From contig NZ_CP146242.1 of assembly GCF_037039395.1 (NCBI RefSeq), positions 2,491,001 through 2,555,000 of the forward strand: a DNA stretch of 64,000 nucleotides. Reading direction: 5' to 3'. This document shows, piece after piece, positions 1-64,000 of this stretch; the stretch's first letter is position 1, and each line of letters begins with the position of its first letter. The stretch is from Agrobacterium vitis (lineage in GTDB: Bacteria > Pseudomonadota > Alphaproteobacteria > Rhizobiales > Rhizobiaceae). The notes under the pieces are model-generated. The model saw only the letters and a program-made list of their open reading frames with translations, was not told where the DNA came from and did not search any database. The position numbers and the translations under genes were made by a program.

Positions 1-1076
1 CAGGGCTCGGCAATCATCACCCGGTCCTTTAAAATCGGGTCCTGGAGCATGGCGGTTAGCGTCTCGCCCTGCGCCTCAAAGCCTGTTGCCGTCCGTCCCA
101 GCACCGGGGCGAGATCGAAACGGAAGCCATCGACGCCCGCCGCCATGACGAAATGGCGCAAAGTGTCGAGGATCAACTGGCGCACCACCGGTCTGTCGCA
201 GGCAATGGTGTTGCCACAGCCGGTATCGTTGACCAGCACGCCCGGCTGGTCGGGCAGGTGCCGGTAATAGCTCCTGTTGTCGAGGCCGCGCATCGATAGC
301 GTCGCGCCGAACCGGTCGCTTTCGCCGGAATGGTTGAAGACCAGATCGAGGATGACGCCGATGCCATTCTCATGCAGGCATTCGACGGTGCGGCGCAATT
401 CCGCCACGCCGCCGGGGCAGAGGCGCGGGTCGAGCGCCATCAGGGCAATCGGGTTATAGCCCCAGCTGTTGGAAAGGCCGAGCGGCGGCAGGTGCCGTTC
501 ATCGATCCAGGCGGTGATCGGTAAAAGCTCCACCGCATCGACGCCAATGGCTTGCAGATGGGCGATGACGGACGGATGGGCGAGGGCCGCGACCGTGCCG
601 CGCAGGTTTTCCGGCACGTCAGGGTGCAGCATGGTGAAGCCACGCACTGGCAATTCATAGATAAAGCCGCCATCTGGCAGGCGAGGCGGCTCCAGTACAG
701 CATGTCCGGGCGCGGTCAGGATGGCCCTGGGCGTCAGATCGGCGGTATCTTCGCCAAGCCAGGTGAGGCGCGGATCGTGACGGAAGGGGCGGTCGATTTC
801 CAGCGCATAGGGATCGACCAGCAGCTTGGCGGGATCAAACCACAGGCCTTGATCGGGATCATACGGCCCATGGGCGCGGTAGCCGTATCGTGCTCCAGCG
901 ACTAGTCCCTTGACGGTCAGCCGGTGCAGATCGTCTTCGCCGCGCTGCATCGGCAGGCGGCGAAGCTCTATGTTTCCGGTCTCATCGAACAGGCAAAGGT
1001 CCAGACGCTCGGCATCACGGGAATAGACCGCAAATTCCGCGCCTGTTGCCGTGAGACGAGCGCCAGCACCTGTCAT
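1..1076 (-). CDS. glgX: Glycogen debranching enzyme GlgX (3' end beyond the left edge)
   Basis: GH13 isoamylase-type debranching enzyme that cleaves alpha-1,6 branches of phosphorylase-limited glycogen in the cytoplasm. Only about 358 N-terminal codons of a protein usually 650-700 residues long are present. Reading the minus strand from the ATG at 1076 gives an N-terminal CBM48-like domain with YGYRAHGPYDP, then the GH13 barrel. Visible are conserved region I (DLVFNH), region II with the nucleophile Asp (GVDGFRFD) and region III with the acid Glu (MIAEP) at the very edge, so the catalytic core is intact as far as it can be seen. The frame stays open throughout. The start lies 14 bp after the pgm stop and no other in-frame start is close. 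It is the last visible gene of the glg operon. Working with GlgP, it returns glucose units from stored glycogen. Confidence 0.93.
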   Translation of the reverse strand, partial: MTGAGARLTATGAEFAVYSRDAERLDLCLFDETGNIELRRLPMQRGEDDLHRLTVKGLVAGARYGYRAHGPYDPDQGLWFDPAKLLVDPYALEIDRPFRHDPRLTWLGEDTADLTPRAILTAPGHAVLEPPRLPDGGFIYELPVRGFTMLHPDVPENLRGTVAALAHPSVIAHLQAIGVDAVELLPITAWIDERHLPPLGLSNSWGYNPIALMALDPRLCPGGVAELRRTVECLHENGIGVILDLVFNHSGESDRFGATLSMRGLDNRSYYRHLPDQPGVLVNDTGCGNTIACDRPVVRQLILDTLRHFVMAAGVDGFRFDLAPVLGRTATGFEAQGETLTAMLQDPILKDRVMIAEP

Positions 1077-1090
1077 AGGACCATCCGCGA

Positions 1091-4159
<3,069 letters not shown>

Positions 4160-4163
<4 letters not shown>

Positions 4164-5434
4164 GTGCCCGATTGCTCCAGCTTGTCCAGCATGGCCTGGG
4201 TGATCAGGCAGATGCCGTTTTCACTGCGGCGGAAGCGTTTGGCGTCGATTTCCGGGTCCTCGCCGACAATCAGGCCTTCGGGGATGTTGACGCCATGGTC
4301 GATCACCACATTGGTCAAGCGGGCATGACGGCCAATGGTGACCTTGGGCAGAATGACGGCGCCTTCCAGTCTCGAATAGGAATTGGCGCGAACCCCGGTA
4401 AACAGCAGGCTGCGATAGAGCGTCGAGCCGGAAATGATGCAATCGCCCGAGACCAGAGAGGAAATCGCCGAACCGCGACGGCCTTCATCGTCGTGGACGA
4501 ACTTTGCCGGCGGATTGATTTCGGCATAGGTCCAGATCGGCCAGGATTTATCGTAGATATCCAGTTCTGGCAGGATGTCGGTCAGGTCGACATTGGCCTG
4601 CCAATAGGCATCGATGGTGCCGACATCGCGCCAATAGGGGGTCTTTTCGAAATCCGAGCGCACGCAGGAGGAGGCAAAGCGATGCGCCACGGCTTTGCCA
4701 TGCTCGACGATATAGGGAATGATGTCCTTGCCAAAATCCCGGCTGGAATTGGGGTCGGCGGCGTCGCGGCGCAGGCAATCCATCAGGAATTTGGTGTGGA
4801 ACACATAAATGCCCATCGAGGCGAGCGCCATGGTCTCGTTGCCGGGAATGCCCGGTGGATCGGCGGGCTTTTCGACGAAGGCAATGATCTGGTCCTTTTC
4901 GTCGACATGCATGACACCGAAAGCCGAGGCTTCCATGCGTGGCACTTCCATGCAGCCAATGGTGACATCGGCACCACTGTCGACATGCTGCTGGAGCATG
5001 AATTCATAGTCCATCTTATAGACGTGGTCGCCCGCCAGGATCACCATATATTCCGGGCCATAAGGCTCGATAATATCGATATTCTGGAAGACGGCATCTG
5101 CCGTGCCTTCATACCATTGCGTTTCGGAAACGCGCTGGCTGGCGGGCAGGATGTCGAAGCTCTCATTGCGTTCCGGCCGCAGGAAATCCCAGCCGCGCTG
5201 CATGTGGCGGATCAGCGAATGGGCCTTGTACTGGGTGGCGACGCCGATGCGGCGAATGCCGGAATTTAGCGCGTTCGACAGGGCAAAATCGATAATCCGG
5301 GCCTTGCCGCCGAAATAGACGGCGGGTTTTGCCCGCCGGTCGGTCAGTTCCTTAAGGCGGCTGCCGCGTCCGCCGGCCAATACATAGGCCATGGCGTCAC
5401 GCGCCAGCGGCTGAATTCTCTTTGTCGGCGTCAT
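4160..5434 (-). CDS. glgC: Glucose-1-phosphate adenylyltransferase
   Basis: ADP-glucose pyrophosphorylase, the committing and allosterically regulated step of bacterial glycogen synthesis. The 424-residue protein begins with the regulatory and nucleotide-binding segment ([20 protein letters not shown]), has the substrate-site motif [13 protein letters not shown] and ends in a left-handed beta-helix domain. From remembered family sequences it is very close to the Agrobacterium enzyme, which responds to fructose-6-phosphate and pyruvate. A good Shine-Dalgarno (GGAGGAG) precedes the ATG. It sits 37 bp after glgB and overlaps glgA by 4 bp. Confidence 0.97.
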
Positions 5435-5471
5435 GTAATCTCCTCCCGCATGTCTAAAATACGTGTTCGTC

Positions 5472-7721
5472 TTACTGTTCCAACTCCAGCATGATCACAG
5501 CCAGCGGCGGCAGTGACAGCGTCGCGTGCGCCCATGGCGCCTTGTCGGGGGTCGTTGCCGCATCCAGTACGGCCTCCACCCGGCCGCCATTGCCCTTGCC
5601 GCTACCGCCATAGATCTCGGCATCGGTATTGAGGATTTCCCGCCACCGCCCGGCCACCGGCAGCGGAACGTCGTAACGCTCGTAATAGACCGGCGTCAGA
5701 TTGGCGATGACAGCCACCGGCCGTTCACCGGGCGTCTTGCGCAACCAGGCAAAGACCGATTGATCGGCATCCTCGCTGATCAGCCATTCGAACCCTTCGC
5801 CCTCGCAGTCGCGGGCATGCAGCGCCGGCTTGTTGCGATAGGTAAAGTTCAGATCACGCACCAGACGGCGCATGCCCTCATGCAGCGGATATTGCAGCAG
5901 GTTCCAATCCAGCGACCGTTCCTCGCTCCATTCGCTCCACTGGGCAAATTCCTGGCCCATGAACAGCAGTTTCTTGCCGGGATAACCCCACATGAAGCCA
6001 TAATAGGCGCGAAGATTGGCAAATTTCTGCCAGTCGTCGCCGGGCATTTTGGCAATCATCGAGCCTTTGCCATGCACCACTTCATCGTGGGAAATCGGCA
6101 GCATGAAATTTTCGCTATAGGCATAGATCAGCCCGAAGGTGATTTCATGATGGTGATGCTTGCGATGCACGGGGTCGCGGGCAAAATAGCTTAAAGTGTC
6201 GTGCATGAAGCCCATGTTCCACTTGAAGCCGAAGCCGAGACCGCCTTCATGCACAGGCTGGGACACTTTCGGCCAGGAGGTGCTTTCCTCGGCAATGGTC
6301 ATCACCTGTGGATGGGCGCCGTAGATATGCTCGTTCATCTTTTGCAGGAAGCGCACCGCCTCCAGGTTTTCCCGCCCGCCATATTCGTTGGGGATCCACT
6401 CGCCTTCCTTGCGGGAATAATCGAGATAGAGCATCGAGGCGACCGCATCGACCCGCACGCCATCCAGGTGGAATTTTTCCGCCCAGTAGAGCGCATTGTT
6501 GACCAGATAGGACAGAACCTCGATCCGCCCGTAATTGTAGATCGCGGTGTTCCAGTCGGGGTGGAAGCCTTTGCGTGGGTCCTCATGCTCATAAAGAGCG
6601 GTGCCGTCGAAAAAGCGCAGCCCATGGGCATCGGTCGGGAAATGGGCCGGAACCCAGTCGAGAATGACGCTGAGGCCGACCTTGTGACAGCCGTTGACGA
6701 AGCGGGCAAAGCCTTCCGGCTCGCCAAACCGCGCACTCGGCGCATAAAGCCCTGTCGTCTGGTAGCCCCAGGACGGGTCATAGGGATGTTCTGATATGGG
6801 CAGGAATTCGATATGGGTAAAGCCCATCTCGGTGCAATAGGGGATCAGCCGTTCCGCCAGCTCGTCCCAGCTGAGAAAGGTGCCGTCAGGCCGCTTCTGC
6901 CAGGAACCGGCATGAACCTCGTAGACCGAGATCGGCTGACGGCGCTTGTCGATGCTGCCCCAATGGGCCAGATGCGCAGCATCCTCCCAGTCCTGGGAAA
7001 GCTCGGCGGCGGTGACGGAAGCGGTTTGCGGGCGAAATTCGCTGCGGCGGGCGAAAGGATCGGCCTTCAACGGCAAAAGCTCGCCATTGACGCCGATAAT
7101 CTCGTATTTATAGGCAGAACCGGGCCGGACATCAGGGGCGAAAATCTCCCAGATGCCGGTATCGCGGCGCAACCGCATCACATGGCGGCGGCCATCCCAT
7201 TCATTGAAATCGCCGACCACCGAGACCCGTCTTGCATTCGGCGCCCAGACGGCGAAATGAAAGCCATCGACGCCCTGATGCTTGATCGGGTGTGCGCCCA
7301 TCTTGTCGAACAGCCGCAGATGCGATCCTTCGCGCAGGAAGTAATCGTCCATCGGACCGAGAACCGGGCCGAAACTATAGGGATCGGTCAGCGACCATTC
7401 CACATCGCCCCGGCAGGCGCGGTAGCGCAGCGGCTGCTGGGACTTGATCGCCACCGGACCGGCGAAAAAGCCAGCTGGGTCGAGACAGGCCAGCTCTCCG
7501 GCAAGGCTTCCGTCGAGTGTGAGCGCGGTAATGCTGTCGGCGCCCGGCACGAAACAGCGGGCAATAAAACCATCCGCACCGGCGTGTACGCCCAGCACCG
7601 AAAACGGATCGGTGTGCAGGCCCGCGACGATGGCTTCGATCTCGGCAGAAGAAAGGTGGTCAGTCGAGTGCGGATTTCCGCTCTCGGCTGATGCCTGCGT
7701 CTGCCTGGTTGTTTTCTTCAT
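5472..7721 (-). CDS. glgB: 1,4-alpha-glucan branching enzyme
   Basis: GH13 enzyme that cuts alpha-1,4 chains and rejoins them through alpha-1,6 bonds. The product is 749 residues with the long bacterial N-terminal domain (N1), then a CBM48 domain ([16 protein letters not shown]) and the catalytic barrel. Catalytic motifs are visible: [20 protein letters not shown] with the nucleophile, TIAEES with the acid, and [12 protein letters not shown]. The C-terminal beta domain is complete. Its ATG shares one base with the TGA of glgP (TGATG), so the two are probably coupled. The first 20-30 residues are polar and variable, so the exact start is slightly uncertain. Confidence 0.96.
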
Positions 7722-10189
7722 CAGGCTCTCCAGATGTCGGCCGTATACTGTCTGATCGTCCGGTCGGAGGAGAACCAGCCCATGCGGGCCGTATTTAGAA
7801 TGGCTTTGGATTGCCAGAGGGGCTGGTCGGTCCAGACCGCATCCACCTGACGTTGGGCTGTGGCATAGGCATCGAAATCGGCAGCCACCATGAACCAGTC
7901 ATGGTTATAGAGCCCATCCACCAGGCTGGAGAACCGGTCCCGATCGTCAGGCGAGAACACGCCGGACGCAATGGCGGCCAGCGCCTGTGACAGTTCGCGC
8001 GACCGTTCGATGATCGGGCGTGGGGTGTGCCCCTCGGCACGCACCTTGCCGACCTCTTCCGCAGTCATTCCAAAGATAAAGATATTGTCTTCTCCGACGT
8101 GATCGCGCATTTCCACATTGGCCCCATCAAGGGTGCCGATGGTCAGCGCACCGTTTAACGCGAACTTCATGTTCCCGGTTCCCGATGCTTCCATGCCGGC
8201 GGTGGAAATTTGTTCGGAGAGGTCGGCAGCCGGCACCATGACCTCGGCCAGCGACACATTGTAATTGGGAATGAACACCACTTTCAGCAGGCCGCGCACC
8301 GACGGGTCGTTGTTGATGACCCGCGCGACGTCATTGGCCAGTTTGATGATCAGCTTGGCATTGTGATAGCTCGGCGCTGCTTTGCCTGCGAACAGCTTGA
8401 CGCGCGGCGCCCAGTCGCGTTCCGGATGCGAGCGGATCTGGTCGTAGAGCGCCACGGTCTCGATGATGTTCAGGAGCTGGCGCTTGTATTCGTGGATGCG
8501 CTTGATCTGGATATCGAACATGGCAGAGGGATCGAGCCGGATGCCCATGCGGCTGGCGACCAGATTGGCCAGCTGCTCCTTGTTGGCCCGCTTGACGGCG
8601 GCAAATTTCTGCTGGAAGGCGCTGTCCTTGGCAAAGCCATCCAGCGCGGTCAGCTTTTCGGCATCGTCGAGGAAGTCGTCACCGATTGCTTCGCGGATCA
8701 GCGAGGTCAGGCCGGGATTGCACTGCATCAGCCAACGGCGTGGTGTGATGCCATTGGTCTTGTTGTTGATCCGGTCCGGGTAGAGCTTGTGCAGGGTGGC
8801 AAACACCGTTTCCTTCATCAGCTCGGTATGCAGGGCCGAGACGCCATTGATCGAATGGGAGCCCATGAAGGCCAGATTGCCCATCCGCACCCGGCGGTCG
8901 CCGCTTTCATCGATCAGCGACAGGCTGGTGATTTCCAGATCGGTGAAATTCTTCTGCTTGCGCGCTTCCACCAGGCATTTGGCGTTGATCGCGTAAACCA
9001 GCTGCATATGGCGCGGCAACAGCCGCTCGAACAACGGCACCGGCCAGCTTTCCAGCGCTTCGGGCAGAAGCGTGTGGTTGGTATAGGAGAAGGTCTCGCG
9101 GGTCACGTCCCAGGCGGTGTCGAAATCCATGCCGTGGACGTCGGTCAATTGCCGCATCAGTTCAGCGACAGAGACGGCAGGATGGGTGTCGTTGAGCTGG
9201 ATCGCCACCTTTTTCGGCAGGTCGGTCAGCGCATTGCCCTGTTGCAGGTGGCGCCGGACGATGTCTTGAAGCGATGCCGAGCAGAAGAAATATTCCTGCC
9301 GCAACCGCAGTTCCTGGCCAGCCGCAGTGGCATCGGCTGGATAAAGCACCCGGGTCAGGCTTTCAGCCCGGTTGCTTTCGCGCAGCGCACCAATATGGTC
9401 GCCCGCATTGAAGGCATCGAGCAGGATCGGGTCGATCGGCTGGGCCGACCAGAGGCGAAGCGTGTTGATACGCTCGCCGCGCCAGCCGACGATTGGCGTG
9501 TCATAGGCGGTGGCGATCACCCGCTCGCTCGGCTTCCAGACGTGGCGGATTTCCTCGCCGCTGGTGCCGTTGGAGGCGGTCTCAACGCCGCCGCCGAAGC
9601 CGACTTCGTAAGAGCTTTCACGCCGCTCGAATTCCCAGGGATTGCCGTGGGCGAGCCAGGTTTCCGGCAGTTCCACCTGCCAGCCATCGGCCATCTGCTG
9701 GCGAAACAGGCCGTGGACGTAGCGGATACCATAGCCATAGGCCGGGATATTCACCGTCGCCATGCTTTCCATGAAACAGGCGGCCAGACGGCCAAGCCCG
9801 CCATTGCCCAGTGCCGCATCGGGTTCCAGCCCGGCGATGACGCCAAGATCGACACCGAGCGATTCCAGCGCCGCCTTGATCTCTTCGACCAGGCCGAGAT
9901 TGGTCATCGCATCGCGCATCAACCGGCCGATCAGAAACTCCAGCGACAGATAATAGACCCGCTTGGCATTGGTGGAATAGGTCTGGCGGGTGGATTCCAT
10001 CCACTTGTCGATGATGCGGTCGCGCACCACCAGAATGGTGGCGGTCAGCCAGTCATGAGGCTTGGCAACCTTGGCGTCCTTGCCGATACCATAGGTCAGC
10101 CGCTCGATGATTTCGGCGGCCAGCGTTTCCGGATTGGAGACGCGGGGCTTTGGAAGGGGGAGGTCGGCCTTTGGATGAGTTTCATTCAT
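7721..10189 (-). CDS. glgP: Glycogen phosphorylase
   Basis: PLP-dependent GT35 enzyme that phosphorolyses alpha-1,4-glucan to glucose-1-phosphate. The 822-residue length is standard. The pyridoxal-phosphate lysine lies in the conserved EASGTGNMKF motif in the C-terminal third. The N-terminal half has YYLSLEFLIGR and ALGNGGLGRLAACF, and the region KRIHEYKRQLLN is also typical. It is the first gene of the glg operon, so a degradative enzyme is transcribed ahead of the biosynthetic ones. The start at 10189 has only a modest ribosome-binding site (GCGAAG). Confidence 0.96.
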   Translation of the reverse strand: MNETHPKADLPLPKPRVSNPETLAAEIIERLTYGIGKDAKVAKPHDWLTATILVVRDRIIDKWMESTRQTYSTNAKRVYYLSLEFLIGRLMRDAMTNLGLVEEIKAALESLGVDLGVIAGLEPDAALGNGGLGRLAACFMESMATVNIPAYGYGIRYVHGLFRQQMADGWQVELPETWLAHGNPWEFERRESSYEVGFGGGVETASNGTSGEEIRHVWKPSERVIATAYDTPIVGWRGERINTLRLWSAQPIDPILLDAFNAGDHIGALRESNRAESLTRVLYPADATAAGQELRLRQEYFFCSASLQDIVRRHLQQGNALTDLPKKVAIQLNDTHPAVSVAELMRQLTDVHGMDFDTAWDVTRETFSYTNHTLLPEALESWPVPLFERLLPRHMQLVYAINAKCLVEARKQKNFTDLEITSLSLIDESGDRRVRMGNLAFMGSHSINGVSALHTELMKETVFATLHKLYPDRINNKTNGITPRRWLMQCNPGLTSLIREAIGDDFLDDAEKLTALDGFAKDSAFQQKFAAVKRANKEQLANLVASRMGIRLDPSAMFDIQIKRIHEYKRQLLNIIETVALYDQIRSHPERDWAPRVKLFAGKAAPSYHNAKLIIKLANDVARVINNDPSVRGLLKVVFIPNYNVSLAEVMVPAADLSEQISTAGMEASGTGNMKFALNGALTIGTLDGANVEMRDHVGEDNIFIFGMTAEEVGKVRAEGHTPRPIIERSRELSQALAAIASGVFSPDDRDRFSSLVDGLYNHDWFMVAADFDAYATAQRQVDAVWTDQPLWQSKAILNTARMGWFSSDRTIRQYTADIWRA

Positions 10190-10505
10190 GACTTCGCCAC
10201 ATGGTGAGGAGGAAAGGGCAGGGCGCGAGACCGATGGTCATGCGGTTTGCCAACCACCGGCACATACAGTGTATGCATCCTTGGCGAATAGTTGCAACAG
10301 CGTATTTTTTTGAAGAGCAGTCGTTGCTTCGTGTTTTTATGGCTCAGTTAAGCCCCGGATTATTCTTGGGATTATTGTTGCGTCCGCACTTTGTGCGGAT
10401 ACTTCGCCCTTTGCGCCATCACGAAAGCTTGGAGGGCCCGCGATAATCGCGAGATGTTGGGGATGGGCCGCAAGGATGCGGCCAGCCCGCAAGCCATTTT
10501 CCCCG
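10190..10505. promoter_or_regulatory. Intergenic upstream of the glg operon with a 13-bp palindrome
   Basis: This 316-bp stretch should hold the glgP promoter. The clearest element is a perfect 13-bp palindrome at 10263-10275 (CATACA-G-TGTATG), about 75-85 bp upstream of glgP and shaped like a dimeric-repressor operator. On the minus strand just upstream of it is a possible weak -35 (TTGCAA). A second hairpin (GTCCGCAC-TTT-GTGCGGAT) lies near 10381-10399 but has no T-run. No gene is seen. The operator role is inference. Confidence 0.35.
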
Positions 10506-10718
10506 CTACTTGTCGGCCATGGACGGCAGAAAGTCCTCGACCTGTTTGCGCTCGCCCTCTTCCAGCACCTCGATGTGTTCGGCCCAGAATTTGGCGGCTT
10601 CCGCCGGTTCGCCTTCCCATTTGCGGGTATCGGTGATGTTGTCATCCATCTTCAATTTCCGGGTGCCGCCCAGTTCCAGATAGCGTTTTGCCAGTTTCAG
10701 CGACGGTGTGTCTTCCAT
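10506..10718 (-). CDS. Small conserved-looking hypothetical protein (70 aa)
   Basis: I do not recognise a named family. The product is 70 residues, charged and probably helical, with no membrane segment or cysteine. It begins MEDTPSLKLAKRYLELGG and ends in an acidic segment followed by FLPSMADK. I chose the ATG at 10718 because a strong AAGGAG lies 6 bp upstream; the longer in-frame reading to 10805 has no such signal and an unlikely sequence. It is transcribed in the same direction as the glg operon, about 300 bp upstream of it, and is probably separately expressed. Function unknown. Confidence 0.6.
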   Translation of the reverse strand: MEDTPSLKLAKRYLELGGTRKLKMDDNITDTRKWEGEPAEAAKFWAEHIEVLEEGERKQVEDFLPSMADK

Positions 10719-10849
10719 GGTTCGCTCCTTGTGTTTCAAGGAGGCTAAAGGCTGGCCAGAGGCGGAAAGTTCCAGACATCTTCGTCCAGCCCAGGTTTCG
10801 CTCACTCCCAGGTTGTTTTTCGATTGCCCTGGAGCGATTTGGCCACCAA

Positions 10850-12163
10850 TCAGTTGGTCAGGCGGGTCGAGGTGGAGGTCGCTTTCTTGCCGATTTCCCC
10901 GAAGGCGGCGACAAGGCTGGCCGCATCGGTCGCCTCGTAATAGTGCGAGGCGTCACTGGCGCAGGCACTGAGCAGCGACTTGCCTTTGTCGGGTGCCATG
11001 AACGCAACAGTATAGATCTGGATGCCATCGGCCTTGATGCTTGTGCATTGGCTGCGCACGGCGGAGTCGATGCTGGAGCTCCAGCTGCTGCTGTTGCCGG
11101 TCATTTCCCCGTCCGTCATGAACACAATGTAGCGGCCAATCTTGCTGACGCTTGATACATTATGGGCGGTAATCTCTGTCTTGTTGGATGTTTGCAGCGC
11201 GCTATAGGCAGCACTCAGCGCGCCTCTGGCATCGGTGCCGCCGGTGGCGCTGAGCGCGTTGACGTAGGTGACGACATTGGCGGTTCCCCAGCTCATCGCC
11301 TGGGCGGTATCAGCACTGGCATTGTAGGAATCGGCGCCGGTGCGCACATATTCACTGTTTGGATCGGCCTTCTTGAGCTGTGAGGCCAGATCCGCGACGG
11401 CCAGCTTCAGCGACTCGATCTTCGTGTATTTTTTTGTGCAGCTATAGCTCGTCGTCGTGGTCTTCTTGTTGTAGCCATAGCCAGACGTCGTGGTTTTGGT
11501 GCAGGTCCCCGTGTAGGTCGTCGTCGTTTCGTCGTTCATCGAACCTGATCGGTCGAGCACCAGATACATCGAAAGCGGGCTCTCGGAGGCCGTGGTCGCG
11601 GCCTGGGCCTTGCCATAGGCCTTCAGCGTCACCGTCTCCCACCCCAAAACCCTCGAAAGCGCATTCATGGTGATGGTATAGCTACCTGTCAGTTCTACGT
11701 CATAGGCGGTCGATGAGCTGTTGACCTGAGTAGTCTTGACGGAAATATCCGGTTCCGGCTGTGTGATCTGGTCCACCGAACTGGTGTTCTCGTCTCTGGC
11801 CATGGTATTGGCCAGCTGCGAGGAAAGGAAGCTCTTGGCAAGGGCAATGGCGTCAGCCTCGCTCATGCCGTTGCTCATTGCCGAGGCGGCAGCAAGGGCT
11901 GCTGCATCCACCGAGCTTTGCAGGGCGCTTTTTGATTGCACCGTCTCCGTCGCATCCATCGCCAGGCCTGCCACGCCGATGGACACCGGCAGGAGAACAG
12001 CGGTCATCATGCCGAAATTGCCACCTGTATGGCGCAGCAGGGGAATTGCCAAAGCGGCGGATCGCCGTGCTTTCGAGGCGAGCAAACGACAGGCACGCAA
12101 ATGAGGGCTAAGCGCCGAAATGACCATCATGTCCATCCGTGACGTTGATCCGGCACCTGTCAT
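10850..12163 (-). CDS. TadE/TadG-like pilus-associated protein with von Willebrand A domain
   Basis: Resembles Flp-pilus TadG proteins: a short cytoplasmic N-terminus, then GGNFGMMTAVLLPVSIGVAG, the Tad-G transmembrane segment that anchors it in the inner membrane. After a Ser/Ala-rich stretch comes a VWA domain with the MIDAS motif DRSGSM, a later Thr in TGGTDARGA and the Asp of VFMTDGEM. A Thr/Lys/Tyr-rich insertion with paired cysteines lies right after the MIDAS. The start is uncertain: in-frame ATGs occur at 12163, 12136 and 12130 and the open frame reaches 12265, none with a convincing ribosome-binding site. No tad secretion genes are nearby. The role may be pilus assembly or surface adhesion, but this is inferred from the fold only. 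Confidence 0.75.
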   Translation of the reverse strand: MTGAGSTSRMDMMVISALSPHLRACRLLASKARRSAALAIPLLRHTGGNFGMMTAVLLPVSIGVAGLAMDATETVQSKSALQSSVDAAALAAASAMSNGMSEADAIALAKSFLSSQLANTMARDENTSSVDQITQPEPDISVKTTQVNSSSTAYDVELTGSYTITMNALSRVLGWETVTLKAYGKAQAATTASESPLSMYLVLDRSGSMNDETTTTYTGTCTKTTTSGYGYNKKTTTTSYSCTKKYTKIESLKLAVADLASQLKKADPNSEYVRTGADSYNASADTAQAMSWGTANVVTYVNALSATGGTDARGALSAAYSALQTSNKTEITAHNVSSVSKIGRYIVFMTDGEMTGNSSSWSSSIDSAVRSQCTSIKADGIQIYTVAFMAPDKGKSLLSACASDASHYYEATDAASLVAAFGEIGKKATSTSTRLTN

Positions 12164-12340
12164 CTCTTCAGTGAAACGAAAGCGTCGGTCGTGTTTCCTG
12201 CAACAGGACCGTGGCTTGACGATCCGCATCGCTGCTGAGGAATTGATAGGACACACTGCTTGCAACTGGCTTAATGGGGTTGCTCAAATGCAACCTATTC
12301 CTGAAATAGTGCGGTTGAAACGGCGGCGATATTCGCCTCG

Positions 12341-13219
12341 TCAGCCAATCGGAATCAGGTCCACCGCCTGGACGGTCGTGTGGCTGCCATAGCCTTTCAA
12401 AACGCCGATGACAGGCGCGACATCGGAATAGTCACGGCCATAGGCGACGACGACATGGTCGGTGCCGGCGGTGATATTATTGGTCGGGTCAAGCTCGACC
12501 CAGCCGACGGTTTTGCCGCACCAGACCCTGACCCAGGCATGCATGGCGTCGGCGCCTGCCAGCCGTTCCTTGCCTGGCGGCGGAATGGTGCGCAGGAAGC
12601 CGCTGACATAGCCCGAGGGAATGCCGAGGCTGCGCAGCGCCACGATCATGATATGGGAAAAATCCTGGCAGACCCCCTTTTTCAGCGCAAAGGCTTGTTT
12701 CGGGGTGGTATCGACAGTGGTGGCCTTGGGGTCGTATTTGAAATCCTTGTGGATGCGGGCGCAAAGCTGTTCAGCGATTTGGCGCACCGTCATGCCGGGC
12801 TTCACGACGGAGCGGGCATAGGCGGCAATATCGGGGTTTTCAGGCAGCCGTGGGCTCGATCCGGTGAAATGATGCGGGGAGGCTGGCTCCAGAGACCAAT
12901 ATTCGAAAAGCTCGACCGCAAGCCTTTCGGGCAATGGAGAAAAATCCGCGGTGAACGGCTGGCTGTCCACCTGAATACGGGCCTGAAGGCGGATATCCAG
13001 TGTGTCATGGGAAGAACGATAGGCGAAAGTCGTGGTGGGATGCGCGAAAAAATCGGCAAAGCCGGTACGCTCATCCGGCTGCGGCTCGATGGAAATCGAA
13101 CCGGCGATTAGCCTTTGCCGCTCCGGCAGCGAGATCGGCATGATACGCAGGATATGACGTCCGCCAGCGGCCGCCACATCGTAGTCATAGCCCATATGCA
13201 AGGTCAGGTCATACAGCAT
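12341..13219 (-). CDS. Transglutaminase-like cysteine protease family protein
   Basis: 292-residue protein with the bacterial transglutaminase-like N-terminal domain (about 1-110) followed by a transglutaminase/protease core. The presumed catalytic triad is intact: Cys184 in KKGVCQDFSH, His227 in DAMHAWVRVW and Asp244 in ELDPTNN. There is no signal peptide, so it is predicted cytoplasmic. Its start is 19 bp after the ATP-grasp/alpha-E gene stop, so it is the last gene of the three-gene cluster. Families of this kind are thought to hydrolyse or transfer peptide-like amide bonds. The substrate is unknown. Confidence 0.88.
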   Translation of the reverse strand: MLYDLTLHMGYDYDVAAAGGRHILRIMPISLPERQRLIAGSISIEPQPDERTGFADFFAHPTTTFAYRSSHDTLDIRLQARIQVDSQPFTADFSPLPERLAVELFEYWSLEPASPHHFTGSSPRLPENPDIAAYARSVVKPGMTVRQIAEQLCARIHKDFKYDPKATTVDTTPKQAFALKKGVCQDFSHIMIVALRSLGIPSGYVSGFLRTIPPPGKERLAGADAMHAWVRVWCGKTVGWVELDPTNNITAGTDHVVVAYGRDYSDVAPVIGVLKGYGSHTTVQAVDLIPIG

Positions 13220-13237
13220 GGTTGCGTCTTTGCGTGC

Positions 13238-15652
13238 TCATCCGAGATAGGTTTGCGCTAAGAGATCAGACAGCAATTCCAGTTCTTTTTCCAGATGATT
13301 GTAGATCTCAGGCGTCATCATTTCCGGCGTCATCACCGCCACGCTTGAATGCAGCCTGACGGTTTCGCGCAGGAAGCGCGACATTTGGCCGTTGACCTTG
13401 GCATTGGGCAATTGTTCCACTTCATTGTGGATCTCGTTGAGCTGAAACAGGATGGAGCGCGGGTTGAGCGGATCGAGCGCCAGAAGATCGGTCACGGTCA
13501 GATAGGCGGTGTTGACATTATAACGCCGCCGATGGGTCATGACGTTGTCACCGATCTCCAGCAGCATGTCGAGCGCGCCGTCTGGTGCGTCCTGCCCCGC
13601 CATATGACCCAGCAGCCGGGTCATGTGCATGCCACGCTCCAGGTAGCGGCCGATAGCGAGGAACCTCCAGCCGGTGAAGCGATACATGTTTTCATGCACC
13701 AGACCGGCAAAACCCGCCAGCTTGCGCAGCAGGATGGTCATGGCATGCGAGGCGTCGTCGCCCGGCTTGATCTTTTCATGGAAGCGGCGTGCGGTCTTGG
13801 CGAGATCATTCAGTGCCAGCCAGCCATCCGGTGAGAACCGGTCGCGGATATTGCTGGCCGAGTAGACGGCGCTGTTGATATTGCCGAGCAGGCTTTCCGG
13901 CACGCCCTGGTCTGTATTGATGTCCAGCGCTTCGAGATATTCGCTGACAAAGGCCAGAAGCGGCTGTTTCGGATCGGCTGTTTCGGCAAAGCGTGCATTC
14001 CAGGCGCGCAGAATTCTAAGCGCGCCTTCGGCCCGTTCGATATAGCGGCCCAGCCAGAACAGGTTATCGGCGGCGCGGCTGGGCAGGCTGCCCGGCATGT
14101 TGCGGGTAAACTGTTCTTCGGCTGGCAGCAGCGTGATCCGCTCGACCGGCTTGTCGGAAACGATCCACACATCGGCGGCAGATCCGCCAGCCTGCATGGC
14201 CATCGCCGCCACATCGCTGCCGCTGCCGATCCGCCCGAACCCGCCCGGCATGATCTGCCAGCCATCCCTGGTGCGCGCCGCAAACACCCGCAAGCTCATC
14301 GGCCTCGGTTGCAGCCTGCCATCGACCATGGCGGGGGTGGTGGAGAGCGTCACGGCTTCCTGGCCGACCAGCTTGGCACCGTCGGTTTCCAGCCAGCCGG
14401 CAATCGATTGCTGAGCGGTTTCCCGCAAGGTCGCGCCCAGGACCGATTGCCTGTTGTCATCGAAAAACGGCTGGCGCGAATAGGCCGGGCCGATCACCAT
14501 TTTCTCGATATTGTGGGCGACATGGTCGCGCTCCTGCTTCTGCCCGCACCACCATGTGGCAATCGAGGGCAGCAGCAGATCCTCGCCCAGCAGATGCCGA
14601 CAGATGGTGGGCAGGAAAGCCATCAGCGCCCGGGTTTCCAGAATGCCGGAACCGAGTGCGTTGACGAAGGTGACCGCATTGTTGCGCAGCGCCTGCACCA
14701 CGCCCGGTGTGCCGATATGGCTGAGCTGGTTCAGTTCCAGAGGATCGGCAAAGGCCGCATCCAGACGTCGCCACAGCACCCCGATCGGCTTCAGCCCGGC
14801 CACGGTGCGCACCATCACCTTGCCGTTGACCACAGTCAGATCCTCGCCCTCCAGCAGCATGATGCCGAGATAGCGGGCAATATAGGCATGTTCGAAATAG
14901 GTTTCATTGGCCGGGCCGGGGGACAGCACGGCGATCCGGTCATCAGGGCTTTGCTTATGGCCCTGAAGCGCATCACGAAACGCCCCGAAGAACGAGGCAA
15001 GCCGGTGGACATGGGTTTCGGCATAGATGTCGGAAAAGGCCCGGGCCGTCGCCACGCGGTTTTCCAGCGCAAATCCGGCCCCGGAGGGGGCCTGCGTGCG
15101 GTCGGCCAGCACCCACCAGGCGCCATCCGGCCCACGGCCGATCTCGAACGAACAAAAATGCAGGTAATGGCCACCCGCCGGTTTCACCCCGACCAGGGGT
15201 CGCAGAAATTCACCATTGGCGGCAATCAGTGCGGGCGGAATGAAGCCTTCCTGTACCAGCCTGTTATCACTGTAGATATCGGCGACAACCTGTTCCAGCA
15301 ATTCGGCCCGCTGCACCAGCCCGCGCGCCAGAACCTGCCATTCGGCATCGGCGATCAACACCGGAATATGGGAAAACGGCCAGGCCCGCTCGGTGGGACC
15401 GGCAGACCCGTAGGCGCGGTAGAAGACCCCGGCATCGCGCAGATAGCGGTCGGCACGGGCAAAGCGCTCGTGCAATTGCTCTTCATCCATGCCGTTGATG
15501 GCGGCGACGAAATTCTGCCAGACCGGACGGATGTTGCCATCCCGGTCCAGCATTTCATCGGCAGCACCGGGCAAGGCCCGGTAGCCATCGGCAAATGCCG
15601 CTCCGGGGTCTTTTTCCAGCCTGTCCATCTCAATGGCCGTACGCTTGGTCAT
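13238..15652 (-). CDS. Circularly permuted ATP-grasp protein fused to an alpha-E domain
   Basis: 804-residue fusion. The first ~470 residues match the circularly permuted ATP-grasp type 2 family (DUF404/407), with YAETHVHRLASFFGAFRDAL and the ATP-binding SPGPANETYFEHAYIARYLG region. After NMPGSLPSRAADNLFWLGRY begins the helical alpha-E domain (DUF403), which runs to the C-terminus. In many genomes these are two separate genes. ATP-grasp members of this type are predicted amide- or peptide-bond-forming ligases; the alpha-E domain has no assigned activity. I chose the ATG at 15652 because AGGA lies about 6 bp before it; in-frame ATGs also exist at 15658 and upstream. It is cotranscribed with the transglutaminase genes on either side. 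Confidence 0.85.
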   Translation of the reverse strand: MTKRTAIEMDRLEKDPGAAFADGYRALPGAADEMLDRDGNIRPVWQNFVAAINGMDEEQLHERFARADRYLRDAGVFYRAYGSAGPTERAWPFSHIPVLIADAEWQVLARGLVQRAELLEQVVADIYSDNRLVQEGFIPPALIAANGEFLRPLVGVKPAGGHYLHFCSFEIGRGPDGAWWVLADRTQAPSGAGFALENRVATARAFSDIYAETHVHRLASFFGAFRDALQGHKQSPDDRIAVLSPGPANETYFEHAYIARYLGIMLLEGEDLTVVNGKVMVRTVAGLKPIGVLWRRLDAAFADPLELNQLSHIGTPGVVQALRNNAVTFVNALGSGILETRALMAFLPTICRHLLGEDLLLPSIATWWCGQKQERDHVAHNIEKMVIGPAYSRQPFFDDNRQSVLGATLRETAQQSIAGWLETDGAKLVGQEAVTLSTTPAMVDGRLQPRPMSLRVFAARTRDGWQIMPGGFGRIGSGSDVAAMAMQAGGSAADVWIVSDKPVERITLLPAEEQFTRNMPGSLPSRAADNLFWLGRYIERAEGALRILRAWNARFAETADPKQPLLAFVSEYLEALDINTDQGVPESLLGNINSAVYSASNIRDRFSPDGWLALNDLAKTARRFHEKIKPGDDASHAMTILLRKLAGFAGLVHENMYRFTGWRFLAIGRYLERGMHMTRLLGHMAGQDAPDGALDMLLEIGDNVMTHRRRYNVNTAYLTVTDLLALDPLNPRSILFQLNEIHNEVEQLPNAKVNGQMSRFLRETVRLHSSVAVMTPEMMTPEIYNHLEKELELLSDLLAQTYLG

Positions 15653-15668
15653 CTTCATTCCTGCCGAA

Positions 15669-15827
15669 GCATGTCGTCTCCGCAAAACCGTTTCACATTT
15701 TTACGCGACATAGCTTCTTGTTGGCGCATGTCGTTGCCGTAAAACCGTTTCACACTTTTACGCGACATGCTTTCTTGCCGAAGCATGTCGTCTCCGTAAA
15801 ACCGCTACACACTTTTACGCGACATGC
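15669..15827. repeat. Three tandem 57-bp palindromic repeats
   Basis: Three copies start at 15669, 15726 and 15783, exactly 57 bp apart. Each has a 45-bp core bounded by GCATGTCG and CGACATGC, which are perfect 8-bp inverted arms in copies 2 and 3; copy 1 has one change in its right arm. Inside each is a conserved AAAACCG and a CACATTTTT/CACACTTTTA segment. The array fills the whole gap between the DUF2126 gene stop (15828) and the ATP-grasp gene start. The same motif type is dispersed in Rhizobiaceae genomes. In the operon transcript it would form up to three consecutive hairpins. Confidence 0.9.
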
Positions 15828-18800
15828 TTAAATCCCCTGTGGTCGCCGCAAATCCAATGTGTGCGGAAATTCCGGCGAGACGGCTTCCGGCCACAGCGGA
15901 TAAGATCCGGCTGTATGACCCCAGGGTTCGAACCGCGCAAGCCGCCGGGCCTCCGCTTCATTACCATTCACAGGGAAAGTATCATAACTGCGACCACCGG
16001 GATGCGCGACATGATACACACAACCGCCAATCGACCGCCCTGTCCATATATCATAAACGTCGAATGTTAGCGGTGTGTTTACAGGCAGGACCGGATGCAG
16101 GCCCGATGCCGGTTGCCAGGCCTTGTAGCGCACGCCGGCGACGGCCACGCCATTGGTGCCGCTTTTCTTCAGCGGCAGGCGGCGGCCATTGCAGGCAATG
16201 GTGTAACGGTCGGGATTGGCGGTCTCCAGCTTGACCTGCAAACGCTCGACGGAACTATCGACATAGCGCACCGTCCCGCCGATGGCACCTTCCTCGCCCA
16301 TCACATGCCAGGGCTCCAGCGCCTGGCGCAGCTCCAGTTTGCTGTCTTCGTATTCCACCTGTCCGACGAAGGGGAAGCGGAATTCGAGCTGGGCTGCAAA
16401 CCATTCCGGCTTGAAATCGAAACCGTGTTCGCGCAGGTCGGCCAGAACTTCGAGGAAATCCTGCCAGAGATAATGCGGCAGCATGAAGCGGTCGTGCAGC
16501 GCCGTGCCCCAGCGCACGAAATTTCCGCCGATCGGGTTCTTCCAGAACCGTGCGATCAGCGCCCGCACCAGCAATTGCTGGGCCAGCGACATGCGGGCAT
16601 TCGGCGGCATTTCAAAGCCACGGAATTCGACCAGACCCAGTCTGCCTGTCGGCCCGTCCGGCGAGAACAGCTTGTCGATGCAGATTTCCGAGCGATGGGT
16701 GTTGCCGGTGACATCGGTCAGCAGGTTGCGAAACAGCCGGTCGACCAGCCAGGGCAGGGGCGGCAGAGTTCCATTGCCCGGCATGGGGATCTGGGCCAGG
16801 GCGATTTCCAGCTCATAGAGCGTATCATGGCGGGCCTCGTCAAAGCGCGGCGCCTGGCTGGTCGGGCCAATGAACATGCCCGAGAACATGTAGGACAAAG
16901 CCGGATGGCGCTGCCAATGCAGGACCAGGCTTTTCAGCAGATCCGGGCGGCGCAGGAACGGGCTGTCGCCGGGATTGGCGCCGCCAACCACCACATGGTT
17001 GCCACCGCCGGTGCCGGTATGACGACCGTCGATCATGAATTTGTCGGCGCCAAGCCGCGTCTGGCGAGCCTCTTCATAGATGATATCGGTGGTGGCCACG
17101 CAATCCTGCCAGCTATCGGCGGGGTGGATATTCACCTCGATAACGCCTGGATCGGGCGCGACGCGGATGACATTTATGCGCTCGTCCTGCGGCGGGGCAT
17201 AGCCTTCGATGTGGATCGGCAGGCCAAGATTGCGCGCGGCGGTCTCGGCGGCGGCAACCAGTTCCAGATAGTCCTCGATCCGCTCCACCGGCGGCATGAA
17301 CACGCAGAGCCGGCCATCGCGCGGCTCGACGCTCATCGCCGTGCGCACCGCGCCGGTGATATCCCCAGCCGATCCGGCAATATTCTGTTCGTTGCGGTCC
17401 TGCTGAGTATCGCTGGTCTTGCGCGAGGCTTCCGACAGCGCCCGGCCTTCGCGAGTATCCGGGCCGAAATCCGGCAGAGGCGCACGCGGAATGGACGGGT
17501 CAGCCGTGTGGATATAGGGATATTGCGAGGGCGGCACATAGGGCAGGGTGCCGAGCGGCATACGAAAGCCGACGGGACTGTCGCCTGGAATGAGGAAGAT
17601 CTTGCCGCGCCGGGTGCGCCATTTCTCGCTGATCCAGCGTCGCCCGCTGGCCTTGGCGTTCCAGGCCTGGACCGGCAGGATATAGCCGGTCGGGATCGTC
17701 AAGCCGCGCTCGAACACCTTGGCGATGCGGGCGCGCTCTTCGGGGCTTTCCAGCTTGGAATTGGACGGATCGACATTTTCCGGCAGGCTGCCTTCCTTGA
17801 TGATCCAGGCTGCGGGATCTTCATAGGCCGGCAGGATCATGTCAGGCTCGATCTCTAGCTCGGTGGCAATGCCGGCCATCAGCGCCTCGGCTTGCTCGTG
17901 GCTCACATTGGTATCGGCCTGTTCGGTGGCGATCAGGTCTGGATTATGCCAGATCGGCTTGCCATCCTTGCGCCAGTAGAGCGAGAACGTCCAACGGGGC
18001 AGGCTTTCCCCCGGATACCATTTGCCCTGGCCGTAATGCAGGAAGCCACCGGGCGCAAAGCGGGTGCGCAGTTTTCGGATCAATTGATCGGCCAGTGCCC
18101 GCTTGGTCGGGCCAACCGCATCGGTATTCCATTCCGCCGACTGGAAATCGTCGATCGACACGAAGGTCGGCTCGCCGCCCATGGTCAGGCGCACGTCATG
18201 GGCTTTCAGATCGCCATCGACCTTCAGGCCAAGCGCGTTCAGCGCCTCCCAGCTTTCATCGGAAAACGGCTTGGTGATGCGCGGATGCTCGGCAACCCGT
18301 GTCACCTTCATATCGAAATCGAAATCGGTCTTCGCTTCACCGAAATAGCCGCCGGAAATCGGCGCGGCATTTTTGTAATGCGGCGTGGCGGCCAGCGGAA
18401 TATGGCTTTCGCCGGTCATCAGGCCGGAGGTCGGGTCCAGGCCAATCCAGCCGGCGCCGGGAATATAGGCTTCCGCCCAGGCATGCAGGTCGGTGAAATC
18501 CACCTTGGTGCCGGAAGGCCCATCGAGCGCTTCCAGATCCGGCTTCAGCTGGATCAGATAGCCGGAGACGAAGCGGGCGGCAAAGCCCAGATGCCGCAGA
18601 ATCTGCACCAGCAGCCAGCTGGTATCGCGGCAGGAGCCGCGCGCCGAAGTCAGCGTTTCATCCGGTGTCTGCACGCCCGGCTCCAGGCGGATCACATAGC
18701 CGATTTCGCTTTGCAGGCGGGCATTGAGCCCGACGATCATATCGACGGTGCCCTGGCCGGGCGTCATGTCCAGGGTCTTGAGATAGGCGTCGAGGGCGGG

Positions 18801-19172
18801 GCTGTCCGGCTCTGGTTTCTTGTAGATCGCCAGATCCTCGCGGATATCCTCCGGGTATTCGAAGGGCCAGGTGACGGCCTCTTCCTCCGTGAAGAAATCG
18901 AAGGGATTGTAGATGCTCATATCGGCGGTGAGATCGACCTCGATCTTGAACTCGGTGACCGGGTCGGGAAACACGAAGCGGGCCAGATAGTTGCCGTAAG
19001 GGTCCTGCTGGAGATTGACGAAGTGGTTTTCAGGCGTAACCTTGAGGGAGTGGCTCAGAACCTTGGTTCTGGAATGGGCCGCCGGTTTCAGGCGAATGAT
19101 CTGCGGCCCCAGGCGGATCGGCGTGTCATATTTATAATGGGTGAGATGATAAATGCTTGCCTTGATCGCCAT
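15828..19172 (-). CDS. Large transglutaminase-like protein with DUF2126
   Basis: 1114-residue protein and the first gene of the three-gene cluster. Residues 1-105 form the bacterial transglutaminase N-terminal domain. A transglutaminase core follows with Cys181 ([10 protein letters not shown]), His230 ([10 protein letters not shown]) and Asp246 (GLDPTSG). From about residue 340 to the end is the long DUF2126 region, beginning [17 protein letters not shown] and including [14 protein letters not shown] and a late [19 protein letters not shown] segment. I chose the ATG at 19172, which has GAGGGG upstream and starts the family sequence [16 protein letters not shown]; the in-frame extension to 19295 looks spurious. 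No signal peptide is seen. DUF2126 is thought to be a glutamine-synthetase-like or amidoligase-related domain; its reaction is not established. Confidence 0.88.
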
Positions 19173-19462
19173 GAAACCCCTCGTCCGTGGTCCGGACCTA
19201 ATGCCATTCTGATTGTGCCTGATCTTGTGCAATGCACAGAAATAAAGCAAGTCAGGTTCTTGGGTTTTTGGTGGGCAGTGTTTTGGGTAGCACAAGGCGA
19301 TGAAGTGTCTTCACTCTCGGGCTTGTCCTTAGGATCTGTTTTATGACTCTAAGTCTTTGATATTATTGACTGAAAGTTGGTGGTCTGATGCCCGGCAGAA
19401 GGCCGAGCACCACGTTGTGTTCAATCGTTGGCTTTACCAGTAAGCCCGACCGCAAAAACCCC

Positions 19463-20890
19463 TCAGGTCCGCCCGAACTCATCGACCAGCCGGACGATAT
19501 CGTCCTCACCCAGATAGGAGCCGGTCTGGATTTCGATCATTTCCAGCATGATCTTGCCGGGATTGCCGAGCCGATGCACAGCGCCCTGGGGAATATAGAT
19601 CGACTGGTTCTCGTAAAGCATCGTCACCTTATCGTTGATCGTCACTTCGGCGGTGCCGCGCACGCAGATCCAGTGTTCGGACCGATGGAAGTGCTTTTGC
19701 AGCGACAATTTCTTTTCGGGATGGACGAACAGCCGCTTCACCTGGAACCGGTCGCCGTTGAGGATCGAGGTGTAGCCGCCCCAGGGCCGCAGTGATGTCG
19801 GGTGGGTCTCGGTGAGGTTTGCCGTCTTCTTGTTACCAGCCAGAAGCTTGACCAGATTGCCGACTTCCTGGGCCTGGTCGAGCCTGCCGACAAACACCGC
19901 GTCCTCGCTGGCAATCACCGCCACGCCGTCCATGCCCTGTACGGCCAGGTGGCTGTTGCGGGAGATAACTAGTGAATTTCGGGTGTTGTGGACGGTGGCA
20001 TTGCCCTTGACGACATTGCCATCGGCATCGGCCTCGCCGATCTTCCACACCGCGTCCCAGCTGCCGAGATCCGACCATTGGATGGCGGAGGGGACGACGG
20101 CGGCATTGGCGGTCTTTTCCATCACCGCATAATCGAGGGAAATCGACGGTGCTGCGGTAAAGGCCTCGGTATTGAGCCGGATGAAATCGATATCCTTGGT
20201 AGCCTTGGCAACAGCCTCTGTCGCGGCTGCCATCACCTCTGGCGCGTAGCGTTCCAGCTCCTCGATGATATCTGTCGCGCAAAACAGGAACATGCCGGAG
20301 TTCCAGTAGTAATTTCCGGCATCGATTAAAGCCTGCGCCTTTTGCGCATCCGGCTTTTCAACGAAACGGCTGACGGCATGGGCGCCATTGCCGAGATCGG
20401 CACCCAGTTCGATATAGCCATAGCCGGTGGCCGGTTCTGTCGGAGTAATGCCGAAAGTGACGAGCTTGCCGCGTCTTGCGGCGGTGGCCGCAGCCGTGAT
20501 CGAGGCCAGATAGACGGCATCAACGGTGATGGCGTGGTCGGACGCCAGCACGAGCAAGGCCGCATCAGGCCCGAACCGTTCCGCAACGACGCGGGCGGCG
20601 ACGGCAATGGCGGCTGCCGTGTTGCGTGCCACCGGCTCCAGCAGGATGCCCGACAGCGCCACGCCCTGTTCGCGGGCCTGTTCGGCGACCAGGAAGCGAA
20701 ATTCCTCATTGGTCACCACCAACGGTGCTTCATAGACACTGGTGTCGCTGACGCGCTGCAATGTGGACTGAAAAAGCGTTTCCTCGCCCACCACTTTCAG
20801 GAACTGCTTGGCGGCGGTGGCGCGCGACAGTGGCCACAATCTTGTGCCCTTGCCGCCTGCCATGATGACGGGGACGATTTTATCGGTCAT
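19463..20890 (-). CDS. Mannose-1-phosphate guanylyltransferase / mannose-6-phosphate isomerase
   Basis: Bifunctional type II PMI enzyme that feeds GDP-mannose into surface polysaccharides. The N-terminal nucleotidyltransferase domain opens with VIMAGGKGTRLWPLSRA and has the family motif VEKPDAQKA. The C-terminal cupin domain has RPWGGYTSI and FHRSEHWICVRGTAEVT with the metal-binding histidines of the isomerase. Length is 475 residues from the ATG at 20890, preceded by AAAGGA; the in-frame extension to 20953 lacks such a site. It stands alone, about 290 bp downstream of the start of the DUF2126 gene. Homologues are named manC, algA, xanB or noeJ, so no symbol is given. Confidence 0.93.
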   Translation of the reverse strand: MTDKIVPVIMAGGKGTRLWPLSRATAAKQFLKVVGEETLFQSTLQRVSDTSVYEAPLVVTNEEFRFLVAEQAREQGVALSGILLEPVARNTAAAIAVAARVVAERFGPDAALLVLASDHAITVDAVYLASITAAATAARRGKLVTFGITPTEPATGYGYIELGADLGNGAHAVSRFVEKPDAQKAQALIDAGNYYWNSGMFLFCATDIIEELERYAPEVMAAATEAVAKATKDIDFIRLNTEAFTAAPSISLDYAVMEKTANAAVVPSAIQWSDLGSWDAVWKIGEADADGNVVKGNATVHNTRNSLVISRNSHLAVQGMDGVAVIASEDAVFVGRLDQAQEVGNLVKLLAGNKKTANLTETHPTSLRPWGGYTSILNGDRFQVKRLFVHPEKKLSLQKHFHRSEHWICVRGTAEVTINDKVTMLYENQSIYIPQGAVHRLGNPGKIMLEMIEIQTGSYLGEDDIVRLVDEFGRT

Positions 20891-21079
20891 TCTCGGTCCT
20901 TTCTGCAGAAAGCGCGCGGCCGCGATCCGGAAGGATCTGGTGGCGAAAGGCATGAAAGCGCTCCGGCCTCATAGCGGGTCTGGCGTGAGGGGGTTGTTGC
21001 ATTTTTCTGCAAAACATCCAAGCGCTTCGTCGGCAGCGACTGCAGAATTCCTCAAATCGGGAGAGGATTGCGATTTCAA

Positions 21080-22222
21080 TCAGGCGTCGATTTTCTCAGG
21101 CCGAGCTATTGCGCCGGGCTGAATTGGTGCGAATGACCCATCTTTCAAACTCTCTGGCTTTTCCTGGTGAATGCGCAGGCGCGGCAAGGCATCGGGATAG
21201 TCCTTCTGGATGAAGTCCATCAGCTTTTCGCGCACATAGCAGCGCAAGTCGAAAGCTTTTCCGGCGCTGGCGGCGGACACCAGAATGCGGATCTCCATCA
21301 TCTGATCCTTCAGGTCGGTGACGGCGAGGTTGAAGACATTTCCATCCCACAACGGCGCGGACCTGACGATATCCTCGGTTTTTCGGCGCAGGGTGGAGAC
21401 CGGAACGGAATAATCCATGTAAAGCATGACCGTGCCGATCAGCGCGGCGCCTTCGCGGGTCCAGTTCTGGAAAGGCTTTTCGATGAAATAATTGAGCGGC
21501 AGGACCAGTCTTCGCCAATCCCAGAGCTTCACCACCACATAGGTGGCGGTTATTTCCTCGACATGGCCGAACTCCCCTTCGACAATCAGCGCGTCATCGA
21601 TGCGGATCGGCTGGGTAATGGCCAGTTGCAGCCCGGCAAACAAATTTTTCAACATCGGCTGCAAGGCGAGACCGAGAACGATACCGGCGACACCCGCCGA
21701 GGCCAGCAGGCTGACGCCATATTGGCGCACCGCCGGAAAAGACATCAGAACGGCTGCCGCCGTGAGGGCGACGATGCCGGTGGCGGCCACCCTTTCCATG
21801 ATTCGGGATTGGGTGACGTGCTTGCGGGCCAGCAGATTGTCTTCGGCATCAAGCTTGAAGCGACGAAGATAGACGGTCACCCAGATATGCAGGGCGGTAC
21901 GGGTCATCCATCCGACAACAATGACGAAGCACAGCAGCAGAGCATGGCGTACGATGTTGGCTGCCGCATCGCTCAAAGGTGCAAGCGCGACACCGATGGA
22001 GAGCGTCCAGGTCAGGATGGCGAGCCGCAAGGGTCGCCGGGTGCGCTGCACCAGTGAGCGCCAGAAAAGATCCCGGTTTTCCGTCAGTCGTGTCAGGATA
22101 CGGAAGCCGAAGTGCTGAATTAACATGCCCGCCAGAAAAGCAAGAAGCAGGACACAAAGCGAAACAGCCCAATCCGGCATCCATGCGATGGCATGTTGCA
22201 ATGTTTCAAAAATAGTCTGCAT
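21080..22222 (-). CDS. MscS-family mechanosensitive ion channel
   Basis: Small-conductance mechanosensitive channel, an inner-membrane protein that releases solutes on hypo-osmotic shock. About five hydrophobic segments lie in the first ~200 residues. The pore-lining helix is recognisable as SLLASAGVAGIVLGLALQPMLKNLFAG, with the Gly/Ala packing typical of TM3, followed by a soluble beta/alpha-beta domain (RIDDALIVEGEFGHVEEIT, then FNLAVTDLKD). The ATG at 22222 gives 380 residues; an in-frame TTG lies 21 bp further upstream. The C-terminal tail is variable. Confidence 0.9.
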   Translation of the reverse strand: MQTIFETLQHAIAWMPDWAVSLCVLLLAFLAGMLIQHFGFRILTRLTENRDLFWRSLVQRTRRPLRLAILTWTLSIGVALAPLSDAAANIVRHALLLCFVIVVGWMTRTALHIWVTVYLRRFKLDAEDNLLARKHVTQSRIMERVAATGIVALTAAAVLMSFPAVRQYGVSLLASAGVAGIVLGLALQPMLKNLFAGLQLAITQPIRIDDALIVEGEFGHVEEITATYVVVKLWDWRRLVLPLNYFIEKPFQNWTREGAALIGTVMLYMDYSVPVSTLRRKTEDIVRSAPLWDGNVFNLAVTDLKDQMMEIRILVSAASAGKAFDLRCYVREKLMDFIQKDYPDALPRLRIHQEKPESLKDGSFAPIQPGAIARPEKIDA

Positions 22223-22401
22223 CCAAACCCATCTAGGGTGCAATGCGGTATAGAAAATAGGGAAAGGGCAAAAAAATTACCCGGGAACGGTTCTTGCAGA
22301 CTAGCGCGGCGATCGCGAGCGAGGCAGTAGGCGACGATGAACCGGCCTAGGGTCTTGATATGAACCAGGCTTGTCAGATCTATAAAAGGGAAAAAATCGG
22401 A

Positions 22402-22476
<75 letters not shown>

Positions 22477-22740
22477 ATCCGATGGCGGGGGTAAACCATG
22501 AAACCGCCGGTTCCGTCAATAGCTATTGCGCGGTTTGGACCAAGAATTCGGCAAGCATCTGTATCTGCTGGCTTTTCCGGGTTTCTGCGCAAGCGCTTCA
22601 CTGTCGTGATCTACCATGCGCCAGGGCCTGGCGCATGCATCGTTTGCCGAGCCGCTTGCGATGCGACGCATGATGGTCGCAAATCGCGGCCGATTGGAGG
22701 AATCCAATCTGGGTGAGCCAGACCGTAGAACTCTGCGGTC
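22477..22740. other. Intergenic with a perfect 23-bp palindrome
   Basis: No gene is seen; small open frames here have no family features or ribosome-binding sites. A perfect palindrome occupies 22615-22637 (arms CATGCGCCAGG and CCTGGCGCATG around one G). It lies downstream of the cpdR stop on the minus strand and could form a strong RNA hairpin, but no T-run follows, so it is not a classical terminator. Confidence 0.6.
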
Positions 22741-23106
22741 TCAGGCGGCGGTCAGCAGCTTGTTGACCTCGTCTACCAGGTCGCGCAGGTGGAAGGGCTT
22801 GGACAGGACCTTGGCATCCTTGGGAGCCTTGGAATCGGCGTTCAGGGCCACGGCGGCAAAGCCGGTGATGAACATCACCTTCAGGTCCGGGTCGAGTTCG
22901 GTGGCGCGGCGGGCCAGCTCGATGCCGTCCATTTCCGGCATGACGATGTCGGTCAGGAGCAGGGAGAAGGGTTCTTCCCGAAGCCTGTCATAGGCACTGG
23001 CGCCATTGTCATAGGAGGATACTTTGTATCCGGCCTTTTCCAGGGCTTTCACCAGGAAGCGGCGCATGTCGTTGTCATCTTCGGCAAGAAGTATTTTCTG
23101 AGTCAT
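22741..23106 (-). CDS. cpdR: Cell-cycle response regulator CpdR
   Basis: Single-domain receiver protein that, when unphosphorylated, directs the ClpXP protease to substrates such as CtrA regulators at the cell pole. The 120-residue product has the acidic pair in LLAEDDND, phosphoacceptor Asp53 (LLTDIVMPEMDG), Thr81 (FITGFAAV) and Lys103 (VLSKPFHLRDLV). The KVLSKPFHLRDLV tail and overall sequence match the rhizobial CpdR family closely. The ATG at 23106 fits the family start MTQKILLAEDD; a TTG further upstream is less likely. It is divergent from the N-formylglutamate amidohydrolase gene. In this group CpdR is dephosphorylated through the CckA-ChpT relay, which is not encoded here. Confidence 0.95.
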   Translation of the reverse strand: MTQKILLAEDDNDMRRFLVKALEKAGYKVSSYDNGASAYDRLREEPFSLLLTDIVMPEMDGIELARRATELDPDLKVMFITGFAAVALNADSKAPKDAKVLSKPFHLRDLVDEVNKLLTAA

Positions 23107-23212
23107 TGCTGGACCGTTACTCAACTGGGATCATGGTGTTAAGCTTTCCCAGATATTCCAGCCCGTGTAAACAGCAGGTGAAGACGGGAAAGCCGGGTGT
23201 GATTTTTCGCCA

Positions 23213-23260
23213 CTACAGCGACCTGTCCGCGTCTTTGGCGGCGCAGACAGGTCGCTGTAG
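23213..23260. repeat. Palindromic intergenic element (15-bp perfect arms)
   Basis: Arms CTACAGCGACCTGTC (23213-23227) and GACAGGTCGCTGTAG (23246-23260) are perfect inverted repeats around an 18-nt spacer that is itself partly palindromic. The CTACAGCG end is shared with the elements at 25495 and 26839. It lies between the divergent cpdR and N-formylglutamate amidohydrolase starts, within 299 bp that otherwise show no gene. It resembles rhizobial RIME-type intergenic elements; that family assignment is inferred. Confidence 0.8.
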
Positions 23261-23405
23261 CACATTATAACTGCTGCATAAGTGCTGCATGATTCTCCTG
23301 TCATGCCGTATTCGGCTTCAGGATTAATGCAGTATGGACTTCGCGGTGGGCAACTGGCAACATATGTTTCATTATGAATTGCTGATTTGGTAAAGAAGGG
23401 GTGAG

Positions 23406-24302
23406 ATGCAGCCGGAACGCGACGATTTCGAGCTGTTTGACGTGCGCGAACCCGAACAGCATAGCATTCCCTTTGTTTACAATTCCCCCCATAGCGGCAG
23501 AGATTATCCACAGGAGTTTCTCGCCCGTTCGCGCCTGGACAGGCTTTCCATCCGCCGTTCGGAGGATCACTTCGTCGATGAGCTGTTTGCGGCAGCGCCC
23601 GACCATGGCGCGCCCTTGCTCTACGCGAAATTTCCACGCGCCTATATCGATGTCAATCGCGAGCCTTACGAGCTCGATCCGAAGATGTTTTCCGGCTCCT
23701 TGCCGCCTTACGTCAATGCCCATTCGGTGCGCGTTGCCGGAGGGCTCGGCACGATTGCGCGGATTGTGGCCGAAAATATGGAAATCTACCGGGAGCGGTT
23801 GAGTGTAGAGGAGGGGATTGCCCGGATCGAGACGATCTACAAGCCCTATCACGCCTGCCTGCGTCGGTTGATTGCCCGCACCCATGCTCATTTCGGTGCG
23901 GCCATTCTGATTGATTGCCATTCGATGCCGGGCAATATCCGGTTGAGCGGCAGCGCCATTCGTCCTGATTTCATCATTGGCGACCGATATGGCACCAGTG
24001 CTTCGGCCGAACTGACCCATGCGGCCATGCAGGTGCTCAGCGATTTCGGATTTACGGCGGTGCGCAACAAACCCTATGCCGGTGGCTTCATCACCGAACA
24101 TTACGGGCGTCCCGCCAGGGGCCTGCACGCTCTACAGATCGAAATCAACCGCGCGCTGTATGTCGATGAGACCACGTTGGAAAAACGACCGGATTTCGCC
24201 TTGCTTGCAGCCACGCTGTCGCGGTTCATCGGCCAGATGGCGGAGCTTTCCAAAGGCATTGCCACGCCCGGCCTCGGCGATGGCGCGCTCGCTGCCGAAT
24301 AG
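23406..24302 (+). CDS. N-formylglutamate amidohydrolase family protein
   Basis: Predicted zinc-dependent amidohydrolase that splits N-formylglutamate into formate and glutamate, the last step of one histidine-degradation route. The 298-residue protein shows NSPHSGRDYP near residues 26-35, REPYELDPKMF, the metal/active-site segment ILIDCHSMPG, and later TEHYGRPARGLHALQIEINRALY. A strong ribosome-binding site (AAGGGGTG) precedes the ATG at 23406. No other hut genes are nearby, so the physiological substrate could be a different formyl- or acyl-amino acid. In S. meliloti, as I recall, a homologue also neighbours the mmgR sRNA. Confidence 0.9.
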   Translation: MQPERDDFELFDVREPEQHSIPFVYNSPHSGRDYPQEFLARSRLDRLSIRRSEDHFVDELFAAAPDHGAPLLYAKFPRAYIDVNREPYELDPKMFSGSLPPYVNAHSVRVAGGLGTIARIVAENMEIYRERLSVEEGIARIETIYKPYHACLRRLIARTHAHFGAAILIDCHSMPGNIRLSGSAIRPDFIIGDRYGTSASAELTHAAMQVLSDFGFTAVRNKPYAGGFITEHYGRPARGLHALQIEINRALYVDETTLEKRPDFALLAATLSRFIGQMAELSKGIATPGLGDGALAAE

Positions 24303-24354
24303 AGCATCATTCCGAAAAGTAGAAGTCGACCGAAAAGTGGAAACCGGCTCTGGA
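24303..24354. repeat. Dispersed rhizobial intergenic repeat (degenerate copy)
   Basis: Immediately after the amidohydrolase stop is GAGCATCATTCCGAAAAGT followed by CCGAAAAGTGGAAACCGG. Read on the minus strand it gives CCGGTTTCCACTTTTCGG, the same AAACCG-plus-CACTTTT core as the tandem repeats at 15669-15827, in a diverged form. It is probably a member of the same dispersed family. Confidence 0.55.
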
Positions 24355-24380
24355 CCCCGCGACGCACAGCGCGATAGGGC

Positions 24381-24456
24381 AAAAAAAACCGCGCTCGAGG
24401 CGCGGCAAGTCTAGGGAGGAAACACCCAAGGAGGGTATTTACAGTCGAAAGACTGT
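24381..24456 (-). ncRNA. mmgR: Small regulatory RNA of the mmgR (alpha-r8) family
   Basis: On the minus strand a ~76-nt RNA can be drawn. It starts with hairpin ACAGTC-TTTC-GACTGT, continues with a single-stranded pyrimidine-rich region (CCCTCCTTGGG, then TTTCCTCCC) that looks like an anti-Shine-Dalgarno seed, and ends in an intrinsic terminator CCGCGC-CTCGA-GCGCGG plus eight T. Length, shape and context match, from memory, S. meliloti mmgR, a 77-nt Hfq-binding sRNA limiting polyhydroxybutyrate storage. mmgR also lies between an N-formylglutamate amidohydrolase and an inositol-monophosphatase-family gene. The 5' end is inferred from the promoter. Confidence 0.85.
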
Positions 24457-24463
24457 AAGACGT

Positions 24464-24491
24464 ATAATATTTTGCATTGCACAAATGTCAA
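24464..24491 (-). promoter_or_regulatory. Sigma-70-type promoter of the mmgR sRNA
   Basis: On the minus strand a consensus TTGACA (24491-24486) is followed by a 16-bp spacer and TATTAT (24469-24464). This places transcription start near 24456-24457, exactly at the base of the first sRNA hairpin. Confidence 0.8.
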
Positions 24492-24670
24492 GACGGTTTT
24501 GGCATTTTTTTAATCACGATTATTATTTGGGCATTTGCATCGAGGGAATGCTCGAATGGCGTGCAATTCGGTGATCTGCCGCCGTCCTGATAAATTTATG
24601 CTGGAGCGAATTCCGATCCGGCGTTTTATGCCGTAAGAAACGTCCACGTTCACCCTACCGAGGAAGCCGC

Positions 24671-25444
24671 ATGCGCCCCGACAAGACGTTTTTCGACAGC
24701 CTCGCCGAGGCCGCCAAGGCCGAGACCCTGCCACGCTTTCGCTCAATGCTGGATGTCGTCAACAAGGATGCGGGCGGCTATGATCCCGTCACCGAAGGCG
24801 ATAAGGCGGCGGAAACCGCGATCCGCGTGCTGATCGAGGCCAAGTTTCCTGATCACGGCATTCTGGGCGAGGAACATGACAATATCGGCCTTGGCCGCGA
24901 TTGCGTCTGGGTGATTGATCCGATCGATGGAACGCGGGCGTTCATTTCCGGTCTGCCCACCTGGGGAACACTGATCGGTTTTCAGGAACACGGTCATGCG
25001 GTGATGGGCATGATGGACCAGCCTTTTACCGGCGAGCGTTATTTTGCCGATGGGGAGAAAGCCTGGTACAGCGGGCCGGATGGCCAGCGGCAGATCACAA
25101 CGCGGGCCTGCACCGGCCTCGCGGATGCGGTGCTTTACACCACCTCACCGGATATTTTTCTGGAAGACGAGCGGCCGCGTTTCGATGCGGTGCGGGCCAA
25201 GGTGCGGCTGACCCGCTATGGCGTGGATTGCTATGCCTATGCGCTGCTGGCGGCAGGCTTTGTCGATCTGGTGATCGAAACGGGGCTGAAGCCTTATGAT
25301 GTCGGCGCACTGATCCCGATCATCGAGCAAGCAGGCGGGGTGATCACCACCTGGGACGGAGGCCGCCCGGAAGCCGGTGCCAAGATCATCGCGGCAAGCT
25401 CCATCGCGGTTCATCAGCAGGCACTGGCAATTCTGGCGGGGTGA
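24671..25444 (+). CDS. hisN: Histidinol-phosphatase, inositol-monophosphatase family
   Basis: Mg-dependent phosphatase of the IMPase superfamily, most similar to the HisN histidinol-phosphatases of Actinobacteria and Alphaproteobacteria (penultimate steps of histidine synthesis). The 257-residue protein has the metal-binding motifs GEEHDN, DPIDGTRAFISG and the C-terminal PYDVGALIPIIEQAGG. The residues GTRAFISG after DPIDG fit HisN rather than SuhB (GTTNF). The ATG at 24671 follows CGAGGAAG. It may also act on other sugar phosphates. Confidence 0.85.
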   Translation: MRPDKTFFDSLAEAAKAETLPRFRSMLDVVNKDAGGYDPVTEGDKAAETAIRVLIEAKFPDHGILGEEHDNIGLGRDCVWVIDPIDGTRAFISGLPTWGTLIGFQEHGHAVMGMMDQPFTGERYFADGEKAWYSGPDGQRQITTRACTGLADAVLYTTSPDIFLEDERPRFDAVRAKVRLTRYGVDCYAYALLAAGFVDLVIETGLKPYDVGALIPIIEQAGGVITTWDGGRPEAGAKIIAASSIAVHQQALAILAG

Positions 25445-25473
25445 TCGCCGCCGGTGCCATGCTGGATCGTCCA

Positions 25474-25534
25474 TGATGCGGCAGATATAAACTGCTACAG
25501 CGTCCTGTGGCATATGTGCCGCAGGACGCTGTAG
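25474..25534. repeat. RIME-like palindromic repeat, copy 1
   Basis: A leader GATGCGGCAGATATAAA is followed by a near-perfect inverted repeat, left arm CTACAGCGTCCTGTGGCA (25495-25512), loop TATG, right arm TGCCGCAGGACGCTGTAG (25517-25534), with one G-U-type mismatch. The leader and CTACAGCG recur in the same orientation at 26821-26846, on the far side of the adjacent gene. Confidence 0.8.
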
Positions 25535-25564
25535 GGGTATTCTCAGGTCTGGTGAGACCGGCGA

Positions 25565-26614
25565 TTAGCCGAGTATACCTGCTTGCGCTTCGATGGCCTC
25601 AATCTCGCTTGGAACCTCGCCTTGCGGCTGGTACTTTTGCAGGCCGGCATGGAACGGACATCCAGCAAATTTCGGATCGTCCTTGTAGAGCGAAACGTAA
25701 TGCTCGGGAAACGCCTGATCAAGGGCTCGGATGCCAGCCTTGATGTCCGCCTTTTCATCCTTGCTCATTTTGTCGCGTGATTCGATATAGCTTTCCGTCG
25801 GATCGTCTAACTGGGTTTCCAGATACCAGAAGATCAGGCCCATCAATTTGGGCAGAACATCCTGCGCCATCGGATAGGCAGGTTCGATCTGCATGGTTTC
25901 AAGGGTTGTGGGCAGCGACATCGAGCGGAGCAGCTGGTGTCCGAGCCAATGCAGTTCCTTGGGGAAAAAGCGGAAGACGAATTGCTCATAAATCGCCGTG
26001 GCGATGAGGTTGCCGCGCTCGTGCTTCGGCTTATCCATCTCTTCTATCGCTTCGCAATAGCTGATCAGACCCGCGAAGTCCTCGGGATAGCCGTGCAGCG
26101 GCTGATTGTTCTCGGCCACGAACAGCTTGGACATTTCCAGCCAGAACCGATGGGAGGCGATCTGTTCCTTTTCCGAAATGCCCGGCAGCCCCATGCGCAA
26201 CCGGAGACGGTGCATGGTTATGGCCGTAAAGGCGCAAGTATAGATATAATCTTCATTATAGGAGAATCGACCTGGATATTTCTTGGCCCAATAGGCATGC
26301 AGGTTGTTAATGCCTTCGGCGGATTTCTTGGTGCGTTCATCATGGGGGCCATAGAACCACCACAAGGCGTTGGCGCTGCTGGTCTGTTCAACGCGACTCG
26401 TGGCACGATCAACTACCTTGCCGCCATCGTCGCGCCAGACAACTTCCGCACCCCATTCCGTCACCACGAAATTCGGAAAGGTCAGCGCATAGATGAAGTT
26501 TTGCATAAAGTCGTTGAGGCCGTAGCTGCTCGACAGCCGCCAGATCCGCACATAATCCTTCTCAGGATCGAGAGATTGGATTTCGTTCTGGATCCATTTC
26601 TTAGGCGCATTCAT
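25565..26614 (-). CDS. Oxygenase MpaB/DUF2236-like protein
   Basis: 349-residue soluble protein that resembles the MpaB/DUF2236 family, predicted haem-type oxygenases related to latex-clearing protein. The match rests on the pattern INNLHAYWAKKYPGRFSYNE, then TAITMHRLRLR, SHRFWLEMSKLF and LHGYPEDFAGLISYCE, which follows the family order. Candidate haem-ligand histidines are present but I cannot assign them. The ATG at 26614 has an excellent GGAGGAG; the in-frame extension to 26665 is unlikely. It stands alone between two related palindromic repeats. The substrate is unknown and an alternative family is possible. Confidence 0.55.
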   Translation of the reverse strand: MNAPKKWIQNEIQSLDPEKDYVRIWRLSSSYGLNDFMQNFIYALTFPNFVVTEWGAEVVWRDDGGKVVDRATSRVEQTSSANALWWFYGPHDERTKKSAEGINNLHAYWAKKYPGRFSYNEDYIYTCAFTAITMHRLRLRMGLPGISEKEQIASHRFWLEMSKLFVAENNQPLHGYPEDFAGLISYCEAIEEMDKPKHERGNLIATAIYEQFVFRFFPKELHWLGHQLLRSMSLPTTLETMQIEPAYPMAQDVLPKLMGLIFWYLETQLDDPTESYIESRDKMSKDEKADIKAGIRALDQAFPEHYVSLYKDDPKFAGCPFHAGLQKYQPQGEVPSEIEAIEAQAGILG

Positions 26615-26772
26615 CGTTTTTCTCCTCCCAAAAAAGCAAATTGGGCGCTGAGGCTCAGCACCCATCTTCGCTAAACAATACGAATTCGTACATTATTGAT
26701 GTTCTGAATTCTGTCAATTCGGATCGTTCGCCAGCGATAAAAATCTCTTAAGGATTGCCGGGGGAGGGCCCC

Positions 26773-26882
26773 GCCGCATAATTTTCTCTTTAAACCGGAA
26801 TCGGTTTAAAGAGAAAATTATGCGGCAGATATAAAGAGCTACAGCGAACCTTTGTGCGCCATATATGGCGCACGGCGCTGTA
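26773..26882. repeat. RIME-like palindromic repeat, copy 2, with a perfect 25-bp inverted repeat
   Basis: Two parts. First, a perfect 54-bp hairpin: 25-bp arms at 26773-26797 and 26802-26826 around loop GAAT, containing TTTAAACCG/CGGTTTAAA. Second, after GCGGCAGATATAAA, a nested palindrome with outer TACAGCG/CGCTGTA (26840-26846, 26876-26882) and inner GTGCGCCAT/ATGGCGCAC. Two large palindromes in about 110 bp is the architecture described for RIME1 elements; the assignment is inferred. The elements fill most of the 337-bp gap 26615-26951, in which no gene is seen. Confidence 0.8.
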
Positions 26883-26951
26883 AAAGCCGTGCGGGATTAT
26901 CGGCGGTGGGTTAGGACATCGCGGTTGGCACGCACAGGGGAAGGGGACGTG

Positions 26952-27959
26952 TCAAAGACCGACGAGTTCTGCCTCGCCGTCGATCTGCATCGGGTCGCTG
27001 CCGGGAATGAAGGCATGGATGGCGGCCAGCGCCTGTTCGCGGTAGCGGTCCTGTTCCTGCAACACTTCATGACGGGCGCCGGGAATGGACAGCAATTGCG
27101 CGGCGCGGAAATGCCGGGCCAGATGTTCCTGCGCACTGAAGGGCACGACGCCGTCCAGCATCGGGGCAAGCAACAGGGTAGGGATGGTGATCCCAGTCAG
27201 ATGAGCGGGATCGTTGACCCGCCGGATGGCTTTTGCGCATTCATGCAGCCAGCGGGCCGAAGGCGCACTGATCGACAGTTCCGGCACGGCGGCAAAAATC
27301 GCCATATTGCGGTCGAAGCGGACGGCATCCGAGGTCAGGACATTGGTGGCGAAGGTGTGCGGCTTGCTGGCCGCAGACAAAGGCCGATTGCCAAGCCCGA
27401 GCGTTGAGGCCAGCCGCGCCAGCGCGAACACTTTTGCTGCCGACAGGGCTTCGCCATGCAGACCGACAAAGGGGGCAGACAGGACCAGCCGCGAAATGCG
27501 CCCGGACAGCCGTGGTGCTGCAGCTAGCGCGATCAATCCGCCGGTGGAATGGGCAATCATCGAAAATGGCAGACGGCAATCCGGCAGCACGACCTGTTCC
27601 AGGAACAGCTCCAGATCCTGCTCATAATCGGAAAAGCGCCGCACATGGCCCCAGCGTTTTTCCTTATCCCCTCTGGATTTCAAGGAGTTTTGCAGCAGTG
27701 TCCAGTCGGACAGGCCCTGGCCGCGCAGGTCGAAGGTGGCGACCCAAAGGCCCGCTGCGGTCAGGTCGCGGATGGTTTCGAAATATTTCTCGATGGATTC
27801 GCTGCGGCCATGCACCAGCACCACCGTGCCCTTGGCCGGGCTGATATCGCTCTTGAAAATCGCATAGCGCAGGCGAAGGCCATCGTAGCTGGTGAAGAAA
27901 CCGGCGTGATGATTGTCGGGAATGGGATTGCCGTCCACGGCATGAAGCACGCTATCCAT
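26952..27959 (-). CDS. Alpha/beta hydrolase, lysophospholipase-like
   Basis: 335-residue serine hydrolase of the monoacylglycerol-lipase/lysophospholipase L2 (PldB) group. The oxyanion region is VVLVHGRSESIEKY, the nucleophile Ser is in the elbow MIAHSTGG, the acid is Asp in PMLDGVVP and the base is His in GARHEVLQEQ. There is no signal peptide or lipobox, so it is probably cytoplasmic or peripherally membrane-bound. It likely removes an acyl chain from lysophospholipids or monoglycerides. The ATG at 27959 has AAGG upstream. A structured RNA candidate lies upstream on the same strand. Confidence 0.85.
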   Translation of the reverse strand: MDSVLHAVDGNPIPDNHHAGFFTSYDGLRLRYAIFKSDISPAKGTVVLVHGRSESIEKYFETIRDLTAAGLWVATFDLRGQGLSDWTLLQNSLKSRGDKEKRWGHVRRFSDYEQDLELFLEQVVLPDCRLPFSMIAHSTGGLIALAAAPRLSGRISRLVLSAPFVGLHGEALSAAKVFALARLASTLGLGNRPLSAASKPHTFATNVLTSDAVRFDRNMAIFAAVPELSISAPSARWLHECAKAIRRVNDPAHLTGITIPTLLLAPMLDGVVPFSAQEHLARHFRAAQLLSIPGARHEVLQEQDRYREQALAAIHAFIPGSDPMQIDGEAELVGL

Positions 27960-28031
27960 GGCCTTGCCTTTCCAAGCACAATCGTCAGTTTTTCATACCG
28001 CATATTCGCGCGGACCGAAATCGGGTCAAGG

Positions 28032-28159
28032 AAAAAAGCCGCCCATTGCATTGAGGCGCTTGGCATTCAAGGCCAGTAAGCTTCAAGACAAATGGGCGGC
28101 AACAAATACTGAAGACGCAGGGACGATATTCTTCAGCCACCAGGATCACTCCTGATAGG
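28032..28159 (-). ncRNA. Candidate small RNA with intrinsic terminator, family not recognised
   Basis: On the minus strand, 5' to 3', are a hairpin CAGGA-GTGA-TCCTG (28141-28154), a hairpin CTGAAGA...TCTTCAG (28109-28136), and a long stem GCCGCCCATT...AATGGGCGGC (28091-28100 with 28038-28047) holding smaller inner pairs and followed by six T. A weak promoter-like pair TTGGCA/CACTAG with a 17-bp spacer (28194-28189, 28171-28166) would start RNA near 28159. It could be a free sRNA or an attenuated leader of the hydrolase gene that starts about 70 bp downstream. I see no convincing coding sequence in it. Confidence 0.5.
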
Positions 28160-28261
28160 GCGACGCTAGTGCGGCCAAGGTGAACCGATGCCAAACCCGT
28201 CATTCATCAAAAATTCAGCCACAAAAAAATCGGTCGTGATGGTGCGTGCATGGTGCCGGGT

Positions 28262-28290
28262 CTTGAACTCGCAAATCGCCTTTCCCATCT
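28262..28290 (+). promoter_or_regulatory. RpoH (sigma-32) type heat-shock promoter of the hsp20 gene
   Basis: CTTGAA at 28262-28267 and CCCATCT at 28284-28290 give CTTG-N18-CCCAT, close to the alphaproteobacterial RpoH consensus (CTTG-N17/18-CYTAT). Expected transcription start is near 28297, about 99 nt before the hsp20 ATG. Confidence 0.7.
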
Positions 28291-28296
28291 CTTTAT

Positions 28297-28395
28297 CGCA
28301 GGCGCCGGAAGGGCCTGCATCATCAGGCAGACACCGCCACATCAGGGGTATCTGTCTTGTCATTACCGCAACCGTCGCTTCTCAGGAGGACATCT
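28297..28395 (+). promoter_or_regulatory. ROSE-type RNA thermometer in the hsp20 leader
   Basis: The ~99-nt leader ends in a hairpin at 28374-28391 in which GTCGCTTC pairs with GGAGGAC, burying the Shine-Dalgarno sequence. The motif TCGCT (ROSE consensus UYGCU) lies opposite AGGA and leaves the diagnostic bulged G. A preceding hairpin is GCCTG-CATCAT-CAGGC (from 28314). Length, upstream RpoH promoter and the controlled gene (small heat-shock protein) all fit ROSE elements known from rhizobia. Heat would melt the hairpin and allow translation. Confidence 0.75.
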
Positions 28396-28863
28396 ATGCG
28401 TCACGTTGATTTTTCCCCGCTCTATCGCTCCACTGTCGGCTTCGACCGCCTGTTCACCATGCTGGACAGTCTGGGTCAGCCGGATCAGGCCCAGAGCTAT
28501 CCGCCCTATAATATCGAGCGGACGGGGGACAATACCTACCGGATCACTATGGCCGTCGCCGGTTTCGATGAAACCGAACTCAGCATCGAGGCTCATGCGC
28601 ATGTGCTGGCGGTCAAGGGTGAAAAGGCCCAGGAAGACCAGGCCGAACAGACCGAATTTTTGTATCGCGGCATTGCCAAGCGTGGGTTCGAGCGTCGCTT
28701 CCAGCTTGCCGATCACGTCGAGGTGACCAATGCCTCGCTCAAGAACGGCCTGCTGCATATCGATCTGCTGCGCAATATTCCAGAAGCCATGAAGCCACGC
28801 CGTATCGCGATTGCCAGCGAACCGGTCGAAGCGCCCAAGGCCATCGAGTCCCGCGTCGTCTGA
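28396..28863 (+). CDS. Small heat-shock protein (Hsp20/IbpA type)
   Basis: ATP-independent holdase chaperone that binds unfolding proteins during heat stress. The 155-residue protein has a short N-terminus (MRHVDFSPLYRSTVGFDRLF), an alpha-crystallin domain from about residue 35 (PPYNIERTGDNTYRITMAVAGF) to about 130, with LAVKGEK and RGFERRFQLADHV, and a variable tail. The ATG at 28396 follows AGGAGG, which the upstream thermometer hairpin sequesters; an ATG at 28357 in the same frame lacks these signals. Confidence 0.95.
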   Translation: MRHVDFSPLYRSTVGFDRLFTMLDSLGQPDQAQSYPPYNIERTGDNTYRITMAVAGFDETELSIEAHAHVLAVKGEKAQEDQAEQTEFLYRGIAKRGFERRFQLADHVEVTNASLKNGLLHIDLLRNIPEAMKPRRIAIASEPVEAPKAIESRVV

Positions 28864-28887
28864 TCAGGGTTCGAAAGACATGAAGAA

Positions 28888-28910
28888 GGGCGGCTTGGTG
28901 CCGCCCTTTT
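28888..28910 (+). terminator. Intrinsic terminator of the hsp20 gene
   Basis: Stem GGGCGGC/GCCGCCC (28888-28894, 28900-28906) with loop TTGGT, followed by TTTT, 25 bp after the hsp20 stop. Confidence 0.85.
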
Positions 28911-28950
28911 GCGTTTGGGGTGTTTGTCGAAGCCGTCAGTCTTCAAATGC

Positions 28951-29997
28951 TCAGAGAATGTCGAGAAACTGATCGACATCCTGCTCTGTCGTGGCAAAGC
29001 TGGTGACCAGCCGGATCAAGACATTGTCCTGTCCGACCAATCCGGGCTCATCGCGTGGCACCAGCCATTCGTAGAATTTCGCGCCGCGGGCCTCGGCCTG
29101 TTTGGCGGCATCCTTGCCGATAACAGCGAAGACTTCATTGCTCTCGGTCTTCCAGGCCAGACGGGCCTTGTTGTTGTTGCTGAGACCAGCACGCATCCGG
29201 TCGGCCATGGCATTGGCGTGGCGGGCCAGATCCAGCCACAGATCATCCTTGAAATAGGCTTCCAGCTGGGCGGACACGAAGCGGGTCTTGGAAAACAGCT
29301 GCGCCGACCGCTTGCGGATATAGGGCATTTCCTCGGCCATGTCCGGGTTGAAGAATACGATGGCTTCCACGCACCAGCAGCCATTCTTGGTGCCGCCGAA
29401 GGAGAGAATATCGACGCCGCGCTTCCAGGTCATTTCGGCGGGCGTCGCATCGAGCGCCACCAGCGCATTGGCAAAACGGGCGCCATCCATGTGCAGGGGT
29501 AGGGATTTGGCGCGGGCAATGGCGCTGATCGCGGAGATCTCGTCCAGTGTATAGATGGTGCCGGCTTCGGTTGCCTGGGTGATCGTCACCGCCATGGGCC
29601 TGCCCTGATGGACGGACGGCGTGTCGAAGCGCGAAACGGCGGTGTGAAGGGCTGCCGCACGCATCTTGCCGTCGCCGCCCTCGACCGGATAAAGTCGGCT
29701 GGCATGGCTGAGATATTCCGGCGCGCCACCCTCGTCGGCATTCACATGCGCGTCGAAATGACAGAAGGTGACGCCACCGGCCCGCGCCACACTGGCCAGC
29801 GCCAGCGAATTGGCCGCCGTACCGGTGCCAACGAAGAACACCGAGACTTCGCGCTCGAAAATCTCGTTGAAATGCGCTTCGACGCGCCGGTCGAGATCGC
29901 TGGTGCCATAGGCGCTGGCATAGCCCGCCGCTTCCTTCATCAGACTTTCGGCAATGGCGGGATGGGCTCCGGCCCAATTATCGGATGCAAAGAACAT
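28951..29997 (-). CDS. Low-specificity L-threonine aldolase family protein
   Basis: PLP-dependent fold-type I enzyme that cleaves L-threonine or allo-threonine to glycine and acetaldehyde. The 348-residue protein opens with FFASDNWAGAHPAI and has the glycine-rich cofactor loop FFVGTGTAANSLAL, HMDGARFANAL with the PLP-contacting Asp, and the Schiff-base lysine in SFGGTKNGCW. The start at 29997 gives the normal family N-terminus. It may serve glycine supply or degradation of beta-hydroxy amino acids. Confidence 0.92.
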   Translation of the reverse strand: MFFASDNWAGAHPAIAESLMKEAAGYASAYGTSDLDRRVEAHFNEIFEREVSVFFVGTGTAANSLALASVARAGGVTFCHFDAHVNADEGGAPEYLSHASRLYPVEGGDGKMRAAALHTAVSRFDTPSVHQGRPMAVTITQATEAGTIYTLDEISAISAIARAKSLPLHMDGARFANALVALDATPAEMTWKRGVDILSFGGTKNGCWCVEAIVFFNPDMAEEMPYIRKRSAQLFSKTRFVSAQLEAYFKDDLWLDLARHANAMADRMRAGLSNNNKARLAWKTESNEVFAVIGKDAAKQAEARGAKFYEWLVPRDEPGLVGQDNVLIRLVTSFATTEQDVDQFLDIL

Positions 29998-30710
29998 GAT
30001 GGCTTCCTGATTGGCTGTAACGCTTGTCTATGGGCGTAGTACCCAGGGGTCATTGAAAATGACTCTTGGTATTCCCTTTGCAAATATCTCAAGCGTTTGC
30101 TGCATTTGAGATGTTTGCAATGCTTTCAAGGCGAGAATGCGTGAGCATGTCAGAGACTTGATATAATGAGACCCTAACGATTTTACCGCCGTGTTCAATC
30201 CGGTCCCATAGGCCGTCACAGGCCGGACCGATTATCACCAGCGCGATTGTCTTCGTATTCACCTCTCCAGATCGGTTTCCTGCGCAAATGCGACGGCGGA
30301 CGAAAGAATCATGCGGTAGATCGCGAAAAAAGACAGATTCTGTCGCGCCACCACCCGGCTTTTTAAGCCGATGGCTTGCGAAGCTGATTTGTTTCTGCCA
30401 TATAGTTTGCAGAAATAGGTCAATGAAACTGACATATTTTCGGAAATCGAGTGGCAGGTTTTGGTTTTCTAGGCCTTTTGTCCTGGCTCTCTTGCGCTAT
30501 ACTCACCGGGATATCTGCTTTTGCAGCGGTCGAGAGAAGCTGTGCAGAAAGGTCAGGTTTGTGACCTGTTTTGCACATGGCAAGCGGGGCGCCTTTAAAA
30601 TCCGGCCCCTGGTTTGGGCAGCGATGAGCCCCGTCGGTATTCGATTTTGTCAAATAGCTGTGTGCCGGATCGGATAGTTTCGACCGGACGGTTCAACTGG
30701 AGGGAAAACG
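29998..30710. other. 713-bp intergenic upstream of gltB
   Basis: No convincing gene. A 129-codon open frame at 30288-30677 lacks a ribosome-binding site and any family feature. A hairpin at 30043-30069 (CCAGGGGTCATT-gaa-AATGACTCTTGG, two G-U pairs) belongs to a small dispersed set. Near 30399-30456 are inverted motifs TTTCTGC/GCAGAAA and GTCA/TGAC that could be operator sites for gltB. The gltB promoter must be here, but I cannot fix its position. Confidence 0.5.
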
Positions 30711-33700
30711 ATGACGCAGATGATGCCATCCGAAGCAATCGTGGCGGCCGATGCGACGCAGGCGAACGCCGGTGCCGCTACGGTAAAGCGTTATGGTCTT
30801 CCGCAAAAGCAGGGCCTCTACGATCCGCGCAACGAGCATGATGCCTGCGGCGTCGGCTTCATCGCCCATATGAAGGGCGAGAAGTCGCATCAGATCGTCC
30901 GCGACGGCCTGTTCATCCTTGAAAACCTCACCCATCGCGGCGCGGTCGGGGCCGATCCGCTGATGGGCGACGGCGCCGGCATTCTGGTGCAGATCCCGGA
31001 CCGGTTCTTCCGTGAGGAAATGGCCGCTCAGGGCGTCATCCTGCCCAAGGCTGGCGAATATGCCGTCGGTCATTTCTTCTTCCCCGCCGACGAAGAGCAG
31101 ATCGCGCATTTCAAGAAGGTGATCACCGATATCTGTCTGGCCGAGGGCCAGCACCTGCTTGGCTACCGCGACGTACCGGTCGACAATTCCTCGCTGTCCA
31201 AGGCCCCGGACATTGCCGCCACCGAGCCGCGCCATATCCAGGTGTTCATCGGCGCTGGCCGCGATGCCGCCAGCCAGGATGCTTTCGAGCGTCGGCTGTT
31301 CCTGCTGCGCAAGGTCATTTCCAACCGGATCTATGACGAATTCGGCGGCCAGGAAACCGGCTTCTATCCGGTGTCGCTGTCGTCTTCGACCATCGTCTAC
31401 AAGGGCATGTTCCTCGCCTATCAGGTCGGTGCCTATTATAAGGATCTCGCCGATCCGCGCTTTGAATCGGCTGTGGCCCTGGTGCATCAGCGCTTCTCCA
31501 CAAACACCTTCCCATCGTGGAAGCTGGCGCATCCTTACCGGATGGTCGCCCATAACGGCGAAATCAACACGCTGCGCGGCAATGTCAACTGGATGGCCGC
31601 CCGCCAGGCGTCGGTCTCTTCGCCGCTGTTCGGCGATGACATTTCCAAGCTTTGGCCGATCTCCTATGAAGGCCAGTCGGATACCGCCTGTTTTGACAAT
31701 GCGCTCGAATTCCTGATCCGTGGCGGCTATTCCATGGCCCATGCGGTGATGATGTTGATCCCGGAAGCCTGGGCTGGCAACCAGCTGATGAGCAAGGAGC
31801 GCAAAGCGTTTTACGAATACCATGCAGCCCTGATGGAGCCATGGGACGGTCCTGCCGCCGTGGCCTTCACCGATGGCCGCCAGATCGGCGCGACGCTGGA
31901 CCGCAACGGCTTGCGTCCGGCCCGCTATCTGGTGACCGATGACGACCGGATCATCATGGCGTCGGAAGCCGGTACATTGCCGGTGCCGGAAGAGAAGATC
32001 GTCAAGAAGTGGCGTTTGCAGCCGGGCAAGATGCTGCTGATCGACATGGAAAAGGGCCGGATCGTTTCCGATGATGAAGTCAAGTCGGATCTGGCCGGAA
32101 GCCTTCCCTACCGGGAATGGCTGGATCGTACCCAGTTGATCCTTGAGGACCTGAAGCCGGTTGAGCCTCGGGCGCTGCGCCGCGACGTGTCGCTGCTCGA
32201 CCGTCAGCAGGCCTTCGGTTACACACTCGAAGACACCCGTATCCTGATGTCGCCGATGGCGACGACCGGCCAGGAAGCCATTGGCTCGATGGGAACCGAC
32301 ACGCCGATTTCGGCCATGTCGTTGAAGTCGAAGCTGCTTTACACCTATTTCAAGCAGAACTTCGCCCAGGTCACCAACCCGCCGATCGATCCGATCCGCG
32401 AAGAGCTGGTGATGAGCCTGGTATCCTTCATCGGCCCGCGCCCGAACATTCTCGACCATGAGGGGGCTGCCCGCGCCAAGCGGCTGGAAGTGCGCCAGCC
32501 GATCCTGACCAATGGCGATCTCGAAAAGATCCGCTCCATCGGCCATACGGAAGACCGGTTCGACACCAAGACGCTCGACTTCACCTATGATGTGGAGCGG
32601 GGCGCCGAAGGCATGCCTGAAATGCTCGACCGGCTCTGCGAGCGCGCCGAAGCGGCAGTGCGTGGCGGCTATAACATCATCGTGTTGTCGGACCGCCAGA
32701 TCGGCCCGGACCGCATCGCCATTCCGGCGCTGCTGGCAACGGCTGCCGTGCATCACCATCTGATCCGCAAAGGCCTGCGCACCTCGGTCGGCCTGGTCAT
32801 CGAGACCGGCGAGCCGCGTGAAGTGCATCATTTCTGCTGTCTGGCGGGCTATGGCGCGGAAGCCATCAACCCCTATCTGGCCTTCGACACGCTGCTGGAC
32901 ATGCACAAGCATGGCGAATTCCCCAAGGAAGTCGATGCCAGCGAAGTGGTCTATCGTTATATCAAGGCGGTCGGTAAGGGCATTCTCAAGGTCATGTCCA
33001 AGATGGGCATTTCCACCTACCAGTCCTATTGCGGCGCGCAGATTTTCGATGCCATCGGCCTGAATTCCCAGCTGATCGATCAGTATTTCTTCGGCACAGC
33101 CTCCAACATCGAAGGCATCGGCCTTGCCGAGATTGCTCAGGAAACGGTGGCGCGCCATCACTCCGCTTTCGGCAAGGACCCGATCCTGGCGACTTCGCTG
33201 GATATCGGCGGCGAATATGCCTACCGTCTGCGTGGTGAAAACCATGCCTGGAGCCCGGATTCGATTGCTTCGCTGCAACATGCGGTGCGTGGCAATTCCC
33301 AGGAGCGCTACCGCGAATTCGCGGAAATGGTCAATGAGAGCGCCCTGCGGATGAACACCATTCGCGGTCTGTTCAAGATCAAGAAGGCAGCCGATCAGGG
33401 ACGCCAGCCGATTTCGGTCGATGAGGTCGAACCAGCGGCTGATATCGTCAAGCGTTTCTCCACCGGCGCCATGTCGTTCGGCTCGATCAGCCGCGAAGCG
33501 CATACCACGCTCGCCATCGCCATGAACCGGATCGGCGGCAAGTCCAACACGGGTGAGGGCGGCGAAGAGAGCGACCGCTATCTGCCCCTGTTCAATGGTT
33601 CGCCCAACCCGGAACGCTCTGCCATCAAGCAGATCGCCTCTGGCCGGTTCGGTGTGACCACCGAATATCTTGTCAATGCCGATATGCTGCAAATCAAGGT

Positions 33701-35432
33701 GGCGCAGGGTGCCAAGCCCGGCGAGGGCGGACAATTGCCCGGCCATAAGGTGGATGCGACGGTTGCCAAGACCCGGCATTCCACGCCAGGCGTCGGACTG
33801 ATTTCGCCGCCGCCGCATCACGACATCTACTCCATCGAAGATCTGGCACAGCTGATCTACGACCTGAAGAACGTCAATCCGGCTGCCGATGTCTCGGTCA
33901 AGCTGGTGTCGGAAGTCGGTGTCGGCACGGTGGCCGCCGGTGTTGCCAAGGCCCGCGCCGATCATATCACCGTGTCCGGCTTCGATGGCGGCACGGGTGC
34001 CTCGCCCCTGACCTCGCTGAAACATGCCGGCAGCCCTTGGGAAATCGGCTTGGCCGAAACCCAGCAGACGCTGGTGCTGAACGGCTTGCGCTCGCGCATC
34101 GCGCTTCAGGTCGATGGCGGTTTGAAGACCGGCCGCGATGTTATCATCGGCGCATTGCTCGGTGCCGACGAATTCGGCTTTGCCACCGCACCGCTGATTG
34201 CGGCTGGCTGCATCATGATGCGCAAGTGCCATCTCAACACCTGCCCGGTTGGCGTCGCCACCCAGGACCCGGTTCTGCGTAAGCGCTTCAAGGGAACGCC
34301 GGAACATGTCATCAACTACTTCTTCTTTGTCGCGGAAGAAGTGCGCGAAATCCTCGCCTCGTTGGGCTTTGCCAAGCTGGATGACATTATCGGCGCCTCG
34401 GAACTTCTGGAAAAGAACGACATGCTGGCCCATTGGAAGGCCGAGGGTCTCGATTTCTCGCGGATCTTCCACAAGGTCGATGCGCCCAAGGAAGCCACGT
34501 ACTGGACGGCGCGCCAGCATCATCCGATCGAAGATGTGCTGGACCGTAAGCTGATCGAAAAGTCGATGCCCGCGCTGGAATCCAAGCAGCCTGTGGTGTT
34601 CGATGTCGATATCAAGAATGTCGACCGCTCAGCCGGTGCCATGCTGTCGGGTGAGCTTGCCAAGCGCTGGGGCCACAAGGGTTTGAAGGACGACACGATC
34701 CACGTGACGCTGAACGGCACGGCTGGCCAGTCCTTCGGGGCGTTTCTGTCGCGCGGCATCACCTTCGATCTGGTGGGTGACGGCAATGACTATGTCGGCA
34801 AGGGTCTGTCCGGTGGCCGGATCATCGTGCGTCCGCCGGAAAATGCGCGGATCGTCGCGGAACACTCGATCATCGTCGGCAATACCGTGCTCTACGGCGC
34901 CATTGCCGGGGAATGCTATTTCCGCGGCGTGGCAGGCGAACGGTTCGCGGTACGCAATTCCGGCGCAATTGCCGTTGTCGAAGGTGTCGGTGACCACGGC
35001 TGCGAATACATGACGGGCGGCGTGGTTGTGGTGCTGGGCGAAACCGGGCGCAACTTTGCAGCCGGCATGTCGGGCGGCGTCGCCTATGTCCTCGATGAAC
35101 AGGGCGATTTCGCCAAGCGCTGCAACATGGCGATGGTGGAACTGGAGCCGGTGCCGGAAGAAGATGACATGCTGGAAAAGCTGCATCACCATGGCGGCGA
35201 CCTGATGCACAAGGGTCTGGTGGACGTGTCGGAAGACATGACCCGCCATGACGAGGAGCGGCTCTACCAGCTGATCTCCAACCATCTGCATTATACCGGG
35301 TCCAACCGCGCCAAGCAGATCCTCGACAACTGGGCCGATTACCGTCCGAAATTCCGCAAGGTCATGCCGGTCGAATATCGCCGGGCGCTGGAGGAAATGG
35401 AACGGATGCGCATGGGCGTTGCCGCCGAATAA
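30711..35432 (+). CDS. gltB: Glutamate synthase (NADPH) large subunit
   Basis: Makes two glutamates from glutamine and 2-oxoglutarate; with glutamine synthetase it forms the GS-GOGAT ammonia-assimilation route. The 1573-residue protein has a ~45-residue propeptide and then the class II amidotransferase domain whose N-terminal nucleophile is Cys46 (HDACGVGF). Next come a central domain and the FMN/3Fe-4S synthase domain, with [37 protein letters not shown] and the Fe-S cysteines in [17 protein letters not shown]-terminal GXGXG beta-helix ([10 protein letters not shown]) completes it. Start: ATG with GGAGGG upstream. It pairs with gltD 87 bp downstream. Confidence 0.98.
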
Positions 35433-35442
35433 TTCGCCACCG

Positions 35443-35467
35443 CGCGATCCCGGATGCCGGGATCGCG
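35443..35467. repeat. Perfect 11-bp hairpin between gltB and gltD
   Basis: Arms CGCGATCCCGG and CCGGGATCGCG with loop ATG, 11 bp after the gltB stop. There is no T-run, so it is more likely an RNA-stabilising or partial-attenuation element than a full terminator. Confidence 0.7.
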
Positions 35468-35519
35468 ATCACGCATGGCATGTCCGTGCAGTTGCAGGCT
35501 CATTGAGTAGGACGAGAAT

Positions 35520-36974
35520 ATGGGCAAGGTTACAGGTTTCATGGAAATCGACCGGCAGGTGGCGAAGTATCAGCCGGCCTCCGACCGCATCCGGCATTTC
35601 CGCGAATTCACCATTCCGATGTCGGAACCGGAAGTACAGAAGCAGGCAGCGCGCTGCATGGACTGCGGCATTCCCTATTGCCACGGCCCGACCGGCTGTC
35701 CGGTGCATAACCAGATCCCCGACTGGAACGATCTGGTCTATAACGGCAAGTGGGAAGAGGCGATCCGCAACCTGCATTCCACCAACAACTTCCCTGAATT
35801 CACCGGTCGCGTTTGCCCGGCTCCTTGCGAGGAGGCTTGCACGCTGAACCTCGAGGATGCGCCGGTTTCGATCAAGACCGTTGAGCAGGCAATCGCCGAC
35901 AAGGCCTATGAGCTGGGCTTCATCGTGCCGCAACCGGCCACGATCCATACCGGCAAGAAGGTCGCGGTCATTGGGTCTGGACCATCGGGCATGGCAGCTG
36001 CCCAGCAGCTTGGCCGCGCCGGGCATGACGTGCATGTCTATGAGCGCGAAACCAAGCCGGGCGGTCTGCTGCGCTATGGCATTCCAGATTTCAAGATGGA
36101 GAAGAACTTCATCGACCGCCGCGTCGAGCAGATGAAGGGTGAAGGCGTGACCTTCCATTGCGGCGTCAATGTCGGCGTCGATGTAACGGTGGAAAAGCTG
36201 TTGGCCGATTACGATGCCGTGCTCTATTGCGGCGGCTCGGAAACCCCGCGTGAAGCCGGTATCCCCGGTGTCGACCTGCACGGCGTCTATGATGCCATGC
36301 CCTATCTGGTTCAGCAGAACCGCCGGGTGGGTCGTGAAAACATCGACAGCGTTGGCTGGCCCTCCGAGCCGATCATTGCCGGTGGCAAGCATGTCGTGGT
36401 GGTCGGCGGCGGCGATACCGCATCCGACTGCGTTGGCACGGCTTTCCGCCAGGGCGCTGTGAAGGTCACCCAGCTCGACATCCGTCCGCGTCCGCCGCAG
36501 ACCGAAGACAAGCTGGCCGTCTGGCCGTTCTGGGCCACCAAGATGCGTACCTCCTCCAGCCAGGCCGAAGGCGCTGTGCGCGAGTTCCAGGTGGGAACAC
36601 TCGGATTCGTCGGTGAAGACGGCATGCTGACCGGCGTCAAATGCTGCCAGGTGGATGACCGTCGCCAGCCAATCGCTGGTTCGGAATTCATCATCAAGGC
36701 TGATCTCGCCTTCATCGCCATCGGCTTTTCCGGCCCCTTCACCGACAGCGTCGTCAAGGAATTGGACGGCAAGCTGGACCTCAATACCGACCGGCGCGGC
36801 TCCACCAACGTTATCGCCAATGACAAGGACTACCGCACCTCCGTCGATAAATTCTGGGCAGCCGGCGACGTGCGCCGTGGCCAGTCGCTGGTGGTCTGGG
36901 CCATCCGCGAAGGCCGCCAGGCGGCTCGCGCCATTGATGAAGCCCTGATGGGCACGACGGTTTTGCCGCGGTAA
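35520..36974 (+). CDS. gltD: Glutamate synthase (NADPH) small subunit
   Basis: FAD- and NADPH-binding beta subunit that passes electrons to GltB. The 484-residue protein has N-terminal iron-sulfur cysteine clusters ([17 protein letters not shown] and [14 protein letters not shown]), an FAD-binding Rossmann motif ([21 protein letters not shown], about residues 144-164) and an NADPH-binding motif ([13 protein letters not shown]). The final segment [22 protein letters not shown] is typical of the family. Ribosome-binding AGGA precedes the ATG. Confidence 0.97.
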
Positions 36975-37019
36975 GGCGTGTGGCAATCAGATAAGGGATT
37001 GTTTGAACATGAAATCGAA

Positions 37020-37041
37020 GGGCCGGGTAACCGGCCCTTTT
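37020..37041 (+). terminator. Intrinsic terminator after gltD
   Basis: Stem GGGCCGG/CCGGCCC with loop GTAA followed by TTTT, 45 bp after the gltD stop. The convergent SGNH hydrolase gene ends at 37055, so it may help in both directions. Confidence 0.85.
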
Positions 37042-37054
37042 CCGTTGTTGGATA

Positions 37055-38281
37055 TCATTGTCCCGGCACGACCAAATTTATATTTGGCGTGGACACCAGC
37101 CGGTAATCGTCCACCCGGCCTTTCGGCGGTTCGGGCATGATGCCGGTCGAGACCAGCAGGTCGCGGGGCGAGGGGGGTGTTTGGGGGGCGGGTTTTTCAG
37201 CGCCGCCCAACAGGTGCTCTGCGCCATCCAGCGCCGGATCGGATATTTTCATGGGCGGAATACGGTCGGGGCCGTCAAGCTGTTCTGGCCCGGTCAGGTC
37301 GGGCAGGCTGGTCGCATCGAGCCGCACCAGGCCGGGGCTTGCCATGTCGCCCAGGAATTTGCGGGCGGATTTTTCCAGATAGAAAGCCATCTTGCGCTTG
37401 CCGGCATCGGTCATGCTGATGCCATCGGGGCCGCGCAACCGGGCCTGCTGGCCGTTGATGTCGGAGCCGGTCAGCACGAAGCCGCCATCCGCATCGACGA
37501 AGCCGTCCCAGATGTCGATGAATTCGCCGCCTGCCGCTTCCGCCGCCTTGCGGTAGAGCGCGTTGAACTTGATCAGGTCTGCCGACATGCTTGGTGATTT
37601 GACCGGCGGCAGGCCGACCCAGATCAGCGGGACCTTCTTTGCCGTCACCAGCTTGGCAATGGTGTCGATCCGCTTTTGATATTCGGCAAACCAGGCGTCG
37701 GAGGGAAAGCGCTGATCGCCGCCGCCTGGTGTCATCTGCTGGCGGTCATTGGCGCCAAGCTCGACGATCACCAAAGCCGGTTTCGTCTCCTCCAGCATTT
37801 TCGGCAATTGCCGCCGCCAGTCGAAATAATCATCCCGCACCAGGCCGGAAGAGCCGTTGCTGCGGGTCTCGATGACCGTGCCGGGCGCATCGGCAAAGGC
37901 CTGTTGCAAGCCATCGCCGATGGCGCTGGCAAAGAAATCGCCGACAACAAGGATTTTCTGGGCATTGCCGATCTTGGCGGGAGCCGCCTCCTTTGGCGGG
38001 GCTGAAACCGGGACAGGACGTGTCCGTGCCGGAGTGGCCGGAGCAGCGGCGGCGGCAGGTTTCTTGCGGCTGCGCGGCCCTGCCGGGCGCGGCGCGGCCG
38101 GATATTGCCGTTCATAGCGGCTGTCGTCCGAACGGCTGCCGAACAGCATGTCGAGCAGCGTGCGGCGGCGGGGATAATCCTGCGCCAGGGCCGGGCTAAC
38201 GACGCTTGTCGCAGCCACGACGATGGCAAACGCAAAGGTCACATGTCGCCGCACGATCCGGCCTATGTCTTCACCAGGCAT
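37055..38281 (-). CDS. Exported SGNH/GDSL hydrolase (DUF459 type)
   Basis: 408-residue protein with an N-terminal signal sequence (hydrophobic FAFAIVVAATSVVSPALAQ, cleavage likely after ALA), then a Pro/Ala/Lys-rich linker to about residue 100. The SGNH-fold domain follows: VVGDFFASAIGDGLQQAF (block I, with Asp-Phe-Phe in place of the usual GDS), RSNGSSGLVRDDYFDW, VIVELGANDRQQM (block III, GxND) and DGISMTDAGKRKMA near the end (block V, with Asp but no clear His). The Ala/Pro-rich C-terminus is probably disordered. It may be a periplasmic esterase or acetyl-hydrolase acting on the cell envelope. It follows a lytic transglycosylase gene by 45 bp. Confidence 0.8.
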   Translation of the reverse strand: MPGEDIGRIVRRHVTFAFAIVVAATSVVSPALAQDYPRRRTLLDMLFGSRSDDSRYERQYPAAPRPAGPRSRKKPAAAAAPATPARTRPVPVSAPPKEAAPAKIGNAQKILVVGDFFASAIGDGLQQAFADAPGTVIETRSNGSSGLVRDDYFDWRRQLPKMLEETKPALVIVELGANDRQQMTPGGGDQRFPSDAWFAEYQKRIDTIAKLVTAKKVPLIWVGLPPVKSPSMSADLIKFNALYRKAAEAAGGEFIDIWDGFVDADGGFVLTGSDINGQQARLRGPDGISMTDAGKRKMAFYLEKSARKFLGDMASPGLVRLDATSLPDLTGPEQLDGPDRIPPMKISDPALDGAEHLLGGAEKPAPQTPPSPRDLLVSTGIMPEPPKGRVDDYRLVSTPNINLVVPGQ

Positions 38282-38326
38282 GAGCAGTCTTCCCGTCGCG
38301 GCCCGTCAATCGCCGATCGCTCCCAA

Positions 38327-39550
38327 TCAATGCCGCCTGAGCATTTCCAGCAGCGACTTCGAGGGTTCGCCATCGCCCTGCATGCCCAACCGTTGCTGGA
38401 TGGCGGAAATCGCCGCTTTCGAGCCGGAGCCGAAATTGCCGTCCACTTCGCCATTATAATAGCCAAGGGCCTTCATCCGGGTCTGCAACTCGAATTTTTC
38501 CTTGATGTCCAGCGTGCCGTCCGGACGTGGCCATTTCTGTTGCATTCCACCATAACCGGCGATTTCGTCGGCAAGAAGACCGACGGCCAGCGCATAGGTA
38601 TCGGCGGCATTGTATTTCTTGATGGTGAAAAAGTTGGATGTCATCAGGAAGCCCGGACCGTTGGCACCGGCCAGCAGCTTCAACTGCGCCCGCTCTCCAG
38701 GGTTGCGGAATGCCTTGCCGCCGGGGCGGGTGAAGCCCAGCTTCTGCCACTGGGCCAGCGTCAGCGTCTTGCCGGCATATTTGCCAGCCCCCGCAGGCAC
38801 CACGGCCTCATAGCCCCAGGTCCGTCCGCTGTCCCAGCCGTTCTTGGCCAGAAGATTGGCCGAGGTTGCCAGCGCATCGGGAATGGAATTCCAGATATCC
38901 TTATGGCCATTGCCATCCGCATCGACCGCATACAGCAGGTAGCTGGTCGGGATAAATTGTGTGTGGCCCATGGCGCCCGCCCAGGAGCCGGTCATTTCCT
39001 TTGGGCTTACATCGCCGTTTTGCAGGATTTTCAACGCGGCGATCAGCTGTTTGCGGGCAAAACCGGCGCGCTTGGGATCGGCATAACCAAGGGTGGCCAG
39101 CGCCTGCGGCACGTAATGCAGCCGGTCGTCCTTGGCGAGAACCGCGCCGTAATTGCTTTCCATCGACCAGATCGCCAGCAGGATGTGGCGGTCAACACCG
39201 AAATATTTTTCCAGCGAGGCCAGCGTGCGGCCATGCTTGGCCAGCATTTCCCGACCGATCTTCACGGTGTAAGGATTGACGCGGCTATCGAGGTAATCCC
39301 AGATGTCAGACTTGAATTCCGGTTGATAGGCCGCCTTGCGCAGCACATCGGCATCCGGGTCCTTGATACCGGCAAAGGCGCGGTTATAGGTTTGCGCACT
39401 GATGCCCGAGGCGGCAGCCGTGGGATAGAAATCCCGGATCCATTTCTGAAAGCCGGCATCGGCATGGGCATGAAGCGGCGCAAGGCTCGCCATGAGGGAA
39501 AAGGCAAGCGCGCGAAGATGGCGCGAGGCGCGTTCTCTGGTCATTGGCAT
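38327..39550 (-). CDS. Lytic murein transglycosylase (MltB-like) with peptidoglycan-binding domain
   Basis: Periplasmic enzyme that cleaves peptidoglycan strands with formation of 1,6-anhydro-MurNAc. From the ATG at 39550 (GGACGAG upstream) it is 407 residues: a signal peptide (ALAFSLMASLAPLHAHA), then the SLT type 2 domain with the catalytic Glu in WSMESNYGA and the conserved AGAMGHTQFIPTSY and DADGNGHKDIWNS. The C-terminal PG_binding_1 domain follows (ELQTRMKALGYYNGEVDGNFG). No lipobox is visible, so it is probably soluble. It is likely cotranscribed with the SGNH hydrolase, a sensible pairing for wall remodelling. Confidence 0.92.
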   Translation of the reverse strand: MPMTRERASRHLRALAFSLMASLAPLHAHADAGFQKWIRDFYPTAAASGISAQTYNRAFAGIKDPDADVLRKAAYQPEFKSDIWDYLDSRVNPYTVKIGREMLAKHGRTLASLEKYFGVDRHILLAIWSMESNYGAVLAKDDRLHYVPQALATLGYADPKRAGFARKQLIAALKILQNGDVSPKEMTGSWAGAMGHTQFIPTSYLLYAVDADGNGHKDIWNSIPDALATSANLLAKNGWDSGRTWGYEAVVPAGAGKYAGKTLTLAQWQKLGFTRPGGKAFRNPGERAQLKLLAGANGPGFLMTSNFFTIKKYNAADTYALAVGLLADEIAGYGGMQQKWPRPDGTLDIKEKFELQTRMKALGYYNGEVDGNFGSGSKAAISAIQQRLGMQGDGEPSKSLLEMLRRH

Positions 39551-39801
39551 TCTCGTCCGTTCAGCTGGCTGTTGTCTCATCTGCTTATGCTGGTCGATAC
39601 CGCCTGGTTGTGGCGGTGGGGCAATACCGGGCTGGAATTGCACAGGCATGGCCAGTCTTGATCAGTGTATGACCATAGTCTCAACAAATTCTTTACCAAT
39701 TTACCAAAATCGCAAACGGATTTGCAATTCCGTTGCAATTCTTTAGTAATCGGCGTTTGTGCGATTGAATGCATATGTGAAAAATCCTCCAGGAGGGATG
39801 T

Positions 39802-40689
39802 GTGGGACAACTGAAAAAAATTCGTAAAGCCGTGTTTCCGGTTGCTGGTCTTGGAACTCGTTTCCTGCCCGCCACCAAGGCCGTGCCGAAGGAAATGCTG
39901 ACCGTTGTCGACAAACCGGTCATCCAATATGTGGTGGATGAAGCCGTTGAAGCCGGGATTGAGCATTTCGTGTTCGTCACCGGACGCGGCAAAGGCGTGA
40001 TCGAAGATTATTTCGATATCCAGTACGAGCTGGAACAGACACTGAAATCCCGAAACAAGAATGCAGAACTGACGCTGCTGTCCGAAATCCTGCCCAAGGC
40101 AGGCGCCACCAGCTTCACCCGTCAGCAGGAGCCGCTGGGTCTCGGCCATGCCGTGTGGAGCGCTCGCGAAATCGTTGGCGACGAGCCTTTCGCCGTATTG
40201 CTGCCCGACATGATCATGCGCGGCGAGACAGCCTGCATGAAGGGCATGGTCGATCTCTACAACAAGGCTGGCGGCAATATCCTCGCCGTTGAGGAATGTG
40301 CGCCTGACCAGGCGCATAAATACGGCATCGTCGGTGTCGGCGAAACGCTGGATGGCGGCTTCAAGATCACCGAGATGGTGGAAAAGCCAGCCAAGGGCAC
40401 GGCGCCCTCGAACTTCTTCATCAATGGCCGCTATATCCTGCAGCCGGAAATCTTCTCGATCCTGGAAACCCAGGAACGCGGCGCCGGCAATGAGATCCAG
40501 TTGACTGATGGAATGCTGAAACTGGCCAAGATCCAGCAATTCGCCGGTTATCATTTCAAGGGCGAAACATTCGACACGGGTGCCAAGGACGGGTTCATTC
40601 TCGCCAATGTCGCCTTCGCCCTGTCGCGTCCCGATCTTCGCGGTCTGGTGGAAGAGCCGATGAAGGCGCTGCTGGCTGCTTTGAAATAA
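39802..40689 (+). CDS. galU: UTP-glucose-1-phosphate uridylyltransferase
   Basis: Makes UDP-glucose from UTP and glucose-1-phosphate for exopolysaccharide, LPS and cyclic glucan. The 295-residue protein has the nucleotide-binding motif [31 protein letters not shown] and the [12 protein letters not shown] region. The start is a GTG at 39802: AGGAGG lies 5 bp upstream, and the ATG in between is out of frame. With Pgm encoded in the same window, glucose-6-phosphate can be taken to UDP-glucose. Confidence 0.96.
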
Positions 40690-40716
40690 GCGTTTTTCAG
40701 CAGAATGACATTTTCA

Positions 40717-40747
40717 AACGCCGTGCGTCCAACGCGCGGCGTTTTTT
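40717..40747 (+). terminator. Intrinsic terminator after galU
   Basis: AACGCCGTGCG (40717-40727) pairs with CGCGCGGCGTT (40733-40743), one G-U pair, followed by a run of T. The T-run overlaps the stop codon of the convergent beta-barrel gene (40746-40748). Confidence 0.85.
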
Positions 40748-42317
40748 ATCGCCTCAGCTTGAGGCCTATGCCTGCCGTCAGGGTCTTGTCGTCGGAACTG
40801 CTGTCACTGGTGGATTTTTCCCAGGTGAGATCGGCGGTGAGATCCAGCCAGCGGTTGACCTTGTAAACCAGCCCGCCACCTGCCGTGTAATACATGCCCG
40901 TACTCAGGCTGCCACCGCGATAATTGCGCCAGGTGGTGCCACCTGAAAGCTTGGCGATCAGGTTGTCGCGCAATTCATGGGTGACGACGGCCGTCAGCGC
41001 ATAGGCGACATCGCCGCTGACGCCTGCGGTGGTGGACGGTTCAATGGAGGTAGCAAGACCCAGATCGACATTGGTGCCGCGCAACGGTGACCATGCGACA
41101 TTGCCATCAACGGTCATCGCGCCCATATCCTCCAACCGCGTGTCGTCGAAACTGGCGAGCTTATAGCCAAGAGCGATTTCGCCGCGCAGCTTTTCGCCCA
41201 TATCTGAGCTGATCCCGGCCTTGGCGCCGTAGATATTGCCGGAACGGCGGTAGCCTGCGCTGTCCTCAGTCTGGTCATAGCGGGTCTTGCCAGCGGAAAC
41301 CTCGACAAAGGGTGTCAGCGCCGGGGAGATTTCATAGCCGAGCCGCGAAGACAGGGTGACGGCATTACGGTTTCGGTCGGAATTGGACAGCATGCTGCCA
41401 TTGGCAAGCTTGGCATCAGTATAGACCCAGCGTTCGAAATCCAGCCCGACCGAGCCTTTCAACGGACCAAGCTGCCGTTCCAGCACAGCACCGGCGCTGA
41501 ACTGATTGACGCCGGATTGCACCGAGGCATTGCGCACGGCATTGGGATCGGTGGTGCTTTCGCGGCTGAAACCATAGCCCGCGGTCAGCCGGGCGGCGAT
41601 GTCATCGGCAAAATCCAGTCGTAATGCGGCATCGACGCGCCCGGAGGGGTCGCTGTCACGGTCGCCGGCAATGTGCTGACGCCATTGTCCGTCGCCGGTA
41701 ATGACCAGTTGATGGCGTGACCAGTCGGAGGTCAGCGTACCCTTCAGCCCATTGTCCCAATAGGTGGTGTTCTGCTTGTCGCTGCCGGTTGATTTGCGCT
41801 CGGTGCTGATCCCTTGCGACAGTTCCGGCCTGAGAATCATCGTGCCAACATGAATGCCGGTGCCGTCATCCTCGGTTTTGCGCAGTTGACGCCGTTCATC
41901 GACCGGCGATTCTCTGAGGTTGATGCGGTTGGCATCCAGCGCGTCATTGGTGATCCGGCGGAAACTGTCGGTATCAAGCGTGTCTTCGCTGGTATCCGAC
42001 TTGGTTTTGGTTGATGACGTAGCGGTGCCTGTTGCCGTCGTGTCGGTGGTTGTTGCCGAGTTGTCGGTGCTGGCTGTAGAGCCGCGCAGGGTCGCAAGGC
42101 CCGCGCTTTGCTCAGTCGATCCCGACGTCAACTGCTGGGAGAGGGCAGGACCCGCCCCAGCCGCGACCAGACACGCTGCCAGCAGGCCAGCGGACACCAT
42201 CGGGCAAAAACCCGCGCTGTGCTGCCGATCAGGGGAATGGGTCTGGCTGTCCGTCATTGCGGCCTGTTGAAATCTGTCTTTCGGCGGTGATGCCATTACC
42301 GAAAGGTAAATTCCCAT
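40746..42317 (-). CDS. Outer-membrane beta-barrel protein (putative beta-barrel porin 2 type)
   Basis: 523-residue exported protein. A hydrophobic signal-like segment (MVSAGLLAACLVAAGAGPALSQ) lies at residues 40-61. A Ser/Thr/Asp-rich low-complexity linker follows to about 110, then some 380 residues of alternating amphipathic strands typical of a barrel, with repeated Gly/aromatic strand ends and tyrosine-rich girdles. It resembles rhizobial BBP2-type outer-membrane proteins. Function is unknown; a role in surface-polysaccharide export or porin activity is only a guess. The start is uncertain: ATGs at 42317, 42296 and 42257 are in frame and none has a strong ribosome-binding site. 42257 would give a conventional signal peptide. 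Confidence 0.75.
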   Translation of the reverse strand: MGIYLSVMASPPKDRFQQAAMTDSQTHSPDRQHSAGFCPMVSAGLLAACLVAAGAGPALSQQLTSGSTEQSAGLATLRGSTASTDNSATTTDTTATGTATSSTKTKSDTSEDTLDTDSFRRITNDALDANRINLRESPVDERRQLRKTEDDGTGIHVGTMILRPELSQGISTERKSTGSDKQNTTYWDNGLKGTLTSDWSRHQLVITGDGQWRQHIAGDRDSDPSGRVDAALRLDFADDIAARLTAGYGFSRESTTDPNAVRNASVQSGVNQFSAGAVLERQLGPLKGSVGLDFERWVYTDAKLANGSMLSNSDRNRNAVTLSSRLGYEISPALTPFVEVSAGKTRYDQTEDSAGYRRSGNIYGAKAGISSDMGEKLRGEIALGYKLASFDDTRLEDMGAMTVDGNVAWSPLRGTNVDLGLATSIEPSTTAGVSGDVAYALTAVVTHELRDNLIAKLSGGTTWRNYRGGSLSTGMYYTAGGGLVYKVNRWLDLTADLTWEKSTSDSSSDDKTLTAGIGLKLRR

Positions 42318-42436
42318 GGTTAATTATTCGTTGCGATCAACGATTTGCACAGGTCAGCTTGCCAGAAACACCGGCCAGTCGTCATTTCTTACAGACTGTA
42401 GGCAAGGGTGAATGGACAGTTAAGTTCATTAGCGCT

Positions 42437-43444
42437 ATGGACATTGCCATGAACAAGCTGGCTGTAAAACTCGTGGAAGCAAGCGCCATCAAGGCTGCAT
42501 TGCGTGTCGTCGCTACCGAACAAAGCGGGCTGGCGGCTCTGGAAGAGGCTTTGGCAGGGTATCTTGCCGGACCGTTTTGCAACGCGATCGATGTTATCGG
42601 CAAAAGCTCAGGCCGGGTGATCGTCTCTGGCGTCGGCAAAAGCGGCCATATCGGCGGCAAGATTGCGGCGACCTTTGCCTCGACAGGCACACCGGCTTTC
42701 TTCATCCATCCGGCGGAAGCCAATCACGGCGACCTCGGCATGATTGCCCGTGACGACGTGGTGATCGCCCTGTCGTGGGGCGGCGAAAGCACCGAGCTGA
42801 ACGGCATTCTGTCCTTTACCCGCCGGTTCTCCATTCCGCTGATCGCTATTACTGCTGGTGAGCAGTCCACTTTGGCGCGTGAAGCCGATATCGTGCTTTT
42901 GATGCCCAAGGTGCAGGAAGCCTGCCCGCATGGCTTGGCGCCGACCACCTCCACCATGATGCAGATGGCGCTGGGCGATGCACTGGCCCTGGCACTGCTG
43001 GAAGCGCGTGGCTTCGGACCAAACGATTTCAAGACCTTCCATCCGGGCGGCAAGCTGGGCGCGATGCTGACCCATGTCGGTGATATGATGCATATCGGCG
43101 AGGACGTGCCGCTGGTGCCGGAAGGTACCTCTGTGCCGGAAGCCATTATCATGCTGTCGCAGAAGCGTTTTGGCTGCGTCGGCGTGACCGACAGTACCAA
43201 TCGCCTGGTCGGCATCATCACCGATGGCGATATTGCCCGTAACCTCAACCGCAATCTCGGTGAGCGGATGGTGGAAGAGGTGATGACCCGTCATCCAAAG
43301 ACGGTACACACCGAAACACTTGCTACGACTGCTATGGCAATCCTCAATCAGCACAACATTTCGGCGCTGTTTGTGACAGATGAAGACGGTGTGCCCAATG
43401 GCATTATCCACTTCCATGACCTGCTGCGGATTGGTGTGGCTTGA
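42437..43444 (+). CDS. kdsD: KpsF/GutQ-family sugar-phosphate isomerase (arabinose-5-phosphate isomerase)
   Basis: Converts ribulose-5-phosphate to arabinose-5-phosphate, the first step toward Kdo for LPS and capsule. The ~335-residue protein has an N-terminal SIS domain (VIVSGVGKSGHIGGKIAATFASTG, then HPAEANHGDLGMI and LSWGGESTELN) and two C-terminal CBS domains (from about residue 210, with VGIITDGDIARNL). The metal/active-site HGLAPTTSTMMQMALGDALA is typical. The start is uncertain: ATG at 42437 gives the family length, a second is at 42449 and the frame is open back to 42257. The last gives a 60-residue extension unlike the family. Confidence 0.88.
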   Translation: MDIAMNKLAVKLVEASAIKAALRVVATEQSGLAALEEALAGYLAGPFCNAIDVIGKSSGRVIVSGVGKSGHIGGKIAATFASTGTPAFFIHPAEANHGDLGMIARDDVVIALSWGGESTELNGILSFTRRFSIPLIAITAGEQSTLAREADIVLLMPKVQEACPHGLAPTTSTMMQMALGDALALALLEARGFGPNDFKTFHPGGKLGAMLTHVGDMMHIGEDVPLVPEGTSVPEAIIMLSQKRFGCVGVTDSTNRLVGIITDGDIARNLNRNLGERMVEEVMTRHPKTVHTETLATTAMAILNQHNISALFVTDEDGVPNGIIHFHDLLRIGVA

Positions 43445-43520
43445 CGAGTGAGTGATAGCGTCGGAAGGTTCATACTGAGCCCATGGGCGTAAGAGTTTGA
43501 GTATCTCGGCTCCGCCGCCC

Positions 43521-43563
43521 CCTCATCCGGCTGCCGCCACCTTCTCCCCGCTGGGGAGAAGAG
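43521..43563. repeat. Dispersed rhizobial intergenic palindrome
   Basis: The CCCTCATCCGG...CACC segment ends in the perfect hairpin CTTCTCCCC-GCT-GGGGAGAAG (43541-43561). This sequence type is common between genes of Rhizobiales. It lies in the 238-bp gap 43445-43682 between convergent genes, which otherwise shows nothing. Confidence 0.7.
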
Positions 43564-43682
43564 GGATAGAGCCAACAGCGTATTCGGATATCCTTTTTCG
43601 GTGGACATACGACTGCGGAGCAGAGACGAGACAAAATATGACGTTTCGCTGAAGTCCCCGGTTTATTCTTAAATAGGCTTCT

Positions 43683-44141
43683 TCAAACCGCATCCACGGT
43701 CAAATCGCTCCCATGGGCGGCGACGATTCTGACTTGAATACCGGCGTCTAGATCCGGTCCCGAAACCGTCCAGAACGTATCATCCAACCTGATCCGGCCA
43801 CGCCCCTCGCGGATCGGTTCCTGGAGTGTGGCGGTTCGCCCGACAAGACTTGCGGTGCGCTGGTTGAGCAGCGGCTCATCGCTGCGGCTGGCGTCGGAGC
43901 GTAGATAATTACGCCCAATCATGATGGCGGCGACCGAAAAAGCGCAGAACACCAGTGCTTGAACCTGCCAGGGCCAGAAGGCGTCGCCCCAGAAGGCCAG
44001 CGATAGCAGGCCGGTGGCAATAGCGCCCAGCCCGATCCAGATCATGAACATGCCGGGCATGACCAGTTCGACGGCCAGTAGCGCCATTCCCAGCACCAGC
44101 CAGCTCCACGGACCCCATTGATCGACCAGCGTGGCGAACAT
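43683..44141 (-). CDS. NfeD-family membrane protein
   Basis: 152-residue inner-membrane protein: three or four hydrophobic helices in residues 10-75 (WLVLGMALLAVELVMPG, MIWIGLGAIATGLLSLAF) and a soluble OB-fold NfeD domain at the C-terminus (LVGRTATLQEPIREGRGRIRL, then GSDLTVDAV). NfeD proteins partner SPFH/stomatin-like proteins encoded next to them, as here: the qmcA-like gene ends 6 bp upstream. The pair is thought to organise membrane microdomains or quality control. Confidence 0.9.
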   Translation of the reverse strand: MFATLVDQWGPWSWLVLGMALLAVELVMPGMFMIWIGLGAIATGLLSLAFWGDAFWPWQVQALVFCAFSVAAIMIGRNYLRSDASRSDEPLLNQRTASLVGRTATLQEPIREGRGRIRLDDTFWTVSGPDLDAGIQVRIVAAHGSDLTVDAV

Positions 44142-44147
44142 CGTGGC

Positions 44148-45182
44148 TTATTCCTCCGACTTGGCGAAGGGATTGATCGCGGGTGTGGTGCTGACTGTGG
44201 TGGTTTTCGGCACGCTTCTGGCTGAGGAGCCGGAATGACGGGCAGGACTGCCGCCCGCTTGTGGTGCATCGCCGCCGAACACTTCACGGGCGATGGCGCC
44301 AATGCCGCTCAGCGAACCGATCAGTGATGAAGCTTCCATCGGCATCAGCACGATTTTCGAGTTGGAGGCGGTGCCGATAGCGGTCATCGCCTCGGTATAT
44401 TTCTGCGCGACGAAGTAGTTGATGGCCTGCACGTCACCGGCGGCAATTGCCTCGGAAACCAGGGCCGTCGCCTTGGCCTCGGCTTCTGCCAGACGCTCGC
44501 GGGCTTCGGCTTCACGATAGGCGGCTTCCCGCTGGCCTTCGGCCTGGAGAATGGCGGATTGCTTGGCGCCTTCGGCCCGCAGAATCTGGGCATTGCGGAA
44601 GCCCTCGGCTTCCAACACCAGGGCGCGTTTTTCGCGCTCGGCCTTCATCTGACGGCCCATGGCATCGACCAGATCCTTGGGCGGCTGGATGTCCTTGATC
44701 TCGACGCGGGTGACCTTGATACCCCAGGGTCGCACGGCTTCATCCACCACCCGCAGCAGCCGGTCATTGATGACCTCGCGGTTGGAGAGCAGTTCATCAA
44801 GATCCATCGAGCCCATGACCGAACGAATATTGGTCATTGTCAGGTTGAGAATGGCGTTTTCCAGATTGGCGACCTGATAAGCGGCCTCGGCAGCGTTCAG
44901 AACCTGATAAAAGGCCACGGCATCGGCGGAGACGCTGGCATTGTCCTTGGTGATGACTTCCTGGGTTGGAACATCCAGCACCTGTTCCATCACGTTCATC
45001 CTGGCACCGATGGTTTCGATGAAGGGAGTGATGATGTTCAGGCCCGGTTCCAGTGTGCGGGTATAGCGCCCGAAGCGTTCCACCGTATAGCGAAAGCCCT
45101 GCGGCACGGTCTTGATCCCGGCAATCAGCACCAGAATGACGAAGCCCACCAGGGCAATAACCATAATATCGAAGCCGGACAT
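44148..45182 (-). CDS. SPFH/Band 7 stomatin-like protein (QmcA type)
   Basis: 344-residue membrane-anchored protein. An N-terminal hydrophobic segment (MVIALVGFVILVLIAG) precedes the Band 7 domain (TVPQGFRYTVERFGRYTRTL, VPTQEVITKDNASVSADA) up to about 190. An Ala/Glu-rich coiled coil follows (ILRAEGAKQSAILQAEGQRE) and the C-terminus has INYFVAQKYTEAM. It probably assembles with NfeD and the FtsH protease system in membrane microdomains. The ATG at 45182 is divergent from the queC riboswitch transcript. Confidence 0.9.
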   Translation of the reverse strand: MSGFDIMVIALVGFVILVLIAGIKTVPQGFRYTVERFGRYTRTLEPGLNIITPFIETIGARMNVMEQVLDVPTQEVITKDNASVSADAVAFYQVLNAAEAAYQVANLENAILNLTMTNIRSVMGSMDLDELLSNREVINDRLLRVVDEAVRPWGIKVTRVEIKDIQPPKDLVDAMGRQMKAEREKRALVLEAEGFRNAQILRAEGAKQSAILQAEGQREAAYREAEARERLAEAEAKATALVSEAIAAGDVQAINYFVAQKYTEAMTAIGTASNSKIVLMPMEASSLIGSLSGIGAIAREVFGGDAPQAGGSPARHSGSSARSVPKTTTVSTTPAINPFAKSEE

Positions 45183-45339
45183 CTCTTCTCCCCACCGCTA
45201 TTTTGTTGAACCTTATGTAAGCTTGGCCCCATCCCGTTACCAGTGGCTTGAACGATCTAAGGTCGTTGCCAGCGCAATTACCCGTTCGGGCGGGTTTGCA
45301 AAACCCCACTTCTGCGCTATCAGGGCCACGGTTTTCACC

Positions 45340-45370
45340 ACCGGTCGCAGCCTACCCGGAAAAAACAAGG
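45340..45370 (+). promoter_or_regulatory. PreQ1 class I riboswitch
   Basis: The 31 nt before queC contain CCGGTCGCAG (45341-45350), CCTACCCGG and an A-rich tail ending ACAAGG. This matches the class I preQ1 aptamer, from memory almost base for base in the GGTCGCAG loop and AAAACAAGG tail of the Thermoanaerobacter form. A 4-bp P1 stem (CCGG/CCGG) and a pseudoknot with the tail can form. The tail is also the Shine-Dalgarno region (AAGGA, 45367-45371), so preQ1 binding should block translation of queC. Confidence 0.85.
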
Positions 45371-45379
45371 ACTAGAACC

Positions 45380-46087
45380 ATGAAAATACTCGTCGTCTGC
45401 TCCGGCGGACTCGATTCCGTTTCGCTTGCCGATAAAATGGCGGCGGAGCATCAGCTGATCGGCCTGATCTCCTTCGATTACGGCCAGCGTCATAAAAAAG
45501 AGCTGGATTTTGCAGCGCTTGCGGCCAAACGGCTGGGCGTTCCGCACCAGATCATCGACATTACCGCGATTGGTGCCAGCCTGACCGGCTCGGCGCTGAC
45601 AGACGATCTCGACGTTCCCGATGGCCATTATGCCGAAGAGACGATGAAGATCACTGTCGTGCCGAACCGCAATGCCATCATGCTGGCGATTGCCTTTGGC
45701 GTGGCCGCAGCCCGCAAGGCGGATGCGGTGGCCGTTGCCGTGCATGGTGGCGACCATTTCATCTATCCCGATTGCCGACCCGGCTTCATCGATGCATTCC
45801 AGACCATGCAGACCCATGCACTGGAAGGCTATGCCGATGTCAAGCTGATGGCGCCGTTCGTCACGGTTTCGAAGGCCGATATCGTCACCGAAGGTGCGAA
45901 ATACGGTACGCCATTTGAGCAGACATGGTCTTGCTACAAGGGTGGCGAGCGCCATTGTGGCCGGTGTGGCACCTGCGTGGAGCGGCGCGAAGCCTTTCAT
46001 CTGGCTGGTGTTACCGATCCGACTGCCTATGAAGACCCGGATTTCTGGGTGAGCGCCACCTCCGGCTTCCAGGCCAGGGAGGTTTGA
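45380..46087 (+). CDS. queC: 7-cyano-7-deazaguanine synthase
   Basis: ATP-dependent enzyme that converts 7-carboxy-7-deazaguanine and ammonia to preQ0 for queuosine. The 235-residue protein has the PP-loop CSGGLDSVSL (residues 7-16), VPNRNAIMLAIAFGVA, and a C-terminal zinc site with cysteines in TWSCYKGGERHCGRCGTCVERREAF. I chose the ATG at 45380, 9 bp after the AAGGA at the riboswitch end; the longer open frame would run through the riboswitch. It is the first gene of queC-queD-queE. Confidence 0.96.
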   Translation: MKILVVCSGGLDSVSLADKMAAEHQLIGLISFDYGQRHKKELDFAALAAKRLGVPHQIIDITAIGASLTGSALTDDLDVPDGHYAEETMKITVVPNRNAIMLAIAFGVAAARKADAVAVAVHGGDHFIYPDCRPGFIDAFQTMQTHALEGYADVKLMAPFVTVSKADIVTEGAKYGTPFEQTWSCYKGGERHCGRCGTCVERREAFHLAGVTDPTAYEDPDFWVSATSGFQAREV

Positions 46088-46091
46088 GACC

Positions 46092-46448
46092 ATGTACCGG
46101 ATCACCAAGGAATTTCATTTTTCCGCCTCGCACCAGCTGAAAGGCCTGCCCGCCGATCATCAATGCGCCCGGCTGCATGGGCATAATTATATTGTCGAGG
46201 TCGAGCTTTCGGGGGAGGACCTGAACGACCATGGCTTCCTGCGCGATTATCATGAGCTGAAAGTGCTGAAGACCTATATCGATGAGGCCTTCGATCATCG
46301 CCATCTCAATGACGTCCTGGGCCATGACAAGACCACGGCGGAATGTCTGGCCAAGCATTTCTACGATTGGTGCAAGCAGCGATTTGCCGAGACCTCTGCG
46401 GTCCGGGTCAGCGAAACCCAGAAGACCTGGGCGGAGTATCGACCGTGA
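46092..46448 (+). CDS. queD: 6-carboxy-5,6,7,8-tetrahydropterin synthase
   Basis: Converts 7,8-dihydroneopterin triphosphate to 6-carboxytetrahydropterin in queuosine synthesis. The 118-residue PTPS-family protein shows the zinc-binding histidines in [11 protein letters not shown] and [15 protein letters not shown], and the DHRHLND motif. It starts 4 bp after queC and its TGA overlaps the queE GTG. PTPS-family enzymes can also act in other pterin routes, but context supports QueD. Confidence 0.95.
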
Positions 46449-47206
46449 CGCAGCCTCAGATCTTGGGCGATACGGGGCTTAGGGTCAGCGAAATCTTTGG
46501 CCCGACCATTCAGGGCGAGGGGGTGTTGATCGGCCAGCCAACCGTGTTCGTGCGCATGGGCGGCTGCGATTATCGCTGTTCCTGGTGCGACAGCCTGCAT
46601 GCGGTGGAAAGCCGCTTTCGCCACGAGTGGCTGCCAATGAGCGTCGAGGCGATCTGGTCCGAGGTGGAAAGCCTGTCCGGGGGCGTGCCTTTGATGGTGT
46701 CGCTGTCGGGCGGCAATCCGGCGATCCAGCCGCTGGGCGGGCTGATTGCTCACGGTCATGAGCGGGGCTACCGCTTTGCCCTTGAAACCCAGGGGTCGAT
46801 TGCCCGCGACTGGTTTGCCGATCTGGATGTGCTGGTGCTATCGCCCAAACCACCTTCGAGCGGCATGGAAACGGATTGGGATGCGCTGTCGCTCTGTCTG
46901 GAGAAAGCCGCAGCGCGGGGCGAGCAGCAAAGCCCGCTGACCGTGTTGAAGTTCATCGTCTTCGATGAGGCCGATTATGCCTATGCCCGCGATGCCAGCG
47001 CCCGGCATCCGCATCTGCCGGTCTATCTCCAGCCCGGTAACCATACGCCCCCGCCGCCGGAAGACGATGACGCGGTAATCGATATGGATGGGATCATGAC
47101 CCGGATGCATTGGCTGGTGGACCGGGTGGTCGAAGACCGCTGGTTTGCCGCCCGAGTGCTGCCGCAACTGCATGTGCTGCTCTGGGGCAATAAGCGCGGC
47201 GTGTGA
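46445..47206 (+). CDS. queE: 7-carboxy-7-deazaguanine synthase (radical SAM)
   Basis: Radical SAM enzyme that rearranges 6-carboxytetrahydropterin to 7-carboxy-7-deazaguanine. The 4Fe-4S motif CX3CX2C is CDYRCSWC near residues 38-45, preceded by the characteristic FGPTIQGEG (substrate/SAM region) and followed by SLSGGNPA. The start is a GTG at 46445 within the queD stop (GTGA, 4-bp overlap), giving 253 residues; the longer open frame to 46343 overlaps queD and is unlikely. Coupled translation with queD is probable. No folE is visible nearby. Confidence 0.95.
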
Positions 47207-47210
47207 TGCT

Positions 47211-47285
47211 AAAGCATCGCGCTGAAAACCGGTGTCCATTTTTCGTACCAAGACCAACGGTCATTTAAAGAATGACCGTTGGTCT
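47211..47285. repeat. Degenerate intergenic repeat plus a perfect 15-bp hairpin
   Basis: 47211-47247 (AAAGCATCGCGCTGAAAACCGG then CATTTTTCG) is a diverged copy of the 57-bp repeat type seen at 15669. It is followed by AGACCAACGGTCATT (47251-47265), loop TAAAG and AATGACCGTTGGTCT (47271-47285), a perfect inverted repeat. It lies between the convergent queE and chemoreceptor genes and could act as a bidirectional transcript end despite lacking T-runs. Confidence 0.65.
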
Positions 47286-47329
47286 CGCGTGACCTGATGA
47301 CAACCTCTTATCCGAGGACGGGTGCCTTA

Positions 47330-49378
47330 TCAAAACTCCTCCCAGTTATCCCGGGATTGAGCGGCAGCTGCACCACCGCCAAAGGCCTTGGCGACAGCCT
47401 TGACCCGTTCGCGGGCCGGTGACGGAGCCGGACTGCGGGCGGTCATATGTGCGGAGACCGGCTGCGGTGCTCTGCGCCGAGGCTCGGACATCGTGGTTTC
47501 AGGCATTGTGCGGCTTTGCTGCCCGGAAATCTTGAAGTGGCTGAGCAGTCCGACCAGGCTCTGCGCCTCGTCGGAGAGTGAGTGGGTGGAGGCTGAGGTT
47601 TCCTCGACCATGGCGGCATTCTGCTGGGTCACCTGATCCATCTGGTTGATGGCGGCATTGATCTCATGCAGGCCGGTTGCCTGTTCCTTGGCCGCATTGG
47701 CGATGGAATGGATATGCTCGTTGATGGTCAGCACGCGGCTTTCGATCTTTGCCAGCGCTTCGCCGGTTTTTTGCACCAGCTTGACCCCGCCTTCGACCTC
47801 CTGGCCGGATTTGGTGATCAGCGCCTTGATGTCTTTGGCGGCGTTGGCGGAGCGTTGCGCCAGTTCGCGCACTTCCTGGGCAACCACGGCAAAACCCTTG
47901 CCGGCTTCACCCGCACGCGCGGCTTCTACACCGGCGTTCAGGGCCAGAAGATTGGTCTGGAAGGAAATCTCGTCGATCACGTTGATGATGGTGGAAATTT
48001 CCTTGGAGGCATTTTCGATCCGGCCCATGGCGTCCACGGCTTCGCGCACCACGACGGCGGACTGGGCGGCATTTTCCGTGGCTTCCGTCACGATCCGGCT
48101 GGCTTCCTGGGCACGTTCAGAGGAACTGCGCACCACGACCGTGATCTCATCGAGTGCCGCCGAAGTTTCCTCCAGAGCGGCCGCCTGCTTTTCGGTGCGC
48201 ATCGACAACTCGTTGGTGGCATTGCTCAATTGGCCGGTGCTGCCGCTGATGGCGTCCGTCTTGTGGCGGATGCTGGAAATCGTGTCGCGCAGGCGCTCGA
48301 AGGTGGTGTTGACATTGGCCTGCAATTCGCCAAACGCGCCTCTGAACTGGCCTTGCATTTCCTGGCTCAGATCGCCGCTGGCGAGGTTGGCGATCACCCG
48401 GCGGGTTTCTGTCACCCCACGCTCAACGCTTGCGATCAGCTCATTGATATTGTTGGCGAAAAGGTCAAGATTCGGATCGTCGTAATGTTTGTCGATCCGC
48501 TTGCTGAAATCGCCATCGGCGGCGGCTGCGACGACGACGGACATGCTGGATTGCAGGTCATCGCTTTTGGCGCGCAGGGCGGTTTCCTGGACATTCATGC
48601 GGGCGACCTCCTGGCCATTGCGCTTGAAGGTTTCCACCGCCAAGGCCATATCGCCGATTTCATCCTTACGGGTGGCGCCCGGCACGTCGGTTTCGAAATC
48701 GCCACTGGCGACACGCTTGATGGCCGTGGTGAGCTGGACGATCGGGCGGCTCAATTGCTTGACGCCGATATAGATCCCGAGGCCGACGCCGATCAGGATC
48801 GAGACAACCGTCACCGAGACGATCAGGATCATCATGGTTGTCTGGAAACTGGCGACCGAAGCCGTCACCGCCTGGAGTTCTTTCTTGTCGGCGCTGACGA
48901 CGGCATCCACCTCGGTCTGGAAGGCTTTGCGGTTGGCGCGGTTGGCCTCGTTATTGCCCTGCTCATTGGCGGATTGCGGGCTGACTTCGGTGCCCAGACG
49001 GACCGTTTCCGTGCGGAATGTCCGGAATTCCGCCGCCTTGGCAACCATGGCTTGGAAGGCCTGCAGCTGGGTTTCCGGTATCATTTTCCGCCAGGTTTGA
49101 AGCGTGGCATCCATGTCATCGAGGCTTTTTGTCAGCCCCTTGCCGAATTTGTCGGCGTCTTCCTTGGATTTCGCCGCGTAGATACCCCGTGATTCCATCA
49201 CGACCGAAGTGATCAGACGGTTGAGCCGCTCACCCTGGAAGGCGCGCTCGGATAGGTTGAGAACCTGTGCGGTCTTGCTGTCATACCGCAATGTCACGAA
49301 AATCCCGATCGCCCCAATCAGGGATGCGGCAAAGCCGAGAATGAAGACAAGTAGATATATTTTTCCATTAATACGCAT
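47330..49378 (-). CDS. Methyl-accepting chemotaxis protein
   Basis: 682-residue inner-membrane chemoreceptor. TM1 is residues 7-29, the periplasmic sensor about 30-180 (helical, polar), TM2 about 181-204, and HAMP from 206 (RPIVQLTTAIKRVASGDF), with a second HAMP-like unit near 315-365 (RRVIANLASGDLSQEM). The MA signalling domain runs from about 370 to 630 and contains the hairpin tip with VARAG-type motif (NLLALNAGVEAARAGEAGKGFAVVA). The extreme C-terminus is NWEEF, a pentapeptide of the type that tethers CheR/CheB. The ligand is unknown. No other che genes are near. Confidence 0.95.
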   Translation of the reverse strand: MRINGKIYLLVFILGFAASLIGAIGIFVTLRYDSKTAQVLNLSERAFQGERLNRLITSVVMESRGIYAAKSKEDADKFGKGLTKSLDDMDATLQTWRKMIPETQLQAFQAMVAKAAEFRTFRTETVRLGTEVSPQSANEQGNNEANRANRKAFQTEVDAVVSADKKELQAVTASVASFQTTMMILIVSVTVVSILIGVGLGIYIGVKQLSRPIVQLTTAIKRVASGDFETDVPGATRKDEIGDMALAVETFKRNGQEVARMNVQETALRAKSDDLQSSMSVVVAAAADGDFSKRIDKHYDDPNLDLFANNINELIASVERGVTETRRVIANLASGDLSQEMQGQFRGAFGELQANVNTTFERLRDTISSIRHKTDAISGSTGQLSNATNELSMRTEKQAAALEETSAALDEITVVVRSSSERAQEASRIVTEATENAAQSAVVVREAVDAMGRIENASKEISTIINVIDEISFQTNLLALNAGVEAARAGEAGKGFAVVAQEVRELAQRSANAAKDIKALITKSGQEVEGGVKLVQKTGEALAKIESRVLTINEHIHSIANAAKEQATGLHEINAAINQMDQVTQQNAAMVEETSASTHSLSDEAQSLVGLLSHFKISGQQSRTMPETTMSEPRRRAPQPVSAHMTARSPAPSPARERVKAVAKAFGGGAAAAQSRDNWEEF

Positions 49379-49717
49379 AGATTCCTCCTCCGCGGGGGCG
49401 CGGCAATCTCCCTCGATAGGTTCAATGTAGGGTGGAACAATTAATTATTGCTTTGATTTGCCCCCTTGGGCTACACAATCCGCAGATTGTAGAGGCTTGC
49501 TTTCACCATCAACATCGGCATGGATGAACAGTGCCGCGGGCAGGGGCGGGGAGGCTCATTTCAATATGGACTCATTAAGAACGGCGTTTTAAAAGCAATC
49601 TGTATATTTAAAGTATGCAATAGAAAATTTTTAAGCGGGTCAGTATCGCGCGTTGGGTAAAACGCAGGATGCTGAAGGGGAACGGGACCTGGTTTTCCCG
49701 AAACATGTTGTGAGAAT
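49379..49717. other. 339-bp intergenic between chemoreceptor and acyltransferase genes
   Basis: Divergent promoters are expected here. No gene is seen. A short hairpin ACAATC-CGCA-GATTGT lies near 49474-49489. The acyltransferase-proximal ~150 bp is more AT-rich than its surroundings. Confidence 0.4.
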
Positions 49718-50809
49718 ATGAAAAAGCAGCCGAGTGAAAGCCATAAGATAACTTCACTTGAAGGTCTGCGAGGTATCATGGCATGGTGGGTGGTGCTGGG
49801 GCATGTTTCCTTGACATTCGGCTGGGGCCTGCCAATTGTCGACCGCAATGTCCTGGCGGTGGATGTGTTTATCATCCTGTCCGGCTTCGTGATTGCCCGC
49901 CTGATCGACCGCAAGGCTGAGCCGCTGGGACTTTATATTACTCGCCGTGGCTTCCGGCTGTTTCCACTATATCTGGTGGTTCTTGCCCTTTCGACAGTGC
50001 TGCTGCGGGTGCAGGTTTCCGCCTGGCAGGACATTCCCTTCGCGACGCCGACCAATGCCAACCGGCTCTATCTGGCTCAACAGGGCCTGGGGTCGCTCGC
50101 TCAGCAGCTTCTCGTCCATGTTCCGCTGTTGCAGGGCTTGGTGCCGGATCACGTGCTCGATAGCGCCCCCTATACGATCGTCGGCCAGGCCTGGAGCATT
50201 TCCATGGAGTGGCAGTTCTATCTGCTGGCGCCATTCTTCCTGTGGGCGCTGGCAAAGAAGCAGCGCTGGCCGTTGGGAGCGGCTGTCTTCCTTGGCCTGA
50301 TCCTGGTGACGGATCTGCTTCCGGGCGGCTTCATCGGCTATAAGGTTTCCCGTTTTGCCATCGGCATCTGTAGCTATATGGCCTTTGATCGCAGGCAGGA
50401 ATGGCGGGGATGGTTGCTGGCAATTCTGGGTTTTGCCGGTATTGCTGTTGTGCGCGAAGGGCTTTCACAACTGCTGCCGCTTTTGCTCTGGGCGGTCGTC
50501 CTGCTCTCGGCAGCGGCACCCGTCCATCACCTGATGCACCTGCCGGCGCGGCTTCTGGGGTCGGCTCTGCCGGTCCATCTCGGGCAGATCTCCTATTCGG
50601 TCTATCTTGTCCACATGATCCCGCTTTACGTGTCGATCGCGGTTCTGACCGGATTGGGCGTTTCGAACTCGGTCCTGCAGGCTGGTGTTGTGATCTTCAC
50701 ACTTGTCGCGACTTATCTTCTGTCCCTGGTCAGTTACCGTTTCATAGAGAAACCGGGAATCGAGCTTGGCGCCCGATTGACCCGGCCAGCGGAACTGCAA
50801 ACCGCGTGA
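49718..50809 (+). CDS. Acyltransferase 3 family membrane protein
   Basis: 363-residue multi-pass inner-membrane acyltransferase of the OafA/NodX/ExoZ type. It opens with SLEGLRGIMAWWVVLGHVS, where Arg and the catalytic-type His of R-X10-H are visible. DVFIILSGFVIARLI follows, then TRRGFRLFPLYLVVL and about eight more hydrophobic segments, and VHMIPLYVSIAVL near the end with FIEKPG. Such enzymes O-acetylate or succinylate exopolysaccharide or LPS sugars. The acceptor is unknown and no polysaccharide genes are adjacent. Confidence 0.9.
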   Translation: MKKQPSESHKITSLEGLRGIMAWWVVLGHVSLTFGWGLPIVDRNVLAVDVFIILSGFVIARLIDRKAEPLGLYITRRGFRLFPLYLVVLALSTVLLRVQVSAWQDIPFATPTNANRLYLAQQGLGSLAQQLLVHVPLLQGLVPDHVLDSAPYTIVGQAWSISMEWQFYLLAPFFLWALAKKQRWPLGAAVFLGLILVTDLLPGGFIGYKVSRFAIGICSYMAFDRRQEWRGWLLAILGFAGIAVVREGLSQLLPLLLWAVVLLSAAAPVHHLMHLPARLLGSALPVHLGQISYSVYLVHMIPLYVSIAVLTGLGVSNSVLQAGVVIFTLVATYLLSLVSYRFIEKPGIELGARLTRPAELQTA

Positions 50810-50833
50810 TTTTGGTTTAAGTACTTCTATGAA

Positions 50834-50852
50834 GAGTCATTGAAAATGGCTC
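50834..50852. repeat. Short hairpin between convergent genes
   Basis: GAGTCATT-gaa-AATGGCTC, one G-U pair, between the acyltransferase stop (50809) and the ferrochelatase stop (50859). It has the same core as the hairpin at 30043-30069. Confidence 0.6.
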
Positions 50853-50858
50853 GTCGTC

Positions 50859-51893
50859 TCAAACCCAGCCCTGCAACTCCCGGCGCACGACGTTTTCCAG
50901 CACGCGCATGCCGTCCGGGCTGTCGTTCAGGCAGGGAATATGGGTGAATTTCTCACCGCCGGCGTGGTGGAAGATTTCGCCTGCTTCTCCGGCAATTTCC
51001 TCCAGCGTTTCAAGACAATCGGAGACGAAGCCGGGATTGATCACGGCAATGCGCTTGACGCCATCCTTGGCCAGTTTTTCCACGGTCTTGTCGGTATAGG
51101 GCTGTAGCCACTCCTCAGGCCCGAAGCGGGACTGGAAGGTGACCATCAGTTTTTCCTTCGGCCAGCCCAACCGGTCGCGCAGCAGGCGCGCGGTCTTGTA
51201 GCATTGGCAATGGTAGGGATCGCCCTTCATGAAATAGGACTTCGGAATGCCGTGGAACGAGGTCAGCACCAGTTCCGGTTCCCAGTCGAGGCTGGCGAGA
51301 TGGGCTTCGATGGAATTGGCCAGTGCATCGATATAGACCGGATCGTCGCTATATTGCGGCACGGTGCGCAGTGCCGGCTGCCAGCGCATCTTGAGTAGTG
51401 CCTTGAAGGCTTCGTCATTGACGGTGGCTGTGGTGGCTGCGGCATATTGCGGATAGAGCGGAAACAGCAGGATCTTTTCGCAGCCTGCCTTTTGCAGCGC
51501 GTCGATGCGCGATTTGATTGACGGCTGGCCGTAGCGCATCGCCCAATCCACCACGACATTTGGCAGGTCGGCAAAGGAGGCCGCCATTTTCTCCGCCTGA
51601 TTGCGGGTATAGGTGCGCAGATAGCTCTCGTTCAGATCCTTGTTCCAGATTTCGGCATAGGCCTTGCCGACCTTGCCCGGACGGGTGTTGAGGACGATGC
51701 CATAGAGGATCGGGTACCAGAACAGCCGCGACCATTCGATCACCCGCTTGTCGCTGAGGAATTCCTTCAGGTAGCGGCGCATCGAGGTGTAATCGGTGCC
51801 GTCGGGCGTGCCGAGATTGACGAGCAGCACGCCGACCTTGCCGAAATTGACCTTTGGATGTTCGGCAGGAAGATGGTTGACGATCGCGCTCAT
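50859..51893 (-). CDS. hemH: Ferrochelatase
   Basis: Inserts Fe2+ into protoporphyrin IX, the last step of haem synthesis. The 344-residue length is standard. Visible are the N-terminal VGVLLVNLGTPDGTDYTSMRRYL, RYGQPSIKS, LFPLYPQYAAATT, the active-site His in LTSFHGIPKSY followed by GDPYHCQCYKTA, and the C-terminal INPGFVSDCLETLEEI. Membrane-associated, with no transmembrane segment. The ATG at 51893 gives a short polar N-terminal extension. Confidence 0.96.
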   Translation of the reverse strand: MSAIVNHLPAEHPKVNFGKVGVLLVNLGTPDGTDYTSMRRYLKEFLSDKRVIEWSRLFWYPILYGIVLNTRPGKVGKAYAEIWNKDLNESYLRTYTRNQAEKMAASFADLPNVVVDWAMRYGQPSIKSRIDALQKAGCEKILLFPLYPQYAAATTATVNDEAFKALLKMRWQPALRTVPQYSDDPVYIDALANSIEAHLASLDWEPELVLTSFHGIPKSYFMKGDPYHCQCYKTARLLRDRLGWPKEKLMVTFQSRFGPEEWLQPYTDKTVEKLAKDGVKRIAVINPGFVSDCLETLEEIAGEAGEIFHHAGGEKFTHIPCLNDSPDGMRVLENVVRRELQGWV

Positions 51894-51969
51894 ATTTGGA
51901 CTACCTTGGTCAAGAATTCGATGCTGGTGTTACGCTTTTGGACCGAGAAGAGATCACTGTCCAGAATGA

Positions 51970-51994
51970 AAAATGGCCCGGATCGCTCCGGGCC
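51970..51994 (-). terminator. Intrinsic terminator of the 5'-nucleotidase gene
   Basis: On the minus strand, stem GGCCCGG/CCGGGCC (51994-51988, 51981-51975) with loop AGCGAT, followed by ATTTTTC, about 50 bp after the stop at 52043. Confidence 0.8.
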
Positions 51995-52042
51995 GGACCT
52001 TTTGTCGCACGCGGGAGGCTGAAGGCTTCCCACAACTGAAAG

Positions 52043-53968
52043 TTACTTCGCCGGAACGGTCAGAACTTCACCGATCTCGATATGGTCGGGATGGCGCAGC
52101 GTGTTGGCACCGGCAATTTTCTTCCAGTCCTCGCCATTGCCATAAGTGGCCTCAGCGATCTTCCACAGGCTATCACCCTTGACCACGGTATATTGCGTCG
52201 GCTGAGCGGCAGCGGGCGGTGCGGAAACGGCCGGAGTTACCGGTGCAGGAGCTGCGGGCGCAGGGGTTGCCGGAGCGGCAGGCGCTGTTGCGGCAGGAGC
52301 CGGTGCGGTGGCCTGTGCGCCGGTCGCCGTCTTCGGCTGGGCCGCTGGCGCAACATAGCCGGCTGGCGTGACTTCGCTGACGCGGCCATCGGTAAACGGC
52401 TTGTAGGGCGAATTCTTGGCCAGGAAGTCGGCTGTCACATCGGCCAGATCCGGTCCGTAATCATAGGCGTTCTGCCCGGCTGTCGCAAAGATCTTGTAGC
52501 CGTCGCCGCCGGAGCGCATGTAATTATTGGTGACGACACCGTAGAGCTTGCTGGTGTCGAGCGGCACGAAGCCGTCGCCGTCCTTGACCTGCACGTCAAC
52601 GACCCGGCTGCCGACCGGCTTGGAACGATCGAAGCTGTATTTCAGACCGGCAACCTGGGCGAACCGGCCCGCGCCGTCATCCACTTGGCTCACGCCGTTT
52701 TCAAGCGCGGCAATCACGTCGGAGCCCTTGAGCTGGAAGGTGGCAAGCGTGTTCTGGAAGGGGAGGACGGTGATAACCGAGCCCATGGTGACCTTGCCGC
52801 CGCCAATCGAAGAGCGCAAGCCGCCGCCGTTCTGGATGGCGATGCTCATGCCCTGGCTGCGGGTATGATCCAGCATGGCCTCGGCCACCAGGTTGCCCAT
52901 GGCGCATTCCTTGACGCGGCAGGACGTGGAGGCGCCGTCGATCGGGCCAGCGCTTTCGCCGATTTCCTTCTGGCGCAATTCCTGGATCGGACCGGCCAGT
53001 TCCTTGACCTTGGCGGTCATCGCTTCATCAGGCTTGAATTTCGAATCGATCAGGATCGGATCGCCCTTGGCGCTCTTCACCACGCCGTTATCGTCGAAAA
53101 CCACGGTCAGATCACCGAGATATTTGCTGTAGGAGGCCGCTGTTACCACTGGCACCTTGTAGCCGCCGGGATTGTCGACCAGCGTCGGATAGGGGCCTTC
53201 GGCTTTCGGATCGGTGTTTGACAGCAGTGTGTGCGAGTGGCCGCCGACCACGACGTCGACATCCGGGATCTTGGCGATCTCCATGTCGCGGTGATAGCCG
53301 ACATGGGTGAGAGCGATGATCTTGTTGACGCCTTCGGCCTTCAATTTCTTCACTTCTTCGGTGATGGCGACGACATCGTCAGTGAATTTCACATTCGGTC
53401 CCGGCGAGGCGAGTTCGACGGTCTCCGGGGTAATGGCGCCGACGATGCCGATCTTCTGGCCGCCGATCTCCAGGATTGTGGAGGGCTTGAACTTGTCCTT
53501 CAGCTTGGACTCGGCATTGGCCTCCAGATTGGCGACCACGACCGGAAACTGCACCTTGTCGAGGAAGGGACCAATGGCCGTCTCACCATCGTCGAATTCG
53601 TGATTGCCAAGTGTCATGGCGTCGAACTTCAGGATGTTCATCACATCCAGTTCAGCGGTGCCCTTATACGTGGTGTAAAACAGCGATCCCTGGAAATTAT
53701 CGCCAGCATTCAGCGTCAGGACATTCTTGCCGGCAAGCGATGAGCGGGTCTGGTCGAGTGCCGTCTTCAGGCGAGCGGCGCCACCGAAGCACTGGTTCTT
53801 GCTTTCTTCATCTGCCGAGCAGGTCGAATCATATTTATTGATCGACTCGATCCTGGAGTGGAAATCGTTGATATGCAGGATGTTCAGCTCGAAATCGGCA
53901 AAGGCCGCACCCGACGACAAGATCAGCACCGAGGCGCTCAACAGGCCAAATTTAAATCTTTTTAACAT
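52043..53968 (-). CDS. Periplasmic 5'-nucleotidase with C-terminal LysM domain
   Basis: 641-residue exported metallophosphoesterase. A signal peptide (LLSASVLILSSGAAFA, cut near residue 24) is followed by the calcineurin-like domain with ILHINDFHSR (D-X-H), NAGDNFQGS, LGNHEFDDGE (GNHE), THVGYHRD and GGHSHT. The 5'-nucleotidase C-terminal domain follows, with NGGGLRSSI and YMRSGGDGYKIF. A ~55-residue Ala/Pro-rich linker leads to a LysM domain (TVVKGDSLWKIAEATYGNG). It probably dephosphorylates nucleotides in the periplasm while bound to peptidoglycan. LysM fused to this enzyme is unusual. Confidence 0.93.
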   Translation of the reverse strand: MLKRFKFGLLSASVLILSSGAAFADFELNILHINDFHSRIESINKYDSTCSADEESKNQCFGGAARLKTALDQTRSSLAGKNVLTLNAGDNFQGSLFYTTYKGTAELDVMNILKFDAMTLGNHEFDDGETAIGPFLDKVQFPVVVANLEANAESKLKDKFKPSTILEIGGQKIGIVGAITPETVELASPGPNVKFTDDVVAITEEVKKLKAEGVNKIIALTHVGYHRDMEIAKIPDVDVVVGGHSHTLLSNTDPKAEGPYPTLVDNPGGYKVPVVTAASYSKYLGDLTVVFDDNGVVKSAKGDPILIDSKFKPDEAMTAKVKELAGPIQELRQKEIGESAGPIDGASTSCRVKECAMGNLVAEAMLDHTRSQGMSIAIQNGGGLRSSIGGGKVTMGSVITVLPFQNTLATFQLKGSDVIAALENGVSQVDDGAGRFAQVAGLKYSFDRSKPVGSRVVDVQVKDGDGFVPLDTSKLYGVVTNNYMRSGGDGYKIFATAGQNAYDYGPDLADVTADFLAKNSPYKPFTDGRVSEVTPAGYVAPAAQPKTATGAQATAPAPAATAPAAPATPAPAAPAPVTPAVSAPPAAAQPTQYTVVKGDSLWKIAEATYGNGEDWKKIAGANTLRHPDHIEIGEVLTVPAK

Positions 53969-54100
53969 CCGTAACTCCTGATTTCATGGAACACCCGCTT
54001 TGGTTACCCCTCTTTTATGACGTTCTTATCGGGCTTTCGCGGAAGGATGTATGTTTCCATCGCGCTTGGTTTACCGCAAGCGAAAATACACCAGAACAGC

Positions 54101-54127
54101 AAAAAGCCGGCCCGTTGGGCCGGCTTT
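54101..54127 (-). terminator. Intrinsic terminator of the Omp10-like gene
   Basis: On the minus strand, stem AAAGCCGGCCC/GGGCCGGCTTT with loop AAC, ending in five T (54105-54101), about 25 bp after the stop at 54152. Confidence 0.85.
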
Positions 54128-54151
54128 GTCAAGCCTCGATGAGGTTAAGCG

Positions 54152-54520
54152 TCAGATCTTGCGGCGTAGCGAGAAATTCGAGCCGGCGTCCGTGGTGCAG
54201 TTCAGCTGTTCCGGCGAAACCAGCGCGCAATTGACCCGCGACTGTGTCTTGCGTACCAGCGAGGTCATGTTGATTTCCACCAGCGTAGGCGAGGTATTGG
54301 TATAGGTACCGGAGGCCAGAAGCGCATTGGTGTCGCTGGAGCGGGTGGCAAATGTGCCGCCCTGGAAAGTGGAAACGATACCGTTCGGATCGACCCAGGC
54401 ACCATCGACGCCTTGTGGCTGCGGCGTATTATATGCGACCTGGCGCGGCGGCGGCGTGCCTACGCAGGACGACACGGCAAAGGCCGCGACGAGCAGAATT
54501 GCGATGCTTTTGACCTTCAT
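54152..54520 (-). CDS. Omp10-like outer-membrane lipoprotein
   Basis: 122-residue lipoprotein resembling Brucella Omp10. The signal sequence [19 protein letters not shown] carries a lipobox-like end with Cys19 as the lipidation site. The mature part has the family segments [40 protein letters not shown] and a Cys pair ([13 protein letters not shown]). I chose the ATG at 54520 because GGAG lies 6 bp upstream; in-frame ATGs at 54532 and 54544 precede it. Its function is unknown; in Brucella Omp10 affects envelope integrity and virulence. Confidence 0.88.
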
Positions 54521-54893
54521 GACAGTCTCCATCCGGCAGGACATTATGGCCGCCTATGTCTCTGGCCTCTGCCCGGTCGCCTCGGCCGGAGAGGTCTCTT
54601 GCTCTTCATATTCGCGGTTGGTGACAACCGATTTCCTGAAAGTCCCGAGGGCCGATCAGGTTCCATACTGGCGACCATGCCGCGAAGATCGGGTGAAAGC
54701 AAGGCTTCCAACCGCTTCCCGGCCACTTGAACACAATCATGGCAGTGTTGTTCCACAGGGACATGAAAAGCGTGCCATGCTGGTCTTAGCGCCGCGCGGT
54801 CTTTCGATGCGCGGCGCCATTAGTTCAGGCCACTGTTTCAGGCCATTGTTTCAGATCGGCAGACGGATAGTGCCATCCGCCGTTCTGCTGCCT

Positions 54894-56336
54894 TTAGCGC
54901 ACCAGGATATTCTTGAACTGCCAGGCGTCCTTGGTGTCGAGGTCTTCCGGGAACAGGCCGGGACGACCGTCGAGCGGGGTCCAGTCGGTGTAATGGCCTT
55001 CGACCGGGCCGAGATAGGGCGACTGCACTTCCAGGCAGCGCTTGTAATCGACTTCATCGGCCTCGACGATACCAGCCTTCGGGTTCTCGATGGCCCAGAC
55101 CATGCCGGCCAGCACGGCGGAGGTTACCTGCAAGCCAGTGGCATTCTGGTAAGGGGCGATGCGGCGGGTTTCTTCCAGCGACAGGCGCGAACCATACCAG
55201 TAGGCGTTCTTTTCATGGCCATAGAGCAGTACGCCCAACTCGTCGATGCCATCGACCAGCTCGTTTTCGTCGAGAACATGCAGGACCGGCTGGGCGGTGC
55301 CGCCATTGCCGAACATTTCATGCAGCGACAGAACCGCGTCATTGGCCGGATGATAGGCGTAATGGCAGGTCGGGCGATAGGCGACTTCGCCGTCCTTCTC
55401 GACGGTGAAGTAATCGGCAATCGAGATCGATTCGTTGTGGGTGACGAGGAAGCCATATTGCGGGCCGGGGGTCGGGCACCAGGTGCGCACGCGGGTATTG
55501 GCGCCCGGCTGTTCCAGATAGATCGCAGCCTGGCAGCCCTTCTTATGCTTCTTGGCGTTTTTAGGCATCCACGTTTCGTGCGTGCCCCAGCCAAGCTCGG
55601 CCGGTTGCAGGCCTTCGGAAATGAAGCCTTCCACCGACCAGGTGTTCCAGAACACGTTGAGCGGCTTCGGTGTCTTGGCCAGCTGCGTGTCGCGCTCGGC
55701 AATGTGAATGCCCTTGACGCCGACCTTCTTCATCAGCTTGGCCCAGCCTTCGCGGTCATCGACCGAGGGCTCTTCAAACTTCAGGCCGATCTCGTTGGCG
55801 ATATTGACCAGCGCCTGCTTGACGAACCAGGAGACCATGCCCGGATTGGCGCCGCAGGTGGAAACGGCGGTGGTGCCGCCCGGGTTCTTCTTCTTTTCCT
55901 GGCGAACGGTTTCGCGCAGCGCATAGTTGGTGCGCTCAGAGTTCTTCATGTTCTTGTCGAAATAGAAGCCCAGCCAAGGCTCAACCACCGTATCGATGTA
56001 AAGCACGTCCAGCTTGCGGCACAGCTTCATCAGGTCGAGCGAGCCGGTATCGACCGACAGGTTGACGCAGAAGCCCTGGCCTTCGCCTTCGGTCAGCAGA
56101 GGCTTCAGCAGGTCCTTGTAGTTCTCCTTGGTGACATGCGCCTGGATGTGCTTGATGCCATGCTTGGCCAGCAATTCGGCTTCGTCATTGCGCGGGTCGA
56201 TGACCACCATCCGGCTCTTGTCGAACTTGAAATGGCGTTCGATCAGCGGCAGGGTGCCACGGCCGATCGAGCCGAAACCGATCATCACGATCGGACCGGT
56301 GATCTCGCCGTAAACCGGATAGGTCTGGGTGGTCAT
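54894..56336 (-). CDS. Homospermidine synthase
   Basis: NAD-dependent enzyme that joins two putrescines (or putrescine and spermidine) into homospermidine, a major polyamine in rhizobia. The 480-residue protein has the Rossmann motif IVMIGFGSIGRGTLPLIERH and the family motifs VIDPRNDEAELLA, YIDTVVEPWLGF, SERTNYALRETV and CGANPGMVSWFVKQAL. I chose the ATG at 56336, preceded by AAGGAGAG; the open frame to 56375 is longer. It stands alone, with about 370 bp of apparently gene-free sequence between its stop and the Omp10-like start. Confidence 0.95.
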   Translation of the reverse strand: MTTQTYPVYGEITGPIVMIGFGSIGRGTLPLIERHFKFDKSRMVVIDPRNDEAELLAKHGIKHIQAHVTKENYKDLLKPLLTEGEGQGFCVNLSVDTGSLDLMKLCRKLDVLYIDTVVEPWLGFYFDKNMKNSERTNYALRETVRQEKKKNPGGTTAVSTCGANPGMVSWFVKQALVNIANEIGLKFEEPSVDDREGWAKLMKKVGVKGIHIAERDTQLAKTPKPLNVFWNTWSVEGFISEGLQPAELGWGTHETWMPKNAKKHKKGCQAAIYLEQPGANTRVRTWCPTPGPQYGFLVTHNESISIADYFTVEKDGEVAYRPTCHYAYHPANDAVLSLHEMFGNGGTAQPVLHVLDENELVDGIDELGVLLYGHEKNAYWYGSRLSLEETRRIAPYQNATGLQVTSAVLAGMVWAIENPKAGIVEADEVDYKRCLEVQSPYLGPVEGHYTDWTPLDGRPGLFPEDLDTKDAWQFKNILVR

Positions 56337-56502
56337 ATAGTCTCTCCTTGGAAGGCCGTTTTGCCATAGGCGCATTGTTCACGAACGCGGTCTTGCTATG
56401 GCCGGGTTCTTTCTCTTCCTAGAGCATAATTCAGCGACAGAATAAAGACGGCGTTTCGAGAGATTGCCTCCGGGCAATAGTGACTTGCCCGAAGCTATTC
56501 GA

Positions 56503-57738
56503 TCAGGTGGCTGACGCCGTGCGCTTGCGTTCTCGCCGGCCCAGCACGACGGCGAAGATAAAGGTGATGGTGAGGATCAGCGCTGCTGCGAGCCAGAGGA
56601 GCAGCAAGCTGGCCAGATCGTAATCACTGGAAAGGCCTCGCGTGGTGCCATCGCCATAGGCGAAATTCCAGCCGCCGATATAAGCGATGCCGGTGACGAA
56701 CAGCGCGGCTATATAGATGAGAGGCAGAAGCAACGCTCGTTTCAGGGCAGGTTTATGGTTGAGATTGACGGTGGCGCCGACCTGGCCATTGCCTTTCCAG
56801 ATGGTAATGGCCAGAACCGCAATGATTGGAAAATGTCCAACCAGATCCACCCGGCCGAATTCCAGCACGGCGGAGCCAAAGATCATCAGCAGTGCGAGGG
56901 CCGATAGCCGGCTGGCAACGGGGCCGCCCAGCAGCAGCATAGCGGCGGCGCCAAATTCAAACCAGCCGGAGAGGCTGAGAAAGACTTCTGGCGTCAACCC
57001 CATCGTCAAATAGGGTCGTGCGCACAGCAGCGTCAGCGACCAATCCGCGAAAGCCCATTTTTCCATAGAAGCCCACATCAGCGTCCAGGACATTGTTGCG
57101 CCGAGAAGGCCGATCCGGTGGGCGGTGAAGCTGGCCAGAGCCCTAACCCGAAGCCTGTCAAGGCTGATGGAGATCAGGCAGATGGCAAATCCCAGAAAAA
57201 GAGGGTAATCCAGCAGGTGATAGGTTCCATATTGCCGCGCCGCGCCAACCCATAGGCCAATCAAGCCAAACCCGGTCAGGCCGGCCCCCCTGCGCGAGAG
57301 GCAAAGTGCAGCCAATCCGAGTTGTATCCACTGTATGCTGGGATCCGAGGTCTTGAGCTCGGGCGTCAACCAGATCGGCTCCGGCAGCATCCAGAGCCAG
57401 GACAGCCAAAACGCAACGGTGAGACGGATCAGGTCGTCGGCCTTGAAGCCAAAGGGTTGCCGTATCAAGGACAGAACCCAGCCAAGCCGAGAGTTTTTTC
57501 CTGCCGCGTCAAGCGCTACACAGGCCCAAAGCGCAGGCAGGCTCAGGGCGAGGCCAAGCAACCATGTTGGTGTCGCCATGAATTGGTCAGGTGATATAGG
57601 TTGCTCTTTAATATTAAAGGATTGAAACCACTTTATATGAGCAAAAGAACTGTTAGCGCTAACTCCAATAATAAATATTGAAGCTAATATAATGCATATT
57701 AATTTTCCTATTTTTTCGTAGTAAATATTGTTTTTCAT
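56503..57738 (-). CDS. Uncharacterised multi-pass membrane protein, DoxX-like region
   Basis: I do not recognise the family with certainty. The 411-residue protein has a signal-like N-terminus (IILASIFIIGVSANSSFA), then AHIKWF and roughly ten hydrophobic segments. The segment WASMEKWAFADWSLTLL through LSGWFEFGAAAMLLLGG is weakly DoxX-like. The C-terminus is basic (GRRERKRTASAT). Its first ~35 codons are very AT-rich while the rest matches the GC-rich neighbours. An internal ATG at 57579 would give a 358-residue protein without the AT-rich part. No operon partner is seen. Confidence 0.6.
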   Translation of the reverse strand: MKNNIYYEKIGKLICIILASIFIIGVSANSSFAHIKWFQSFNIKEQPISPDQFMATPTWLLGLALSLPALWACVALDAAGKNSRLGWVLSLIRQPFGFKADDLIRLTVAFWLSWLWMLPEPIWLTPELKTSDPSIQWIQLGLAALCLSRRGAGLTGFGLIGLWVGAARQYGTYHLLDYPLFLGFAICLISISLDRLRVRALASFTAHRIGLLGATMSWTLMWASMEKWAFADWSLTLLCARPYLTMGLTPEVFLSLSGWFEFGAAAMLLLGGPVASRLSALALLMIFGSAVLEFGRVDLVGHFPIIAVLAITIWKGNGQVGATVNLNHKPALKRALLLPLIYIAALFVTGIAYIGGWNFAYGDGTTRGLSSDYDLASLLLLWLAAALILTITFIFAVVLGRRERKRTASAT

Positions 57739-57930
57739 ATTGATTTACCTATTTAAAATAATCAATACGTATTTTTATCTATCAATTCTCTTATTATGAC
57801 AATTTAAGAAATTTTACTCATGATATTTGCAATAATTATGAATTGATTTTCAATGTAAAATTTACAATTCAATTTTCGATTATAAAATTAAAAATCGTAA
57901 AAACCACCAGGATCATCCATTCGATGAGGC
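57601..57930. other. AT-rich island across the 5' end of the membrane-protein gene
   Basis: A hand count gives 43 G/C in the 240 bases 57661-57900 (about 18%), against roughly 60% in surrounding genes. It covers the first ~45 codons of the membrane-protein gene and most of the 234-bp gap to pabC. No separate gene is visible in it. It may hold the promoter, and could be a site for a silencing nucleoid protein or acquired DNA. Confidence 0.75.
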
Positions 57931-57972
57931 GGTCGATCGTGTTGTTGCTGTTGTTTTTTTAGTTTATGAAGA

Positions 57973-58617
57973 TTAAGCGACGGCCTTCTGCTGTTCTTCC
58001 ACCAGTTCGGCGCGGATCAGGCCGCGCAGGCTGTTGCCGACGAAGATCGCCCGTCCATTCAGGCTTTCCGGTTTCAGCAGGTCGGCGCGGGCCTTGCGTT
58101 CACGGATCATCTCGGCGCGCAGGATGCCGGGAATGAGACCGCTGGTCAGCGGCGGGGTGATCAGCATGCCATCCAGACCCTGGACGAAGACATTGGTAAA
58201 CGTCCCCTCACAGATTTCGCCACGCTCGTTCAGCAGCAGAACTTCATCTGCCTCCTCGGTGGAAAACTCGGCCCTGGCCGCTTCATAGGGATCGCGCCGC
58301 GAGGTCTTGTGGCGGTAGAGCGTATCCTGTGAATTCAGCCTGGTCTTTTCGGCGATGCGAAGACGCCAGATGGTGTTTTCGCCAATAGGTTCGAAGGGAA
58401 GTGCCGCTGCCTCCAGCTTGCCGCGAAAATTCATGGCGAGGCGCACCCGAAGCGGGGTATCGCCACTCACCACTTCTTTTAATGCCGCTTCGGGCTTGAT
58501 CGGCTGGCGAAAGCCCAGCGCATCGGCAGAGCGCGAGAGGCGCCGCAAATGCTGGTCGAGCCTGATGAAGCCCTGGCCTGGCTCCCAGCGGAGCGTTTCA
58601 ATCAGCGTGAAATCCAT
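57973..58617 (-). CDS. pabC: Aminotransferase class IV, probable aminodeoxychorismate lyase
   Basis: PLP enzyme that converts aminodeoxychorismate to p-aminobenzoate and pyruvate for folate. The 214-residue protein is short for the fold (usually 260-290) but has the PLP lysine (LYRHKTSRRDPYE), the Glu-containing EICEGTFTNVF motif and GLIPGILRAEMI. Its start overlaps the pabB stop by 16 bp, supporting the pathway assignment. An alternative is a related class IV aminotransferase. Confidence 0.82.
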   Translation of the reverse strand: MDFTLIETLRWEPGQGFIRLDQHLRRLSRSADALGFRQPIKPEAALKEVVSGDTPLRVRLAMNFRGKLEAAALPFEPIGENTIWRLRIAEKTRLNSQDTLYRHKTSRRDPYEAARAEFSTEEADEVLLLNERGEICEGTFTNVFVQGLDGMLITPPLTSGLIPGILRAEMIRERKARADLLKPESLNGRAIFVGNSLRGLIRAELVEEQQKAVA

Positions 58618-59819
58618 TGATCACCTACCGCAAAGCGCGCCTTGAGCAGACATTCCTGATATTCCTGTTCAGGCTTCGAATCAAAAACAATCCCGCCACC
58701 GACATTGAAAACCGCCCGGCGGCTTTTGAAAAGCCCCTGTTGTTCACGGAAATGCTCCGAAACGACCGGTTGATCAAATAAAGTCAGGGTTCGGATGGCA
58801 ACGGAAAACCGCATCGGGCCTGCCGGATCGCAAAAACCGATGGCGCCGCAATAGATATCGCGCGGTCCTTGCTCCAGCCGGTGCAGGATCTGCATGGCGG
58901 CGAGCTTGGGTGCGCCGGTAATCGAGCCACAGGGAAACAGCGCTTCAAGAATGTCGCCAAGGCCCATTCCAGGCAAAAGCCTGCCGCGCACATGGCTCAC
59001 CAATTGATGCAGCGTCGGATAAGTCTCGATATCGAACAGTTTCGGCACGGTCAGGCTATCAGGCTCGATGATCCGGGAGATGTCGTTGCGCAGCAGATCG
59101 ACGATCATCCGGTTTTCGGCCTGGGTCTTTTCGTCCGTCAGCATTGCCGCCTTGATCGCCTCGTCCTCGGCATCATCAGAGCCGCGTGCCGCCGTGCCCT
59201 TCATCGGATGGGTCTCGATAAAGCCGTCGCCATCCACCTTGAAGAACAGTTCCGGCGAGCGCGAGACGATGGCCGGACCGCCGAGTTCCACCAGCGCACC
59301 GTAAGAGACCGGCTGACGCGCGATCAGCGACCAGAAGACGTCGCGAGGGCTGCCCCGATAGGCCGCCTCGATGGGCATGGTTAGGTTGGCCTGGTAGCAA
59401 TCGCCCTGCCTGAGATGCTGGTGCAGGGTCTCAAACCGCTGCCGATAGGTCTCGAAATCCCAGGCTGCAACCGGGTTTCCCAGCAGGTGGGTGTTGCTTT
59501 CGGGGTGATGCGGGTTTCCCAGCGGATGAGCAGGGTCGGCTGGCGCGTTGAAAATGCCAAACTGGAGGAGCGGTACGTCCCGCCCATCAGGGATCAGCGG
59601 TCTCAGCTTGTCTTCAAACACAAAGCCCGCTTCATAAGCCAGCGTCCCCGCCAGCCAGTAACCCTCCTTGCGGGCGCGTTCCAACTGGGCAAGCGCCGGC
59701 AGAACGTCGTCGCCCCGCCGGGCGACGACGATGTCCACTGGATCGGTAAACACCAGCGTTTCACCGCTTTTGTCATTCCGAAACAGGATCGACGGTTGAA
59801 ACGGTTCGGATTTCGCCAT
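58602..59819 (-). CDS. pabB: Aminodeoxychorismate synthase component I
   Basis: Chorismate-utilising enzyme that, with glutamine amidotransferase PabA, makes aminodeoxychorismate for folate. The 405-residue protein has the chorismate-binding domain with GDCYQANLTMP, RSPELFF, THPMKGTAARG, RMIVDLLRNDISR, HQLVSHVRG and the catalytic PCGSITGAPK. I chose the ATG at 59819, 20 bp after the pepF stop; the open frame to 59855 overlaps pepF. It overlaps pabC, forming a pabB-pabC pair. No pabA is nearby; the anthranilate synthase amidotransferase may serve. Confidence 0.92.
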   Translation of the reverse strand: MAKSEPFQPSILFRNDKSGETLVFTDPVDIVVARRGDDVLPALAQLERARKEGYWLAGTLAYEAGFVFEDKLRPLIPDGRDVPLLQFGIFNAPADPAHPLGNPHHPESNTHLLGNPVAAWDFETYRQRFETLHQHLRQGDCYQANLTMPIEAAYRGSPRDVFWSLIARQPVSYGALVELGGPAIVSRSPELFFKVDGDGFIETHPMKGTAARGSDDAEDEAIKAAMLTDEKTQAENRMIVDLLRNDISRIIEPDSLTVPKLFDIETYPTLHQLVSHVRGRLLPGMGLGDILEALFPCGSITGAPKLAAMQILHRLEQGPRDIYCGAIGFCDPAGPMRFSVAIRTLTLFDQPVVSEHFREQQGLFKSRRAVFNVGGGIVFDSKPEQEYQECLLKARFAVGDQWISR

Positions 59820-59838
59820 CGTGGCTCGATCTGTCCGT

Positions 59839-61698
59839 TCAGACTTTGGCGTCAAGCGCTTCCAGCTCGTCGATCAGCCCTTCGATCATCGACAGGCCCT
59901 TGGCCCAGAAGGATGGGTCGGTGGCATCCAGACCGAACGGCGCGAGAAGCTCGGAATGATGCTTGCTGCCGCCCGCCTTCAAGAGGTCGAAATACTTCTG
60001 CTGGAAGCCCTGTTCGGCATTCTGGTAGACGGCATAGAGCGAATTGACCAGGCAATCGCCAAAGGCATAGGCATAGACATAGAAGGGCGAATGAATGAAA
60101 TGGGGGATATAGGCCCACCAGGTCTCATAACCCTCGGACACCTTGATGGCTGGTCCAAGGCTTTCTTCCTGCACCGATAGCCACAGTTCGCCAATCTTTT
60201 CCGCCGTCAACTCGCCCTCCTTGCGGGCGGTGTGCAGCTTGCGCTCGAATTCGTAGAAAGCGATCTGGCGCACGACCGTGTTGATCATGTCCTCGACCTT
60301 CTGGGCCAGCATGGCCTTGCGCTCACGCGCATCCGTGGCCTTTTCCAGAAGCGCCCGGAAGGTCAGCATTTCGCCGAACACCGAGGCGGTCTCGGCCAGC
60401 GTCAGCGGCGTCTGGCACATCAGCGCGCCCTGTTCGCCGGCGAGAACCTGATGCACGCCGTGGCCCAGTTCATGGGCCAGCGTCATCACGTCGCGCGGCT
60501 TGCCGAGGTAATTGACCAAAACATAGGGATGGGCAGACGGCACGGTCGGATGGGCAAAGGCGCCGGGCGCCTTGCCGGGGCGGGCGGGCGCATCGATCCA
60601 GCCGCCATCAAAGAAGCGACCGGCAATCTCTGCCATATCAGGCGCAAAACCGCGATAGGCCGACAGCACGGTCTGGCGGGCCTCATCCCAGGGAATGATC
60701 CGGTCGATGCTGTCGGGCAGGGGGGCGTTGCGGTCCCAGAAATTCATCTGCTCCATGCCCAGCCACTTGGCTTTCATCTTGTAATAGCGGTGCGACAGGC
60801 GCGGATAGGCATCACGCACCGCAGCGGCCAGCGCATCGACCACCTGACGTTCGACCCGGTTGGACAGATGGCGGCTATCGGCAATGTCGGCAAAGCCGCG
60901 CCAGCGGTCGGAAATTTCCTTGTCCTTGGCGAGCGTATTGGTGACCAGCACGAAAACCCGGATATTGTCCTTGAAGGTCTTCGACAGCGCCATGGCTGCC
61001 TTTTCACGCAACGCTGGATCGGCTTCCTGCAACATGGTCAGAACCGGCTCCAGCGTCATCTGCTCGCCGTCGATCTCAAAACGCAGGCTTGCCAGGGTCT
61101 CGTCGAACAGCCGGTTGAAGGCCGCCGAACCGGTCTGGGATTTTTCCAGGAACAATTGTTCCAGCTTGTCATCCAGCTGATAAGGCTTGTCTTGCCTGAG
61201 ATCGACCAGCCAGGGCTTGTAATGGGCGGTGGCCGGATCGCGGGCAATGGCGGCATCGATCACCGCATCGTCCAGCCGGTTCAGCTCCAGCGTGAAAAAC
61301 AGCAGGTGGGCGGCAAGCTCCGTCAGCCTGGCCTGCACATCGCCGAAGAATTTGCCGTTTTCCGGCTTGGTCATCTCACTATAGTAATAAAGTCCGGCAT
61401 AGGAGCCGATTTTGCCGAGCAGGTCTTCGAGATCTTCGAATTCCTTCAGCGCGGCACCCAATCCCTGATCTGCGTCCTTGCTGGCGGCATCTTCCAGCCG
61501 CCCCTTCCATTTGGTCTCGAAGGCCAGGCTCATCTCGCTGGCCTTGGCGAGGTCGGCCTTGAAGAGATCCGAGGAGGGGGCTGGATAAAGATCGGTGAGC
61601 TGCCATTCGGGCAGCGTGCCGAGGCCTTGGCTTAGCGCTGATACGCTTGCGGATTCGGCTGCCGGAAGGCGGGTCTGGTTAACGGGGCTGAAAGGCAT
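59839..61698 (-). CDS. pepF: Oligoendopeptidase F-type M3 metallopeptidase
   Basis: Cytoplasmic zinc peptidase that cuts medium-length peptides. The 619-residue protein has the HEXXH zinc motif in TLAHELGHGVHQ, with the downstream third ligand Glu in TLAETASVFGEML, and the family end GSKHHSELLAPFGLDATDPSFW. Length is normal for the M3B group. The ATG at 61698 follows AAGGGTG. It is the first gene of a minus-strand run pepF-pabB-pabC with 20-bp spacing, probably one transcript. Confidence 0.93.
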   Translation of the reverse strand: MPFSPVNQTRLPAAESASVSALSQGLGTLPEWQLTDLYPAPSSDLFKADLAKASEMSLAFETKWKGRLEDAASKDADQGLGAALKEFEDLEDLLGKIGSYAGLYYYSEMTKPENGKFFGDVQARLTELAAHLLFFTLELNRLDDAVIDAAIARDPATAHYKPWLVDLRQDKPYQLDDKLEQLFLEKSQTGSAAFNRLFDETLASLRFEIDGEQMTLEPVLTMLQEADPALREKAAMALSKTFKDNIRVFVLVTNTLAKDKEISDRWRGFADIADSRHLSNRVERQVVDALAAAVRDAYPRLSHRYYKMKAKWLGMEQMNFWDRNAPLPDSIDRIIPWDEARQTVLSAYRGFAPDMAEIAGRFFDGGWIDAPARPGKAPGAFAHPTVPSAHPYVLVNYLGKPRDVMTLAHELGHGVHQVLAGEQGALMCQTPLTLAETASVFGEMLTFRALLEKATDARERKAMLAQKVEDMINTVVRQIAFYEFERKLHTARKEGELTAEKIGELWLSVQEESLGPAIKVSEGYETWWAYIPHFIHSPFYVYAYAFGDCLVNSLYAVYQNAEQGFQQKYFDLLKAGGSKHHSELLAPFGLDATDPSFWAKGLSMIEGLIDELEALDAKV

Positions 61699-62273
61699 GA
61701 TGGCACCCTTGAGGTCTTTCGGGCCGTGCCGTCACCAAAATGGAACAGGCGCCGGTCCGATGCGTTTGGCATGAGATATCCCCAGTCATAGCATGGCAAA
61801 GGCACCCGACAACAGCATATGGCAGATGTCTGTGCATTTCAGCGCTTGCCATTCTACCCGTCGATCTGGCATTTTAGGAAAAAGACGTCTGTGCCGATAT
61901 TTGACAAAATCGAGGCACGGAGGAATTGGACTGTGTCTAAGGCCGGGATTCTGTGGCTTTTTGCAGTCTTTTTTTTAAGGCATTGTATCGAAGCGGACAG
62001 TTTGGCGGGCTATAGATAAAATCCTAGCAAATGTTGGAACCTGTTTTTCAAAACTCCATGGCATTTTGCGGGACAAGGACGACGGTTACAGCCTTTGCTT
62101 GCGGAGGGAACCTGAAAAGCGCAGCATTTTCAGGGTTTGTGGCCGGGTTCGGAAAAGGCCGAATTCGGAAAGGCCGAATTTGGAACAGGATCGCGTTTTT
62201 GATTCTGCCGCTTACGGACATGGTCCATTGTTTCAACCGGCGCCAGACGCCATAAGGACTCGGGGAGCTAAAA
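61699..62273. other. 575-bp intergenic between pepF and the response regulator gene
   Basis: No gene is seen. A hairpin CCTGAAAA...TTTTCAGG lies at 62111-62134. Just beyond it is a short imperfect direct repeat, GGAAAAGGCCGAATTC (62151-62165 region) and GGAAAGGCCGAATTT (62167-62180). Promoters for both divergent genes should be here but I cannot place them with confidence. Confidence 0.45.
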
Positions 62274-63821
62274 TTGACCGCTCATATTCTCGTTGTCGAT
62301 GACGATCCGGTTCAACGCCGGTTGTTGAAGGCCGCTGTCGAAAGCCAGGGGCATGTTGCCCATCTGGCCGAGGACGGAGAGGCAGGCCTTGCCTATTTCC
62401 GTCAGCACAAGGCGGAGATTTCCGTCATCCTACTGGATTTGATGATGCCGGGCGTATCCGGCCTCGATTTCCTGGTCGCCATCGGCGGTCAGGAGGCGGA
62501 AGTGCCTGTCATCGTCCAGACCGGTCAGGGCGGCATCGATACCGTGGTGCAGGCCATGCGGGCTGGCGCCTTCGATTTCGTCGTCAAGCCGGTCTCGCCG
62601 GAGCGGATCGCATCGGCCATCGGCAATGCGCTGCGCGTCGATCAGCGCGACGCCAAGACGCGGCCTGCGCGCCGCTCGCGCACCGGTGCAGTGCATTTTT
62701 CCGATATTATTTCGGCAAGCCCGGCCATGACCCGGGTCATCGACCTGTCGCGCCGTGCGGCCCAGTCGAATATCCCTGTCGTGCTGGAAGGCGAATCGGG
62801 CGTTGGCAAGGAAATGGTCGCTCGGGCCATCCAGTCGGGCAGCGACCGCGCCTCGCGGCCATTTGTCACGGTCAATTGCGCTGCCATTCCCGCCAACATG
62901 GTGGAAAGCATTCTGTTCGGCCATGAAAAGGGATCTTTCCCCGGTGCGACCGAACGCCATATCGGCAAATTCGCCGAGGCTGACGGCGGTACGCTGTTCC
63001 TCGACGAGATCGGCGAATTGCCGCTCGATACCCAGGTCAAGCTGCTTCGGGCCGTGCAAGAAGGCGAAATCGAGGTTATCGGCGCCCGCCAGACCCAGAA
63101 GGTCAATGTGCGGCTGATCTCGGCGACCAACAAGGACTTGATCGAAGAGGTCAAGGCTGGCCGGTTCCGCGAGGACCTTTATTACCGCCTCAACGTCTTC
63201 CCCATCACCATTCCGGCTCTGCGCCGCCGCAAGGAGGACATTCCCTTCCTGGCGCGCGCCTTTACCGAACGGTTCTCGGCGGAACAGCGTTTGACCCGTA
63301 CCCTGTCTCTGGGGGCCGGCGCGCTTGCTTTGCTGACGGCCTTCGATTGGCCCGGCAATATCCGCCAGTTGGAAAATGCCATCTACCGGGCGGTGATTCT
63401 GGCCGAAGGCACGGATCTGACGGAAAGCGATTTCCCGCAGATCCTGGCGCAGATCCCAGGCGGTTTGGCGCAGGACAAATTCTGGACAGGCTTGCCCGGC
63501 ACGGCGGAAAGCCAGCCGGAACAGGTGGCGCCGCGCGGCGCAGACCGGCCGGAACTGGCCTTTATCGACCGGCTCCCGGCCCCGCGCGCCGAGGACCCGC
63601 GTCCGGTAGCGTTGGACAATGTCATCGTCAGCATCGACGAGAGCGGCAATGTCCGGCAATTGGCTGAGATTGAGGAAGAACTGATTCGTTTCGCGCTGAA
63701 ATTCTACCGGGGCCAGATGAGCCAGGTGGCACGCAAGCTGGGAATCGGCCGCTCGACGCTCTATCGCAAGCTGAAGGATTACGGGATCGACCCGGATAAT
63801 CCGCAGAAGCACGCCGCCTGA
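62274..63821 (+). CDS. NtrC-family response regulator with altered GAFTGA loop
   Basis: 515-residue regulator. The receiver domain has Asp10/Asp11, phosphoacceptor Asp55 (LLDLMMPG), Thr83 and Lys105. An AAA+ sigma-54-interaction domain follows with Walker A GESGVGKE (173-180), Walker B GTLFLDEIGELP and arginine-finger region RFREDLYYRLNVFP. A C-terminal Fis-type helix-turn-helix is QVARKLGIGRSTLYRKLKDYG. The sigma-54-contacting loop reads GSFPGA (220-225) instead of GAFTGA. A ~100-residue linker separates AAA+ and HTH. The start is a TTG at 62274 with GGGGAG 6 bp upstream and no in-frame ATG before it. No sensor kinase is adjacent. Confidence 0.9.
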   Translation: MTAHILVVDDDPVQRRLLKAAVESQGHVAHLAEDGEAGLAYFRQHKAEISVILLDLMMPGVSGLDFLVAIGGQEAEVPVIVQTGQGGIDTVVQAMRAGAFDFVVKPVSPERIASAIGNALRVDQRDAKTRPARRSRTGAVHFSDIISASPAMTRVIDLSRRAAQSNIPVVLEGESGVGKEMVARAIQSGSDRASRPFVTVNCAAIPANMVESILFGHEKGSFPGATERHIGKFAEADGGTLFLDEIGELPLDTQVKLLRAVQEGEIEVIGARQTQKVNVRLISATNKDLIEEVKAGRFREDLYYRLNVFPITIPALRRRKEDIPFLARAFTERFSAEQRLTRTLSLGAGALALLTAFDWPGNIRQLENAIYRAVILAEGTDLTESDFPQILAQIPGGLAQDKFWTGLPGTAESQPEQVAPRGADRPELAFIDRLPAPRAEDPRPVALDNVIVSIDESGNVRQLAEIEEELIRFALKFYRGQMSQVARKLGIGRSTLYRKLKDYGIDPDNPQKHAA

Positions 63822-63870
63822 AAAAGCTGATATCCGGGTTTGTTTCAGCGCCCGGCTGAAGATTTGAACA

Positions 63871-63908
63871 CGCCGCGCACCTGACAGGGTGGGCGGCGTT
63901 GTCATTTT
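63871..63908 (+). terminator. Probable terminator of the response regulator gene
   Basis: CGCCGC (63871-63876) pairs with GCGGCG (63893-63898), with an inner CACCT/AGGGTG pairing, followed by TTGTCATTTT. The T-run is broken, so confidence is moderate. The last ~90 bp of the window show no further feature. Confidence 0.5.
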
Positions 63909-64000
63909 GGGCTATAAGGACGCCGAATTTCGCGTCTTGCAGTGCGGGATGACAATATCGTGCGGTCCGCAGAAACGCCTGCCGGTTCGATAGTTGTTAA

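Follow-up and report, generated by a model that had tools for sequence, protein, structure and literature searches.

Operons that associate ATP-grasp, Alpha-E, and transglutaminase (TGase) genes were predicted by Iyer et al. (2009), and their reaction is not established according to the available sections of PMC5666114, PMC6376114, and PMC3597751. In Yersinia, the ATP-grasp protein of the Anbu operon frees phosphate from ATP (PMC6376114, in the part available). A role in protein or peptide tagging was proposed for the Anbu operon (available parts of PMC5666114 and PMC6376114), and the portion of the published pull-down that we could consult reports no specific partner of Anbu among the operon proteins. 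Regulation by nitrogen has been described in two species, again according to partial texts. The Burkholderia cenocepacia cluster I35_5080-5083 is nitrogen-responsive and depends upon NtrC and sigma-54 (PMC5491218). In Pseudomonas putida, PP_2686-2688 respond to nitrogen (PMC8050072, PMC7801951) and the Anbu gene PP_2685 is barely up (1.12 in one column of PMC7801951). The accessible portions of a Caulobacter NtrC paper (PMC10274813) and of a Sinorhizobium meliloti PHB transcriptome paper (PMC5596199) contain nothing on these genes. DUF2126 (COG4196) was named in no paper that we found, and its Pfam accession, PF09899, appeared only in a leprosy genome comparison.

Organization and conservation of the operon

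The window, i.e. the whole 64,000-nucleotide stretch of Agrobacterium vitis DNA analyzed here, contains three co-directional and tightly packed open reading frames encoding, in this order, a TGase-DUF2126 protein, a circularly permuted ATP-grasp–Alpha-E fusion, and a small TGase (Table 1), confirming the three-gene arrangement noted in a preliminary description of the locus. Pfam detected Bact_transglu_N and Transglut_core in the large and small TGases alike (residues 6–83 and 145–247 of the large protein, P0003), DUF2126 at residues 279–1109 of P0003, and CP_ATPgrasp_2 (458.5 bits) and Alpha-E (202 bits) in the fusion protein, P0002 (residues 108–486 and 534–814, respectively, numbered from the TTG). 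NCBIfam provided no match. The start proposed for P0002 by the ORF tool, TTG 15685, is located inside a repeat, and inspection by eye indicated that ATG 15658 or 15652 is the likelier start. The repeats, which occupy the whole space separating the TGase-DUF2126 gene from the fused gene, have similar counterparts in the close relatives L004, L005, and L010 and none in L003, as judged by eye.

Table 1. Features of the operon and of its promoter region.
Feature	Position	Strand	Evidence
Conserved promoter element TTGCTTTATTTCTGTGCATTGCACAA	19225..19250	-	Motif comparison, PhaR-like
TGase-DUF2126 (P0003)	15828..19172	-	ORF, 1114 aa; Pfam, alignment A2
CP-ATP-grasp–Alpha-E (P0002)	13238..15658	-	ORF, Pfam, alignment A3; start ~15658
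Three direct repeats, 54 nt, spacing 57	15658..15825	.	
Small TGase-fold protein	12341..13219	-	ORF, 292 aa; Pfam, alignment A4

At least 592 relatives were confirmed, and the 80 nearest were kept. Among these 80 loci, the fused gene was next to the TGase-DUF2126 gene in 73, and the small TGase gene was present as well in 71, with median intergenic gaps of 6 nt (n = 71) and 3.5 nt (n = 68). The fused gene was missing from the seven remaining loci: the sequence ends within 0.6 kb in L144 and L149, and TGase-DUF2126 was found without an adjacent fused gene in L124, L125, L136, L153, and L171. The small TGase gene was also missing from L108 and L120, in which the sequence ends early. Gene order is therefore conserved more than expected by chance. 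Of 200 genomes sampled from the phylum, 63 carried DUF2126, and every one of these also encoded Alpha-E (versus 112 of the 200 overall). Coordinates were compared for 42 of the 63 genomes, and in 19 of these two copies of Alpha-E lay no more than 8 kb from DUF2126. Lack of co-occurrence of the three genes, which the preliminary description had put forward as evidence against its proposal, was clearly not observed. The locus clusters the circularly permuted ATP-grasp, Alpha-E, and TGase genes that define the amidoligase/Alpha-E/TGase system, and the proposal of an amide-bond system of a kind previously predicted, with no established reaction, agrees with the available parts of PMC5666114 and PMC6376114.

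Viral contigs, searched as possible carriers, matched the pattern 29 times, but no relative was among these hits. As a defense system, the locus had no PADLOC match at an E value of 0.001.

Transglutaminase triads and degeneration of the fused ATP-grasp domain

The preliminary description had identified two complete TGase triads, at positions that proved correct: C181/H230/D246 of the large protein was invariant in 60 of 60 aligned sequences (A2) and C184/H227/D244 of the small TGase in 33 of 33 (A4). Both proteins combine the core domain with the Cys-His-Asp triad of the transglutaminase-like superfamily, and by analogy with this family the triads are likely to be catalytic.

The assignment of P0002 to the ATP-grasp family, also made in the preliminary description, is supported by a match to structure 3n6x (E value of 9.7e-71). 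The lysine and the glycine-rich loop, which we take to be the ATP-binding elements of ATP-grasp ligases, were nonetheless absent: the lysine position was occupied by G (42), A (11), E (8), S (7), D (3), or R (1) in 72 fused sequences, the SGGYG loop was scrambled in all 72, and residues D423 and K462 of the standalone (type I) enzymes were lost. By comparison, lysine, GGYG loop, D423, and K462 were all invariant in the 31 rows of standalone ATP-grasps (rows L001 and L033 of the first standalone set are an identical sequence). The loss of the ATP residues recurred in a second, wider set. The other half of the domain has also diverged, 21 of 69 columns invariant in type I enzymes being almost lost. 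The acidic residues D195 (71/72) and E208 (72/72), presumably involved in metal binding, were retained, as was R210. P0002 thus belongs to the ATP-grasp family, but its ATP-binding half appears degenerate, and the suggestion that this domain performs the ligation was not supported by the comparison.

DUF2126 as a candidate ligase

The DUF2126 match of P0003 scored 1352.6 bits (curated cut-off of 27), and its motifs were conserved in 16 sequences, the other 15 being 53–76% identical to P0003. Degenerate active sites, which the preliminary description had accepted as an argument against its proposal, were found in the ATP-grasp half only, since at the sequence level the motifs of DUF2126 are invariant or nearly so (A2). 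The same genome also encodes, at L033:7143-10338, a type I set comprising ATP-grasp, Alpha-E, and TGase in one operon. Since the fused ATP-grasp lacks the lysine, its loop is scrambled, and an intact standalone set is present elsewhere, DUF2126 seems the better candidate for the ligase, and the degenerate companion shifts the search for this activity toward DUF2126. A glutamine-synthetase-like fold of DUF2126 is putative and based on the Pfam label, 'putative amidoligase'. The resemblance to the glutamine synthetase/gamma-glutamylcysteine ligase superfamily consists of this label and of a loop ending in G-T-G-G-G-N-H, which recalls the ATP motif of glutamine synthetase. A profile comparison with eight proteins of the glutamine synthetase family gave no significant score and did not outperform a reversed control, and further comparisons were likewise not significant.

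A PhaR-like element in the promoter

The conserved element upstream from the operon has a core, TGCATTGCA, which fits that of the S. meliloti PhaR/AniA operator (YGCRNYGCR) and whose first base lies 64 nt ahead of the initial ATG of the operon. Compared by eye to the 21-nt PhaR consensus, the element has two mismatches in the arms; the listed S. meliloti sites deviate too. The spaced pattern TTGCNNTN8GCANTGCACAA occurs only once in the genome. Upstream regions were retrieved for the window and loci from the 80 nearest of at least 592 relatives, leaving 79 after L112 and L170, which have no upstream sequence, were dropped. TGCANTGCA was present in 16 of these 79 regions (shuffle mean of 0.45, maximum of 2), and 12 of the 16 sites share a CTTGC context. 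L026, L053, and L066 were left out of the 56-sequence promoter set. The element was kept in close relatives, and none of the Mesorhizobium loci analyzed had its full form. When the motif was relaxed, the window contained 8 sites versus 6.98 expected by chance, and sigma-54, NtrC, EcfG, and RpoH promoter sites were at the level of shuffled sequences. A PhaR gene is present in the genome, and the motif recurs at two phasins. Two features of PhaR regulon members are thus found, an operator core at the promoter and a regulator encoded in the same genome. The text of the S. meliloti PhaR study does not contain 'transglutaminase', and the table consulted does not name the operon. Based on the motif, PhaR probably represses the operon in the window's lineage, and the formation of PHB granules would relieve this repression.

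Neighboring genes

A survey for a fourth partner, as advocated in the preliminary description, did not detect Anbu, frequent but not universal in such operons, beside the fused-gene operon or the type I set; the single PF00227 match in the genome is located elsewhere and is presumed to be HslV. The survey did reveal a recurrent neighbor, the PF15887 zinc metallopeptidase, which adjoins 8 of the 80 nearest of at least 592 loci (one of the eight was checked by Pfam). In L136, TGase-DUF2126 is accompanied by this peptidase only. PF15887 was detected in 29 of the 200 genomes, 19 positive for DUF2126 and 28 for Alpha-E (Fisher p of 4.7e-5 and 2.5e-7, respectively, with kin genomes treated as independent). 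In the window's genome, PF15887 is unlinked to the operon and lies beside PhyR and an HWE kinase.

Possible functions of the operon

The interpretation that we tentatively favor, at somewhat less than an even chance, is that of a cytoplasmic operon for amide-bond metabolism, probably under PhaR control, a 'type II' set. DUF2126 would act as an ATP-dependent amidoligase that links an amine or peptide to a carboxylate, probably a glutamate-like one, and the TGase domains would cleave the resulting (iso)amide bond by hydrolysis or transfer it. The ATP-grasp–Alpha-E protein, being degenerate, would have no catalytic role and would serve in substrate binding, as a scaffold, or in regulation. The intact standalone set, found elsewhere in this genome and next door in many others, may work together with the DUF2126 operon. 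The PhaR-like promoter, the PF15887 neighbor, and the published NtrC control of relatives suggest, by analogy, a function in nitrogen/carbon balance: nitrogen could be stored, tagged, or scavenged as peptide-like conjugates under carbon excess and nitrogen shortage. The promoter and the nitrogen control of relatives also name the growth conditions under which the product should appear.

The presence of two TGases, the PF15887 neighbor, the composition of L136, and the nitrogen response of relatives would suit a purely degradative or transfer system, with TGases acting as peptidases or amidases in nitrogen scavenging and the ligase-like domains as regulators. This is unlikely, since the conservation of the DUF2126 region is as strict as that of a working enzyme. 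Less likely again is the preliminary reading of the fused ATP-grasp as an active ligase whose product is processed by the TGases. Family membership, the retained D195, E208, and R210, and certain distant ATP-grasps adjacent to DUF2126 in which the lysine position still holds K or R (a partial SGGRG loop being present in L059) speak for it, and the loss of the lysine, loop, D423, and K462 in the fused sequences speaks against it. What stands from that description is the conserved operon, the TGase triads, and the link to a predicted system. Tagging of proteins or peptides along the lines of pupylation, in which tagged items would be processed by a protease, draws on the hypothesis published for the Anbu operon and on the PF15887 metallopeptidase encoded in the genome; the failure to detect Anbu and the pull-down result place it lower still. 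The least probable proposal, which we consider a long shot, is a nitrogen system sensing the storage polymer: PHB granules would pull PhaR off the promoter, DUF2126 would make a new peptide-like reserve or tag with the pseudo-ATP-grasp–Alpha-E protein as an allosteric or carrier partner, and the TGases and zinc metallopeptidase would dismantle the product.

Comparison with known systems

The type I set of the same genome shares the three domains with the favored 'type II' set. It differs by its standalone genes, its intact ATP-grasp residues, and the absence both of DUF2126 and of a PhaR-like core within 300 nt upstream. The operons of Iyer et al., as described in the available sections of PMC5666114, PMC6376114, and PMC3597751, likewise bring together ATP-grasp, Alpha-E, and TGase. 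The present locus differs by the fusion of ATP-grasp to Alpha-E, by its degenerate ATP site, and by an additional TGase-DUF2126 gene, and no Anbu was detected in it. The B. cenocepacia I35_5080-5083 cluster, as described in the accessible text of PMC5491218, encodes ATP-grasp (DUF404/407) and DUF403 as separate genes, unlike the fusion reported here, and resembles our operon in combining them with a TGase and a large TGase; we infer that the latter protein carries DUF2126.

Organization and conservation of the operon

Three open reading frames on the minus strand confirmed the co-directional operon and the domains assigned to it by the preliminary description. Both transglutaminase (TGase) triads lie at the residues it had named and were invariant in alignments of large (60/60) and small (33/33) proteins. 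The same-strand upstream neighbor encodes a mannose-1-phosphate guanylyltransferase-like protein, and a Tad/VWA-domain protein and a glycogen cluster are located downstream. The first intergenic gap (15658-15825) is widened by three direct 54-nt repeats with a 57-nt spacing. These repeats are matched, in part and less well, at four other places in the genome, and similar repeats occupy the equivalent gap in L004, L005, and L010 (L-numbers designate loci from the genome scans).

Coordinates of the operon genes in the window
Product	Position	Strand	Evidence
Small TGase-fold protein	12341-13219	minus	ORF and domain search
Circularly permuted ATP-grasp fused to Alpha-E	13238-15658 (ORF tool start 15685)	minus	ORF and domain search
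TGase fused to DUF2126	15828-19172	minus	ORF and domain search

Scanning of a 16-member profile against genome contigs returned at least 593 matching stretches and at least 592 relatives. The best 80 loci were kept, a set that represents the closest relatives rather than a random draw; by title, 79 are from Alphaproteobacteria, and L167 is labelled Arenimonas. Co-occurrence of the three genes in relatives, proposed earlier as a test of the system, was found in most of these best 80 of at least 592 relatives: the fused ATP-grasp–Alpha-E gene is next to the TGase-DUF2126 gene in 73, and the small TGase is present as well in 71. The genes are a few bases apart (median gaps of 6 nt, n = 71, and 3.5 nt, n = 68). 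In a phylum survey of 200 genomes, drawn evenly, DUF2126 was detected in 63 and Alpha-E in 112, including all 63 DUF2126 genomes. For the 42 of these 63 genomes entered with coordinates, Alpha-E was at most 8 kb from DUF2126 in 39, and two Alpha-E were present in 19. The operon belongs to a predicted system that is widespread.

The same genome contains a second set, comprising standalone ATP-grasp, Alpha-E, and TGase genes (L033:7143-10338), beside which neither DUF2126 nor Anbu, a peptidase found in some related operons, was detected. A third, lone TGase-fold gene is on another contig (L035 1489-2382) and, in our reading of its sequence, adjoins a diguanylate-cyclase-like gene. Standalone and fused sets are adjacent in L121 (6411-16808), as also seen in the phylum survey, which suggests that adjacent sets work together.

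Degeneracy of the fused ATP-grasp domain

The preliminary description had attributed ligation to the ATP-grasp part, and possibly also to DUF2126. When 72 fused sequences were aligned with 31 standalone rows, 30 of them distinct, the role proposed for the ATP-grasp was not supported, since the fused class has lost the ATP-binding lysine and the intact glycine loop. Every standalone row (31/31) keeps K363, G369, G370, Y371, G372, D423, and K462; the role of these residues in ATP binding, which we assume from the ATP-grasp fold, is consistent with the 3n6x alignment. In the 72 fused proteins, the lysine position is occupied by G (42), A (11), E (8), S (7), D (3), or R (1), the glycine loop is scrambled (any one glycine position retains G in 9 to 18 of the 72), the D423 position is mostly S, V, or T, and the K462 position is A in 67. 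The strict SGGYG pattern occurs in none of the 72, versus 24 of the 30 standalone sequences. D195 (71/72), E208, and R210 (both 72/72) are retained. Among columns invariant in the standalone class, those kept in at least 90% of the fused proteins amount to 37/69 in the first part and 12/44 in the ATP part, and those kept in less than 10% to 21/69 and 22/44, respectively. The first part has therefore changed as well as the ATP part.

For a second sample, 59 loci surrounding DUF2126 were taken, one of them from the window itself; they are too short to reveal whether each ATP-grasp is fused. Of these, 53 yielded ATP-grasp sequence and 50 spanned the site. The lysine and GGYG loop were found together only in L061, which is of the standalone type by score (465 versus 258 bits). 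The lysine is kept in L040, L054, and L063 and replaced by R in L038, L057, and L059, the last with a partial SGGRG. A midpoint-rooted FastTree phylogeny, built from 24 fused sequences taken from the 72 and from 30 standalone ones, set the two classes apart with support of 1.0 and 0.59. Judged from sequence, the window's fused ATP-grasp is degenerate, and the pattern fits a progressive loss of ATP binding. The ATP-grasp, the named engine of the system, is probably dead in this subfamily. The ATP-grasp of the Yersinia Anbu operon frees phosphate from ATP in vitro, a release that, according to its authors, does not separate ligation from hydrolysis (PMC6376114).

DUF2126 as a candidate ligase

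Given the degeneracy of the fused ATP-grasp, DUF2126, labelled a putative amidoligase in Pfam, becomes the better candidate for the ligase. Residues 605-985 are strictly conserved (16 sequences) and include the motifs E-V-N, K-F-x-x-D-G-x-H-x-G-T-G-G-G-N-H, and E-x-R-x-F-E-M-P-P, and one further 11-letter motif; departures from the second are few (e.g. L061 and L064). The G-T-G-G-G-N-H loop recalls the ATP motif of glutamine synthetase. One local alignment with E. coli GlnA was located at this loop and was not significant, and DUF2126 matched a profile of eight glutamine synthetase family proteins no better than a reversed control.

A candidate metallopeptidase partner

The neighborhood survey suggested earlier for a further partner identified one, the zinc-ribbon metallopeptidase PF15887, located beside the operon in 8 of the best 80 of at least 592 loci (BLAST grouping; one of the eight Pfam-confirmed). 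PF15887 was present in 29 of the 200 genomes, 28 positive for Alpha-E and 19 for DUF2126, with p-values inflated by genome kinship. In the window's genome, the PF15887 gene is unlinked to the operon; it adjoins an HWE histidine kinase and PhyR (L182 6506-9903) and so possibly lies near the general stress control locus. TGase-DUF2126 has a PF15887-type peptidase neighbor in L136 and L144. No ATP-grasp–Alpha-E gene is adjacent in L136, a possible minimal pair; the L144 sequence ends too early to show this.

A promoter element resembling the PhaR operator

Among 13 aligned upstream regions, conservation was highest in a 26-nt element preceding the first gene (TTGC-N11-GCATTGCACAA in the window). 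Within 300 nt upstream, TGCANTGCA was found in 16 of 79 regions versus a mean of 0.45 and a maximum of 2 in 20 shuffles, and the looser YGCRNYGCR in 40 of 79 versus a mean of 17.45 and a maximum of 24, these counts being drawn from related, non-independent sequences. The context CTTGC is common to 12 of the 16 regions, in which 50-76 nt separate the start of the core from the ATG; other contexts are found in L108, L115, L126, and L173. In a further set, TGCANTGCA was present in 29 of 56 regions, the window's own locus (L007) counted. Of the Mesorhizobium loci L110, L113, L114, L115, L117, and L147, L115 alone contains it, and none was found upstream in S. fredii L106. Promoter sites for sigma-54, NtrC, EcfG, and RpoH were at chance level.

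The core matches the operator of PhaR/AniA, the S. meliloti repressor tied to PHB storage. The S. meliloti phaP2 promoter, bound efficiently by PhaR, contains TTTTATTGCATTGCACACTGA; in the parts of this report available to us, one PhaR-affected ATP-grasp protein (SMb21227) is listed, the operon is not named in the table, and the word transglutaminase does not appear (PMC12542648). PhaR is encoded in the window's genome, as are three phasin-family matches, two above the cut-off. Phasin L191 has two core copies 18 nt apart directly before the likelier ATG (start by our own reading). Phasin L190 has one, 43 nt before the ATG, which could be due to chance since the loose core occurs in about 17 of 79 shuffled regions. 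In the window, TGCATTGCACAA recurs at 24470-24484 as a second copy; the inositol monophosphatase gene at 24671-25444, which it precedes by about 190 nt, is another possible PhaR target.

Possible relation to nitrogen and carbon physiology

Published reports link related genes to nitrogen supply. The ATP-grasp, DUF403, TGase, and large TGase genes of B. cenocepacia are given as common targets of NtrC and sigma-54 (PMC5491218). In P. putida, PP_2688 and PP_2685 are up on nitrate versus ammonium; the isolated PP_2688 promoter is up 3.7-fold in nitrogen limitation and the isolated PP_2685 promoter is unresponsive (PMC8050072). The first strain column of another data set gives increases of 11- to 15-fold for PP_2686-2688 and 1.12-fold for PP_2685 (PMC7801951). 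Anbu is up in nitrogen-limited P. putida, its operon being steadily expressed under various other conditions and dispensable without stress (PMC5666114). These domains are also linked to urea genes in marine metagenomes (PMC3597751), and nodule competitiveness of S. meliloti is associated with the regulatory region of a COG2308 (ATP-grasp) gene (PMC8407117). Since PHB accumulates when excess carbon meets nutrient imbalance (PMC12542648), PhaR-type control would, we infer, read a related state by another route.
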